Below, piece by piece: positions 1 to 40,680 of a DNA stretch of 40,680 nucleotides. Position numbers and translations under genes: made by a program. Position 1 is the stretch's first letter. Each line of letters starts with the position of its first letter. The notes below the pieces were generated by a model. It saw only the letters and a list, made by a program, of their open reading frames with translations, was not told the DNA's origin and made no database searches. The DNA is from a virus, in IMG/VR virus record IMGVR_UViG_3300013110_000211, positions 1-40,680 of that record, one strand, 5' to 3'.

Positions 1-119
1 GCTGCAATGCGCGCCGCTTCTTCTGCATCAATATTTGATTGAAGTGTCGTATCTGCGCTTGAGCGTGCAGAAGCTTCGCTATTGATGTTTGATTGCAGTG
101 TCGAGTCAGCCGAAATCCT
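1..119. repeat. Terminal direct repeat, left copy
   Basis: Bases 1-119 are identical to 40562-40680. An exact overlap of this kind at both ends of an assembled molecule normally means the contig is circular, or circularly permuted, with a unique length of 40561 bp. The repeat lies inside an open reading frame that stays open and in frame across the join, which supports true closure. A short physical terminal repeat of the virion DNA is a less likely alternative. Confidence 0.95.
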
Positions 120-1163
120 AGATGTTTCTTCTGCTGTGATATTAGCCTGCAAAGTGGAGTCAGCGCTTGCTCTAGAGCTTGCTTCACTGGCAATTGCTGC
201 GTCAACTGCGCTCGATCTTGTTGCTGCCTCGCTTCGTATTGCCGCCCGGTCCGCTGTGGCTGATTCGTGAGCCGTTTCGCTTGCTTGGAATAGCTGCTTG
301 ATGTTTTGACCATCAACAAATAGAGAGCCCGTAAAGCTACCCATATTTGAACCAGTAACACCTGACAAGTTATTTAATCGAGTTGTCACCGCTGCCGTCC
401 CATCTGCGCCGCTAGCCTCAACAGCATTGATAAGTGCTTCTAGCTTCTCTAAAGCATCCGCTGTATCTGCATTTGCAGAAATAGTTGTGAAAGTTGCGCC
501 GTGTGGTAATGTTTGGCCGCCTAAGTCGCCTGAGCCAGTGCCAAAAACCAATGATGTTACACCTGTGTTCGAGTCGTAGTTAATGCCCACACCAGAAACA
601 CTCAACAGCGCTCGAACTTCTGACGCATCATATTTATCAGAATCATTAATAAAGTCGTCAGCCGTTCCAGCATTGCCGCCAGTGTAAATATAAACTGTTT
701 CAGTTGGTACAGTAGAGGCAGTTAAGAAAATCTGAGTGCCGCTGTCGTATATCGTGCCGCCAACTGTGATAGTGCCATCACCGTTAAAAGTAGCGGTTGC
801 TAGGAATGCGGCAAAGTTAGCACTTGTGGTGTCTTTAAGTACCGGGCCACGACCTAGATTTGTAAAACCAAGCACTGAACCAACAAGTGTTAGATAAAGT
901 GTTGAGTCTGGGGCAATGCTTAAATTGTTTTGCTTTGTATTTAGCTGCGCTTGTAACTGCTCAGTGTCTAGCGTTGTTGTGGCATTTGGGCTAGATAGTG
1001 AGTTTACAATAGCTGCCTGAGTTGTTGTGTCTGCAATGGTTTCAACTTGAGACTTGCGAACAAGCTCGTTAGCTGTTGCCGCATCGTTTTGTACTGTTAC
1101 TTTCCCGGCATCTAGAATGCTGTTGCCGTTTAGGTTTTTATCTTGGTAAATTTGACCAGCCAT
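1..1163 (-). CDS. Large tail appendage/fibre-like protein, N-terminal part (gene crosses the contig join)
   Basis: The gene starts at ATG 1163 (MAGQIYQDKNLNG), with AAGGAAG upstream as ribosome site, and reads leftward through base 1 into the right end of the contig, stopping at 39163. The joined gene encodes about 853 residues. This part holds a beta-rich, Thr/Ser/Gly-rich N-terminal half and then a run of about 18-residue repeats (consensus around ASxRxSADSTLQxNI) that should form a trimeric coiled coil or shaft. Such alanine/aspartate/arginine repeats are typical of phage fibre shafts. It lies downstream of the 1505-aa appendage gene with a hairpin between them. I infer a virion appendage or receptor-binding fibre; no catalytic motif was seen. 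Confidence 0.75.
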   Translation of the reverse strand, partial: MAGQIYQDKNLNGNSILDAGKVTVQNDAATANELVRKSQVETIADTTTQAAIVNSLSSPNATTTLDTEQLQAQLNTKQNNLSIAPDSTLYLTLVGSVLGFTNLGRGPVLKDTTSANFAAFLATATFNGDGTITVGGTIYDSGTQIFLTASTVPTETVYIYTGGNAGTADDFINDSDKYDASEVRALLSVSGVGINYDSNTGVTSLVFGTGSGDLGGQTLPHGATFTTISANADTADALEKLEALINAVEASGADGTAAVTTRLNNLSGVTGSNMGSFTGSLFVDGQNIKQLFQASETAHESATADRAAIRSEAATRSSAVDAAIASEASSRASADSTLQANITAEETSRISADSTLQSNINSEASARSSADTTLQSNIDAEEAARIA

Positions 1164-1192
1164 AATAGCTTCCTTAATTTAATTTAATTTAG

Positions 1193-1215
1193 GGGGCGGT
1201 CAAGCCCCGTTTTTT
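1193..1215. terminator. Hairpin between the two appendage genes, plus-oriented T-run
   Basis: GGGGC (1193-1197) pairs with GCCCC (1204-1208). The run of six T follows on the plus strand (1210-1215). On the minus strand, the direction of both flanking genes, the hairpin is followed only by CTAAATTAAATT. It can act as a weak terminator for the 1505-aa gene, or as a better intrinsic terminator for antisense transcripts. Confidence 0.5.
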
Positions 1216-1225
1216 CAACCATGCA

Positions 1226-4200
1226 TTACTTATAAAAAACAATGCCCGCTGGTTTCGCGTTTCCAAACTTAACAACAAAATAGCTGTTTACGTCTGAATT
1301 TGTGTGATAGTCAATATCAACATCAGCTTGGGTGAAATACTCAGAATCTATTGAATCTAAGTTATTCTCAATAGAGTAATCCCCATGACTGTCTGGTAAC
1401 TGACCATCGTTATATAAGTTTACAGGAACGCCGCCCGTACTACTTCCTGTGTGATTGTGATCAACATCTGAAACAATCAACACCCAAGCATTCAGTGAGT
1501 CACTAAATACGCAATAGGTATTTGTTCCATCATCCAACCTATAAGCGTTGCGTCTTGACTCTGTTGACCATTGACCGCTAGCGTCAATTGATATTGAGCC
1601 AACAGAGTTGTAATGTCCTGAGTAACTGTCAGAGCTTGTTACATTAATATTTAGCTCGCTAATTAGGTTATCAGTGTCAAGAACCGTTACAACTACGTTT
1701 TGCGGCCTGTACTGGTTGCCATCTGCATTTGTTGGGTAATCCACATTAACAGTCGATTCATTTATAAACTTCTTAAATTGCGGCTCCTGAGCCTGTGATA
1801 TTGTCGAGCTAATAACCTTTGATTGACTAAAGTTTAAGACGTACTCATCTTTTGCATAGTCTGCGAATACTTCTACAACAGTATCTTTAGGGCAAACGCT
1901 AGGCACGTTGTTAGTTAGCTGGGTGCCGTTTCGGTCGTACCACTCAAAAGTAACATCAGCATTGTGCGAGTTAATATACTTGAAGTAACCGTGAGGTTTA
2001 TCATCTGAGTTCATACCCTGCAACAATTCAACTTTTACTGTCGCGTTGCTTATCTTGAGTATTTTACCGTTGTCACCATAAGTTACGGTTTTGGTTGATC
2101 CACTGCCAGATATTAATGCATCATAGCCAGACTTGGCATTGAATTGATCCTCAAGAATATAGCCAGCCGTTCCATTATCTAAACGAGTCCAAAAGAAGTT
2201 TGATTTTGTCCCATCATCCCAATCAACATAAACCCTGCATTCCCACAACTCACCAATCCTTATTCGCTTCTCAGATAGCGCATTGCCAGGGCCTAAGCTA
2301 ATTCTGTAATCTCTTGTCTCTCTTGTGGATTGGTCAATTATTACTCTAAACTCTGTATTACCTTCGTCATTGTTTAAATTTATCCTGCCAACACTTGACG
2401 CCTGATTAAGCGTATTAAGGTAATTACCGACAAGCCCTGACTGAGTGACTTCATCACTACCCAGAAATGTGATTTTTGGAACACCTAAGCCTTGCCCTTT
2501 GTAATCATCACTTGGGTCTGATGATATTGCGTTGTCGACGTATTCTTTCGTAACCAGCTCTTTGTCTTTAAATGCGGTGTAGTTCGGAATCTCTACCGCG
2601 CCAGTAGACCATATTTTTAACTCACCTCTGTTTACTGTCATTACAGTGCTAGAGTTTTTACTTAACTCTAAAGGTCCGCTAATCTCTGTAGGTAAGTTAA
2701 TCGAAAATGAACCCTCGCCCTGATTAAGCAATAAAGACAAATTCCCGTCTGCATCCTCGACCGAAACATCGCCAACAACTTTAAGTGATTTTAAAGCCTC
2801 AAGCTTTTTGTGTGCTGCTACGGATGATTGTTTAAGCTCAAAAACCTTATCACCTAAAACACCGGTGTCCTTGTTTTTAATTTTAAACACCATATTCCCA
2901 GTATACTCGAATTGAGTCCACCCGTTTACGTCTTGGTAAAGAGCTAGCGGATAGAAATTTCTATCATCACCATATTCGCCATTGTATGCAGACTGCACTT
3001 TATTTAGCTCAGCATTGGTGAACTTCTCTACGTAACCATTATCGGGAATTACAGGGATGTCTTTCACCAGTGCGACTTTACTTGAGCCCACATAAATGGG
3101 AGCTAAGGCAGTGATCTGGGTGTCCATGACAGACATTATCGTCTTAGTTTCACCAGTAATGATGTCTTTTTGATTTAACCTAAGCTCTCTAGTTGCATCA
3201 ATTTCAGTTATAAGCGAGTCATTCTGCTTAATAACTGCTGAGTAATTAGGCAGACCAGTACCGCTTGAGTCAATGTTGATAGTTTTAAATGTTGGATCTT
3301 CTGGGATAACCTTGTCTAGCTCAAATTTTACTATTCGAGTGTTTGTATCGTCATCAACTTCAAAACCAACCGCTGGCGATTCAGCAAATACAAAAGCATT
3401 TACAGGTGTGTTGTATTGCTCATCAGGTGCATAAGGTATGTTAAACGCTGCCTTAGGTCTGATTGATACGTTGGTGAATCTACCGTCAAGTTGCACATCC
3501 CAAGCGGTATCAGTGCGAACCATGGTTATATTGTTTGCTGGGTACTTGGCTATTTGGCGACCTTTTGAGTCGTTGAAGTAAACAGCAAAGTAATAATTAT
3601 TGTATGCGTCATCGCCATCCCTATCCGCAGCAATCTTAATTGTGTCACCCGTTTTAAATTGGGAGTGATCAACTAAAGTTATTTGCATTGGTATACTAAT
3701 ACTTGGTGGTGTCTGAATAATATTTATTATTTTTCCAACATAGGCATTATCAACAGATCGCGTTGAATCAACTGTTACATCAAAAGTCAGCACTGGAGTA
3801 TTACCATCAAGTGAAATCTTGCTGTTTCCGCCATCATCCTCCGACTTTAGACCGTCACCCATAATTAAACCCAGTGACTTGTTAGCGTCTACAATAACCT
3901 GACCAGCAACGCCACCCATGCCAATCCAGTTACCGCCCTGTGATTCATATCTATCATCAGGAAGGTTGTTATTACCTTGCAGCACTCTTGCGTATAGGCC
4001 ATCTTCCGGTGTTGGGTATGCAGCTAGTAAATCAGATGTTGACTCGAAAACGCCAACTTCATTTGTACCCCTAGCTGTGGTAGATAGCTCAATATTTACC
4101 GTTCCGCCCGTATCTTTAGCTTTTACTACATCAAACGCGCCGCTAAAGTTTAACGTATCTGCCGCTGATAGGACTTGAACCCCATCTTTGTTGATATTAA

Positions 4201-5743
4201 CGCCTGGCAAAAGGTCGCCTGATGGGTTCCAGCTTACTATTGGATTTTTAGGATCTGAATCATCAACAAGTATTTTATTGCCAGCAACAATAGACTCAAC
4301 ACCATTAACAGTAACGGTCTTTTCTTCAAGCTCTGTAATATCAAGCTTGTAATAAATTTCTTGTTGAGCATCGCCAAGTAAACTAATTTGATCTTGTGAG
4401 CCAGTACCGACCGCACCGGTGAATCGAAAATAAACAGATTGATTAGCTTCGACGGTTAGCGGTTTTGTAAATGTGACTGTGTTGTCACCATCAACCAAAT
4501 CAACAACCTGCGTACGGTCATCATTTAGCGATACCTGTACGGGCGACCACGTGCCAATATGCTTTACTGTGATAGCGTTTATTTGAATAGGCTTATCACC
4601 ATTAACATAAGTTGTTTCTGGTCTGTCAGATGTGATTGCAGTGTCAAAAATACCCTGCGGGATAGCTTCCGCTTGAGAGCCTAAATCACGCGCCACAATA
4701 TCTGACGTTTCTATTCTGAATTGCTGCCCAAACTGGCCAAACCTATTTTTACTTGTTTCAATACTGTCTAGTAAATCAAGGTCTTTCTCATCCTGCGTAT
4801 ACGTAACCATGCGAGGATAAAAGCCAGTTCCGAAACCCAAGTCTAACTCTTGTCCTTGTAGCTCTAGGTTTTCACCAGGCTGTGCTTGCACGTTGAAACG
4901 GAATCGAATGTTAGCCGTTGAGATTTTGACTAGGCCAGATTCTACTAATGTAAATTGGTCAGTGTCACCCTGAGCTACAAAGTCTTGGCCCTTACCTTCG
5001 TTAAAGTCATCCTCTGTTACATTCTCCCATACCATAGCGTCACCGCTAGGTAATAAGTTCTCAATCCAAATACGAACACCTGATTGTGCTTTCTTTGAAA
5101 ACATTCTGAATTTACGAATTAGGGTGTTATCACCGTCTTGGAATTCAAAACTTAGCTTATTAGCGTTTGAATATTCAGCCTCGAAAGGGAATTGATAAAC
5201 CCACTTAGCAGGAACAAAATAACGATACTTAGGAACGCTCACACCATCAGAGAAAATAGCGTCACGCTCTGCTTCTGTTTCGTATACAAAACTTACAACT
5301 GGCGTTGACTCTCTATCGTCCGCTAAGTTATCAACACCTAAATAGCCGCCCTTATCTGAGATTTTTACAGCGGGACCAACAAATACAGACTCTTGCGGGG
5401 CAATGATGTCTTTTGTAAATACTACAGCGTCGTCTGTTTCTTTTACCGCAGAAGCAACAAGCTTACCGTTTTCAACTTTTGGAATACTACCCTCTGGTAG
5501 AAGCTCAACACCTGTGACGCTGCCAATATTAACAACCTCTTGATTGGCGCGAACCATGTATAAAACGCCGTCTTGAATATAGCCATTAACGAATGCTTGA
5601 GCGTTTGCGCCGTTAGCGTCAGTAAATTTATTCAGTGTCTCTGCGGTAATTGATCGTGTTCTTTGATTGTCGTTATCCCAAATTACGAATAGGTCATCTA
5701 CTAATAACTCTGGATTTTGGGTGAGTTTATTTATGCGTGTCAT
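1226..5743 (-). CDS. Very large tail appendage protein (1505 aa)
   Basis: This is the largest gene of the window. ATG 5743 (MTRINKL) is the best start because AAAAGG lies 7 nt upstream; an in-frame TTG two codons earlier sits too close to it. The N-terminus (LTQNPELLVDDLFVIWDN, then an SITAETL segment) looks like the virion-anchoring segment of phage fibres. The rest is beta-rich, Asp/Asn/Gly/Thr-rich with repeated modules and few cysteines. A typical fibre hinge (KELVTKEYVDNAISS) lies in the middle to C-terminal third. Two related motifs near the C-terminus (INESTVNVDYPTNADGNQY and FTQADVDIDYHTNSDVNSY) suggest a domain duplication. No enzyme motif was recognised. The length is far above the P22 tailspike (666 aa). 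I infer a long fibre or base-attached appendage. A -10 box and a strong 5' hairpin precede it. Confidence 0.75.
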   Translation of the reverse strand: MTRINKLTQNPELLVDDLFVIWDNDNQRTRSITAETLNKFTDANGANAQAFVNGYIQDGVLYMVRANQEVVNIGSVTGVELLPEGSIPKVENGKLVASAVKETDDAVVFTKDIIAPQESVFVGPAVKISDKGGYLGVDNLADDRESTPVVSFVYETEAERDAIFSDGVSVPKYRYFVPAKWVYQFPFEAEYSNANKLSFEFQDGDNTLIRKFRMFSKKAQSGVRIWIENLLPSGDAMVWENVTEDDFNEGKGQDFVAQGDTDQFTLVESGLVKISTANIRFRFNVQAQPGENLELQGQELDLGFGTGFYPRMVTYTQDEKDLDLLDSIETSKNRFGQFGQQFRIETSDIVARDLGSQAEAIPQGIFDTAITSDRPETTYVNGDKPIQINAITVKHIGTWSPVQVSLNDDRTQVVDLVDGDNTVTFTKPLTVEANQSVYFRFTGAVGTGSQDQISLLGDAQQEIYYKLDITELEEKTVTVNGVESIVAGNKILVDDSDPKNPIVSWNPSGDLLPGVNINKDGVQVLSAADTLNFSGAFDVVKAKDTGGTVNIELSTTARGTNEVGVFESTSDLLAAYPTPEDGLYARVLQGNNNLPDDRYESQGGNWIGMGGVAGQVIVDANKSLGLIMGDGLKSEDDGGNSKISLDGNTPVLTFDVTVDSTRSVDNAYVGKIINIIQTPPSISIPMQITLVDHSQFKTGDTIKIAADRDGDDAYNNYYFAVYFNDSKGRQIAKYPANNITMVRTDTAWDVQLDGRFTNVSIRPKAAFNIPYAPDEQYNTPVNAFVFAESPAVGFEVDDDTNTRIVKFELDKVIPEDPTFKTINIDSSGTGLPNYSAVIKQNDSLITEIDATRELRLNQKDIITGETKTIMSVMDTQITALAPIYVGSSKVALVKDIPVIPDNGYVEKFTNAELNKVQSAYNGEYGDDRNFYPLALYQDVNGWTQFEYTGNMVFKIKNKDTGVLGDKVFELKQSSVAAHKKLEALKSLKVVGDVSVEDADGNLSLLLNQGEGSFSINLPTEISGPLELSKNSSTVMTVNRGELKIWSTGAVEIPNYTAFKDKELVTKEYVDNAISSDPSDDYKGQGLGVPKITFLGSDEVTQSGLVGNYLNTLNQASSVGRINLNNDEGNTEFRVIIDQSTRETRDYRISLGPGNALSEKRIRIGELWECRVYVDWDDGTKSNFFWTRLDNGTAGYILEDQFNAKSGYDALISGSGSTKTVTYGDNGKILKISNATVKVELLQGMNSDDKPHGYFKYINSHNADVTFEWYDRNGTQLTNNVPSVCPKDTVVEVFADYAKDEYVLNFSQSKVISSTISQAQEPQFKKFINESTVNVDYPTNADGNQYRPQNVVVTVLDTDNLISELNINVTSSDSYSGHYNSVGSISIDASGQWSTESRRNAYRLDDGTNTYCVFSDSLNAWVLIVSDVDHNHTGSSTGGVPVNLYNDGQLPDSHGDYSIENNLDSIDSEYFTQADVDIDYHTNSDVNSYFVVKFGNAKPAGIVFYK

Positions 5744-5811
5744 AGCCAAGCCTTTTAGATAGATACCGTGGGCGAACCCAACATGATATAAGCGTCCATG
5801 CTCTGGTTATT

Positions 5812-5891
5812 GTCTTGGCGTTGTCTCGGCGGGTTGCCACCCCAAACACTATGTAAGGGGCAGCGATGTCCGCCAAGACGTATACATTATA
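5812..5891 (-). promoter_or_regulatory. -10 box and long 5' hairpin in the leader of the 1505-aa appendage gene
   Basis: On the minus strand TATAAT (5891-5886) is followed 7 nt later by GTCTTGGCG (5879-5871), which pairs perfectly with CGCCAAGAC (5820-5812). Inside that stem GCTGCCCC (5864-5857) pairs with GGGGTGGC (5843-5836) with two G-U pairs. A transcript starting near 5879 would therefore begin with a 9-bp stem. Such 5' hairpins can stabilise mRNA or control translation. No good -35 is visible. The rest of the 300-bp gap (5744-6041) holds only this leader and the terminator at 5903-5934. Confidence 0.55.
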
Positions 5892-5902
5892 GGTTATTAG
5901 AA

Positions 5903-5934
5903 ATAAAAAAGCCCGTGAATTAACACAGGCTTTT
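5903..5934 (-). terminator. Intrinsic terminator after the 6807-6042 operon
   Basis: On the minus strand AAAAGCC-TGTG pairs with CACG-GGCTTTT around a 6-nt loop and is followed by a run of T. It lies downstream of the three small genes 6807-6042 and directly upstream of the -10 box at 5891-5886, so it separates the two transcription units. Confidence 0.75.
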
Positions 5935-6041
5935 AATAAGAGAATTGGAGTGAAAGATGAATATTAGGAGCCTTAGCACTTTGAAAAAAAGAAAACCAAA
6001 AGACAGACAGAATATTATCTTCACTCATTATTGTTTTTTAT

Positions 6042-6203
6042 TTACTGGTTGTCAACATCACCATACTCAAACAAAAACATTTCTAGCTTTTTAATGTTCT
6101 CATCCAGCGCAATCTTGTCGTGATAACTAAGCTCACCCTTTTTCTGTAACAGCGCTAAGATTAAATCAAAGCGCTGTGATTGTTCGTTACCTTCTATTTT
6201 CAT
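6042..6203 (-). CDS. Small acidic protein (53 aa), unknown function
   Basis: This ORF starts at ATG 6203 (MKIEGNEQSQRFD) and overlaps the stop of the preceding gene in an ATGA arrangement, which suggests translational coupling. It is a mostly helical, charged peptide with a KKLEMFLFEY segment near the end. It is the last gene of a three-gene minus-strand operon (6807-6042) that ends at the terminator 5903-5934. No family was recognised. The ATGA overlap and the fit between the upstream gene and the terminator make it more likely real than a chance frame. Confidence 0.6.
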   Translation of the reverse strand: MKIEGNEQSQRFDLILALLQKKGELSYHDKIALDENIKKLEMFLFEYGDVDNQ

Positions 6204-6523
6204 GCAATGCCTATCTCTTCTTGATTGCAGAATGATTGAACATGGGCTCTTAAATTATCAGATGCTACATTTTTTACTGCAACAACTGCATCCTGACACC
6301 AAAGGTGATTGGCGCTAAAGATAGTTGCCTTTGCAATCTTCTTGCACAAATCTTCATCACCTAAAGCGTCATTAACAAAGTCTTGCAAATTCCAATTCTC
6401 GCCGACACCGTGATACTCATACTTCCCGCTCATAACGTTATTGACTATTCCATTAACAACACCTTCGCGCTTGTAGTTTTTTACTGAGTCGAAAAACTCT
6501 TGATCTAATTCTATTTTTTGCAT
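6200..6523 (-). CDS. Hypothetical protein (107 aa)
   Basis: Starts at ATG 6523 (MQKIELDQEFFDSVKNYK), 2 nt after the stop of the 93-aa gene, and its TGA overlaps the ATG of the 53-aa gene. It is a soluble, mixed alpha/beta protein with three cysteines (LCKKIA, LWCQD, SFCNQ) that do not form a zinc motif. It lies between late virion genes and the appendage genes, with a small wHTH-like protein upstream, so an accessory or host-takeover role is possible. No family was recognised. Confidence 0.65.
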   Translation of the reverse strand: MQKIELDQEFFDSVKNYKREGVVNGIVNNVMSGKYEYHGVGENWNLQDFVNDALGDEDLCKKIAKATIFSANHLWCQDAVVAVKNVASDNLRAHVQSFCNQEEIGIA

Positions 6524-6525
6524 CT

Positions 6526-6807
6526 TTATTTATCCTCAATCAAGCCAAAAACAGGGTCACCACCAATACAGTTACCATTAACATAAACAGGCTTATAACC
6601 GTTGAATATCAACTTACCTTCACTCTCAAGCTCTTTCATGGCCTTGTAACAGTATTCCTCACCTTTACCGAAGCCGCACTTGTAAAGCTTGTGAGACATG
6701 TGCTCAACAGTGAAATCTATGCTTGATATCTTCATAAGCTCAACCATAAGCCATTTTGTGTTTGCTTTGCTTTGCCTCATGGTCTTTGCTTTGCGCCTTA
6801 AATTCAC
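6526..6807 (-). CDS. Small possible winged-helix protein (93 aa)
   Basis: The likely start is GTG 6807, with AGGAG 7 nt upstream; ATG 6780 is the alternative. The sequence is lysine-rich at the N-terminus. It then has a predicted helix-turn-helix-like stretch (MKISSIDFTVEHMSHKLY), a second helix (YKAMKELESEGKLIF) and a beta-like tail, as in a winged helix. First gene of the minus operon 6807-6042, transcribed away from the plus-strand moron at 6952. A DNA-binding accessory role is an inference from fold-like features only. Confidence 0.6.
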   Translation of the reverse strand: MNLRRKAKTMRQSKANTKWLMVELMKISSIDFTVEHMSHKLYKCGFGKGEEYCYKAMKELESEGKLIFNGYKPVYVNGNCIGGDPVFGLIEDK

Positions 6808-6881
6808 CTTTCTTCTCCTAATTAAGTTTCCCTAACTCTAACCCCTCACGCGCACGTAGTGAAATAACTTATAGCTATATA

Positions 6882-6893
6882 CATATAACTAAA
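6882..6893 (+). promoter_or_regulatory. Recurring intergenic motif, site 1 (CATATAACTAAA)
   Basis: The 12-mer CATATAACTAAA, preceded by ATATA, lies in the divergent gap 6808-6951 and points toward the plus gene at 6952. A TTGATG/TATTGT pair with 16-bp spacing lies just downstream (about 6895-6922) and could be the promoter itself. It is one of seven related sites; see site 2 for the best-placed -10 box. Confidence 0.5.
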
Positions 6894-6951
6894 TAATCTT
6901 GATGTGTTTGGGTGGGGTGGTATTGTTTGCGTAACTTAATAGGAGAGTGAA

Positions 6952-7164
6952 ATGAAAAAAGAAACATTAATATATAGCGTTATCGGCTTCGTTGCTTTGT
7001 GTGGTCTTGTGCTTGGTTTTATGTACTTTACTAGATTCTTTAATGCGGCAACATTGCATACGCAGGTTATACAGCCTAAAGCTGGCGTTGAGTGCGTTGT
7101 TGTTAGCGCTACAGATTCCACATCAGTGGATTGCTGGCAAGTTAAACCGATTAAACAACAGTAG
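6952..7164 (+). CDS. Small single-span membrane protein (70 aa)
   Basis: Starts at ATG 6952 with AGGAG 9 nt upstream. Residues about 6-27 (LIYSVIGFVALCGLVLGFMY) form one transmembrane segment with a lysine-rich cytoplasmic start. The remaining 40 residues carry two cysteines (VECVVV, VDCWQV) and would lie in the periplasm. It is the first of two plus-strand genes placed inside minus-strand late genes, a moron-like arrangement with its own promoter region. Function unknown; an envelope or exclusion role is only a guess. Confidence 0.65.
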   Translation: MKKETLIYSVIGFVALCGLVLGFMYFTRFFNAATLHTQVIQPKAGVECVVVSATDSTSVDCWQVKPIKQQ

Positions 7165-7174
7165 GAGAGTGAAA

Positions 7175-7840
7175 ATGAATACATACCCAGGATTTTATAG
7201 AGCAGTAGACGGTAAAGAATATCTATACTTAGATAAAAGCAATTACTTCTCATTTGAGCGTGGTATATGGGGCAAATCTGACCCTTCCGACAATCACAAA
7301 AAAGACACAAACATAACCCGCGAATACTTGGCAAATACCTATGGCAAGGTTGAGAGTAAAGATCACGCTGATTTTATTGCAGAGCTTGCCGGAAAGCACG
7401 GATTTGATACTACCGCAAAGTTTACAGGTTCTTGTAAGTATTTTTACATTAGTGAGCGTGAGCTTTCATTTTACATGTATAAAGATAGCTCCCCAATTGC
7501 AACATGCAAAGAAATCACCATCCCTATACCACCTAAAGAGCCTGAGCCTAAAGAGTGGCCGAAGGTGGGTGATGAGGTTTTGACTGCATCAAAGCAGAAA
7601 GCTAGCGTTGTGGCGATTGACAGCAATCAAGTTTGGATAAAATACAAAGATACATCCATTGGATGTGGTTACGCAACAGTGGCAATTGCAACTCTATCTA
7701 AACCACTAACACCAGAAGAAGAGCTAGCAACTTCAATTTCTAATTGGAGAGGGCAGGATAAAGCAACAATTGGAGATAGCAAATTAGCTGAGGCAATCAT
7801 CAACAGTGAAATAAAAGGCCTAAGCTATAAGCCCGAATAG
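7175..7840 (+). CDS. Moron-like soluble protein (221 aa) with SH3-like segment
   Basis: ATG 7175 follows GGAGAGTGAAA. Upstream in-frame codons overlap the previous gene and lack a ribosome site, so the start is here. The N-terminal half (about 1-120) is aromatic-rich and unrecognised. A proline-rich linker (IPIPPKEPEPKEWPK) leads to a KOW/SH3-like beta segment (VGDEVLTASKQKASVVAID) followed by a short helical tail. Proteins with this linker and barrel ending recur in phage and prophage accessory genes. It is convergent with gp4, with only 2 nt between the stops. Function unknown; not virion-like by position or strand. Confidence 0.65.
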   Translation: MNTYPGFYRAVDGKEYLYLDKSNYFSFERGIWGKSDPSDNHKKDTNITREYLANTYGKVESKDHADFIAELAGKHGFDTTAKFTGSCKYFYISERELSFYMYKDSSPIATCKEITIPIPPKEPEPKEWPKVGDEVLTASKQKASVVAIDSNQVWIKYKDTSIGCGYATVAIATLSKPLTPEEELATSISNWRGQDKATIGDSKLAEAIINSEIKGLSYKPE

Positions 7841-7842
7841 GG

Positions 7843-8304
7843 CTATATAGTTATATTGCCGTCATTCTCTACGTCGATAGGTTCGTTACCTTCCTGATAT
7901 ACAGGCGCGTAAGCTCCGCGTCTGCTACCACTTCCCAATGGCATGTAGGTGTTGTTTTGCTGTGTAGGTAGCTCTGTACTAAACAGCCCCGCGTAAAGCT
8001 CTCTAGCAAACGAATCAAGCTGTGTTGGTGGTTTGCCAAATGCAGGGGAAAGCTTAACCGCTAGATTCACATAGATTGCTTCGTAGTCAGCGTCAGATAT
8101 TCCGCTATCTTCCTGCGGGTCTGGGTCAACAAAGTTATCTGATTTATTCCAGCTTAGATTTAGACCTTTGTTAGTCCAAGCAAGAAGCATTGACTCTAGT
8201 GTTTGCAATGCAAGCTGAGTATCTTCTGGTGTTGCCTTGTTAGTTAATCCACTAATACGCAGATGCTGAAAAGCCTGTCTAACTATATCGCCTTTAGTTA
8301 TCAT
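7843..8304 (-). CDS. P22 gp4-like tail accessory factor / head-completion protein
   Basis: 153 aa (P22 gp4 has 166). The N-terminus (MITKGDIVRQAFQHLRISG, then KATPEDTQLALQTLESMLL) matches the helical pattern of the P22 tail accessory factor family, which binds the portal ring after packaging, closes the channel and receives gp10. It starts at ATG 8304, overlapping the end of the 51-aa gene by 11 nt. In P22 gp10 and gp26 follow directly. Here the next virion genes downstream are the appendages, and gp10 is at 35012. P22 gp4 also has muralytic activity; no clear catalytic motif could be assigned here. Confidence 0.85.
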   Translation of the reverse strand: MITKGDIVRQAFQHLRISGLTNKATPEDTQLALQTLESMLLAWTNKGLNLSWNKSDNFVDPDPQEDSGISDADYEAIYVNLAVKLSPAFGKPPTQLDSFARELYAGLFSTELPTQQNNTYMPLGSGSRRGAYAPVYQEGNEPIDVENDGNITI

Positions 8305-8449
8305 CGGCTTTTACCTTTTTAACCCTGCGCTTTTTAGGCTCTGACTTTTCCAAGCTCCAACCCTCAGCAATTCGCCTAAGCTTTTGGCCTACGGCAAAAT
8401 GCCTAGATACAACCTTATTTGATTCTAATTTATGCATAAGTAAATACAT
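8294..8449 (-). CDS. Small basic protein between coat and gp4 (51 aa)
   Basis: ATG 8449 is preceded by a GGGGGTG stretch. The product has a neutral N-terminus (MYLLMHKLESNKVV), a helical middle (VGQKLRRIAEGWSL) and a strongly basic tail (KKRRVKKVK). Its end overlaps gp4 by 11 nt, so the two are probably co-translated. A small gene in this place is common in P22-like late operons. A nucleic-acid-binding or decoration role is inferred from charge only. Confidence 0.6.
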   Translation of the reverse strand: MYLLMHKLESNKVVSRHFAVGQKLRRIAEGWSLEKSEPKKRRVKKVKADDN

Positions 8450-8494
8450 ATCACCCCCGAAAAAGTAAAGGCGACCTAAGCCGCCATGTAAGCT

Positions 8495-9793
8495 TTAAGC
8501 GTTACCGTAAACTTTTTGACCAAAGAATGGGTTTAAACACGCAAACGTCGGACGGAAGTCGATACGCAATTGGTGCGTGTTCTTAGTTGAGTTTGAATCC
8601 TCTGTGATACGGAAGTTCAAACCATCAGTTGTTGTAAAGCTTGAGTCTGTTGCTGCCAACTTCTTAAGCTTAATTGAACCCATACCAAAGAACGCTTCGT
8701 TCCAAGCAAGGCCAGGTGAGTACTGAGTTGATGCAGACTCTTGCACTGTAACAGTAGCACCAGCAACAATTGCAGTGTTAATAGTGTTGTAAGCACCGTT
8801 AACGTCTGATTCAAAAATACCACAACCTGATACAGTTACATTTGCGTCACCTGAGCCGTCGAATGTTGCATCAGCAATGACAGATACAGTCAGAGGAACA
8901 AACGCACCGCCAACACCTCTAATGGACTTATGGTTACGCAAGTGAACCAAGTTAACACCATCAATGATAAGTGTTGTACCAGCTGTAAGAGTTTGCCCAG
9001 AAGTACCGCCAGTAATAACGAAAGTTTGTCGATATGAATCTTTCAAAGTGTCATAAGTCATATCTGGTGCAGATTTAACAGTTAAACCAGTTGTAGCAGT
9101 ACCAGAAGTGAACACAGGCATATTGTCATGCGTGATTACACTGTCAAAGCCTGCAAAGCCATTTGCGATGGTTGCACTACCCCAAGCGCTGCCAACCTCT
9201 GGATTAACCGCAAGACCTTTTTGCTCTGCACTAATCGCTAGGCCATCAAATGTATTGATTGCGCAATAGTTGCGGCCCTTAGGTAGACCGATTGCTTTCA
9301 TCAGCGTACCAGCTTGAGCTATGTCATTCCAAGAGTCGATTGACTCGTTTGGATCGCCACTTGCTAAAGCTGCTGCATCAGCCATGCGCTGAACAAGCTC
9401 AGATTCAATTGTATTACACATATCTTCTGCTGCTGGAGCGACAAGCTGGCTCATTTCTTCTGCAACGTCTTTTGATTCCAGTGCACGTTCAACGTCTGAC
9501 ATTTCAACGAAGACAGTACAGTATTGACCAACCTCTGCTGGCGCTGTACCAACTTGGATTGGGTTAGTGTCTTTACCTGTAAAGTCACCATCATCGGTGC
9601 GCTGAGGTACGAACTGTAAAGGGCGCTTCATGCGTACTGCACCGTAAGCGTCACCTGTTGATTCATCAAAGTTGTTAACTAAGTTGCGCGCGTTTGTTGT
9701 AACTGACTTACTAATTTTACGCTCACTGTCAAAAGCAGGAACGAATGCGCTCATTAGCTTGTCGGTAATGTTACTTTTTAAATCGTTAGCCAT
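8495..9793 (-). CDS. Major capsid (coat) protein, P22 gp5-like
   Basis: 432 aa, very close to the 430 aa of P22 coat protein, and placed directly after scaffold. The N-terminus (MANDLKSNITDKLMSAFVP) and the following N-arm (ARNLVNNFDESTGDAYGAV, then VRMKRPLQF) fit the P22 coat family (HK97 fold). The central part is Gly/Thr/Ser/Val-rich (FVITGGTSGQTLTAGTTL and similar), consistent with the inserted beta domain of that family. ATG 9793 has AAGGTG upstream. It assembles into the procapsid on scaffold and matures on packaging. Confidence 0.9.
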   Translation of the reverse strand: MANDLKSNITDKLMSAFVPAFDSERKISKSVTTNARNLVNNFDESTGDAYGAVRMKRPLQFVPQRTDDGDFTGKDTNPIQVGTAPAEVGQYCTVFVEMSDVERALESKDVAEEMSQLVAPAAEDMCNTIESELVQRMADAAALASGDPNESIDSWNDIAQAGTLMKAIGLPKGRNYCAINTFDGLAISAEQKGLAVNPEVGSAWGSATIANGFAGFDSVITHDNMPVFTSGTATTGLTVKSAPDMTYDTLKDSYRQTFVITGGTSGQTLTAGTTLIIDGVNLVHLRNHKSIRGVGGAFVPLTVSVIADATFDGSGDANVTVSGCGIFESDVNGAYNTINTAIVAGATVTVQESASTQYSPGLAWNEAFFGMGSIKLKKLAATDSSFTTTDGLNFRITEDSNSTKNTHQLRIDFRPTFACLNPFFGQKVYGNA

Positions 9794-9810
9794 TTTTATT
9801 TCACCTTAAA

Positions 9811-10653
9811 TTATTCGAATGATCCAAACTGATCTAAATTATTAACCAGTTGAGACCTTTTACTGTTGATTGTCGGTTCTGGTTTTGTGTCGATAGTTTT
9901 TTTAGCGCTAAATTTAACTTTCTTCTCAGCTCTCTTTAGCACATCAGCAACGGCGAAAACATTATCACCACCAGCCGCACTTAAAAGCTCTTTGAACAAG
10001 GCATCACTACCATTCAGGCCAATGTTAGCTTTAGCTATATCAATTTTAGCCTGAGAGGCTATGTTACTTAAGAATGTAAAGGTTTCAGCATTACCACCGT
10101 TAGCGGTAAACTTATCTAAAAGCTCAGATTTATCCTGCTCGTACTTTGGGTAAACCTTGGTAATAGAATCCTCTTTATGCCTTAAGTAATAATCAGCTTC
10201 AAAAGCCTGCTCGTTAAATTGCTCTTGCTCCACTTCCTGCGGTTTTGAGTTTGGTTGCTTGCTTTGATTTTGATAGTACTCACTTACTGCTTTTTCGTAT
10301 CTATCATTATCATAATCAAACTGCTCTAGTGTTGGCTTTGGGTTTACAATTGGATTTATCTGAGCTTTTAACTCGTCAATTTCTTTTTGTAAACGGTTGT
10401 TTTTCTCTTGCTCTGCATTAAGCTGCTCTGTCTTTCGACGTTTAGCTGCTTTTTCTTTCTGCATAGCTTTGTGCCAGTCTATCGACTGTTCAGGCGTTGT
10501 TTGTTGGTCGCCCTGCTCTTCCACTTCAATTTCAATTAAATCAGTATCAGTGCTTGTTGGCGTTGCACCTTCCTCAACCTTTGTCGCCACAACATCAGTT
10601 GGTTGCTCTACTTGCTCTTGAGCTTCTGTAACATTATCCAAATTATCCGACAT
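9811..10653 (-). CDS. Scaffolding protein, P22 gp8-like
   Basis: 280 aa (P22 scaffold has 303), acidic, Gln/Glu/Lys-rich and largely helical, with a disordered N-terminus (MSDNLDNVTEAQEQVEQP). A long central coiled segment (KEKAAKRRKTEQLNAEQEKN, about 65-100) and a basic C-terminal part (EKKVKFSAKKTIDTKPEPT) follow; in P22 the C-terminal helix-turn-helix of scaffold binds coat. ATG 10653 has GAGAG upstream. It sits between portal and coat, separated from portal by a terminator and a promoter-like motif, so scaffold and coat may have extra transcription. Confidence 0.85.
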   Translation of the reverse strand: MSDNLDNVTEAQEQVEQPTDVVATKVEEGATPTSTDTDLIEIEVEEQGDQQTTPEQSIDWHKAMQKEKAAKRRKTEQLNAEQEKNNRLQKEIDELKAQINPIVNPKPTLEQFDYDNDRYEKAVSEYYQNQSKQPNSKPQEVEQEQFNEQAFEADYYLRHKEDSITKVYPKYEQDKSELLDKFTANGGNAETFTFLSNIASQAKIDIAKANIGLNGSDALFKELLSAAGGDNVFAVADVLKRAEKKVKFSAKKTIDTKPEPTINSKRSQLVNNLDQFGSFE

Positions 10654-10683
10654 AGTAATCTCTCGTCTATCGGTGAACGAAAA

Positions 10684-10702
10684 TCATGCGTTTAGTGCAT
10701 GA
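10684..10702. promoter_or_regulatory. Inverted repeat in the scaffold leader
   Basis: TCATGC (10684-10689) and GCATGA (10697-10702) form a 6-bp inverted repeat around a 7-nt spacer, 31 nt upstream of the scaffold start. It could be an operator or an mRNA hairpin that sets scaffold translation. P22 scaffold is autoregulated after transcription, but no link can be shown here. Confidence 0.35.
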
Positions 10703-10726
10703 AACCTACCTATATTTTATAGAATT

Positions 10727-10738
10727 TTTAGTTATATG
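10727..10738 (-). promoter_or_regulatory. Recurring intergenic motif, site 2 (CATATAACTAAA) with -10 box
   Basis: On the minus strand TTTGCATATAACTAAA is followed after 5 nt by TATAAA and points toward scaffold/coat. A second partial copy (GTTATAACTAAA) lies at 10748-10759. It follows the terminator at 10761-10785, as expected for a new promoter for the most abundant virion proteins. Confidence 0.5.
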
Positions 10739-10760
10739 CAAATTACCTTTAGTTATAACG

Positions 10761-10785
10761 AAAAAACCGCCCATAAAGAGCGGTC
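10761..10785 (-). terminator. Intrinsic terminator between portal and scaffold
   Basis: On the minus strand ACCGCTC (10784-10778) pairs with GGGCGGT (10772-10766, one G-U) and is followed by six T. It would limit read-through from the terminase-portal transcript into scaffold/coat. Confidence 0.75.
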
Positions 10786-10806
10786 TAATATCATTTTGTT
10801 ATAAGC

Positions 10807-12921
10807 TTATTGCTGTCGATTATTAAACATCTCATTAGCCGCTTTGAAATTCATTTCAGCTTCTTTTTGATCCAACTTAACGCCCTCAACCTGCAAACCA
10901 CCAACAACTTTAAGTCTATCGGTTTTCATTTTCTCCATGTCAATTTGATTTTTAACAGCGTCATTTTGTTCATTCATAATCGCCGCTTGACCTTCCATTA
11001 TTCTAGCTTCCGACTCAGAATCTATTAATTGCTGCTGCTGTTGCTGCATCATGGCTTCCGCTTGCATTTGAGCTGCTTGCATTTGCTGCTGCTTAATTGC
11101 TATATACTGTGCCTCCTCCTCATCCTGTGGCTCGTACGGGAACCCTTTTTGAACAATTAAATCTAGACGTCCGTATTTTGCTATTGCATCAATTGCCGGG
11201 TCATCAGTCTTATTAAGTAGCTCCATGTTTTTATAAGCTAATATCTGACCGGCCTCAGTATCAGTACCTACAGCCGCCATCAACTCCAAGTTTTCTTGCA
11301 CTGTTGCAGACACGGTGTCTTTGTATGCTTCACCCTCTTTCACTGTTACCGTGTACTTCCCGAGCGGATTATTACCATAAGGCCCTATTTCACCATTAGG
11401 CGATTTTGTAATTTCAAGCGTTGTAACTTGATTATACTTGCCGTCAATTTCTTGGACTCTAATTTTACGCTGGCTGCTAAAGTAAAGCTTTTGTGCTGCT
11501 GGAATCCATGCCGCACACATGGCTTGTATTGAGTGCATAACGTTTCTAACGATTGGTAGCAATGCATCATCAGTGCGCTCGTTTATTTGCTTTATTGCTT
11601 CTGCGCTTGCGTTTGCTGGCACCGTTACCTGACCCATTGAGCTATTGAATGCGATACTATTCATCAAGAAATCACCGCCAGCCTGCAAACCCGTACCCAC
11701 CATGGGCGGTTGAGTTTGTCCAATTGGCCCTATAACAGCTTGACCATCTTTAGTGTAAGCAACATCAGAAAGAACAAAAGGAACATTGTCTAGGTCAGCT
11801 CTAGCTCTTTGATTGGCGTGTGCTGCAATCTGCTCAGCAAGATACTCAGGCTTAGACACCTGAGGCTTACCCATTATCTCCACCATTGTAGATGCGTACA
11901 TATTGTAAAACATCTCAACATCCCTACGCTTTCTTACCTCACCGCAGTAGTACTCTCTCCCGTCAACCTCTGAATAGTAACCATATCTAGGAATGATGGG
12001 GATTCTATTAAATGGCATTCTTTGTGGCTTTGTTAAGTACTTCTCGCCATCACATAAAGCGTATTCTACATATATATCAAGCTGGTTGTATGTTTCAACT
12101 TCATCGCCAAACATTTCAAGATATTGCTCTTTGTATTCTTTTAGCTGGTCTTTGGTTATCCTATTCCCGTCCTCGTCTTTTATGCCGTTTCCTGATGTTA
12201 TTTTAAAACCAAGCATATTTGTGAAGTCGTGAACGGTTAAATTCTTTTTAACCAACTCATAGTAGTGAGCAATGAAGCAATCTCTTTCTGAGTCGTACTC
12301 TAATGATGTTGACTGACCATCATATAAAGGAGAGGGGAAACTAACTATTTCATCTACATCATATTCTATTTCAGTGGAGCGCTGATTAACTCTTAATAAC
12401 TGCCAGCCTCTAATTGCGTCTGACTTATCTTTTTTAATCGCACCAGAATCAAAGAATACAGAAGTACAAGCAGATCCAATACGCTCAATGCATAAATATT
12501 GCTTTTGCGGGTCTGGGTTTTCCTCATCCTCATACTTAGCAACAAGTTTAACAGCACCAAAACCACCAACTATTGCTTCCCTATTTGCTGTCTCGTTAGC
12601 TTCTGCGCCACCACTAGCTGCAAAGTCATTGCGCCAGCGTTTTTGCAATAGCTCTGAACCATCGTCTGTTGCATCATCTGAGTTTGCGCTAATTACGGCG
12701 TTTAGCTCCATGTTATTAATAGAGCCTGCGCTTTTATTTACATCACGCCATAACATGTTCAACTCTGGTTTTGGCTTGTTTTTAAATTGCTTACCATAGC
12801 TACCGTCCCACCAAGCACTGTCAACATGGAACATTTTTATATCTTTATAGCAACGATAGTTTTGGTCTGTGTCAGCTGTCGAGTAACCAAACTCTATCAG
12901 CATTTCATTGTGATCAATCAT
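10807..12921 (-). CDS. Portal protein, P22 gp1-like
   Basis: 704 aa (P22 portal has 725). It follows terL by 6 nt and starts at ATG 12921 (MIDHNEMLIEFGYSTADTD). The large size, the acidic N-terminus and the C-terminal Gln/Met-rich helical region (QQQMQAAQMQAEAMMQQQ, then a long Asn/Gln/Lys helix to the end) match P22-type portals, where the C-terminus makes the helical barrel in the capsid. It forms the dodecameric ring through which DNA is packaged and to which gp4 binds. The family assignment rests on size, position and overall pattern. Confidence 0.88.
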   Translation of the reverse strand: MIDHNEMLIEFGYSTADTDQNYRCYKDIKMFHVDSAWWDGSYGKQFKNKPKPELNMLWRDVNKSAGSINNMELNAVISANSDDATDDGSELLQKRWRNDFAASGGAEANETANREAIVGGFGAVKLVAKYEDEENPDPQKQYLCIERIGSACTSVFFDSGAIKKDKSDAIRGWQLLRVNQRSTEIEYDVDEIVSFPSPLYDGQSTSLEYDSERDCFIAHYYELVKKNLTVHDFTNMLGFKITSGNGIKDEDGNRITKDQLKEYKEQYLEMFGDEVETYNQLDIYVEYALCDGEKYLTKPQRMPFNRIPIIPRYGYYSEVDGREYYCGEVRKRRDVEMFYNMYASTMVEIMGKPQVSKPEYLAEQIAAHANQRARADLDNVPFVLSDVAYTKDGQAVIGPIGQTQPPMVGTGLQAGGDFLMNSIAFNSSMGQVTVPANASAEAIKQINERTDDALLPIVRNVMHSIQAMCAAWIPAAQKLYFSSQRKIRVQEIDGKYNQVTTLEITKSPNGEIGPYGNNPLGKYTVTVKEGEAYKDTVSATVQENLELMAAVGTDTEAGQILAYKNMELLNKTDDPAIDAIAKYGRLDLIVQKGFPYEPQDEEEAQYIAIKQQQMQAAQMQAEAMMQQQQQQLIDSESEARIMEGQAAIMNEQNDAVKNQIDMEKMKTDRLKVVGGLQVEGVKLDQKEAEMNFKAANEMFNNRQQ

Positions 12922-12927
12922 GTTTCA

Positions 12928-14589
12928 TTACCAATGGTTAACTGTTGGGACGTAACAAGATGCAACGTCAATATTTTGTTTAATAATAACACGGTTTCGC
13001 TCTGACATCATAACGCAGTCAGCCAAGTTGGGGGAGCGTACTTTAAACTTCTGCCTCATTTCCTGCTTGGTATATAGCTCAAACAATCCGCTCGTGTTAG
13101 GTTTTATTGGCATTCTACAAAGCTCTGAACGCAAGCCTTTTAATTCTTCACACTCACTGCTAAAGCTTATTAGCTTCTCTGGGTCACACATAACATTCTC
13201 AGTTACAGCTTTGTATGTCCGGTACACCCTATCCCTTAATGATAAATAGCATTGCGCTCTAAGATTCTTGCAGACCTCTTTGTTTTTCTTCTCTCCAAAC
13301 GTACCACTTGCACCGCTTGGTTCATAGATGGTTTCTGGCATATCAACTGAGCTAGCACCGTTAAACTGGTGCGCTTCCATTTTCTTACCTTGGATTGCGT
13401 CATTAACATCACGCTTTAACGCTACGCCCATACCGCCTACGTCCCACTCGTAAACGTCAGCACCCTCATTGATTGCCACACCTAAAGCCCAATCGCTACC
13501 CTCGTTAACGTCTAGGTCTTTACGGCTAGTAACCTGAGTTATTATGTTGCCCTTTCTTATCGCTATAGCTTTAGGGTCATTACCTAAGTCTGACGGGTCA
13601 TGTGTAACTTTGGTCATACCAAAAGGTTTTAACCCTAGCTTTTCATGAGCATCAACACAAGCATCGAACCATTCGGGCTTAATCAATCCGTTTTCAATAT
13701 CATCATTAAAGCCACCTTCCCATATCCAATCATAAGTTGAGCGTGGAAGGTTTTTTAAATCAAACTGTCTCTCTGCTTCAAGCCCAGACTCATCAAACCA
13801 TGGGTTATCCGACCAATTCATAACAATGATTAGGTGTAAGTCATCTTCATAGATTCCGTTTTTGTCTAGCTCATCTTTGTATGGGACTATGAATCTTTGA
13901 CTAAATGGATCTTCACTAGATGCAGGGTTCCCGCAAAAGGTCATGTTAACTTTGGTTATATCAACTTCGTCAGATTCAACTTCACTCTGCTTACCCGGTA
14001 AACCTTTCTTAGGCTTTTTGCGTGCGGTAGGTGTAAGTGTTCTTAGTGACTTATCAGAAAGGAACTGAGCTTCCTCTATCCACCAATCCAAGAAACCGAA
14101 AGCGGACTTTACTGACTCAGGGTTGCGACTCAAACCCATGAATCTGGCCATTGAATTATTATGCGTAGCTCTTATTGTCTTGTCTGTTACATCAAACCCA
14201 GTTAACTCAAGGCGCTTTATTTCTTCACTAATCAAAGCGTGTACTGAGTCAGCTATCGAGCTTTGGAACTCACGGATACACATTAAGTTTCTGCCTAAGT
14301 CATGCATCTGAATAGCACCATGACCACCCTTACCCAATGACTTACCACTACCACGACCACCAATGAGAATATTAAATCTTTTGGGCCTTAGGAATAACGG
14401 CTTTAGTTTTTCAGCAAAGAAAGCTGTAGGGCTTTTGCAAGTGGGAGTCCATACAGAATCAGACAAGTGATATGTGCTAGTTAAACCTTTAGTCTTTGGG
14501 CAAACAAAGCCTATTACAGTGTTAGCAAAGTCACCGTTATCAGACTTTCTCTGAGCCTCTAAAGCTTCTAGTCTTTTAGCTCTAGTCAT
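12928..14589 (-). CDS. Terminase large subunit (packaging ATPase/nuclease)
   Basis: 553 aa. Walker A GGRGSGKS is at about 77-84 and Walker B with catalytic Glu (FLDWWIEEA) at about 166-174. An adenine-binding-type segment (MCIREFQSSIADS) lies between them. The C-terminal half carries acidic segments that fit an RNase-H-like nuclease (WDVGGMGVALKRD). About 70 residues precede the ATPase, longer than in many large terminases. It overlaps terS by 8 nt (ATGACTAG). It packages DNA into procapsids through the portal. The cutting mode (headful or cos) cannot be read from the sequence. Confidence 0.93.
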   Translation of the reverse strand: MTRAKRLEALEAQRKSDNGDFANTVIGFVCPKTKGLTSTYHLSDSVWTPTCKSPTAFFAEKLKPLFLRPKRFNILIGGRGSGKSLGKGGHGAIQMHDLGRNLMCIREFQSSIADSVHALISEEIKRLELTGFDVTDKTIRATHNNSMARFMGLSRNPESVKSAFGFLDWWIEEAQFLSDKSLRTLTPTARKKPKKGLPGKQSEVESDEVDITKVNMTFCGNPASSEDPFSQRFIVPYKDELDKNGIYEDDLHLIIVMNWSDNPWFDESGLEAERQFDLKNLPRSTYDWIWEGGFNDDIENGLIKPEWFDACVDAHEKLGLKPFGMTKVTHDPSDLGNDPKAIAIRKGNIITQVTSRKDLDVNEGSDWALGVAINEGADVYEWDVGGMGVALKRDVNDAIQGKKMEAHQFNGASSVDMPETIYEPSGASGTFGEKKNKEVCKNLRAQCYLSLRDRVYRTYKAVTENVMCDPEKLISFSSECEELKGLRSELCRMPIKPNTSGLFELYTKQEMRQKFKVRSPNLADCVMMSERNRVIIKQNIDVASCYVPTVNHW

Positions 14590-14992
14590 CCTTAGCCCTT
14601 TCTAAATCGGAAAGCCTTTCCTCAAAGTCTGTGACCTCTTGTATTTTAAGCATAGAAGTAATGCTAGTTATAACTATTGCACCTATATCCGCCGGAATAT
14701 CACCGTTAGCAATAGCCTTTATCACATAGTCAGCTTTTTCATGTGGCTTTGCATCTTCCGGCAACTTAAAGTTTATTAGTGGTGCAACTGACTTTTTGAT
14801 AGGGGCGAGCCTTTTTAACAGCTCACCAAAAGCGAAAGAGTCTTCTGGGTTGTGCGCCTTTTCAACAAGCAAGTCATAAAAACCTTCCTCACTCTTACCT
14901 GTGCGTTTCATGGCTTCAAGTATTTTAGTCCTTTCACTCTTACCCCTCCCTGGCCTATCTTTTGGTTGATTGTCTGATGTAAACCTACTCAT
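14582..14992 (-). CDS. Terminase small subunit
   Basis: 136 aa, directly upstream of and overlapping terL by 8 nt. The N-terminus is basic and likely DNA-binding (KDRPGRGKSERTKILEAMKR), and a helical middle and acidic C-terminal tail (FEERLSDLERAKDD) follow, which is the usual layout of small terminases that recognise the packaging site and hand DNA to TerL. ATG 14992 is chosen; the nearest SD-like sequence (GGAG) is rather far upstream. Family assignment is mainly by position and size. Confidence 0.78.
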   Translation of the reverse strand: MSRFTSDNQPKDRPGRGKSERTKILEAMKRTGKSEEGFYDLLVEKAHNPEDSFAFGELLKRLAPIKKSVAPLINFKLPEDAKPHEKADYVIKAIANGDIPADIGAIVITSITSMLKIQEVTDFEERLSDLERAKDD

Positions 14993-15051
14993 AAGACCGT
15001 TATTTCTCCGTTATTATCTTGGCTTATAAAGTATATCACTAAATTACAGTT

Positions 15052-15077
15052 AATAAAAAACCCGCTTATTGCGGGTC
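15052..15077 (-). terminator. Intrinsic terminator upstream of terS
   Basis: On the minus strand CCCGC (15075-15071) pairs with GCGGG (15065-15061) around AATAA and is followed by TTTTTTATT. The hairpin overlaps the stop codon of the 34-aa gene. It separates the early/middle minus transcript from the terminase operon. Confidence 0.75.
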
Positions 15078-15170
15078 TGTGATTAGAAGCTTGTAGGCAT
15101 AGTAAATCATAATGACACCTAAAGCCCAAAAACCAAAAACAAAAAAATCTATAAGGTGCATATCACTCAT
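15066..15170 (-). CDS. Very small single-span membrane peptide (34 aa)
   Basis: ATG 15170 follows AAGG and lies 11 nt after the stop of the 68-aa gene. The product has an acidic N-terminus (MSDMHLIDF), one hydrophobic span of about 20 residues (VFGFWALGVIMIYYAY) and a short KLLITDPQ tail. Its stop codon lies in the terminator stem. Size and topology resemble short phage membrane peptides. Function unknown. Confidence 0.5.
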   Translation of the reverse strand: MSDMHLIDFFVFGFWALGVIMIYYAYKLLITDPQ

Positions 15171-15180
15171 ACCTTAACCC

Positions 15181-15387
15181 TCATGGCCTTGGGCCGTATC
15201 TATTAACCATATCGCGCAATGTTTTATTCTGTGCTTCTAGCTTTTTAATTTTATCAGATTGCAGTTTTACATACTTGTTAGCGTTATCAAGATTACTGAA
15301 CTCTCCTTTATCATTCATTTGCAATTCAAGTATTGTGAAGTCTCTTATTTCTTCGCCAATTTGGTTTATGCTGTCTTGTATGCTCAT
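15181..15387 (-). CDS. Small coiled-coil protein (68 aa)
   Basis: Starts at ATG 15387 (MSIQDSINQIGEEIRDFTI) with AGGTTAAGG upstream. The C-terminal half is a likely coiled coil (KLQSDKIKKLEAQNKTLRD) ending in NRYGPRP. It is co-oriented with the 115-aa gene upstream and the 34-aa membrane peptide downstream. Function not recognised. Confidence 0.6.
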   Translation of the reverse strand: MSIQDSINQIGEEIRDFTILELQMNDKGEFSNLDNANKYVKLQSDKIKKLEAQNKTLRDMVNRYGPRP

Positions 15388-15420
15388 ACCTTAACCTCTA
15401 ACCTTGTATTTACTCATCTC

Positions 15421-15768
15421 TTACACTCCTAAAGCTTCTAAATTATGCTGAATCCTCAATAGCACCTGTTTAAACTCATCATCGGTTAAATTAGCCAAAA
15501 AACTAATTTTGTCATCAAAATTATTAATTCTGAATAACAAGCATAATCCATTAAATTCACGCGATTGATCTGCATCAAATGACTCAAGCCTTACCGTGCC
15601 TTTGCATTTTTTTATTCTAATAGTGCTGGTTTGATTATTATTCTTAATAACAAAATCAATGCCGCATTCAGACCAAACATAATCAACACCAGCCCCAAAT
15701 GCATACTCAAATTTTACTGAAGTGTTGTTAGCCCATTCAATTATTAAATCTGCGTGCTCATGCCTCAT
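15421..15768 (-). CDS. Hypothetical protein (115 aa)
   Basis: Starts at ATG 15768 (MRHEHADLIIEWANNTSVK) with AGGAGTGTAAG upstream. A soluble alpha/beta protein: strands (VKFEYAFG, IDFVIKN, TIRIKKCKG) and a C-terminal helical part (LTDDEFKQVLLRIQHNLEAL). The opening MRxxHADLIxxWA occurs in small phage proteins of unknown function. It sits directly after the terminator of the structured RNA region, so it needs its own start of transcription or read-through. Confidence 0.65.
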   Translation of the reverse strand: MRHEHADLIIEWANNTSVKFEYAFGAGVDYVWSECGIDFVIKNNNQTSTIRIKKCKGTVRLESFDADQSREFNGLCLLFRINNFDDKISFLANLTDDEFKQVLLRIQHNLEALGV

Positions 15769-15782
15769 CTCTTACACTCCTA

Positions 15783-15809
15783 ATAAAAACCCACCGTTAC
15801 AGTGGGTTT
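15783..15809 (-). terminator. Strong intrinsic terminator at the end of the structured RNA region
   Basis: On the minus strand AAACCCAC pairs perfectly with GTGGGTTT (plus positions 15802-15809 and 15787-15794) around a 7-nt loop and is followed by TTATT. It ends transcription of the noncoding region 15810-16205 and the early operon before the 115-aa gene. Confidence 0.85.
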
Positions 15810-16205
15810 GCTTACTCTCGTTCAATGTAATACACCATGGAAAGCGCATTTGCTGTGCAGCTACGGCGCGATACCCGCAAGACATATAAGCTGTCACCCT
15901 TCACCGCACTTTTCTAAGCTGCACACAAATAAGCTCTAAATTTTGGCGCTCGGCACTGGATTCGAACCAGTTTCACAAGTGAGCGATCAACCTCACCAAT
16001 AGCACCATGCCATGCCTCGCGTTAAATACTAACATCTATCATCACGACCGTAGTTAGTTTACTGCTATCAATTGCCGTACTTATTTTAAGTCGCTACCCT
16101 CCGAAGAGTTGGCACAGTTTCTTGCATAACGACTAACATAGATTATCGAGCATTCTGCCTTACTCGATAAATCAATTGTAGCAAAATCAGTGTTCTTTTA
16201 TAATA
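15810..16205 (-). ncRNA. Structured noncoding region, possible ~400-nt RNA
   Basis: No credible coding frame is present. On the minus strand a TATTAT box (16205-16200) directly follows recurring motif site 3, and the region ends at the terminator 15783-15809, so a self-contained transcript is possible. Stems seen: TTATCGAG/CTCGATAA (16143-16150/16163-16170), ACTTA/TAAGT (16079-16091), GTGAG/CTCAC in the tRNA-like element, ACTGG/CCAGT (T-arm), TGTGCAGCT/AGCTGCACA (15854-15862/15917-15925). ACTAACAT occurs twice (near 16028 and 16132). It could be an RNA gene, a degenerate tRNA cluster, or the 3' end of the early mRNA. Confidence 0.4.
15944..16015 (-). tRNA. Degenerate tRNA-like element
   Basis: On the minus strand a canonical T-arm (ACTGG TTCGAAT CCAGT) is followed by a 7-nt acceptor strand (GCCGAGC), a discriminator G and an encoded CCA. 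Upstream, GCATGGC can pair with the acceptor strand with one mismatch and one G-U, then AT at positions 8-9. The D-arm is poor (mostly G-U) and there is no normal 7-nt anticodon loop; GTGAG/CTCAC closes an 8-nt loop containing GAT. Total 72 nt with CCA. I read it as a tRNA remnant or a tRNA mimic rather than a functional decoding tRNA. An acceptor starting at 16020 fits the usual length but pairs worse. Confidence 0.35.
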
Positions 16206-16208
16206 CCG

Positions 16209-16220
16209 TTTAGCTATATG
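16209..16220 (-). promoter_or_regulatory. Recurring intergenic motif, site 3 (CATATAGCTAAA) with -10 box
   Basis: Minus-strand ATATACATATAGCTAAA is followed after 3 nt by TATTAT (16205-16200) and points into the structured region 16205-15810. No TTGACA-like -35 is present; the motif occupies the -13 to -27 area. It overlaps the intergenic edge just downstream of the 57-aa gene stop. Confidence 0.5.
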
Positions 16221-16230
16221 TATATATGAT

Positions 16231-16404
16231 TTAGTTATTTATAGCCTCATCCTCAAACTTATTTAAGGCAGCGTAAAGATACTCGGGTATTTCTTGCCAG
16301 TGAGTACCATCCCAATTTTCAATACCCCAAAAGTATTTCCCGTTTTCAACTTTAACTTCTAGGCAACCATAATAGTTCCCAATATCACCTATATCTCTTT
16401 TCAT
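16231..16404 (-). CDS. Small hypothetical protein (57 aa)
   Basis: ATG 16404 (MKRDIGDIGNYYGCLEVK) overlaps the TGA of the 43-aa gene (ATGA), with AAAG upstream. It is beta-rich and aromatic (YFWGIENWDGTHWQEI), then a helix (LYAALNKFEDEAINN). This is a compact, plausible small domain of unknown function. Last coding gene of the early minus operon. Confidence 0.6.
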   Translation of the reverse strand: MKRDIGDIGNYYGCLEVKVENGKYFWGIENWDGTHWQEIPEYLYAALNKFEDEAINN

Positions 16405-16532
16405 CTTTCTATCACCTTATAACTATTAACTAACCATGTAGGCGCTAAGATTTTATAATCCTTGCGCCACCCTAAATCCTGCGCTGTTTGCTTGCCGTTT
16501 ATGTGGTTGTTTCTGGTTCTGCATTTACTCAT
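16401..16532 (-). CDS. Small basic hypothetical protein (43 aa)
   Basis: ATG 16532 (MSKCRTRNNHINGKQTAQDL) with a GGGGGG stretch upstream, 18 nt after the stop of the methyltransferase gene. Basic, with tryptophans (LGWRKDYKI, APTWLV). It overlaps the next gene by 4 nt. No family was recognised. Confidence 0.5.
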   Translation of the reverse strand: MSKCRTRNNHINGKQTAQDLGWRKDYKILAPTWLVNSYKVIER

Positions 16533-16550
16533 GATAACCCCCCAGACAAG

Positions 16551-17261
16551 CTAGTTATTTAACCTTTCTTTTGCAATCTTATAAAAACCTTTATTGATTT
16601 CAGCACCCACAAAGCCCCTGTTAATTATTTTTGCTGCAACACCAGTTGACCCACTACCCATGAAAGGATCGAAAACAACATCACCCTCATTGGTAAGTAT
16701 GCTTATTAAATCTTGCATTAATGCAATTGGCTTTTGGTTTGGGTGTTTACCTAGCTTCTTTTCAGATTGCTTTGTTATCGGGTATGTGAAATCACCCTTA
16801 TGCAACTTATCAACATTAAAGGCATAACCAGACCCATAAGTGCAGTGCAAAAAATATTCCCTTCCAGCAACGAACCTTCTACCCCACTCAGCAGGGCAAG
16901 GGTTTGTTTTTTGCCAGTGATTTAAGCATTTAACCTTTATTTTTAAAGATCGCAAAGTCTTTGAAATATCACCCATGTTTTCCCAATCATTAAATATAAT
17001 TAAGTTACCACCCCTCTTTAATATCTTAGGTATTTTCTGCAACCAAGATAATTGATCAAAACCAACATCAAAACTCATGCTTTCAGCGCTAATACTTGCA
17101 TCTTTCTGCTTCTCAGCCTGCCTGAATAAGTGAATGTTTTTTCCTATCTTCTCAACTATGTTAAAAGGTGGATCTGTGATTATAGCGTCAACCTTAACCC
17201 CCTCAGATATCATTCTGTCCATAACTAAAATACAGTCCTCATTAAATATATCTACTTTCAT
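16551..17261 (-). CDS. DNA amino-methyltransferase (beta-class, DPPF)
   Basis: 236 aa from ATG 17261 (MKVDIFNEDC), chosen because AGGAG lies 8 nt upstream; GTG 17270 would place it badly. Motif IV DAIITDPPFNI is near residue 30 and the SAM-binding motif I (FDPFMGSGSTG) is near the C-terminus, the beta-class order for N6-adenine or N4-cytosine methylation. ADP-ribosyl or nuclease domains are absent, so this is an orphan phage methyltransferase. It lies next to the PAPS-reductase-like gene in the early operon and probably protects DNA from restriction or marks it for regulation. Target sequence unknown. Confidence 0.88.
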   Translation of the reverse strand: MKVDIFNEDCILVMDRMISEGVKVDAIITDPPFNIVEKIGKNIHLFRQAEKQKDASISAESMSFDVGFDQLSWLQKIPKILKRGGNLIIFNDWENMGDISKTLRSLKIKVKCLNHWQKTNPCPAEWGRRFVAGREYFLHCTYGSGYAFNVDKLHKGDFTYPITKQSEKKLGKHPNQKPIALMQDLISILTNEGDVVFDPFMGSGSTGVAAKIINRGFVGAEINKGFYKIAKERLNN

Positions 17262-17276
17262 CTTACACACTCCTAT

Positions 17277-18128
17277 TTATAAATCTAACTTGTACTGATC
17301 GCCTGGCTTTTCGCAGAAGAACCCGCACGCGCCAATATCTAAATCTTTATGGCTTCCCGCCTCTGGTGGTAAATACCTTAGAGGTAATCTCATTGAGCCT
17401 CGACTATCAACTTTTGGTTCGAAATCATCATCAATCATTTTTTGATACCAGTCACCATATAGCCTCTTATACTTTGCAAAACTCATTTTTATTAGAGCTA
17501 CATTTAAAAGCCTTTCCTGCTCTGCTCTGCGTTTAAATACATCAGGGAAGTCAACTCTTATCTTGTTCCAATAGCCAGCACCCGCAGCTTTTAGGCACCC
17601 AATGCAGTTATTATTGTGATAACCTAGCTTATACATTTCAGGTAGCTCAATCCCTGCGTCATTAATCACCTTAAAGCAATCTGATTTTGAGTAACCCTTA
17701 TCAATTAGCGGCGCCCATATTTCAAGGTTTGGCTCACCATCAATAAGTTGATCTACTCGATGTTCTTCTTCTGCTGTCATGCCAAACACATGAATATCAT
17801 CATCACGCTGCCAGTCGAATCTAACTTGCTTCTTTAGCTCTTTGGTGCATCTTGCCCCGCGAACCCCAGACATATAACGAGTCTTTCTGATTACCTCGTC
17901 AACATCTGCGCCGTACTTCTCATCCCGCAAATAAACTATTTCTTGACCAAATAGAGTCTCACACTCATCAGCAAATCTTTTGCCGTCTGGGTGCTCATTC
18001 TCTAAATGTATACACGCAATAACCAGCTCTTTTGGGTTTTTACTTTTTCTGTTTTCTTCTACGGCCAGCTTGGTAGCTACTGCGCTAGCTGCACCATGAG
18101 AAAACCAACATACGATTCTTTGTGTCAC
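17277..18128 (-). CDS. PAPS-reductase/DndC-like sulfur-transfer family protein
   Basis: 283 aa, GTG start at 18128 with AGGAG upstream. An ATP-pyrophosphatase P-loop variant (FSHGAAS, residues 9-15) replaces the usual SGGxDS. C94 is followed by TKELKK. A CIGC pair is at 175-178 and C268/C272 at the C-terminus, so a bound metal or Fe-S cluster is possible. The family adenylates substrates for reduction or thiolation (PAPS reductase, DndC, TtcA). No sulfate-assimilation partner is encoded, so sulfate reduction alone makes little sense. Neighbours are two DNA methyltransferases. A role in DNA or tRNA thiolation or anti-restriction is inferred. Confidence 0.8.
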   Translation of the reverse strand: MTQRIVCWFSHGAASAVATKLAVEENRKSKNPKELVIACIHLENEHPDGKRFADECETLFGQEIVYLRDEKYGADVDEVIRKTRYMSGVRGARCTKELKKQVRFDWQRDDDIHVFGMTAEEEHRVDQLIDGEPNLEIWAPLIDKGYSKSDCFKVINDAGIELPEMYKLGYHNNNCIGCLKAAGAGYWNKIRVDFPDVFKRRAEQERLLNVALIKMSFAKYKRLYGDWYQKMIDDDFEPKVDSRGSMRLPLRYLPPEAGSHKDLDIGACGFFCEKPGDQYKLDL

Positions 18129-18187
18129 TCTTCACACTCCTATTTTTTATGCACTCTAACCGTTAAAGTGATTAGAGTTAAATATCT

Positions 18188-18211
18188 TTTGGTTATATGC
18201 TTATAACTAAA
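18188..18211 (-). promoter_or_regulatory. Recurring intergenic motif, site 4 (near-palindromic copy)
   Basis: The plus strand reads TTTGGTTATA-TGC-TTATAACTAAA, an imperfect dyad of 10-11-nt arms. Read on the minus strand it is GCATATAACCAAA, pointing toward the sulfur-transfer gene. Between it and the start codon ACTCTAA and TTAGAGT (about 18153-18178) form a further hairpin. It lies in the 78-nt gap 18129-18206. Confidence 0.5.
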
Positions 18212-18527
18212 TGTTACCTTTGCGTTGATTGCTGTTTACACTGCGCCACATTTCAATTTGCAACTCTGCGCTCTTGCGTTTATTTCGCAATATCTCCCAC
18301 TCAACAAAGGCTTTGTTAATTTCCTCTAGGTGCTGGCTGTACTCAATACTATTTAAAGCTGCCTGTGTCTTATCTGCTGCGCTTCCTTCTTGTTTTTCAT
18401 ACTGTGCCGCCAGCATTGTCTTTTTCAGGTCTTCTAGGGCCATATAGTGCGCCCTAGCTCTTGCTGCTTCTTCGTCGGTTCTACCTAGAAACCTTAAAGC
18501 GTTTTCTGCTGCGTTATAATCAATCAT
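18207..18527 (-). CDS. Helical phage protein next to NinG (106 aa)
   Basis: Starts at ATG 18527 (MIDYNAAENALRFLG), overlapping the NinG stop by 4 nt. Entirely helical and charged (EEAARARAHYMALEDLKKTM), with a C-terminal segment (KRKSAELQIEMWRSVNSNQ) that resembles the closing motif of a widespread family of phage proteins of unknown function found near recombination genes. Co-expression with NinG suggests a DNA-processing accessory role; this is inferred. Confidence 0.65.
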   Translation of the reverse strand: MIDYNAAENALRFLGRTDEEAARARAHYMALEDLKKTMLAAQYEKQEGSAADKTQAALNSIEYSQHLEEINKAFVEWEILRNKRKSAELQIEMWRSVNSNQRKGNI

Positions 18528-19159
18528 AATAATTTCTCAAGCTTGCGAATTTCAGCGTTAAACTCTTTGCGCATTTCCTCTAGCTCTTGCCAAGTCCACT
18601 TCTTAACCCTAACCCGCTCGACGTATTCAATAATTTCATCGGCCTTTTTATCTCCAAATCTATCTTTAAGCCCTTGTATATATCCTCGAGTTGTCTTGTT
18701 GCCGTTAATGTTCCCAGACAACCCTTTATTGCAATAGCGATTGCATTGTAAGTAAGTATTTTTTTCATCATATGCTAACTCTTTTTGTGAACCTCTTGTT
18801 TTAAAATGACCACAACACCAATCCATATTTGTTTTACCGCAAGATATACACTCAGGCTCTAAACCTCTTTCCTTGAACCATAGCTTTTCTTGTAGCACTC
18901 GCATCTTGTTAAATACTTTCTGTGTGGCGTTGTGCTGCCACTTTAGACTCCCCCTGTTAGATTGCCTTAACTTGGCCTTAACTTCCTTTCTGTCGTCTTT
19001 CTGGGCTTTCTCAATAACCTTTTTGCGGTTGTCTGGGTCGCTTGTGTATTCAATGGCGCATTGATAGCTACAAGTTGTCGCTGTTGTTAGGTATGGATGA
19101 AACCACTCTCCGCACTGCTTGCACTTCTTGCGCTTTGGCTTTGTGTTTTTACTTAGCAT
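18524..19159 (-). CDS. ninG: NinG-family recombination nuclease (Rap-like)
   Basis: 211 aa. An N-terminal zinc finger (C13xxC16, then C30xxxC34) opens the protein. It is followed by a basic helical linker and a second cysteine/histidine cluster (C104xxC107, H118, C139, C143) with the KTTRGYIQGLKDRFG tail. This is the arrangement of lambda NinG/Rap, a structure-specific endonuclease that resolves branched DNA in RecBCD-type recombination. It starts at ATG 19159, 1 nt after the upstream gene. With RecT and the YqaJ exonuclease it completes a recombination set. Confidence 0.85.
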   Translation of the reverse strand: MLSKNTKPKRKKCKQCGEWFHPYLTTATTCSYQCAIEYTSDPDNRKKVIEKAQKDDRKEVKAKLRQSNRGSLKWQHNATQKVFNKMRVLQEKLWFKERGLEPECISCGKTNMDWCCGHFKTRGSQKELAYDEKNTYLQCNRYCNKGLSGNINGNKTTRGYIQGLKDRFGDKKADEIIEYVERVRVKKWTWQELEEMRKEFNAEIRKLEKLL

Positions 19160-19160
19160 C

Positions 19161-19793
19161 TTAAAGCCTCTCCAAAACTAAAAAGTAACTGTGAAATATT
19201 CTTGCGTGTTTTTGCTGCTTTTTGGCTGTCCCTTTTTGCTGGGGAATTGCCATTCTGTGCTTAGCCGGGAGTATGAATAAATCTTTTAACCTAAACATAC
19301 CTTCACACCAGTTAACCACGTTTAAGTGCGTACAGTGCATTTTGTGGTTATGTATTATGTCTTGGCACTTAAATATAAAAATACCTTTCTTATCTAGCAC
19401 CCGGTAAGCTTCATTAATCGTTGCCCGGTAGTGCTCTTCCAGCTCATCGTATCGCCAGTAGCCGCCAAATCTTTTAGCCATGACCATATTGCCGTTACCT
19501 TTTCTTGCCGCTCTAACATAAGTTAAAAATGGCGGATCAAATACTAGACTTTTAATTTGATTGTCGCTTAGCGGTAAATCATCACTGCTGCAAACGCCTT
19601 TTATAGAATCCCCCGGGACTTCCGCCGCATCAATAACAGACTCATCAACATCAAAGCAAAACAAAGGCTTTTCTATTTCTTTGTAGAATCCGCCGTTACC
19701 ATAAGTAACATCACAATCAATACGCTCAATGCCACAAAGGTTCATAATATCTTTTAATATCTCTACTTGGTCATAACTTACACTTCTAATCAT
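19161..19793 (-). CDS. Second DNA methyltransferase-like protein (DPPF, motif I first)
   Basis: 210 aa from ATG 19793 with AGGAG upstream. Motif I-like DVTYGNGGF (about 28-36) precedes FDVDES (about 47-52) and motif IV DPPF (about 86-89), then GIFIFKCQD. The order I then IV differs from the beta-class enzyme at 16551, so the two genes are not duplicates. The fold fits a class I SAM-dependent N6/N4 DNA methylase. The target-recognition part is small, between DPPF and EEHYRATINEAYRVL. Its job may be self-protection or hypermodification together with the sulfur-transfer protein. The leader TTAACGGTTAGGAGTGAAAG is shared with the next gene upstream. Confidence 0.75.
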   Translation of the reverse strand: MIRSVSYDQVEILKDIMNLCGIERIDCDVTYGNGGFYKEIEKPLFCFDVDESVIDAAEVPGDSIKGVCSSDDLPLSDNQIKSLVFDPPFLTYVRAARKGNGNMVMAKRFGGYWRYDELEEHYRATINEAYRVLDKKGIFIFKCQDIIHNHKMHCTHLNVVNWCEGMFRLKDLFILPAKHRMAIPQQKGTAKKQQKHARIFHSYFLVLERL

Positions 19794-19814
19794 CTTTCAC
19801 TCCTAACCGTTAAT

Positions 19815-20108
19815 CTAAAAATCACCATCCACTATTGATGTGACACCCACGCAAGCAATAAGATCTTGCTGCGGCACTTCATTTGCATCATGCGGCTCTC
19901 CAAGAAGTAAATTAAAGCCACCTGAGGCGGTGTAATATGTAGCGTCAGGAAAGTGCATTCTTACATCTTCAAGCAACTTTGACATAGATTTATCAAGTCT
20001 ATTAAATCGAGCTATCAACTTAGGGTCAGCATCGTACAAAATACCATAAGCACTATCTTCACCACTCTTTATTATTTCCATTACTTCTTCTTGTGATAAT
20101 TTTTTCAT
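19815..20108 (-). CDS. Conserved-looking phage protein (97 aa)
   Basis: Starts at ATG 20108 (MKKLSQEEVMEIIKSGEDSA). The segment LIARFNRLDKSMSKLLEDV followed by HFPDATYYTASGGFNLLLG recurs in small phage proteins of unknown function. The last part is acidic and the C-terminus is VDGDF. It sits between DnaB and the methyltransferase, with the same TTAACGGTTAGGAGTGAAAG leader as its downstream neighbour. No function can be assigned. Confidence 0.7.
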   Translation of the reverse strand: MKKLSQEEVMEIIKSGEDSAYGILYDADPKLIARFNRLDKSMSKLLEDVRMHFPDATYYTASGGFNLLLGEPHDANEVPQQDLIACVGVTSIVDGDF

Positions 20109-20129
20109 CTTTCACTCCTAACCGTTAAT

Positions 20130-21437
20130 CTAAAACTTTTTGCGCTCTTTCTTTTCTTCAACTGACTGCTCTTTCCATTGCGCGTTAGCTTCATAGAAAG
20201 CACCAGCTTCAAATTTAAGTATTGAATTACCCACCTCACCGTCACGCACTTTTGCCTTGATTATTTTTGCAAGCCCTTTGTTTACAGAATCAGGGTTATG
20301 CACTTCTTCCCTGTAAGGGAATATTATTATGTCTGCGTCCTGCTCAATCGCACCAGAATCACGCAAATCTGACGGCCTTGGCTCTCTTAGCGCCTTGTCT
20401 GCTTCACGGTTTAGCTGTGAGAGCAACAGAATTGGCGTTTTAAGCTCTTTAGCTAGCAGCTTGATAACTCGGGTAGCCTCACCCACTGAAAGCGCCCTAG
20501 ATTGAGCGTCAGGCATTTGCATCAATGTTAAGTAATCAATTGTGATCAATCTCAAGTCTGGATGCTTGTCTTTAAAGTCTCGACATTTCTGCTGCAAGAT
20601 GGGAACACTTAGTTGCGGATCATCATCAATAAAAACATTTAGCTTATCTAAGTTATCTAGTGAGTTTGATAAAAATCCCCATTGGTCATTGCTCAAACCT
20701 TGCTTACCTACGTTTTTTAATTGCTGTGTCGGTATCTTTGAAAATGCTGATACTTCACGTTCAAATAATTGCGAACCCTCCATCTCGAGAGAGAACATCA
20801 AGGTTTTATGCCCTTGCTCTGCTGCAAAGCGGTTAACAAACAAAGCCAATGCAGTTTTACCCATACCAGGTTGACCACCCAAAACAACCAAGGCAGTTTT
20901 ATCAACTAACACATCCAAGCCAATATCAAGATAAGTACCTTCTGGGTTTGCCTGTCTTTGCTCAATAACGTTTATGTATCCGGTCACATAATCAGTGAAT
21001 GACTTGGGTTCACTTTTAACGGCAGGCGCTAAAGACTGACTAAGGTTAGAAAGCGTCATACTTACTTCGTTTCTATCAAACGGTCTACCTGACTGAATTT
21101 GACCTAAGATATTTTTAAGCTCGTTAGTTGCCAGCTTGTCATTGTGCATTGCTCTAACTTGCATAGCCGAATAAATAGGGTCTGACGTTATCCCCGCGTT
21201 TGTCGTAGCGGTAACTAAATCACCGTAGTTAATTTTGCCATTAGCAACATCATCAACAGCAACCATGCTAACGGTTGAGCCAAATTGATCTAGCTGCTTA
21301 ATCGTCTTGTAAACCTCAAGAGTAAACTTATCCTCTATCATATCCTCAGTGATAATGTTTAAGGCTTCTCTTGTTTTTGGGTTTACGCCGTTTAAGCAAG
21401 CCGTAGACAATACAGCCCATAAGTTATCAATAATCAT
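20130..21437 (-). CDS. dnaB: Replicative DNA helicase, DnaB family
   Basis: 435 aa with the two-domain layout: an N-terminal helical domain (about 1-115), a linker, then a RecA-like domain with Walker A GGQPGMGKT (about 187-195), a FSLEMEG motif, Walker B LRLITIDYLTLM (about 294-305) and LLSQLNREADKA followed by LRDSGAIEQDADII. It is a full replicative helicase rather than a loader. ATG 21437 overlaps the end of the upstream replication gene by 11 nt. No polymerase or primase gene is seen, so host enzymes must follow it. Confidence 0.95.
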   Translation of the reverse strand: MIIDNLWAVLSTACLNGVNPKTREALNIITEDMIEDKFTLEVYKTIKQLDQFGSTVSMVAVDDVANGKINYGDLVTATTNAGITSDPIYSAMQVRAMHNDKLATNELKNILGQIQSGRPFDRNEVSMTLSNLSQSLAPAVKSEPKSFTDYVTGYINVIEQRQANPEGTYLDIGLDVLVDKTALVVLGGQPGMGKTALALFVNRFAAEQGHKTLMFSLEMEGSQLFEREVSAFSKIPTQQLKNVGKQGLSNDQWGFLSNSLDNLDKLNVFIDDDPQLSVPILQQKCRDFKDKHPDLRLITIDYLTLMQMPDAQSRALSVGEATRVIKLLAKELKTPILLLSQLNREADKALREPRPSDLRDSGAIEQDADIIIFPYREEVHNPDSVNKGLAKIIKAKVRDGEVGNSILKFEAGAFYEANAQWKEQSVEEKKERKKF

Positions 21438-22086
21438 CGTTGTATCTCTCTTGGTTCAAGTACGTAGTCGGGTGAAGTCTATCAAAGCCCAGAAATGTAT
21501 CACTGCCTTTTTCTAAATCTTCTAATCGGTGTTTAACATCTGCGACAATGTGGTTAGTCAAATCCCTAACAGTTTGCTCATCCATTTTCTTAATTACTTT
21601 TTTCCACGCTTTAAAGGCTGATTTTTTTGCTAGCTTCTTAGGGTAGTGCTTCCACCAAAATTCGAAGCTATCTTCTTCAAGTTGTTCGCGAGCAATCTTT
21701 GATTGATCTAAATGTTTTATATCTTTATCACTATCACTAACACTAACACTCTTACTAACACTATCGGCTTTTTGTGGGTTTTCTGGGTTCGTAATTAACC
21801 CACTGGGTTTTTTGGGTTCTTCTGGGTTATCTTCGGTTTTAGGTCTACCTCCTTTTAACCCATTGTTTTTATTGCGTTCTACAATTCTTTCATACTTTTC
21901 ATTGTCTCTAGCAAACTGAGCTTTGAAAGGTGAAAGCGCTATCTTTGTTAGCGCATCAAGTTCAAATTCTTCACCTAATTGAATAGCCTTGATTGCCTTA
22001 AATAGCTTACCAGCTTGTTCGTCACTCAAATCATCTAAGACTTGCAAGCTGTCTTTGTGTAGAACAAATGACTTTCTGGTACTCAT
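21427..22086 (-). CDS. Replication initiator / helicase-loader-like protein
   Basis: 219 aa. The N-terminal 80 residues (KSFVLHKDSLQVLDDLSDEQ, then AGKLFKAIKAIQLGE) resemble a DUF6291-type domain of phage replication proteins. A low-complexity Pro/Asn/Ser linker follows (NPEEPKKPSGLITNPENPQK, SVSKSVSVSDSDK). The C-terminal domain (FEFWWKHYPKKLAKKSAFKAW) resembles the DnaT/phage O-type C-terminus that contacts DnaB. It precedes and overlaps dnaB. The linker DNA carries tandem TGGGTT repeats, a layout like the lambda origin inside gene O. Confidence 0.75.
   Translation of the reverse strand: MSTRKSFVLHKDSLQVLDDLSDEQAGKLFKAIKAIQLGEEFELDALTKIALSPFKAQFARDNEKYERIVERNKNNGLKGGRPKTEDNPEEPKKPSGLITNPENPQKADSVSKSVSVSDSDKDIKHLDQSKIAREQLEEDSFEFWWKHYPKKLAKKSAFKAWKKVIKKMDEQTVRDLTNHIVADVKHRLEDLEKGSDTFLGFDRLHPTTYLNQERYNDDY
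21725..21862. other. Iteron-like repeat cluster, candidate replication origin
   Basis: Inside the initiator-like gene, TGGGTT occurs at 21775, 21784, 21804, 21813 and 21823 (9-10-bp steps, one 20), with inverted AACCCA at 21797 and 21857. Next to it CACTAA-type repeats run from about 21728 to 21763. Both fall in the low-complexity linker of the protein. Lambdoid phages place the origin in the same position, so this is a candidate origin. The repeats might also arise simply from the protein's Pro-Asn/Ser repeats. Confidence 0.45.
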
Positions 22087-22125
22087 GGTTTATAATTAAC
22101 CTCGCTGAAATTAAACGATACAACT

Positions 22126-22150
22126 GCCAGTCTGACCCACTGGCTTTTTT
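22126..22150 (+). terminator. Plus-oriented intrinsic terminator inside the minus operon
   Basis: GCCAGT (22126-22131) pairs perfectly with ACTGGC (22139-22144) and is followed by TTTTTT on the plus strand. Both flanking genes run on the minus strand, where the hairpin has no T-run after it. It would stop antisense transcripts rather than the operon mRNA. It overlaps the stop codon of the 66-aa gene. Confidence 0.65.
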
Positions 22151-22349
22151 ATTGTCTGCATTTAGCATCTTCTACAACTGCTAGGTTTTTTGCCTCATCT
22201 GGGCTTCTGGCCGCTACAGCTTCCAGTTTTGCTAAACCCAAATGAAGGGCCGCCCTTAATACTGACGACTTGTTAACGCCAATTGCATCAGAAAGATCAT
22301 CTGCTCGTAATGGTTGTGAATCACCAAATAAAACGCCTACTTGTTTCAT
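22149..22349 (-). CDS. Small ribbon-helix-helix-like regulator (66 aa)
   Basis: ATG 22349 has AGGAG upstream. The segment QPLRADDLSDAIGVNKSSV followed by RAALHLGLAKLEAVA reads like a CopG/Arc-type ribbon-helix-helix domain: a short strand, helix 1, a turn and helix 2. The last 15 residues are charged. It lies between Rha and the replication genes, where phages often keep small transcription factors. A recurring-motif promoter lies upstream at 22385-22396. The fold call is by pattern only. Confidence 0.6.
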   Translation of the reverse strand: MKQVGVLFGDSQPLRADDLSDAIGVNKSSVLRAALHLGLAKLEAVAARSPDEAKNLAVVEDAKCRQ

Positions 22350-22384
22350 GTTTATCTCCTAAGTTTTATATGATTATATATATG

Positions 22385-22396
22385 TTTAATTATATG
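22385..22396 (-). promoter_or_regulatory. Recurring intergenic motif, site 6 (CATATAATTAAA) with -10 box
   Basis: Minus-strand CTTGCACATATAATTAAA is followed after 6 nt by TATAAT and points to the 66-aa gene at 22349. It lies after the terminator at 22427-22450, so a fresh promoter here makes sense. Confidence 0.5.
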
Positions 22397-22426
22397 TGCA
22401 AGTTCAAACTCTGAAATATTTAGGCA

Positions 22427-22450
22427 ATAAAAAACCGCAGTTAAGCGGCC
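22427..22450 (-). terminator. Intrinsic terminator after the Rha gene
   Basis: On the minus strand CCGC (22448-22445) pairs with GCGG (22438-22435) around TTAACT and is followed by TTTTTTATT. It ends the transcript of the Rha-type gene 18 nt downstream of its stop. Confidence 0.75.
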
Positions 22451-22467
22451 TTTTCTTTGCCTGTGGG

Positions 22468-23118
22468 TTATAGCTTCTTATCTCCTAGCTTGCTTGTGAA
22501 ATATGAAAGCCCCTTGCTAGTGACTCTGCATTGCGTGTAATGGTGTCCAGCATCGCTTACGCCTGTGTGAGTGGCAAAAAGTCCTTGCGTTATGTATTGC
22601 TGCTTTGCAATGTTGTTAAGGCATAGGTAGCCATTATCTCTAAGCCACTCGATAAACTTGTTAGGGCGTTGCTGTATCTTCTTTGCTGCATCCCTAAAGC
22701 TGAATGATTGATCATCGTTAACAATCTTGTCGTGAAACTCCACTTTAGGCGCTGCAAGTTCTAGCTGCTTTGCTTGGTCTGCTGCTAGCTGCAAAGCTTC
22801 TGCAAATGACTGTGGTAACTGTGGCGATTGATTGCTTTCTAATTCATGCCATCGCTCAATAACTTTCATTCTTGCAATTGCACTGTAACCAGTTAAAAGG
22901 CAATCGGTATGCTTTCTGTCAAGGTTGAAAAGCGGTAGTTCTTTGTTTTGCTCGCTTAAATACGTGCCCCCAAAGTTGGGTGCTCCTGCTGGGTATAAAT
23001 CTAAAAGCATTTTCTTAATGTCACGCATAACGTGATCATGTCTTTTACCTGTAAATTCCGCAATCTCGCGACTGCTCATTGTTAAGGTTTGGTTTTGTGG
23101 TACAATTAAATTGTTCAT
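22468..23118 (-). CDS. Rha-family regulatory protein with antirepressor-type C-terminus
   Basis: 216 aa from ATG 23118 with GGAATA upstream. The N-terminal part (MSSREIAEFTGKRHDHVMRD, then a KMLLDLYP segment and LLTGYSAIARMKVIERWHEL) is the Rha/pRha DNA-binding-type domain. The C-terminal part (FSFRDAAKKIQQRPNKFIEW, then LRDNGYL and YITQGLFATHTG) matches the KilAC/ANT antirepressor domain. Such fusions switch phage gene expression or counter repressors. It is surrounded by a terminator and separate leader, so it may be its own unit. No CI-size repressor was found for it to oppose. Confidence 0.85.
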   Translation of the reverse strand: MNNLIVPQNQTLTMSSREIAEFTGKRHDHVMRDIKKMLLDLYPAGAPNFGGTYLSEQNKELPLFNLDRKHTDCLLTGYSAIARMKVIERWHELESNQSPQLPQSFAEALQLAADQAKQLELAAPKVEFHDKIVNDDQSFSFRDAAKKIQQRPNKFIEWLRDNGYLCLNNIAKQQYITQGLFATHTGVSDAGHHYTQCRVTSKGLSYFTSKLGDKKL

Positions 23119-23146
23119 ACGTATTCCTTAGCCAGTTCGCGCTGGC

Positions 23147-23380
23147 TTATTTATTTAAGTTAATTACTAATTTATCGGCCATACCGTCACAAGCTTTTAT
23201 TAGCGATGCGATATTCCCAAACTCCCTCGATTGCTTCCTAGCAGATCTCATTCTAATAGTTGCATAGTTAGGTATAACTAAATCAACCACCCACTTGCTA
23301 CCCATACTTACAGCTACAATGTGTTTATTCTCATGCATTGCTGCAATAGTTTTCATTTCTTCTTCAGTTTGCCTAATCAT
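23147..23380 (-). CDS. Hypothetical protein (77 aa)
   Basis: ATG 23380 (MIRQTEEEMKTIAAMHENKH) has AGAGG upstream. Helix, then beta strands (IVAVSMGSKWVVDLVI), then a basic helix (RMRSARKQSREFGNIASLI) and a short helical end. It could bind nucleic acid by charge, but no family was recognised. The palindromic region 23409-23429 lies just upstream. Confidence 0.6.
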   Translation of the reverse strand: MIRQTEEEMKTIAAMHENKHIVAVSMGSKWVVDLVIPNYATIRMRSARKQSREFGNIASLIKACDGMADKLVINLNK

Positions 23381-23408
23381 AAATACCTCTTCTTCGTTGT
23401 TTTAAGTA

Positions 23409-23429
23409 GTGTAATACACTTTTAGTGTA
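23409..23429. promoter_or_regulatory. Overlapping palindromes upstream of the 77-aa gene
   Basis: GTGTAATACAC (23409-23419) and TACACTTTTAGTGTA (23415-23429) overlap, with a further GTGTAA on the right. On the minus strand TTTACA and TATTAC boxes lie within this stretch, so the palindromes would cover a promoter. They are good candidates for a regulator binding site. Confidence 0.4.
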
Positions 23430-23469
23430 AGTGTAAATAGGTTTATGTGATTTTGTTTATTTAAGACAA

Positions 23470-23491
23470 TAAAAAACCGCCCTTAGGCGGT
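23470..23491 (-). terminator. Intrinsic terminator of the zinc-protein cassette
   Basis: On the minus strand ACCGCC and GGCGGT pair around a 4-nt loop and a T6 run follows. It belongs to a 39-bp segment (23474-23512) repeated with one mismatch at 23854-23892. Confidence 0.75.
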
Positions 23492-23512
23492 CTGGTTATT
23501 TTGGTGGTTCTA
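23474..23512. repeat. Repeated gene-end segment (copy 1)
   Basis: Covers the last codons of the 107-aa zinc protein and its terminator. It matches 23854-23892 at 38 of 39 positions by eye. Confidence 0.8.
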
Positions 23513-23819
23513 TAATTACTTTGTCAGGATGTATTTTTGCAAATTCACCGCATAACAAACCGGTTTCTTTATGCTCCAAGTTTCCCTCTCTGTTAGTGAA
23601 AAACTCTCCAATTGGCAGTATCATCCTTTGAAATCTATTATGCCAATCACCGTTAAAGCTTGTTTTTTCTCCTGATGGATATTCTCTAGGGGCGCAGCAA
23701 GCACACAGCTTTAAGCCTAAAAACTCTTTTTTTGTAAGTCTTTCATTGTTTCTTGCGTGATACCATCCACACGCTGTATTATCTCGCGCCCCGCATTTGT
23801 CACACTGAAATAAACTCAT
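23496..23819 (-). CDS. Zinc-ribbon-like phage protein (107 aa)
   Basis: ATG 23819 (MSLFQCDKCGARDNTACGWY). C6xxC9 and C39/C41/C42 (LKLCACCAPREYPSG) can form one zinc site. The rest is tryptophan- and proline-rich (NGDWHNRFQRMILPIG) and ends EPPK. Small proteins opening with a CDKCG motif and continuing with LCACC are common in phage early regions; the function is not known. It is enclosed by repeated sequences: the leader 23814-23831 and the 3' segment 23474-23512. Confidence 0.68.
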   Translation of the reverse strand: MSLFQCDKCGARDNTACGWYHARNNERLTKKEFLGLKLCACCAPREYPSGEKTSFNGDWHNRFQRMILPIGEFFTNREGNLEHKETGLLCGEFAKIHPDKVIIEPPK

Positions 23820-23853
23820 ACTAACCTCGCTCTAAATCTTCTGCTGTTAATTT

Positions 23854-23892
23854 AAACCGCCCGTAGGCGGTCTGGTTATTTTGGTGGTTCTA
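23854..23892. repeat. Repeated gene-end segment (copy 2)
   Basis: 39 bp matching 23474-23512 with one mismatch. It includes an ACCGCC/GGCGGT hairpin and the sequence that encodes EPPK and the stop in the zinc-protein gene. Here it lies after the TAG of an unrelated 70-aa gene, and the T-run is reduced to TTTAAA. Confidence 0.8.
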
Positions 23893-24102
23893 CTTTTTGT
23901 ATAGCTTGTAGTGTAACTTGTTGTTTGGTGTCGGCACTCTAAAGCGTGAATATCTACTTTCCGCAAGAACTGTATTACCATCTGTTTGCTGGTATAAATT
24001 TACTTTTTTGCCGCTTACTGAATCAGTAAATCTGTATTCAATAAACTTCATTGGCATATAGCTAGCCAATTTATTTTTAATAAGCTTTATCCATTCACTC
24101 AT
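23890..24102 (-). CDS. Small basic hypothetical protein (70 aa)
   Basis: ATG 24102 (MSEWIKLIKNKLASYMPMK). Amphipathic, basic N-terminal helix followed by beta-like strands (IEYRFTDSVSGKKVNLYQQ) and a lysine-rich end (KLHYKLYKK). It carries the same 18-bp leader (24097-24114) as the zinc-protein gene and the same 3' segment, but an unrelated coding sequence. No family was recognised. Confidence 0.6.
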   Translation of the reverse strand: MSEWIKLIKNKLASYMPMKFIEYRFTDSVSGKKVNLYQQTDGNTVLAESRYSRFRVPTPNNKLHYKLYKK

Positions 24103-24113
24103 ACTAACCTCGC

Positions 24114-24251
24114 TTAATCAAAATCATCATGCAGCTTATGTTTAGGTGCTGGTATATTATCTAACACCTCTTTTTCTTCGTGCTTTTCTACTGTGCCAAA
24201 AGCTATTGGTAGATCATCATCTAGCCATTGCTGGTTAAGGTCTTCGTTCAT
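24114..24251 (-). CDS. First leftward early gene, small acidic protein (45 aa)
   Basis: ATG 24251 (MNEDLNQQWLDDDLPIAFG) with a perfect AGGAGG-type site (TAGGAGGTAAAG) upstream. Strongly acidic (net charge clearly negative), then HEEKEVLDNIPAPKHKL and DDFD at the end. It is the first gene after the candidate leftward promoter, so it would be made immediately on infection. Acidic early proteins are often DNA mimics or inhibitors; that is only a possibility here. Confidence 0.6.
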   Translation of the reverse strand: MNEDLNQQWLDDDLPIAFGTVEKHEEKEVLDNIPAPKHKLHDDFD

Positions 24252-24276
24252 CTTTACCTCCTATTTAAGTTGCGTT

Positions 24277-24312
24277 AACTGTATCAGTTGATTGTTGATT
24301 GTGCAATATAAA
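24277..24312 (-). promoter_or_regulatory. Leftward early promoter with overlapping palindromic operator
   Basis: On the minus strand TTGCAC and TACAGT are separated by 17 bp and point to the 45-aa gene. The palindrome AACTGTATCAGTT (24277-24289) covers the -10 box, and GATTGTTGATTG repeats lie in the spacer. The position between divergent early genes is typical of a repressor/Cro switch. On the plus strand TATAAT (24314-24319) with TTGTTG 16 bp upstream could serve the rightward genes. Confidence 0.55.
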
Positions 24313-24397
24313 ATATAATTAATTTATTTACTAAATACACTTTACTTTTATATCAGCTATGCTAAAGTTCACTCATCGAAACGGTATAGAGGAATGT

Positions 24398-24607
24398 ATG
24401 AAGCATTTAAATAGTGAAGAAATCAGAGAAGAGTTACGCAAGTATATTGCAGTAAATCACAAGCATAATTATATATTTGCTCAATCTGTGGGTTGTGCAA
24501 CTCAATCGGTAACAAATGTATTAAAAGGTAGGCAAGAGATACCTACTAAATGGCTCGAGCTTATGGGTTATGAGTCAGTAACAATTTACAGAAAACTTAA
24601 GAAGTAG
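24398..24607 (+). CDS. Small HTH DNA-binding protein, Cro-like (69 aa)
   Basis: ATG 24398 (MKHLNSEEIREELRKYI) follows AGAGGAA; an earlier in-frame ATG (24359) lacks a ribosome site. The HTH reads FAQSVGCATQSVTNVLKGRQ, a Cro/YdaS-like form. It is the first rightward gene and faces the operator 24277-24289. I infer that it regulates the divergent early promoters. It is too short to be a cleavable CI repressor. Confidence 0.72.
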   Translation: MKHLNSEEIREELRKYIAVNHKHNYIFAQSVGCATQSVTNVLKGRQEIPTKWLELMGYESVTIYRKLKK

Positions 24608-24619
24608 TAGGAGTAGAAG

Positions 24620-25489
24620 ATGAGTAATGATTTAATAGCATTTGTGAATCAACAGGAAGAAACATTTTTATCTAATGTGGTAGATGAAAAGGTTACATTT
24701 GCGGCTGAGTCACAATTCGCAGTTCAAGCTTTGCAGGGTAACAAGTTTTTATATGACACGGCTTATAAAAATTCCGAGTCACTTAGAAATGCAATAATTA
24801 ATGTGGCTGCAATTGGTGTCAGTCTTAATCCAGCCAACAAGCACGCTTATTTAGTGCCGCGTGACGGTAAGGTGTGCCTTGATATTAGTTACATGGGCCT
24901 GTTGCACCTAGCAATGTCTACAGGCTCTATTAAGTGGGGTCAGTGCAAGCTTGTGCATGAAGGTGATACATACGAGTCAAACGGTTTAGACCATGCACCC
25001 ACACACAAATATAACCCGTTTGGCAGTCGTGGCGCTGTTATCGGTGGTTACTGTACTGTTAAAACCGCTGATGGTGATTACCTAACAGAAGAAATGAGCC
25101 TTGACGATATTAAACAGGTGCAAAATGCTAGCAAGGCAAAGAATGGCCCTTGGCAGAAGTATTGGCCTGAAATGGCACGCAAGACCATTGTTAAGCGTGC
25201 AAGTAAATACTGGCCTAAAGTTGAGCGTTTAGATCAAGCTATTCACAACTTAAACACTGATGTTGGTGAAGGTATGCAAGAGCAATCAGGGCAACCCAAA
25301 GATATTACGCCGGCAACAGAAAAGCAGTTAAACACCATTGTTGATTACTTAGCAGATAAAGGTAAGTCAGAATCGGATATGTGCAAGTATGCACCTCGCC
25401 TGATTGGTTGTGAAATTCAATCTCTAGCGGATTTAACAAGCGAGCAAGCTGTTAAAGTGATTTCATTCTTGGGGGATTATGATGCTTAG
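24620..25489 (+). CDS. recT: RecT-family single-strand annealing recombinase
   Basis: 289 aa with AGGAG upstream. The core matches RecT: AAIGVSLNPANKHAYLVPRD, LDISYMGLLHLAMSTGSIKW, then a YGP-like segment (NGPWQKYWPEMARKT). It anneals ssDNA made by the adjacent exonuclease and allows replication-linked recombination and repair. The C-terminal 90 residues include a short helical domain (TEKQLNTIVDYLADKG, ending near IGCEIQSLADLTSEQ) likely used for partner binding. It overlaps the exonuclease start by 11 nt. Confidence 0.93.
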   Translation: MSNDLIAFVNQQEETFLSNVVDEKVTFAAESQFAVQALQGNKFLYDTAYKNSESLRNAIINVAAIGVSLNPANKHAYLVPRDGKVCLDISYMGLLHLAMSTGSIKWGQCKLVHEGDTYESNGLDHAPTHKYNPFGSRGAVIGGYCTVKTADGDYLTEEMSLDDIKQVQNASKAKNGPWQKYWPEMARKTIVKRASKYWPKVERLDQAIHNLNTDVGEGMQEQSGQPKDITPATEKQLNTIVDYLADKGKSESDMCKYAPRLIGCEIQSLADLTSEQAVKVISFLGDYDA

Positions 25490-26183
25490 TACTGTTGAGC
25501 AATTTAAAAGGCTGTCAGAGCAAACCTTAGATAAGTTCGGCTTTGATGGTGGTGAAGTTGAGCAAGGTTCAACAGAGTGGCACAGAATGCGAGCAGGAGT
25601 TATTACAGCCTCTCGCGTGCATGACATAATCAAGCCAGGCAGAAAGAAAGGTACTTATAGTGCTAACCGTGATAAATACATGGAGCAACTAATAGCTCAA
25701 GTTTGCACTGGCTTACTACCTGATGAGATAACAGCAAAACAGTTGCAGTGGGGTAAAGACAACGAACCAAAGGCGCGTGACCTTTATAATTTTTGGGGTG
25801 ATAAGCAAATAACAGAGATTGCATTTATTTACTCTGATGATATGCGCTGCGGTGTTAGCCCTGACTCTCTTGTAAATGACGATGGCGGGTTAGAAATAAA
25901 ATGCCCTTGGACTACTGAGCAATACATAAATCAGTTGCTAGGTGGCGAGCCTAAGCCTGAGTATTTAACTCAAATTCAATACAGTATGTGGTTAACTAAG
26001 CGCGAATGGTGGGACTTTGTAAACTATGATCCTCGCATGATAAAGCAGAACATTAAAACTGTAAGGCATGAGCCAGACTTAGAATTATTCAAAGTTTTTG
26101 ATGAAGAAATACCAAAGTTTATTAGTGAAATGGACGAAAAGCTTTCTTCAATTGGTTTTACATTTAACGATATTTATAAATAG
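25479..26183 (+). CDS. YqaJ/lambda-exonuclease-type DNA exonuclease
   Basis: 234 aa, start ATG 25479 inside the end of recT (or ATG 25482). Motifs of the YqaJ nuclease family are seen: [18 protein letters not shown], then [23 protein letters not shown] and [13 protein letters not shown], giving the D-(x)n-ExK metal site. [19 protein letters not shown] follows. It degrades one strand to supply ssDNA for RecT, as in lambda Exo/Beta. Fits the operon order RecT-exonuclease-SSB. Confidence 0.92.
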
Positions 26184-26193
26184 GAAAGTAAAA

Positions 26194-26673
26194 ATGAGCA
26201 GAGGCGTAAACAAAGTAATTCTAGTTGGCCACTTAGGTCAAGATCCAGAAGTTAGATTCATGCCGAATGGTAATGCAGTTGCAAATATCAGCCTTGCAAC
26301 AAGTGATAGCTGGAAAGATAAAAACACAGGGCAGCAACAAGAGCGCACTGAATGGCATAGAGTAGTATTGTTTGGAAAGCTGTCTGAAATTGCTGGTGAG
26401 TATTTAAGAAAAGGATCTAAGGTTTATATTGAGGGTCGATTGCAGACCAGAAAATGGACTGACCAACAAGGGCAAGAAAAGTATACGACTGAGATAGTCG
26501 TTGATATGGGTGGTCAAATGCAAATGCTTGATAGTAAGCAGGATAGCAACCAGCAAAAACAAGCACCGCAACAGCAATATAACCAAAATCCTCAACAGCA
26601 ACAGGGTGGTTTTGCAGCACCGCAGCAACAGCAAGGCTTTGCACCGCAACAAAATCAAAACCCACAATTCTAA
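26194..26673 (+). CDS. ssb: Single-stranded DNA-binding protein
   Basis: 159 aa. ATG 26194 ([20 protein letters not shown]) follows AGGAAAG; upstream frame overlaps the exonuclease and has no ribosome site. The OB-fold (about 1-110) has [18 protein letters not shown] and [17 protein letters not shown]. The C-terminal tail is Gln/Asn/Pro-rich and ends NQNPQF; it lacks the acidic DDDIPF tip through which bacterial SSBs recruit partners. It probably coats DNA in the RecT/exonuclease and DnaB pathways without that docking tip. Confidence 0.95.
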
Positions 26674-26681
26674 ATAATAAA

Positions 26682-26706
26682 GGTGAACTCATCCGTTGAG
26701 TTCACC
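26682..26706. terminator. Terminator between ssb and tailspike (convergent)
   Basis: GGTGAACTCA (26682-26691) pairs perfectly with TGAGTTCACC (26697-26706). On the minus strand it is followed by TTTATTATTT, so it best ends the tailspike transcript; on the plus strand it follows the ssb stop by 8 nt. Confidence 0.8.
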
Positions 26707-26737
26707 ATTCAAGCCAATAACAGGATATAGTTTTTAT

Positions 26738-28687
26738 TTACGTTGTTTTATAAACAACCCCACCAGTTCCATACTCGTTAAAATTGGTTATTCCATCAAA
26801 ATCAGCAGCCGTTATTGCTCCTGAATTTCCCGTCATTCCGGTAGCATGTATTACACCGCCTTCAAGAACTCTTGACTTGCTTGTTCTTCCGGACTCATCA
26901 GCATTTATAGCTTTTATTGTGCCGCCGCCACTAGCTTGCAATGCTCTAGCGCAGTTTCTAGCGTCTACACCTATTGAGCTTATCATTCCGCTTGATGCGC
27001 TCATTCCCGTCCCTGTCGCGCCAGATATGTTTGCTGATTCTCCAGCTTTTATCTCTCCCTCATTTGTTGTAAATAACCCTGTGGCGCATCCGCTTGCGTC
27101 AACACCTCCACACTCAACAGTTGAACCGTCAGCAATAATCCCAAAACCGCAAGAAGACACATCTACTACTGGCGCTGATACCCTCGATCCAAATCTAGCC
27201 CTTATACCAACACTGCTACCAGATAGGTTTGCGGACGGTATACTTACAGTTGCACCAGTCCTAGCGTCTATAGCATCGCCAGTTGTGTTGCTATGTATTA
27301 GTCTGTTGCCAGATAACCTACCCCCAGTTGCAATTAATGCTGATGCGCCGTCTGATAAATCCGTATCAGTTAGCACGATGCTGCCACCGTCCACAACCTG
27401 TACGCTATTAAGCGTTGTTCGTCTGCCAAATGCGTTTATTAACATTAAATCACCGCAGTTTGTAGCAATTGCAAAAGCCCCAGAGTCATCGCCTGTTGTC
27501 TGACTGGCGTTTATGTAGCTGCTGTCGCACATTATTGAAAAGCTTGTGCAGTCATTTAAGTTTGACCATCTTATCTGTGATCTTGAGTTATTGGAACACC
27601 TATGGCCTACGTAATTATTGTTCAACTTTGAGTAATTTGCTTGAGCCTCGCCATTTTGAAAACAATACAATCCCCTTCCGTTAAGATTTATGAATCCTAA
27701 ATGCTCTCCGATATTAACACCTCCAGTACTTAATATTTTTCCGAATCCGCGAGCTATAAAACCAGCTTTATTCTCATCAGATGAAGCATCCTCTCCAGCG
27801 TCAAAAACCACGTTAAAAATAGGGCTTACCGCACCAAACCTTGATGATATTGCGGGGGTGTAACCTCCCTCCTGTATTGGCATTGTCCATACATTTGGCG
27901 ACACGGGGACAGTTGTATCAACAGAGCTTATTGATACGTATGACAAATCAACGCCTGATATAACTACCTGCTCATTAAGAACAAACCCAGAAAGCAAGGA
28001 TATAGAGATTAAGCTTTGATTACTGTCTGTTCGTATTTTCCTGCATAAATTTAACGCATCCGTTATTGTTGAAAAGTTTCCTCCTGTACCTACTGTTATG
28101 CTGTTTATAAGCGATGACGGTATAATTGGCTGAGTTAAGTCTATTCTAAGCTTTTTTGATGCGTTAAGGGGTGCGTAAAAACCTCCTGTATCACCTATGT
28201 TTACAACGTCATATCTAACATTTTCTATTAGATATCTGGTTCCTATCGGTGCGTCTTCTGAAATTGCCTGAGAAAGCGTGCTGGTTCTTATATATATGTC
28301 ATCATGCGCGCCTACTGCGCTTCTATTTAAAGTGTCGTTATGCTCTATTTTAATCACTGGACTTTCCCCTTGAACATTTTCAATTACCCATTTATCAACC
28401 AAGTTTCTATCTTTTACGGTTATTGAATAATTATCTTCATCAACTTGTATCTTAATTATTTTTGGGTTTGTTGAGCTTATTACAGTAAACCCGCCTGTAT
28501 TCGTAGTTATTGGCTGAGCTAAGTTTATTCTTTGCTCATTTTCATCAATATAATAAACTTGCAGCCTGTTTTCTGGTATTGTTGGATCTGTGTCCGGTTG
28601 TCCAACGTAGATATTCGCGTTATAAATAACGCGACCTCCTATTGTTGGGTCTACCCATTGTTCGAATGGGTTTTTTATTACAGCCAT
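26738..28687 (-). CDS. Tailspike with P22-type head-binding domain
   Basis: 649 aa (P22 tailspike 666). Residues 1-105 match the P22 head-binding domain (NPFEQWVDPTIGGRVIYNAN, then IYVGQPDTDP, and LAQPITTNTGGF). The following region is beta-helix-like: short Gly/Ser/Asn-rich strands with recurring ...VDASGCATG..., ...IGVDARNCA... type turns. P22-type spikes bind and often cleave O-antigen; no acidic active-site set could be fixed here. The N-terminus attaches to the gp10/gp4 tail. It is the last gene of virion block 2 and is followed by a terminator. Confidence 0.85.
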   Translation of the reverse strand: MAVIKNPFEQWVDPTIGGRVIYNANIYVGQPDTDPTIPENRLQVYYIDENEQRINLAQPITTNTGGFTVISSTNPKIIKIQVDEDNYSITVKDRNLVDKWVIENVQGESPVIKIEHNDTLNRSAVGAHDDIYIRTSTLSQAISEDAPIGTRYLIENVRYDVVNIGDTGGFYAPLNASKKLRIDLTQPIIPSSLINSITVGTGGNFSTITDALNLCRKIRTDSNQSLISISLLSGFVLNEQVVISGVDLSYVSISSVDTTVPVSPNVWTMPIQEGGYTPAISSRFGAVSPIFNVVFDAGEDASSDENKAGFIARGFGKILSTGGVNIGEHLGFINLNGRGLYCFQNGEAQANYSKLNNNYVGHRCSNNSRSQIRWSNLNDCTSFSIMCDSSYINASQTTGDDSGAFAIATNCGDLMLINAFGRRTTLNSVQVVDGGSIVLTDTDLSDGASALIATGGRLSGNRLIHSNTTGDAIDARTGATVSIPSANLSGSSVGIRARFGSRVSAPVVDVSSCGFGIIADGSTVECGGVDASGCATGLFTTNEGEIKAGESANISGATGTGMSASSGMISSIGVDARNCARALQASGGGTIKAINADESGRTSKSRVLEGGVIHATGMTGNSGAITAADFDGITNFNEYGTGGVVYKTT

Positions 28688-28708
28688 ATTTTCACCTTTT
28701 GATTTTGA

Positions 28709-28723
28709 TTTTGGTATTATATG
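28709..28723 (-). promoter_or_regulatory. Recurring intergenic motif, site 7 (CATATAATACCAAAA)
   Basis: Minus-strand TATATACATATAATACC lies 22-36 nt upstream of the tailspike start and contains a TATAAT. It is a looser member of the motif set and points toward the tailspike. TTGGTTA/TAACCAA (about 28761-28776) forms a further inverted repeat upstream. Confidence 0.45.
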
Positions 28724-28822
28724 TATATATTTCTAATCCTGTTTGGCATCCCTGCCCTTGGTTATTTAACCAAAGATCACTTTCCTAAGTTTTCTAAACT
28801 TTGTTTCACTTCAATAGCATTG

Positions 28823-30403
28823 CTACTGCTTTGGTTTGTCTTGTTCCTCAACTCCCAATGATGCAGCATAAGCGGCTAGTTGAGCGTTTTTGAGTTTGTC
28901 AGCAATAAATATTGCATCATCAACAATATTTTTCTGTGACTTGTATTTTTTACCAAGCTCTTTAATTGCTGAAATATCAACTGATGGATCTAGTAGTAGC
29001 GCAGCAAGCTCTTGCTTTGATTGTTGCCTTTTAGGTACATTTTTGATGTAGGCATCAATAACTCCTTCACCATCTCTTCCGGATGCAACCAAGTCACTTA
29101 AAAACTTTTGATTTTTGTTCGCCAGCTTTTTTGCTGCATTAGCACTCACCTGCCCAAGCGCTGGCAAGGTTAGAGCTCCAACCCCCGCGCCAGGGCCACC
29201 ACCAACTGCACCGCCTATACTCGCACCTAAAGCACCACCCAAAACACCTAAAAGCATATTTGTTTGCTGGTCTGCACCAAAACCGATCTTGCCAAGCTTT
29301 TTAAATGTATTTTCAAGAGTTCCGCCTTGGGTTATTTGTTGCATTGCTTTCCTCTCTTCATCAGTAAAGCCTCGTCGCTTCTTTTTGTTTTTAAGAATAG
29401 ACCTAAACTCATTCCTTAGCCCGTTCTCAAATCCGCTAGCTGCCTCGTTAGCTCTTAGTACCGCTTCATCTATAGTCTCAAGCTTTTTTCGCCTCTGAGT
29501 TAGGTTTCTTGCTCCCCTGTAAAGCTCTCCAACATTACCAGCTGACCCTTCATTCTTGCTCGCTTCTGAATCAACAAACTCATCTACTGACTCTTTTATT
29601 ATTGATGCTAGCCTTTGCTCTGTTGGGTTGTCGAATTGCTTAGCAGGAACATCAGCAAGCTTTCTGACTTGCTCTAAATCTGTTAATCCTGTTTTACCAG
29701 CTTCGTAATCCCGCTCTATTCTATTTAACACTTGTGCAGTTTTTGGTGTTAAATCCTTGTCTAATCCTGACTTTCTTAAATCATTATTTAGCTTAATTGC
29801 AAAGTTTAAATAATCATTCTTTGGTACTTGTATGTTAGCCGCTTCAACTTCCTGGTAAAGCTGCGTAGCCGCTTCTTTTAGTTGCTGCTGAGTTGGTGCA
29901 ACTTCTGACATTGCTGTTTTTATATTTTTGCTAGGTGCTTTCAACTGCTTCAAGACCTGACCAACATTTGCAGCACCACCTAAGCCAAGGTAAGGCGGCA
30001 GTGCAGATAATGGCTCTGTAATTTCTTGAACAATTTCCTGGCCTGCTTGGGTTCTTGGTTGGTAGGTCAAAGCCTCCGCTAGCTCGTCGCCCTTTGTTGG
30101 TTCAAAGGTTGTCGTCAGCGGGTTGTCGCCTTTTTGAGGCTTTAGTAGGCCTGTAACTTCACCTAGCGCCGTATACAAGTTCCCTAGACCTTGCCCTAAA
30201 GCTCCGCCGGTTGCGCTAGTGCCAAGAGTTAACGCTGCCTCACCAGCACCTACTATGTCTTGCCCTAAAGTGGTTTCGGGTTTTGCTCTAACTTCGCTTA
30301 AAGCTAAGTTTTCATCAGTTGGAACATCTGGGTCAACGCCTTTGGGGGTGTAAAATAAATCACGCCCTTTCTTTGGTTGTTCTGCAAATAAGTTTCTAGC
30401 CAC
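28823..30403 (-). CDS. Ejection (DNA-transfer) protein, P22 gp16-like position
   Basis: 526 aa, GTG start 30403 inside the end of the previous gene (8-nt overlap). Mostly helical with a Gly/Ala-rich hydrophobic stretch (LLGVLGGALGASIGGAVGG, about 392-410) that could insert in a membrane, and a polar Lys/Asp-rich N-terminus. P22 gp16 is the largest injected protein (609 aa) and helps DNA cross the inner membrane. The assignment uses gene order, helicity and the glycine-rich segment, not a clear family match. Confidence 0.7.
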   Translation of the reverse strand: MARNLFAEQPKKGRDLFYTPKGVDPDVPTDENLALSEVRAKPETTLGQDIVGAGEAALTLGTSATGGALGQGLGNLYTALGEVTGLLKPQKGDNPLTTTFEPTKGDELAEALTYQPRTQAGQEIVQEITEPLSALPPYLGLGGAANVGQVLKQLKAPSKNIKTAMSEVAPTQQQLKEAATQLYQEVEAANIQVPKNDYLNFAIKLNNDLRKSGLDKDLTPKTAQVLNRIERDYEAGKTGLTDLEQVRKLADVPAKQFDNPTEQRLASIIKESVDEFVDSEASKNEGSAGNVGELYRGARNLTQRRKKLETIDEAVLRANEAASGFENGLRNEFRSILKNKKKRRGFTDEERKAMQQITQGGTLENTFKKLGKIGFGADQQTNMLLGVLGGALGASIGGAVGGGPGAGVGALTLPALGQVSANAAKKLANKNQKFLSDLVASGRDGEGVIDAYIKNVPKRQQSKQELAALLLDPSVDISAIKELGKKYKSQKNIVDDAIFIADKLKNAQLAAYAASLGVEEQDKPKQ

Positions 30404-31700
30404 CTTGCAACCTCTCTAAAACTTGATCTCTAGTAAGTCCGTTAGCTCGCATTGTTTCTTGAATATCCGCCTCAGTAACATCCCCATAAATAGGGCTGCT
30501 AATAACAATTTGATCAACTTCCTGTGAAGTAACTTGCTCACCTTCAAACAATGGATTTTCTTCGGCCCACTGGTCAAACTCTTGCTGAAATTCAGACTGA
30601 GAAAAATACCCGTTATCTTTTCTAAATTTTTGCGCTTGCTTTGCATACTCCCTTTCTCGATTAGCTAGTCTTTCAGCGTAATCTAGCATTTGCCCCCTAC
30701 CCTCTCTTGACTGAGTTAGTGTTGGGGCTGTATTCCTTAAAAAGTCCATATCTGCATTAGATAACGCGCCAGACATTTGCTGTGATTTATCAAGTACAAG
30801 CTCATTAGATATAGCTGCAAACTGCTCTGACTCTGGTATTCCTTCAACGTCAATGCCTAAAGCCTTAGCCGCCTTACCAACACCAAGGCCAAACTCTGCA
30901 CCAGTTCCAGCAAAAGCTTTTTCATTAAGCGATTGAAGCCTTTTGATTGTATTTAGTTGCTTTGATGCACCCCTGCCAGTTTCAGCTATTGTTCCAAGTT
31001 GCTTTATACCTTGGCTTATCTCCGCTTTTCTCTGTGCTGTTTTTACATCTAAATCAGCCTTTGCTTTGTCGTACTCCATCTTTTCAGCTGTGCTGGTTCT
31101 CTCGCCTCGTTTCAGCTTTCTGTGAGTCTCTTGCACTTCCTTGGGTTGTTGCAATAGCCACTCCGTTTCGAGTACCGCTGCTGGCTTCTTGTTTTCACTT
31201 AACAGCTGATTGCCAATTTTTGGATCAATCATAATCATACCAGTTGCAAGCTCGCGTCTAATTTCATCGGGTGATTTACCTTGTAAGCTCATCGCATCTT
31301 CTGCGGTCATTGCAGGATTACCACCAGCCGCGCTTATCTGGTTTACTGTGTCGTTTAGTATTTGCGTTGCTTGCTCTGGGTTCTTATAGGCATTTAAGTA
31401 ACCTTGTCGCGCAATTTGCTCTGTTTGCTCATTGGTAAAACCGTAAACCTTTCTCGCTTCTTCTGCGTACTCAGGAAACCTGGTCATTAAGCCAGTTAAG
31501 TCTTTAATGTAAGACTCACTGCCAATAGCGTTTTGCAGGCCAGTAGCAAACTCATTGCGCCTATCTTGCGCCGCTTGTTGTTGCTGTTTCATTTCCTGCT
31601 GTTGCATAAATCCGCCAACAGCATTACTTAGATTACCAAGACCTTGGTTTATGCCTTGCTGTCCGCTTAAAATATCTATTGTGAAAGGGTTGTTAGCCAT
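30396..31700 (-). CDS. Ejection (DNA-transfer) protein, P22 gp20-like
   Basis: 434 aa (P22 gp20 471). The Gln/Asn-rich N-terminus (ILSGQQGINQGLGNLSNAVG) and helical body (RFPEYAEEARKVYGFTNEQ, QAGYLNAYKNPEQ-like segment) match phage injection proteins. It overlaps its neighbours by 8 nt on both sides, so it is likely co-translated. It is carried inside the capsid and released with DNA to help form the trans-envelope channel. Confidence 0.8.
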   Translation of the reverse strand: MANNPFTIDILSGQQGINQGLGNLSNAVGGFMQQQEMKQQQQAAQDRRNEFATGLQNAIGSESYIKDLTGLMTRFPEYAEEARKVYGFTNEQTEQIARQGYLNAYKNPEQATQILNDTVNQISAAGGNPAMTAEDAMSLQGKSPDEIRRELATGMIMIDPKIGNQLLSENKKPAAVLETEWLLQQPKEVQETHRKLKRGERTSTAEKMEYDKAKADLDVKTAQRKAEISQGIKQLGTIAETGRGASKQLNTIKRLQSLNEKAFAGTGAEFGLGVGKAAKALGIDVEGIPESEQFAAISNELVLDKSQQMSGALSNADMDFLRNTAPTLTQSREGRGQMLDYAERLANREREYAKQAQKFRKDNGYFSQSEFQQEFDQWAEENPLFEGEQVTSQEVDQIVISSPIYGDVTEADIQETMRANGLTRDQVLERLQGG

Positions 31701-32580
31701 GTTTCACTCCAATTAATTCATAGTCGACCGTATCAAAACCTTGATGACGCTTAACCGCTTCCGGTTTAACCTTTTTAACTTCGTCAGCAATTACACCTTT
31801 ACCGCTACCTTCAAGGCCCAGCGATTTGGCTTTATTATTCCATTCCCAAGTGTAAATGTTATAACCGTTTTCAGTGCCTACTTTTTGAATGTTGTCTTTC
31901 AATCTTCGGTCTGAGAAAAAGCCTAAAAGACTAGTGCCAATATTAAGTGCGTTTTGACCTGCTGCTTGCTGGCCTTGTATTCTGCTTTGTGCTGCCGCTA
32001 ATTGACCTTGCGCAAGCGTTTGACCAATGCCAGATGTTAAGCCTGCAATGTTTCCAACTTGGCTAGGTAAACCCATGATAGTGGATTCTAGACCAAGCTG
32101 ATTTTGAAAGGCCTGCTGATTCAATCCAGCTTGTTGCATATCTCTTTGCTGCCTATTGCCAAACGCTGATAGTAAAGCTTGGTTTTGTGTATCTCTACCA
32201 AGTCTAGCAAGGTTTTGCTGAGTCCCACCACTCCTAAAGCCGCCTGTCATCGCCTGATTTCTTAGAATGGATTCTTCGCCAGCTTGCAAGCCGCTCATAA
32301 TTGACTGGTATAAAGGGCTGGTTTCTATACCGCTTAAAAGTTGCCGATCTGTTTTCAACTGGTATGGGTTTACTCCTTGCTGAGCCAAATCGCCAAGCCT
32401 ACCTAAAGATCCAGTTTGAGCCTCAGTGATTGGGGCCTGTATTTCCTTTAGATATTCTAGAGCTTCACGCTCGGCCCCTGCCTGAGTTTGAGAGGCTTGA
32501 ACTTGCTGTCTTGCCGCCCTTTCATCTGACGTTGTTCCTATGCCTAGTGTGTCTTTTACTGCGCCTACAATTCCGCCCAT
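31693..32580 (-). CDS. Ejection protein, P22 gp7-like, with C-terminal S74 autoprocessing domain
   Basis: 295 aa. ATG 32580 with GAGGT upstream. The first 215 residues are Gln/Gly/Leu-rich and helical, as in P22 gp7-type injection proteins (GGTQQNLARLGRDTQNQAL). The last about 75 residues match the peptidase S74/intramolecular chaperone domain: FFSDRRLKDNI (S223, D224, K228 as the Ser/Lys pair), YNIYTWEWNN, GVIADEVKKVKPEAV. S74 domains usually end fibres and cut themselves off after trimer assembly; here one is fused to an ejection-type protein. Confidence 0.8.
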   Translation of the reverse strand: MGGIVGAVKDTLGIGTTSDERAARQQVQASQTQAGAEREALEYLKEIQAPITEAQTGSLGRLGDLAQQGVNPYQLKTDRQLLSGIETSPLYQSIMSGLQAGEESILRNQAMTGGFRSGGTQQNLARLGRDTQNQALLSAFGNRQQRDMQQAGLNQQAFQNQLGLESTIMGLPSQVGNIAGLTSGIGQTLAQGQLAAAQSRIQGQQAAGQNALNIGTSLLGFFSDRRLKDNIQKVGTENGYNIYTWEWNNKAKSLGLEGSGKGVIADEVKKVKPEAVKRHQGFDTVDYELIGVKHG

Positions 32581-32906
32581 TATATGTACCTCGCATATAT
32601 AGAATGACCATCAAGCTCGGTCACATAATTAAAATTTAGTTTAGTAACTGTTTTCACAACGCTGCGCCTGTTTATTGCCGCTATAATCATTTTACACCAT
32701 GTTATATTTTTTCTCACCCACGCTATAAAATCAGATACTGCTTCCTTAATATGTCTAAGGGCTTTTTTGTCTGCTGCAAAATGGCAGTCTAAAGCTTCAC
32801 CCCTGCGCGCAAAAGTAAACACAACCTTGCCTTTTTTGTTCCAGCCTATCGCAGTGTGATTGTGGTCAAAAGCCGCGCCCATTAAATCACTTGGTACGTA
32901 CCACAT
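32580..32906 (-). CDS. Small protein between needle and gp7 (108 aa), GNAT-like pattern
   Basis: ATG 32906 overlaps the needle stop (TGATG) and its TAA overlaps the gp7 ATG. It corresponds to the gp14 position in P22 order. Sequence features: MWYVPSDLMGAAFDHNHTAI, then FARRGEALDCHFAADKKAL, and a C-terminal RRSVVKTVTKLNFNYVTE resembling the last helix and strand of GNAT acetyltransferase folds. No clear acetyl-CoA loop was seen. Similar small proteins sit in the same place in other short-tailed phages, possibly in assembly or injection. Confidence 0.65.
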   Translation of the reverse strand: MWYVPSDLMGAAFDHNHTAIGWNKKGKVVFTFARRGEALDCHFAADKKALRHIKEAVSDFIAWVRKNITWCKMIIAAINRRSVVKTVTKLNFNYVTELDGHSIYARYI

Positions 32907-33586
32907 CACCAAGGACTCGCATAAATAGGTAAATAACCAATAACCGCACCGCTCGAATCTAAAACCTCAACTTGTAAGGTTGTTGGTCCGCTCGGGGTGT
33001 TGGTGTTTGCTGTAGAAGTGCCGAACCTAACCTTTTCAAGGCTTGTTACTCTTGTTTCCAAGTTGCCTATATTCGTTGTGTTTGTAGATACATCAGATTG
33101 CAGTTGAGTTACATCTTGCTGAATGTCTATAACGTCATTTTCCAAGTCAGATATAGACTGTTCGTTTGTCGAAACTCTGCCTGCTAGGTTAACTAGGTCT
33201 GTTTGCAGGTTGCCTACATCCGTTTGCAAGTTTTGAACATCAGTTTGAAGTTGATCTATATCAGCCTCAGCCTGAGTCATTCTTGTTTGCAAATCTAAAA
33301 CATTAGCCTGCAATGTCGTTACGTCATTTTGCAGTTGCGTAACATCGCCCTGTAACTGTCCGACTTGACCTTGCAGTGTTTGTATCTGTCCATTAATCGC
33401 CGTTACTTGTTGATCAAGTTGCTCAACTTCATCTTTTAGCTTCTCGATGTCAGTTGTGTTTCCGTCTACCTTTTCTTTATTTTCCTTGCTTTCGTTTATT
33501 GTTTCTTCTATTCCTTTGGCTACAAATTCATCGTTAGGAAGAGCTTTTAGTAAATCATTAAGCGTTAAGTCGTAGTTATTAGCCAT
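32906..33586 (-). CDS. Tail needle, P22 gp26-like trimeric coiled coil
   Basis: 226 aa (P22 gp26 233). After an N-terminal tail segment (MANNYDLTLNDLLKALPN) almost the whole protein (about 38-180) is heptad repeats of the type LQTDVQNLQTDVGNLQTD, as in gp26 needles that plug the tail and pierce the envelope. The C-terminal 40 residues are beta-like (GPTTLQVEVLDSSGAVIGY) and could form a tip. It overlaps gp10 by 8 nt. Position after gp10 matches P22 order. Confidence 0.85.
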   Translation of the reverse strand: MANNYDLTLNDLLKALPNDEFVAKGIEETINESKENKEKVDGNTTDIEKLKDEVEQLDQQVTAINGQIQTLQGQVGQLQGDVTQLQNDVTTLQANVLDLQTRMTQAEADIDQLQTDVQNLQTDVGNLQTDLVNLAGRVSTNEQSISDLENDVIDIQQDVTQLQSDVSTNTTNIGNLETRVTSLEKVRFGTSTANTNTPSGPTTLQVEVLDSSGAVIGYLPIYASPW

Positions 33587-35012
33587 ACTTTAAAACCCCG
33601 TAACTGAATGCCATTCTAGAGCGCGATACTCCACGCATGCGAACGCTTACGAAGTCTCTAACATAACCAAGCCTACGAATTGTAAAGCGCTTGTTATACT
33701 GAGCCATGTTTGCGTAGTCTGTCCACGTCTCGCTAGATTGGTTTACACCATCATTACTTAAGCTAATTGCAACAGTTGCATCGTTATCCGTTGTAAATCC
33801 TGGTACCGTTTTAATCTCTATCTCATCAATAGAAAAGGCATCAATAGGATAAAATGGCGTGTTTAAATACCATTCTGCAAATGAGTCATAGTGAAGTGAT
33901 GCGGTTTTATCAAGATAGCCAATTCTAGATTGCGCCTTATCGCCATAAATCCACTTACCAGCATAAGCGTCAAATACACCGTGAATTGCTGTGTATGTTG
34001 TTTGGCCGTCCTTACCAGTCTTAATGATTGAGTAAGCATTATCCAGCCCAGCTTTACTTGCAATAGTTAAGTTTAGCTTTAGCGTTTCTTCTGGAAGGTG
34101 TATAAGTAAAAATTGATAACCGTCAAATTCTTGGCCTTCCAATACAGCTCCACTTAAATCAGTCTCCGTATACTTTGCTAATATCTTTTCAACTTCCCTT
34201 GTTGCTACTTTTTTAGCGCTTCCTGCTGTCAAAACATAGATACTTAGAGCCTCACCTTTGCGATTGCCTAAAGTGTAAAATGCATCGTCAATTTCGCATT
34301 TGGTATTAGGTGTTAGGGTGCCAACGTTTACAGCGCGACCACTTGAGCGCGCAAAAGCAAACGTGCCGGGCTCGCCGCCAACGCTTCTAAAAAACTCTGT
34401 AGTGTATCTATTAAAAGCAACAAAGAAATTATCAACGGTTTTTCCTAGTCCGGTTGTGCCATCTGGCGAAAACTCAGATGTTGCAAACTCGCTTGGGTCA
34501 ATTGTTGTCTCATCAACTATCGACGTGTGGTAAAGGTTTTTGCCGTCAGTTAAAACAAAGTATTGATCAATCCAAGTTATATCTATTGGTTCGCCCACGT
34601 CTTCATCTGTAATCTTCCTTAGTCCGTCATCAGGGTTATACATATACAGCTTTTTATCAGCGACTATTGCAAGGTTATTAAATGAGTAAGCCATCTTGGC
34701 GTTGTCTGTGCCTGTTATCTCACCTAGCCGCGTTACAACGCCGTCACTAGCTAGCTCTATTAAGTTTTGACCAGACACCCTGTAATGCTTTTCGAATCGG
34801 CTATTCCAAATCCCGCCACGGTCAACACCTAAAAACAACTTGCTATCTGAATCGGTAACAAACTCAGTTATCCCCGGCTCTTGACACATATAACCCTGAG
34901 ACCTAAAAACAGGTCTTTCAACTGCGTACATATTAACGGGCAAAGCATCTCGGTACTCTGTTTCTGAGCCGTGCTTATCACCCTTAATAAAATTTAAAGT
35001 TAATTCTGGCAC
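33579..35012 (-). CDS. P22 gp10-like tail hub / DNA-stabilisation protein
   Basis: 477 aa (P22 gp10 472). N-terminal pattern (YRDALPVNMYAVERPVFRSQ, then GYMCQEPGITEF) matches the gp10 family, which joins gp4 to the needle and tailspikes. Repeated blade-like strands (DITWIDQYFVLTDGKNLYH, DNFFVAFNRYTTEFFRSVGG) suggest a propeller-like fold. GTG start at 35012 with only a weak ribosome site. First gene of virion block 2. In P22 it follows gp4 directly, here it is far from it. Confidence 0.88.
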   Translation of the reverse strand: MPELTLNFIKGDKHGSETEYRDALPVNMYAVERPVFRSQGYMCQEPGITEFVTDSDSKLFLGVDRGGIWNSRFEKHYRVSGQNLIELASDGVVTRLGEITGTDNAKMAYSFNNLAIVADKKLYMYNPDDGLRKITDEDVGEPIDITWIDQYFVLTDGKNLYHTSIVDETTIDPSEFATSEFSPDGTTGLGKTVDNFFVAFNRYTTEFFRSVGGEPGTFAFARSSGRAVNVGTLTPNTKCEIDDAFYTLGNRKGEALSIYVLTAGSAKKVATREVEKILAKYTETDLSGAVLEGQEFDGYQFLLIHLPEETLKLNLTIASKAGLDNAYSIIKTGKDGQTTYTAIHGVFDAYAGKWIYGDKAQSRIGYLDKTASLHYDSFAEWYLNTPFYPIDAFSIDEIEIKTVPGFTTDNDATVAISLSNDGVNQSSETWTDYANMAQYNKRFTIRRLGYVRDFVSVRMRGVSRSRMAFSYGVLKYG

Positions 35013-35091
35013 TGGTTAGACCACTTAATCAGTTAATTTAATATATAGTCATTATAACAGCTAAGGCGAAACAATAAACAAAGGTGATTTT

Positions 35092-35340
35092 ATGAGCGAT
35101 AAGGAATATGCAGAAAGGTGTGCTAAATACAATGGCGAGGTTGACGGGTTTGCCCTATTACTTACTATTTGGGTTTTTGGTTTGGTTGTTGTAACCGCTG
35201 CGTGTGCTGCATATTTAGGTATGACTGATTGGTGGTTGACTGAGGTTTTAGGTGGCTTGTTTTTATTAACTAGTTGCTACATGGTCAAAGAAAGTATTTT
35301 AGATTATTTATTAATGTTTTGGAGAGGTGAAGATGAGTGA
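35092..35340 (+). CDS. Small membrane protein with two spans (82 aa)
   Basis: Start ATG 35092 (MSDKEYAERCAKYNGEVDG) with AAAGGTG upstream. Two hydrophobic segments (FALLLTIWVFGLVVVTAACA, about 20-42, and VLGGLFLLTSCYMV, about 52-66) and an acidic C-terminus (RGEDE) fit a small holin-like or envelope protein. First gene of the plus-strand block; overlaps the next ORF by 8 nt. Confidence 0.65.
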   Translation: MSDKEYAERCAKYNGEVDGFALLLTIWVFGLVVVTAACAAYLGMTDWWLTEVLGGLFLLTSCYMVKESILDYLLMFWRGEDE

Positions 35341-35473
35341 GCAAGAATTTCAACAAGAAGACGAGCGCTATTATATGATTGCATACATAGCAACTAGAAA
35401 GGCTGCTGAATACGGCTATGAAACAGGCTTTGAGGATAGAATGGGCCATTTTGAAGGGCTTGAACGTGGCTGA
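35333..35473 (+). CDS. Small acidic protein (46 aa)
   Basis: ATG 35333 overlaps the stop of the previous gene (ATGAGTGA) and has GAGGTGAAG upstream. It is short, acidic and helical (SEQEFQQEDERYYMIAYIAT, then GFEDRMGHFEGLERG). It is coupled to the neighbours by overlaps at both ends, which favours it being real. Function unknown. Confidence 0.5.
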   Translation: MSEQEFQQEDERYYMIAYIATRKAAEYGYETGFEDRMGHFEGLERG

Positions 35474-35714
35474 TTTTGATAGGTGCGTTTGGTTTAATAA
35501 GAAGAAAAGCCGAACCTTAAGCAGGTTAGAGGTTATATATAATTGCATTTTATCTGCTAAATCAATAAAATCAGCAATGACAATGTTGTCACAACTTAAT
35601 ATAGGAAGCCAAGACATGCCAAGCTTACCACCAAGAGATAAAGATAAACCTAAAAAGCCAACTCTTAAAACAAACAAAAAACCAAGCGCAACAAAGCCGA
35701 AGCATAAAAAATAA
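35466..35714 (+). CDS. Basic tail protein (82 aa), GTG start
   Basis: A longer in-frame ATG exists at 35418, but GTG 35466 overlaps the previous stop (GTGGCTGA) with AGGG upstream and gives a compact protein (VADFDRCVWFNKKKSRTLSR). The C-terminal third is Lys/Pro-rich and disordered (RDKDKPKKPTLKTNKKPSAT). It overlaps the next start (TAATG). Possibly nucleic-acid binding; function unknown. Confidence 0.5.
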   Translation: MADFDRCVWFNKKKSRTLSRLEVIYNCILSAKSIKSAMTMLSQLNIGSQDMPSLPPRDKDKPKKPTLKTNKKPSATKPKHKK

Positions 35715-36199
35715 TGGCATATTATTATCAATGTATAACAGGGGCGATGATATTTTTCATCGCTCTTTCATATCTGCGCTATAAGTGTGTAAATGCTATT
35801 TGCTGGCTTATTTTATTTAGCTTTTTAACATTCCATGTTATTAACTCTATAGACTTTAGCGATATGAACTGGGTTGTTATTGATTCGATAAGGGTTGCCG
35901 CTCTAATGATCGCTTGCTTGGTGTTCGGCATGAAGACAATTAAACCTATTCCGTATTTATGTTATTCTCTAGTCTTGTTCGGGTTCATTTTCACTAATGG
36001 ATTGTTTTTAATCGACCCAGCGCTAGCGCCTCAAGAGCTGTATGTGGCACTAACAATCATGGAAGTTGCTTTGTTTATTCAAGGAATGAGCGCTGTTTAT
36101 AATGCCAAGACAAAAAATGACAGTATACTTAATAGTAATAGTAACAGCTTTCGCTATAGCGTCGGGCGTTGGCTTAACCGTAGTAATAACGCTACTTAA
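35714..36199 (+). CDS. Multi-span membrane protein (161 aa)
   Basis: ATG 35714 directly overlaps the preceding stop. About four to five hydrophobic spans (MAYYYQCITGAMIFFIALS, CWLILFSFLTFHVINSI, IRVAALMIACLVFGM, YLCYSLVLFGFIFTNGLF, VALTIMEVALFIQGMSA). The C-terminal 30 residues are Asn/Ser-rich and polar. No transporter family was recognised. It lies before the holin candidate, so a role in lysis or envelope change is possible. Confidence 0.65.
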   Translation: MAYYYQCITGAMIFFIALSYLRYKCVNAICWLILFSFLTFHVINSIDFSDMNWVVIDSIRVAALMIACLVFGMKTIKPIPYLCYSLVLFGFIFTNGLFLIDPALAPQELYVALTIMEVALFIQGMSAVYNAKTKNDSILNSNSNSFRYSVGRWLNRSNNAT

Positions 36200-36245
36200 A
36201 AGGGTGCTTTATGAGCGAAATAGCAAAACTGACAGACAAGATTGA
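36117..36245 (+). CDS. Possible overlapping single-span membrane peptide (42 aa)
   Basis: In another frame, ATG 36117 opens MTVYLIVIVTAFAIASGVG followed by LTVVITLLKRVLYERN, one long hydrophobic span with a basic end. It overlaps the polar Asn/Ser-rich end of the 161-aa gene and the first 11 codons of the 107-aa gene. No good ribosome site is visible (only AAGAC). Its membrane-like composition makes a hidden holin or antiholin-type peptide possible, but chance cannot be excluded. Confidence 0.3.
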   Translation: MTVYLIVIVTAFAIASGVGLTVVITLLKRVLYERNSKTDRQD

Positions 36246-36534
36246 CAAGCTTTCTGAACTGGTTGAAAAGGTGGCTGTCGTTATAGTTAGGCAGGACGCT
36301 CACGACGAAGCTATGGACGAAGTAAAGCAAGAGGTTAAAGCCTTACAGTCTGACATATCGCAAATGAAAATTGATGTTGCGGTGGCTAAAGAGTCAGCGA
36401 GAAATCATGAAGAAATGTCTAAGCGAACTAATGATTCGATATCAGCCGCAATTAAGTGGGGTGCAGGAATTGCAGCTACTCTAATTGTTGCTGGTGTAAT
36501 TGGCACAATATCCGCACTTTCTGGAATCTCTTAA
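36211..36534 (+). CDS. Holin candidate, XhlA-like coiled coil plus membrane span (107 aa)
   Basis: ATG 36211 (MSEIAKLTDKIDKLSELVEK) after AAGGG. Residues 1-75 form a coiled coil and residues about 82-104 one hydrophobic helix (WGAGIAATLIVAGVIGTISA). This is the layout of XhlA-type holin or lysis proteins. It lies upstream of the endolysin candidate and is followed by a terminator. No other clear holin is present, so it is the best candidate. The family call is by architecture. Confidence 0.6.
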   Translation: MSEIAKLTDKIDKLSELVEKVAVVIVRQDAHDEAMDEVKQEVKALQSDISQMKIDVAVAKESARNHEEMSKRTNDSISAAIKWGAGIAATLIVAGVIGTISALSGIS

Positions 36535-36565
36535 CTTTTCCCCAAAACTAAAATGAAATGTTTTA

Positions 36566-36590
36566 GGCCGCTTTGAGCGGTTTCTTTTTG
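36566..36590 (+). terminator. Intrinsic terminator after the holin candidate
   Basis: CCGC (36568-36571) pairs with GCGG (36577-36580) around TTTGA, followed by TTTCTTTTT on the plus strand. It splits the plus block into two transcription units; TATAGT at about 36637 may begin the next. Confidence 0.7.
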
Positions 36591-36665
36591 CCTGCAATCA
36601 ACTGGTCGTACCACATAAAAAAATAAACCTGTTATAGTTTACTCATCAAATCGAGGGTAATAGTT

Positions 36666-36872
36666 ATGAAATTCATCGGATTTATAGTGGTTGCTTTAGT
36701 GGTTTTATTGAATGTTTCAACTGACGAAGCAATGAAAGCTCAAGTTGAGTATTGCGATTTAGTTGAGTTGTACGAGTCACAGGATGGTATCGAACCGCAT
36801 TTGCGGGACGGTCATCCGAATTATAATAAGGTGGACTGTGAGAGAGTTAAAAACAAGTCAGGGGTTGATTGA
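36666..36872 (+). CDS. Small secreted or membrane-anchored protein (68 aa)
   Basis: ATG 36666 with GAGGG upstream. The N-terminus (MKFIGFIVVALVVLLNVST) is a signal peptide or signal anchor. The remaining 48 residues are acidic with two cysteines (VEYCDLVELYESQDG and VDCERV). Short phage proteins of this form (hydrophobic start, then YC.MV-like motif) are common and of unknown, perhaps periplasmic, function. It overlaps the next small ORF by 35 nt. Confidence 0.6.
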   Translation: MKFIGFIVVALVVLLNVSTDEAMKAQVEYCDLVELYESQDGIEPHLRDGHPNYNKVDCERVKNKSGVD

Positions 36873-36978
36873 TTGGCTAAAGCGTTTGGGGTTGCCAGTA
36901 ACTGGCAATAGAAAAGAAGACATTCTGACAAAGAGAAAATACGATGCAGAGAAGAGGATGGACAAGGCACGAGGATGA
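36838..36978 (+). CDS. Small SAP/HeH-like protein (46 aa), GTG start
   Basis: GTG 36838 has AAGGTGG just upstream. The product (RELKTSQGLIDWLKRLGLPV, then TGNRKEDILTKRKYD) resembles the helix-extended loop-helix of SAP/HeH DNA-binding domains, with a basic end (EKRMDKARG). It overlaps the 68-aa gene and the 59-aa gene by about 35 nt each in different frames. The overlaps are large for such small genes, so it may be a chance frame. Confidence 0.4.
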   Translation: MRELKTSQGLIDWLKRLGLPVTGNRKEDILTKRKYDAEKRMDKARG

Positions 36979-37123
36979 GGCTTTAGAGTTTGGATACTGC
37001 AACCTTTACAGTTTAATTGATATTGCCACCACGTTTAACAGAAGCGTTACAGCAATAAGAAATAGAGCTAACTTTCTAGGCTTAAAAAGACCTAGAAGAA
37101 GATGCGCAACTTACAATAGATAG
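36944..37123 (+). CDS. Small Myb/SANT-like HTH protein (59 aa)
   Basis: ATG 36944 (MQRRGWTRHEDEALEFGYC). The pattern WTxxEDEALxxG, then IATTFNRSVTAIRNRANFLG and LKRP is a homeodomain-like HTH as in SANT/Myb-type phage proteins, with a basic tail (RRRCATYNR). It ends 8 nt before dUTPase, whose ribosome site overlaps its stop codon (TAGGAG). A DNA-binding regulator of the lysis or late genes is inferred. The short length makes it easy to overlook. Confidence 0.65.
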   Translation: MQRRGWTRHEDEALEFGYCNLYSLIDIATTFNRSVTAIRNRANFLGLKRPRRRCATYNR

Positions 37124-37131
37124 GAGTAAAA

Positions 37132-37611
37132 ATGATACCTAAACATCAAACAAAATACAGTGCCGGTGCTGACTTATCTGCAAATGAAACAGTGGTAATC
37201 AAACCTAACGAAATAAGGCTTGTTGGTACTGGTTGCTTTGTGCCAGAAATAAAGTCGATTGATCAGGATTTTGTTTTTATGCTTTGTAATCGCTCGAGCG
37301 TGGCATATAAGCGCGGTCTAATTGTTGCCAATGGAATAGGAGTGATTGATCAAGATTACAGCGATGAAATAAAAGTTATGTTCATTAATCTAAGTGGTGA
37401 AGATAGGGTAATACAAAAAGGTGAAAAAATAGCTCAGTTAGTGCCAATGAGATATGTACCTGGTTATTTTGATGTTGTCGAAAATGATCGAGTTGGTGGC
37501 TTTGGGTCAACTGATGAAAGCAAGGCTTTTAGCGAGTTGCTAGATCGCTCAAAGAAAGATATTGAGCAAGGCAAAACAAAAAACTTAAATGATTTTATGG
37601 ATGGGCTATGA
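37132..37611 (+). CDS. dut: dUTPase (dUTP diphosphatase)
   Basis: 159 aa from ATG 37132 with AGGAG upstream. The trimeric dUTPase motifs are complete: motif 1 SAGADLSA (10-17), motif 2 CNRSSVAYKRGL, motif 3 NGIGVIDQDYSDEI, motif 4 GEKIAQLV and motif 5 RVGGFGSTD. It hydrolyses dUTP to dUMP and keeps uracil out of phage DNA. It is followed by a 30-residue helical tail (FSELLDRSKKDIEQGKTKN). Its TGA overlaps the start of the next gene. Confidence 0.95.
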   Translation: MIPKHQTKYSAGADLSANETVVIKPNEIRLVGTGCFVPEIKSIDQDFVFMLCNRSSVAYKRGLIVANGIGVIDQDYSDEIKVMFINLSGEDRVIQKGEKIAQLVPMRYVPGYFDVVENDRVGGFGSTDESKAFSELLDRSKKDIEQGKTKNLNDFMDGL

Positions 37612-38135
37612 ACCCGCAACAATTACACGACTGCATAATTAAGCCAACGCTTGAATATATGGGTGGCAATTACAATTCAATTGAAGCTAGGTTTTTATTG
37701 CTTTGCACTGCTGCAATTGAATCTGATTGTGGTTATTACATAAAGCAAGTTAACGGGCCTGCTCTTGGCATTTGGCAAATGGAACCAGCGACACATGATG
37801 ATATATGTAATAATTGCGATTGGTTAAAAAGTGAGGTTGGCATTACAACTATGACATGCTTGGGCCTATTAACAAGTGATACCCCTTATAATTATTTGGT
37901 TGACTCGCCAAAATACGCCTGCGCAATGGCAAGGCTTAAGTACTCAATGACAGCTAAGCCATTACCAGAATATACGGGTGATGCAAATATAGACTTACGA
38001 GCTTTCTATGATTATTACGCTAAGTTTTACCATGGCGTTGATAAGGATGGGAAAGAGCTGGGAAAAAGCAATTATACAAAGTGGGCAACAGCGATTGCCA
38101 GATTAGATATTTTAAATGTTGATTTAGGAGAATAA
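37608..38135 (+). CDS. Endolysin candidate, lysozyme/transglycosylase-like
   Basis: 175 aa, ATG 37608 overlapping the dUTPase stop. The sequence AAIESDCGYYIKQVNGPALG followed by IWQMEPATHDD resembles the active-site region of phage SLT-type or lysozyme-like muramidases (E38 candidate, then a G-x-W-Q-M motif). There is no signal peptide, so it needs a holin. The following small gene may help. Assigned by motif and position; the catalytic residue is only a candidate. Confidence 0.68.
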   Translation: MNPQQLHDCIIKPTLEYMGGNYNSIEARFLLLCTAAIESDCGYYIKQVNGPALGIWQMEPATHDDICNNCDWLKSEVGITTMTCLGLLTSDTPYNYLVDSPKYACAMARLKYSMTAKPLPEYTGDANIDLRAFYDYYAKFYHGVDKDGKELGKSNYTKWATAIARLDILNVDLGE

Positions 38136-38137
38136 TT

Positions 38138-38335
38138 ATGATGAGCGTACTATTTAAGGCTGCAACAAAAGTAGCCATGAATGTGATTATGTCGATGGCT
38201 AGTGAGAAGTTTATTGAATGGCTTATGTTTTACGTTGCTGAGCATATCGTTAAGACAACCAAAACAAAGCATGATGATAAGTTTTATGCAGAAGTTGTGT
38301 CAGCATATCGAAAAGGTAAGGTAAAGAGGGGTTAA
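38138..38335 (+). CDS. Small amphipathic protein after the endolysin (65 aa)
   Basis: ATG 38138 (MMSVLFKAATKVAMNVIMSM) follows AGGAGAAT. It is a helical hydrophobic stretch (ATKVAMNVIMSMASEKFIEW, LMFYVAEHIV) and a basic end (KTTKTKHDDKFYAEVVSAYR). Similar small proteins follow lysis genes in marine phages; a lysis accessory or membrane-associated role is possible. Directly followed by a terminator. Confidence 0.62.
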   Translation: MMSVLFKAATKVAMNVIMSMASEKFIEWLMFYVAEHIVKTTKTKHDDKFYAEVVSAYRKGKVKRG

Positions 38336-38343
38336 ACCCTCTT
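38324..38343 (+). terminator. Terminator at the end of the lysis operon
   Basis: AAGAGGG (38324-38330) pairs with CCCTCTT (38337-38343) around GTTAAA; GATTTTTTG follows about 10 nt later. The stem overlaps the stop codon of the 65-aa gene. The T-run is offset, so the terminator may be weak. Confidence 0.5.
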
Positions 38344-38460
38344 ACTTCATTGATTTTTTGCCCTTGCACTGCCAGCCCCGTCGAGAGGTTTGGTTTATAG
38401 CGGCGATTAAACCCGCATCCATTAGCCGTACCAATTAGCTAACACACAAACCATAGGCAC

Positions 38461-38601
38461 AAAAAAGGCTTATTAGTACAAGCCCAGTAACTCGGGGTGG
38501 TATAGCAATGTGGAAGTATTCCCACGAAAACTAGACCTGTACTAATAAACCCTAAATTACTATACCATTAAACGGCTTCCACACCGCAAGACAAATTATA
38601 G
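38461..38601 (-). ncRNA. Candidate small structured RNA gene with three interlocked helices
   Basis: On the minus strand TATAAT (38600-38595) with TTTCAA 17 bp upstream predicts a start near 38588. GGCTT/AAGCC (38484-38480/38471-38467) followed by TTTTTT (38466-38461) is an intrinsic terminator, so the RNA would be about 130 nt. In the RNA, segments c (TGTGGAAG), b (TGGTATAG), a (TTATTAGTACA) are followed in the same order by perfect complements: c* CTTCCACA, b* CTATACCA, a* TGTACTAATAA. Segment a* overlaps the terminator stem, so pairing a-a* would compete with termination. No coding frame is present. The surrounding gap 38344-38713 also holds the GGTTTG/CAAACC stem pair near 38388/38446 and the lipoprotein promoter. 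Confidence 0.55.
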
Positions 38602-38622
38602 CAAAGCTTAGAGCATTTTGAA

Positions 38623-38673
38623 ATATGCTTATAGCTAAATCGAATTGATGAATTTTAAGATAGGGTTTACATT
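38623..38673 (+). promoter_or_regulatory. Lipoprotein promoter with recurring motif site 5
   Basis: TTGATG (38645-38650) and TACATT (38668-38673) with 17-bp spacing form a fair promoter for the lipoprotein gene. Immediately upstream ATATGCTTATAGCTAAA (38623-38639) is a member of the recurring motif set, in the same orientation as the gene. Confidence 0.5.
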
Positions 38674-38713
38674 ACAAACCAAGCAAATAAACAAATGAAA
38701 ATTGGAGATAAAG

Positions 38714-39133
38714 ATGAAAAAGACATTACTTACACTTGGTTTACTTTCTGTTATTGGCTTAACTGGCTGTCAAGATGACGCAGATGTTGCGAGCTACAAT
38801 CTAAGTAAGGCCGCTGATAATTTCGAGATTGCTCGAAGGGTTGTTTTTTACAATGGTATAACAGGAGATTATATACTTTCTGTGCAAGGCTTGTGCTCTG
38901 TAAGTAATAACGGGAGAAGCGTATCTTTTACCTGTAAAAATAATAAGGGTAAATATGTAAAGCACATGCTTGGGCTATCTGACAATGTTACTTACTTTTC
39001 TGAGCAGTTAAGCGCTCATGATGTTAGCGTTTATCACTACAGGGTTACGTTTAAGCCTGACGCGGTTATTCCAGACATTAATATTAGATCTAGGCTTGTT
39101 GATGATGTTGAAAATGAAAGACTAGATAAGTAA
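38714..39133 (+). CDS. Phage lipoprotein (139 aa), beta-sandwich type
   Basis: ATG 38714 (MKKTLLTLGLLSVIGLTGC) with GGAG upstream; the TTG four codons earlier has no ribosome site. Lipobox LTGC, with C19 as the lipidated residue, then a mature domain opening NLSKAADNFEIARRVVFYNG and TGDYILSVQGLCSV, a pattern I associate with phage beta-sandwich lipoproteins. It is probably anchored in the outer or inner membrane of the infected cell, where such proteins can block receptors against further phages. It has its own promoter and a strong terminator, as morons do. Confidence 0.78.
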   Translation: MKKTLLTLGLLSVIGLTGCQDDADVASYNLSKAADNFEIARRVVFYNGITGDYILSVQGLCSVSNNGRSVSFTCKNNKGKYVKHMLGLSDNVTYFSEQLSAHDVSVYHYRVTFKPDAVIPDINIRSRLVDDVENERLDK

Positions 39134-39140
39134 GTAATAA

Positions 39141-39159
39141 AAGGGGCGCAATGCCCCTT
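39141..39159. terminator. Bidirectional terminator between lipoprotein and appendage gene
   Basis: AAGGGGC (39141-39147) pairs with GCCCCTT (39153-39159) around GCAAT. T-rich sequence follows on both strands (TATTTTATG on plus, TTTATTACTT on minus). It serves the convergent lipoprotein and appendage genes. Confidence 0.8.
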
Positions 39160-39162
39160 ATT

Positions 39163-40680
39163 TTATGAAACTAAAGTCTCACCGCATACAGTCTGAATAA
39201 CTAACAGAACTAAATCTGTTAAGTTACCACCTGTCGCGGTTAGTGTAATTTCATTTGTCGATGTATCTAGATTTACTGATACTCCAACAGCTTGGCCGTT
39301 ATCAATTACTTGATACAAGCACTTAGACAAATCAAGACCAGAAGCAAACTGCTTACTTACTCCGCTTGTTGTATCCATCTTGAAGCGTTTTTGCTTAGCC
39401 TTTAGCTCGCCCATGTTTACAGCTTCTGAATCTGAGCTAGAAGCAGGAACAACAACGCTACCACCTTCAAAAACAGTATCACCATAAGCGTACAGAGCTT
39501 TGCTTCCTGCTGGCGCATACTTGGCATCAGCAACAACAGCAATGTCATTGTAAGGATATGGGTCAGCCTGTCGAGTGCCTGAGTATGTTGCGACGTCTAA
39601 GTTTGAAATTGCACCAACCACGCCGCGGTCTGCCCCTGCTCCATCAGTACCAGCAAATGCAAATGCTGAGATATTACTAATAGATGCATTCTCAGCAATC
39701 ATAGTGGCACCAACGTTGATACCTAACTGAGAGTCATTAGATACGCTGTATGAGCCGTTTGCAATGATTGCGCTTGTCGCCGTCGTTACGTTAGCTTCAT
39801 TGTAAGAGCCGCTAAGAACAATCGATAGGTTATTACATGAGCCGTCATAATGTGACGCAATGGTGTTGTGTGCATAGTTAGGAATCGCTGCATTGCCTGA
39901 GCCCTGAGAGTTAACCATGTTCTCAACAAGTAAAGCGCGACAAGTGCCAGTTAATGACTCGCTGCCAGTTTGGTCTTTCTTGATGTAAAGACCGTAACTT
40001 GATGCCAAGTTATTGTCTGTTTGATCAATCTGCAAAGCTTTGCCAGTAATGATTTGCCCGTCATCAGTTAATGACACTGTGTCATCTAGCTCGTCTTTCA
40101 CAACAGGGCCAAGCTCTTGGCGCTCAATTGAATCATGCGTAACTATCAGCTTTTCGCTACCGTCTAGAGTGATGGTAACATTATCTAGATTTGCTCGCGT
40201 TAGGTCTGTGCCATCACCTTTCTGGTAAATAAAATCAGTTAGGGCCATTGCGCCAGCCGTGATTGATGAAACTTTAACAGTTAGCATATCGCCGACTTTA
40301 AAGTCATTACCTAGCAAAGTTACATCGCCGTCAAAAATAACAACCTCACCAGATGACATTGCAATGCTTGTGAATGCTTGACCGTTGCGTGCGTCAGCTT
40401 CTACAGCATCAAAGATACCATCAGTGCCAACTGAACCAACTAGTTCAATGTTAGAGCTTGCTAGTACATCAATTTGCGATTGCAGGTTACTTACTGCTGC
40501 TGCTCTGGCTGTACTTTCTGCTGTATCCGCTGCTGCTCGGTCTGTAGCTTCCTGGTTAACTGCTGCAATGCGCGCCGCTTCTTCTGCATCAATATTTGAT
40601 TGAAGTGTCGTATCTGCGCTTGAGCGTGCAGAAGCTTCGCTATTGATGTTTGATTGCAGTGTCGAGTCAGCCGAAATCCT
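39163..40680 (-). CDS. Large tail appendage/fibre-like protein, C-terminal part (continues from 1..1163)
   Basis: This is the 3' part of the gene that starts at 1163. The frame is open from 40680 leftward without a stop to 39163, and 40562-40680 repeats the first 119 bases. It finishes the 18-residue repeat shaft (about 40680-40460) and then encodes a Gly/Ser/Asn-rich, beta-strand-rich domain. A helical hinge (VNMGELKAKQKRF) precedes a C-terminal beta domain of about 80 residues. Internal methionines such as the one at 40359 could be mistaken for the start, but the upstream reading frame is continuous coding. The C-terminus is most likely the distal, receptor-contacting end; this is inferred from fibre architecture, not from a recognised family. 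Confidence 0.72.
   Translation of the reverse strand, partial: RISADSTLQSNINSEASARSSADTTLQSNIDAEEAARIAAVNQEATDRAAADTAESTARAAAVSNLQSQIDVLASSNIELVGSVGTDGIFDAVEADARNGQAFTSIAMSSGEVVIFDGDVTLLGNDFKVGDMLTVKVSSITAGAMALTDFIYQKGDGTDLTRANLDNVTITLDGSEKLIVTHDSIERQELGPVVKDELDDTVSLTDDGQIITGKALQIDQTDNNLASSYGLYIKKDQTGSESLTGTCRALLVENMVNSQGSGNAAIPNYAHNTIASHYDGSCNNLSIVLSGSYNEANVTTATSAIIANGSYSVSNDSQLGINVGATMIAENASISNISAFAFAGTDGAGADRGVVGAISNLDVATYSGTRQADPYPYNDIAVVADAKYAPAGSKALYAYGDTVFEGGSVVVPASSSDSEAVNMGELKAKQKRFKMDTTSGVSKQFASGLDLSKCLYQVIDNGQAVGVSVNLDTSTNEITLTATGGNLTDLVLLVIQTVCGETLVS
40562..40680. repeat. Terminal direct repeat, right copy
   Basis: Second copy of the 119-bp terminal repeat; see the left copy. Positions 40562-40680 correspond base for base to 1-119 and should be counted once. 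Confidence 0.95.

Follow-up and report, generated by a model that had tools for sequence, protein, structure and literature searches.

In bacteriophage T4, the genes for RNAC and RNAD are located in the tRNA cluster. The two are small late RNAs whose function is unknown (PMC9697503). GOLLD and ROOL are likewise found close to the tRNA islands of phages, and the GOLLD linker can contain tRNAs (PMC12286853). Other phages encode put of HK022, a promoter-proximal RNA of ~70 nt with two stem-loops that affects termination (PMC9378689), and an abundant, orf-less 800-nt transcript of ICP1 (PMC7567579).

We analyzed a 40,680-nt stretch of viral DNA (IMG/VR record IMGVR_UViG_3300013110_000211; hereafter, the window), whose minus strand carries a candidate RNA gene (38588–38461) with a predicted product of ~125 nt, hereafter RNA1. 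Like GOLLD and ROOL, RNA1 is phage-borne, pseudoknotted, and, in relatives but not in the window, adjoins phage tRNAs (PMC12286853), whereas those RNAs are 500–800 nt long, and RNA1 differs from them in having its own promoter and terminator, an alternative pairing of its f and a segments, and no Rfam match. With RNAC and RNAD, to which it can be compared by description only, it shares a small size and a tie to phage tRNA genes, but it occurs in other phages of other hosts and, again, matches no Rfam family. The likeness to attenuators and riboswitches, such as T-box leaders, lies in a promoter-proximal leader whose terminator is overlapped by an exclusive alternative helix; RNA1, however, precedes tRNAs rather than protein genes, contains triple crossing pairings, and matches no Rfam riboswitch or T-box model. 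Compared with put, which is likewise a promoter-proximal phage RNA and affects termination, RNA1 is pseudoknotted, 125 nt long, and equipped with its own terminator, with downstream genes that are convergent in the window; its architecture thus differs from two ~70-nt stem-loops acting on RNA polymerase in cis. The region of the ICP1 transcript (L103 10098–11108; ICP1 80097–81107) gave no match to the RNA1 model. Using Rfam 15, no family reached the gathering score in the whole window (including riboswitches, ribozymes, C4 antisense RNA, T-box, GOLLD, and ROOL), the element gave chance matches only at E ≤ 10, and the loci of relatives gave tRNA matches only; none of the self-cleaving ribozyme classes in Rfam was matched by the window or the element. 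No earlier description of this RNA was found in the open-access literature searched.

From 38622 to 38461, the minus strand reads as promoter, hairpin d with c in its loop, b, a, UUCGUGGGAA, c*, b*, CCCCGAGUUACU, a*, and U6 (Table 1). Nearly all relatives have a −10-like hexamer (TATAAT, or TACAAT/GATAAT) immediately 5' of hairpin d, and a U-run follows a* in 26 of the 26 relatives analyzed. The UUCGUGGGAA block was invariant in 12 Pseudoalteromonas-type members and altered in 1.122.A, NF, and phiV208.

Table 1. Parts of the RNA1 element in window coordinates
Feature	Position	Strand	Pairing or basis
Promoter TTCAAA, 16-nt spacer, TG-C-TATAAT (extended −10)	38595–38622	−	Consensus scan only; similar number expected by chance
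TATAAT	38600–38595	−	Read directly
Hairpin d, 8-nt loop = segment c	38572–38587	−	GCGG 38587–38584 / CCGT 38575–38572
Segment c, UGUGGAAG	38576–38583	−	Partner c* 38516–38509; covaries
Segment b, UGGUAUAGUA	38558–38567	−	Partner b* 38507–38498; covaries
f5, AGUAAUUUAGGG, proposed antiterminator 5' strand	38550–38561	−	Helix f, 38561–38550 with 38497–38486; overlaps 3' end of b and first GGG of a
Segment a, 5' strand of 24-bp terminator hairpin	38530–38553	−	Pairs with a* 38488–38465
UUCGUGGGAA, constant unpaired block of type I	38519–38528	−	Sequence comparison
Segment c*, CUUCCACA	38509–38516	−	Pairing enumeration and alignment
Segment b*, UGCUAUACCA	38498–38507	−	Pairing enumeration and alignment
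f3, CCCCGAGUUACU, proposed antiterminator 3' strand	38486–38497	−	Overlaps inner end of a*
Segment a*, terminator hairpin 3' strand	38465–38488	−	Pairs with a 38553–38530
U6 tract, presumed RNA 3' end	38461–38466	−	Read directly

Three crossing pairs of complementary segments are present at 38461–38601, and direct reading recovered everything that the first-pass annotation had listed there, namely the minus-strand TATAAT, the terminator with T6, and the three pairs in their order. Because the segments run c, b, a, c*, b*, a*, all three helices cross one another. The annotated lengths of 8, 8, and 11 pairs are correct as Watson–Crick stretches, and enumeration on the minus strand of the window gave 8 bp for c; with G–U pairs, however, b comprises 10 pairs (one G–U) and a 24 contiguous pairs (five G–U). 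Similarly, a* does lie in the terminator stem, but this stem is the whole of helix a. Three helices of at least 8 Watson–Crick pairs were found in none of 4000 dinucleotide shuffles and two such helices in 15 of 4000, which bears out the earlier judgment that chance is an unlikely origin, and the nested minimum free energy (MFE) of the element had a z-score of −4.4 against shuffles. Overlooked in the first pass were hairpin d, which holds c in its loop, and a fourth helix, f. The suggested alternative pairing of c* with GUGGGA was rejected because the UUCGUGGGAA side stays constant while c* varies among relatives. An inner stem UCG/CGA beside UUCGUGGGAA was also discarded, as it was not kept as such in L015, L021, and L023.

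The RNA occurs in two dozen or more phages of Pseudoalteromonas and Vibrio. Fifteen members have the same topology (type I), including Pseudoalteromonas phage H105/1, which carries the element at 84% (BLAST), Vibrio phages NF, 1.122.A, and phiV208, and IMG/VR contigs. Pattern scans of IMG/VR yielded L004, L008, L010–L015, L017, L020, L021, L023, and L024; queries with divergent members yielded NF and 1.122.A/B, and shared flanks led to phiV208, Seahorse, 1.110.O, and 1.242.O. The neighboring genes, named outside H105/1 mostly by visual reading of proteins rather than by search, differ among members: the window and L008 have those of the tail and lysis region, H105/1, L013, L015, and L021 have terminase or head genes, and L014, L020, and L004 have genes of early or replication type. 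In view of these differences, the RNA is a self-contained cassette; its annotated site between a lysis operon and a lipoprotein gene holds in the window but is not typical, since relatives occupy unrelated places, often before tRNAs. The product of the lipoprotein gene (38711–39133, plus strand) has a signal peptide with a TGC lipobox and matched PHROG 478 (E 4e-51), whose label, recombination directionality factor, does not obviously fit the lipobox. An initial pattern, TTATTAGTACA...CTTCCACA, gave 5 matches, 4 of them by chance. All 36 matches of a genome pattern scan were attributable to chance, so no copy was found in the species genomes scanned with that pattern. Pattern scanning of a Gammaproteobacteria sample gave chance-like matches only, a covariance model run without a positive control found none in 274 gammaproteobacterial genomes, and the plasmids searched held no copy of the element. 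A match in 1.081.O was a plain terminator sharing the same tail and not a family member.

The 15 type I members were aligned by hand and checked letter for letter against their loci, because MAFFT misplaces c in members with 10-nt loops. Standard pairs occupied 60/60 cells in d, 119/127 in c, 161/165 in b, and 281/283 in a, and double changes were seen in 1, 5, 8 (of 11), and 8 pairs, respectively; in hairpin d, GCGG/CCGC was exchanged with GCAG/CTGC. In a tree-free ranking, the best six of 8153 column pairs all fell in b, a, and c. Under a tree-aware null in which column substitutions were redistributed over the tree, two b pairs reached E<0.02 and 0.05 across the full set of 8147 pairs, while the best c and a pairs had E-values of 0.2–1.5 over all pairs, or well under 0.05 by our own scaling if only the ~50 proposed pairs are counted. 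When partners were permuted, none of 5000 permutations matched the own pairing of c, b, or a in type I, or of c or b in type II. Comparison of the aligned sequences shows that helices d, c, b, and a are maintained through compensatory change, and the segment pairs stay complementary in homologues, where a loss of complementarity would have argued against the annotated RNA. An origin by chance, or as inverted repeats recognized in DNA by a DNA-binding protein, would agree with the repeats being palindromic in DNA too, but comparison refutes it, and we give it almost no credence: in addition to the shuffles and the compensatory changes in all helices, the type I alignment contains ~100 G–U cells versus 4 A–C cells, an excess that is sensible only for a minus-strand RNA and shows this RNA to be the selected molecule. 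The annotation as a compact phage RNA gene is supported by the promoter, the U-run, and the three covarying crossing helices.

At least 11 further phages (HS2, BS5, Pq0, 1.054.O, 1.085.O, 1.110.O, 1.240.O, 1.275.O, BT-1011, VaM_H2, and Seahorse) carry a sister RNA, type II, in which c* and b* are swapped, giving the order c, b, a, b*, c*, a*. Type II keeps the d(c) hairpin, b, the long hairpin a, and the U-run, and lies 5' of either tRNAs or the same downstream RNA as type I. Its b helices (AGATGGT/ACCATCT, GATAATTGGT/ACCAATTATC, and GCAATTTGGTAGA/TCTATCAAGTTGC) and c helices (TTGGTAG/CTACCAA, GTGGTG/CACCAC, and TTGAAAGA/TCTTTCAA) are wholly different in sequence. The type I covariance model found most type II members at full length with E-values from 1e-8 upward (1.275.O, 1e-8; 1.240.O, 6e-8; Seahorse, 1e-7; 1.110.O, 5e-7), which argues for a single family; it was weaker on HS2, BS5, and 1.085.O, reached only E 0.035 on 1.189.O, and did not find 1.131.O. 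The last two are more divergent, with a covarying c (CTTTCAC/CCTTCAT), and b was identified in neither. Automatic assignment of strand order was unreliable where f or a was picked in place of b. In BS5 (L105 610–723, minus strand) and Pq0 (L108 853–966, minus strand), small hypothetical proteins have been annotated over the RNA or right next to it; these genes are probably spurious. Overall, a structured RNA family without an Rfam entry, present in phages of two marine bacterial genera at unrelated genome positions, is well supported.

Helix f engages the terminator-base GGG: f5 consists of the end of b, a linker, and the first GGG of a, and is complementary to the 12 nt before a*. The helix has 10–11 bp in L020, NF, 1.122.A, and phiV208, where its sequence is altered on both strands (AGTAATTTGGG/CCCGAGTTACT; AACATTAGGG/CCTCTAATGTT), and its type II equivalent overlaps c*. 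Permutations as good as the own pairing numbered 8 of 5000 in type I and 2 of 5000 in type II, uncorrected for relatedness, so that the support for f is below that for a, b, and c (0/5000). After f3 was swapped in from another type I member, f still formed in 99 of 150 trials, and it is partly forced by the bases that it has in common with b and a. On this weaker support, comparison shows f to be a conserved alternative helix that overlaps b as well as a and is exclusive with the terminator; by our reasoning, f and full-length a exclude each other because both need the terminator-base GGG and f would span the whole hairpin. In nested MFE folding, f was present at the point preceding a* in 14 of the 15 type I and 10 of the 11 type II members (24/26), H105/1 not folding into f, and hairpin a was formed at full length in 26/26; together with U6, the 24-bp hairpin is a predicted intrinsic terminator. 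For the growing transcript of the window, the favored helix passed from b to f to a, and b was also the favored fold at its own point in 9/15 type I members. The first-pass description of the RNA as switch-like is thus supported, in that a fourth helix excludes the terminator.

As the loci show, the family heads islands of tRNAs or structured RNAs in many relatives, at least nine of which have a tRNA within ~100 nt 3' of RNA1. The tRNA begins 0–5 nt past the U-run in L015, L021, Seahorse, 1.085.O, and VaM_H2, and lies within ~100 nt of it in 1.110.O, 1.240.O, 1.242.O, and L020. In L015 (3027–2963) and L021 (8932–8868), both on the minus strand, the abutting tRNA is 65 nt long, with an Rfam score of 49 bits and the anticodon loop CUUUUAA, and was missed by ARAGORN. 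In NF, a tRNA fold that scores below threshold (21 bits) starts directly 3' of the U-run. A ~103-nt tRNA-like element with two T-arm-like GGTTCGA motifs also lies directly past the U-run in NF and phiV208 (L097 4127–4229, and L098). In most relatives, a further 250–600 nt of the same strand is non-coding and includes tRNAs as well as RNA2, a second conserved structured RNA.

RNA2 is ~200–300 nt long, is located 3' of RNA1, and exists in several interchangeable types (L013, L010, L014, L020, L021, and the loci L104 of HS2, L105 of BS5, L106 of 1.131.O, and L107 of 1.189.O). Its closing helix covaries (AGATACG/CGTATCT, AGACCG/CGGTCT, AGACCCG/CGGGTCT), an inner helix is formed by GTGCATGG/CCATGCAC, and the loci tested had no Rfam match. 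An extra copy of c* (e.g., TCTCACTT and TTTCCACA) occurs 10–20 nt past the tRNA-like element in L004, L008, L010, L011, L013, and L014, and in several islands it sits between the tRNA and RNA2. This copy, possibly a second partner for c, fits the c loop of its own phage better than those of others (permutation p 0.002, uncorrected for relatedness).

Such islands could indicate that RNA1 is the 5' domain of a larger phage RNA composed of RNA1, a tRNA or tRNA-like element, and RNA2, a marine counterpart of GOLLD and ROOL from which RNA1 is either freed by tRNA processing or not detached. The same-strand non-coding DNA with its covarying RNA2, the interposed c* copy, and the tRNA-rich setting of GOLLD and ROOL, including the tRNAs in the GOLLD linker (PMC12286853), speak for this reading, which we nevertheless consider improbable: neither the NF island nor the L013 island matched the GOLLD and ROOL models at E ≤ 1, the parts are divided by a strong hairpin and its U6, and the window has neither a tRNA nor RNA2 downstream of the element, its next 120 nt folding no better than shuffles (z +0.9).

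The solitary copy in the window, with its perfect helices, favors the main rival, a stable trans-acting small RNA with an ordinary terminator, whose compact pseudoknot would bind a protein, ribosome, tRNA, or defense factor. In such a fold, b and c would be stacked on the uninterrupted c*–b* strand next to helix a, and f would be no more than a folding intermediate. The c*–b* gap of 0–1 nt in all type I members, the constant unpaired block UUCGUGGGAA, the RNA's own promoter and U-run, and the T4 precedent of RNAC and RNAD (PMC9697503) are all in line with this proposal, but the paired changes of f in both types and the tRNAs that abut the U-run without room for another promoter would be left unexplained, and we hold it as a tentative alternative.

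We prefer, with a probability of about one half, to read RNA1 as a terminator/antiterminator switch that acts co-transcriptionally at the head of phage tRNA/ncRNA islands, since the conserved pairings cross and exclude each other in a manner resembling an on/off switch for transcription. The anatomy, with a promoter, an alternative helix, a terminator, and then stable RNAs, fits an attenuator. Minus-strand transcription would start at ~38588; before a* emerges, folding predicts that f is favored, with the terminator-base GGG held by CCCC-GAGUUACU, and that the full-length RNA shifts to hairpin a, followed by U6. If f were held, polymerase would read through into the downstream tRNAs and second structured RNA of the relatives, and if hairpin a were allowed to form, transcription would end. 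The kissing pair c–c* and helix b may bias this choice, and a ligand, protein, or RNA may act via UUCGUGGGAA, the constant block, or via the c loop. In the window, where neither a tRNA nor RNA2 lies past the element, the product would be the terminated RNA itself, or else read-through would enter, in antisense, the convergent genes that end at 38335. Counting against the switch, hairpin a exceeds the usual length of terminators, no recognizable tRNA lies downstream in the window, L004, and some other members, and H105/1 does not fold into f. Taken as a whole, the first-pass interpretation is partly supported; none of the results obtained here hinted at a ribozyme, an antisense RNA, or an anti-defense RNA. 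Doubtful, in our view, is the broader proposal of a promoter-proximal riboregulator class whose exclusive pseudoknotted states gate phage tRNAs and a second RNA, perhaps by sensing a tRNA or other RNA via the c loop.

Three crossing helices are rare, and here the order of two 3' strands is swapped between branches of the family. If the switch is true, phages would control their own tRNA islands through RNA folding, which would provide a direct route to studying when and why phages make tRNAs. RNA1 is also a companion to GOLLD and ROOL, the large phage RNAs associated with tRNAs, and is both small and tractable.
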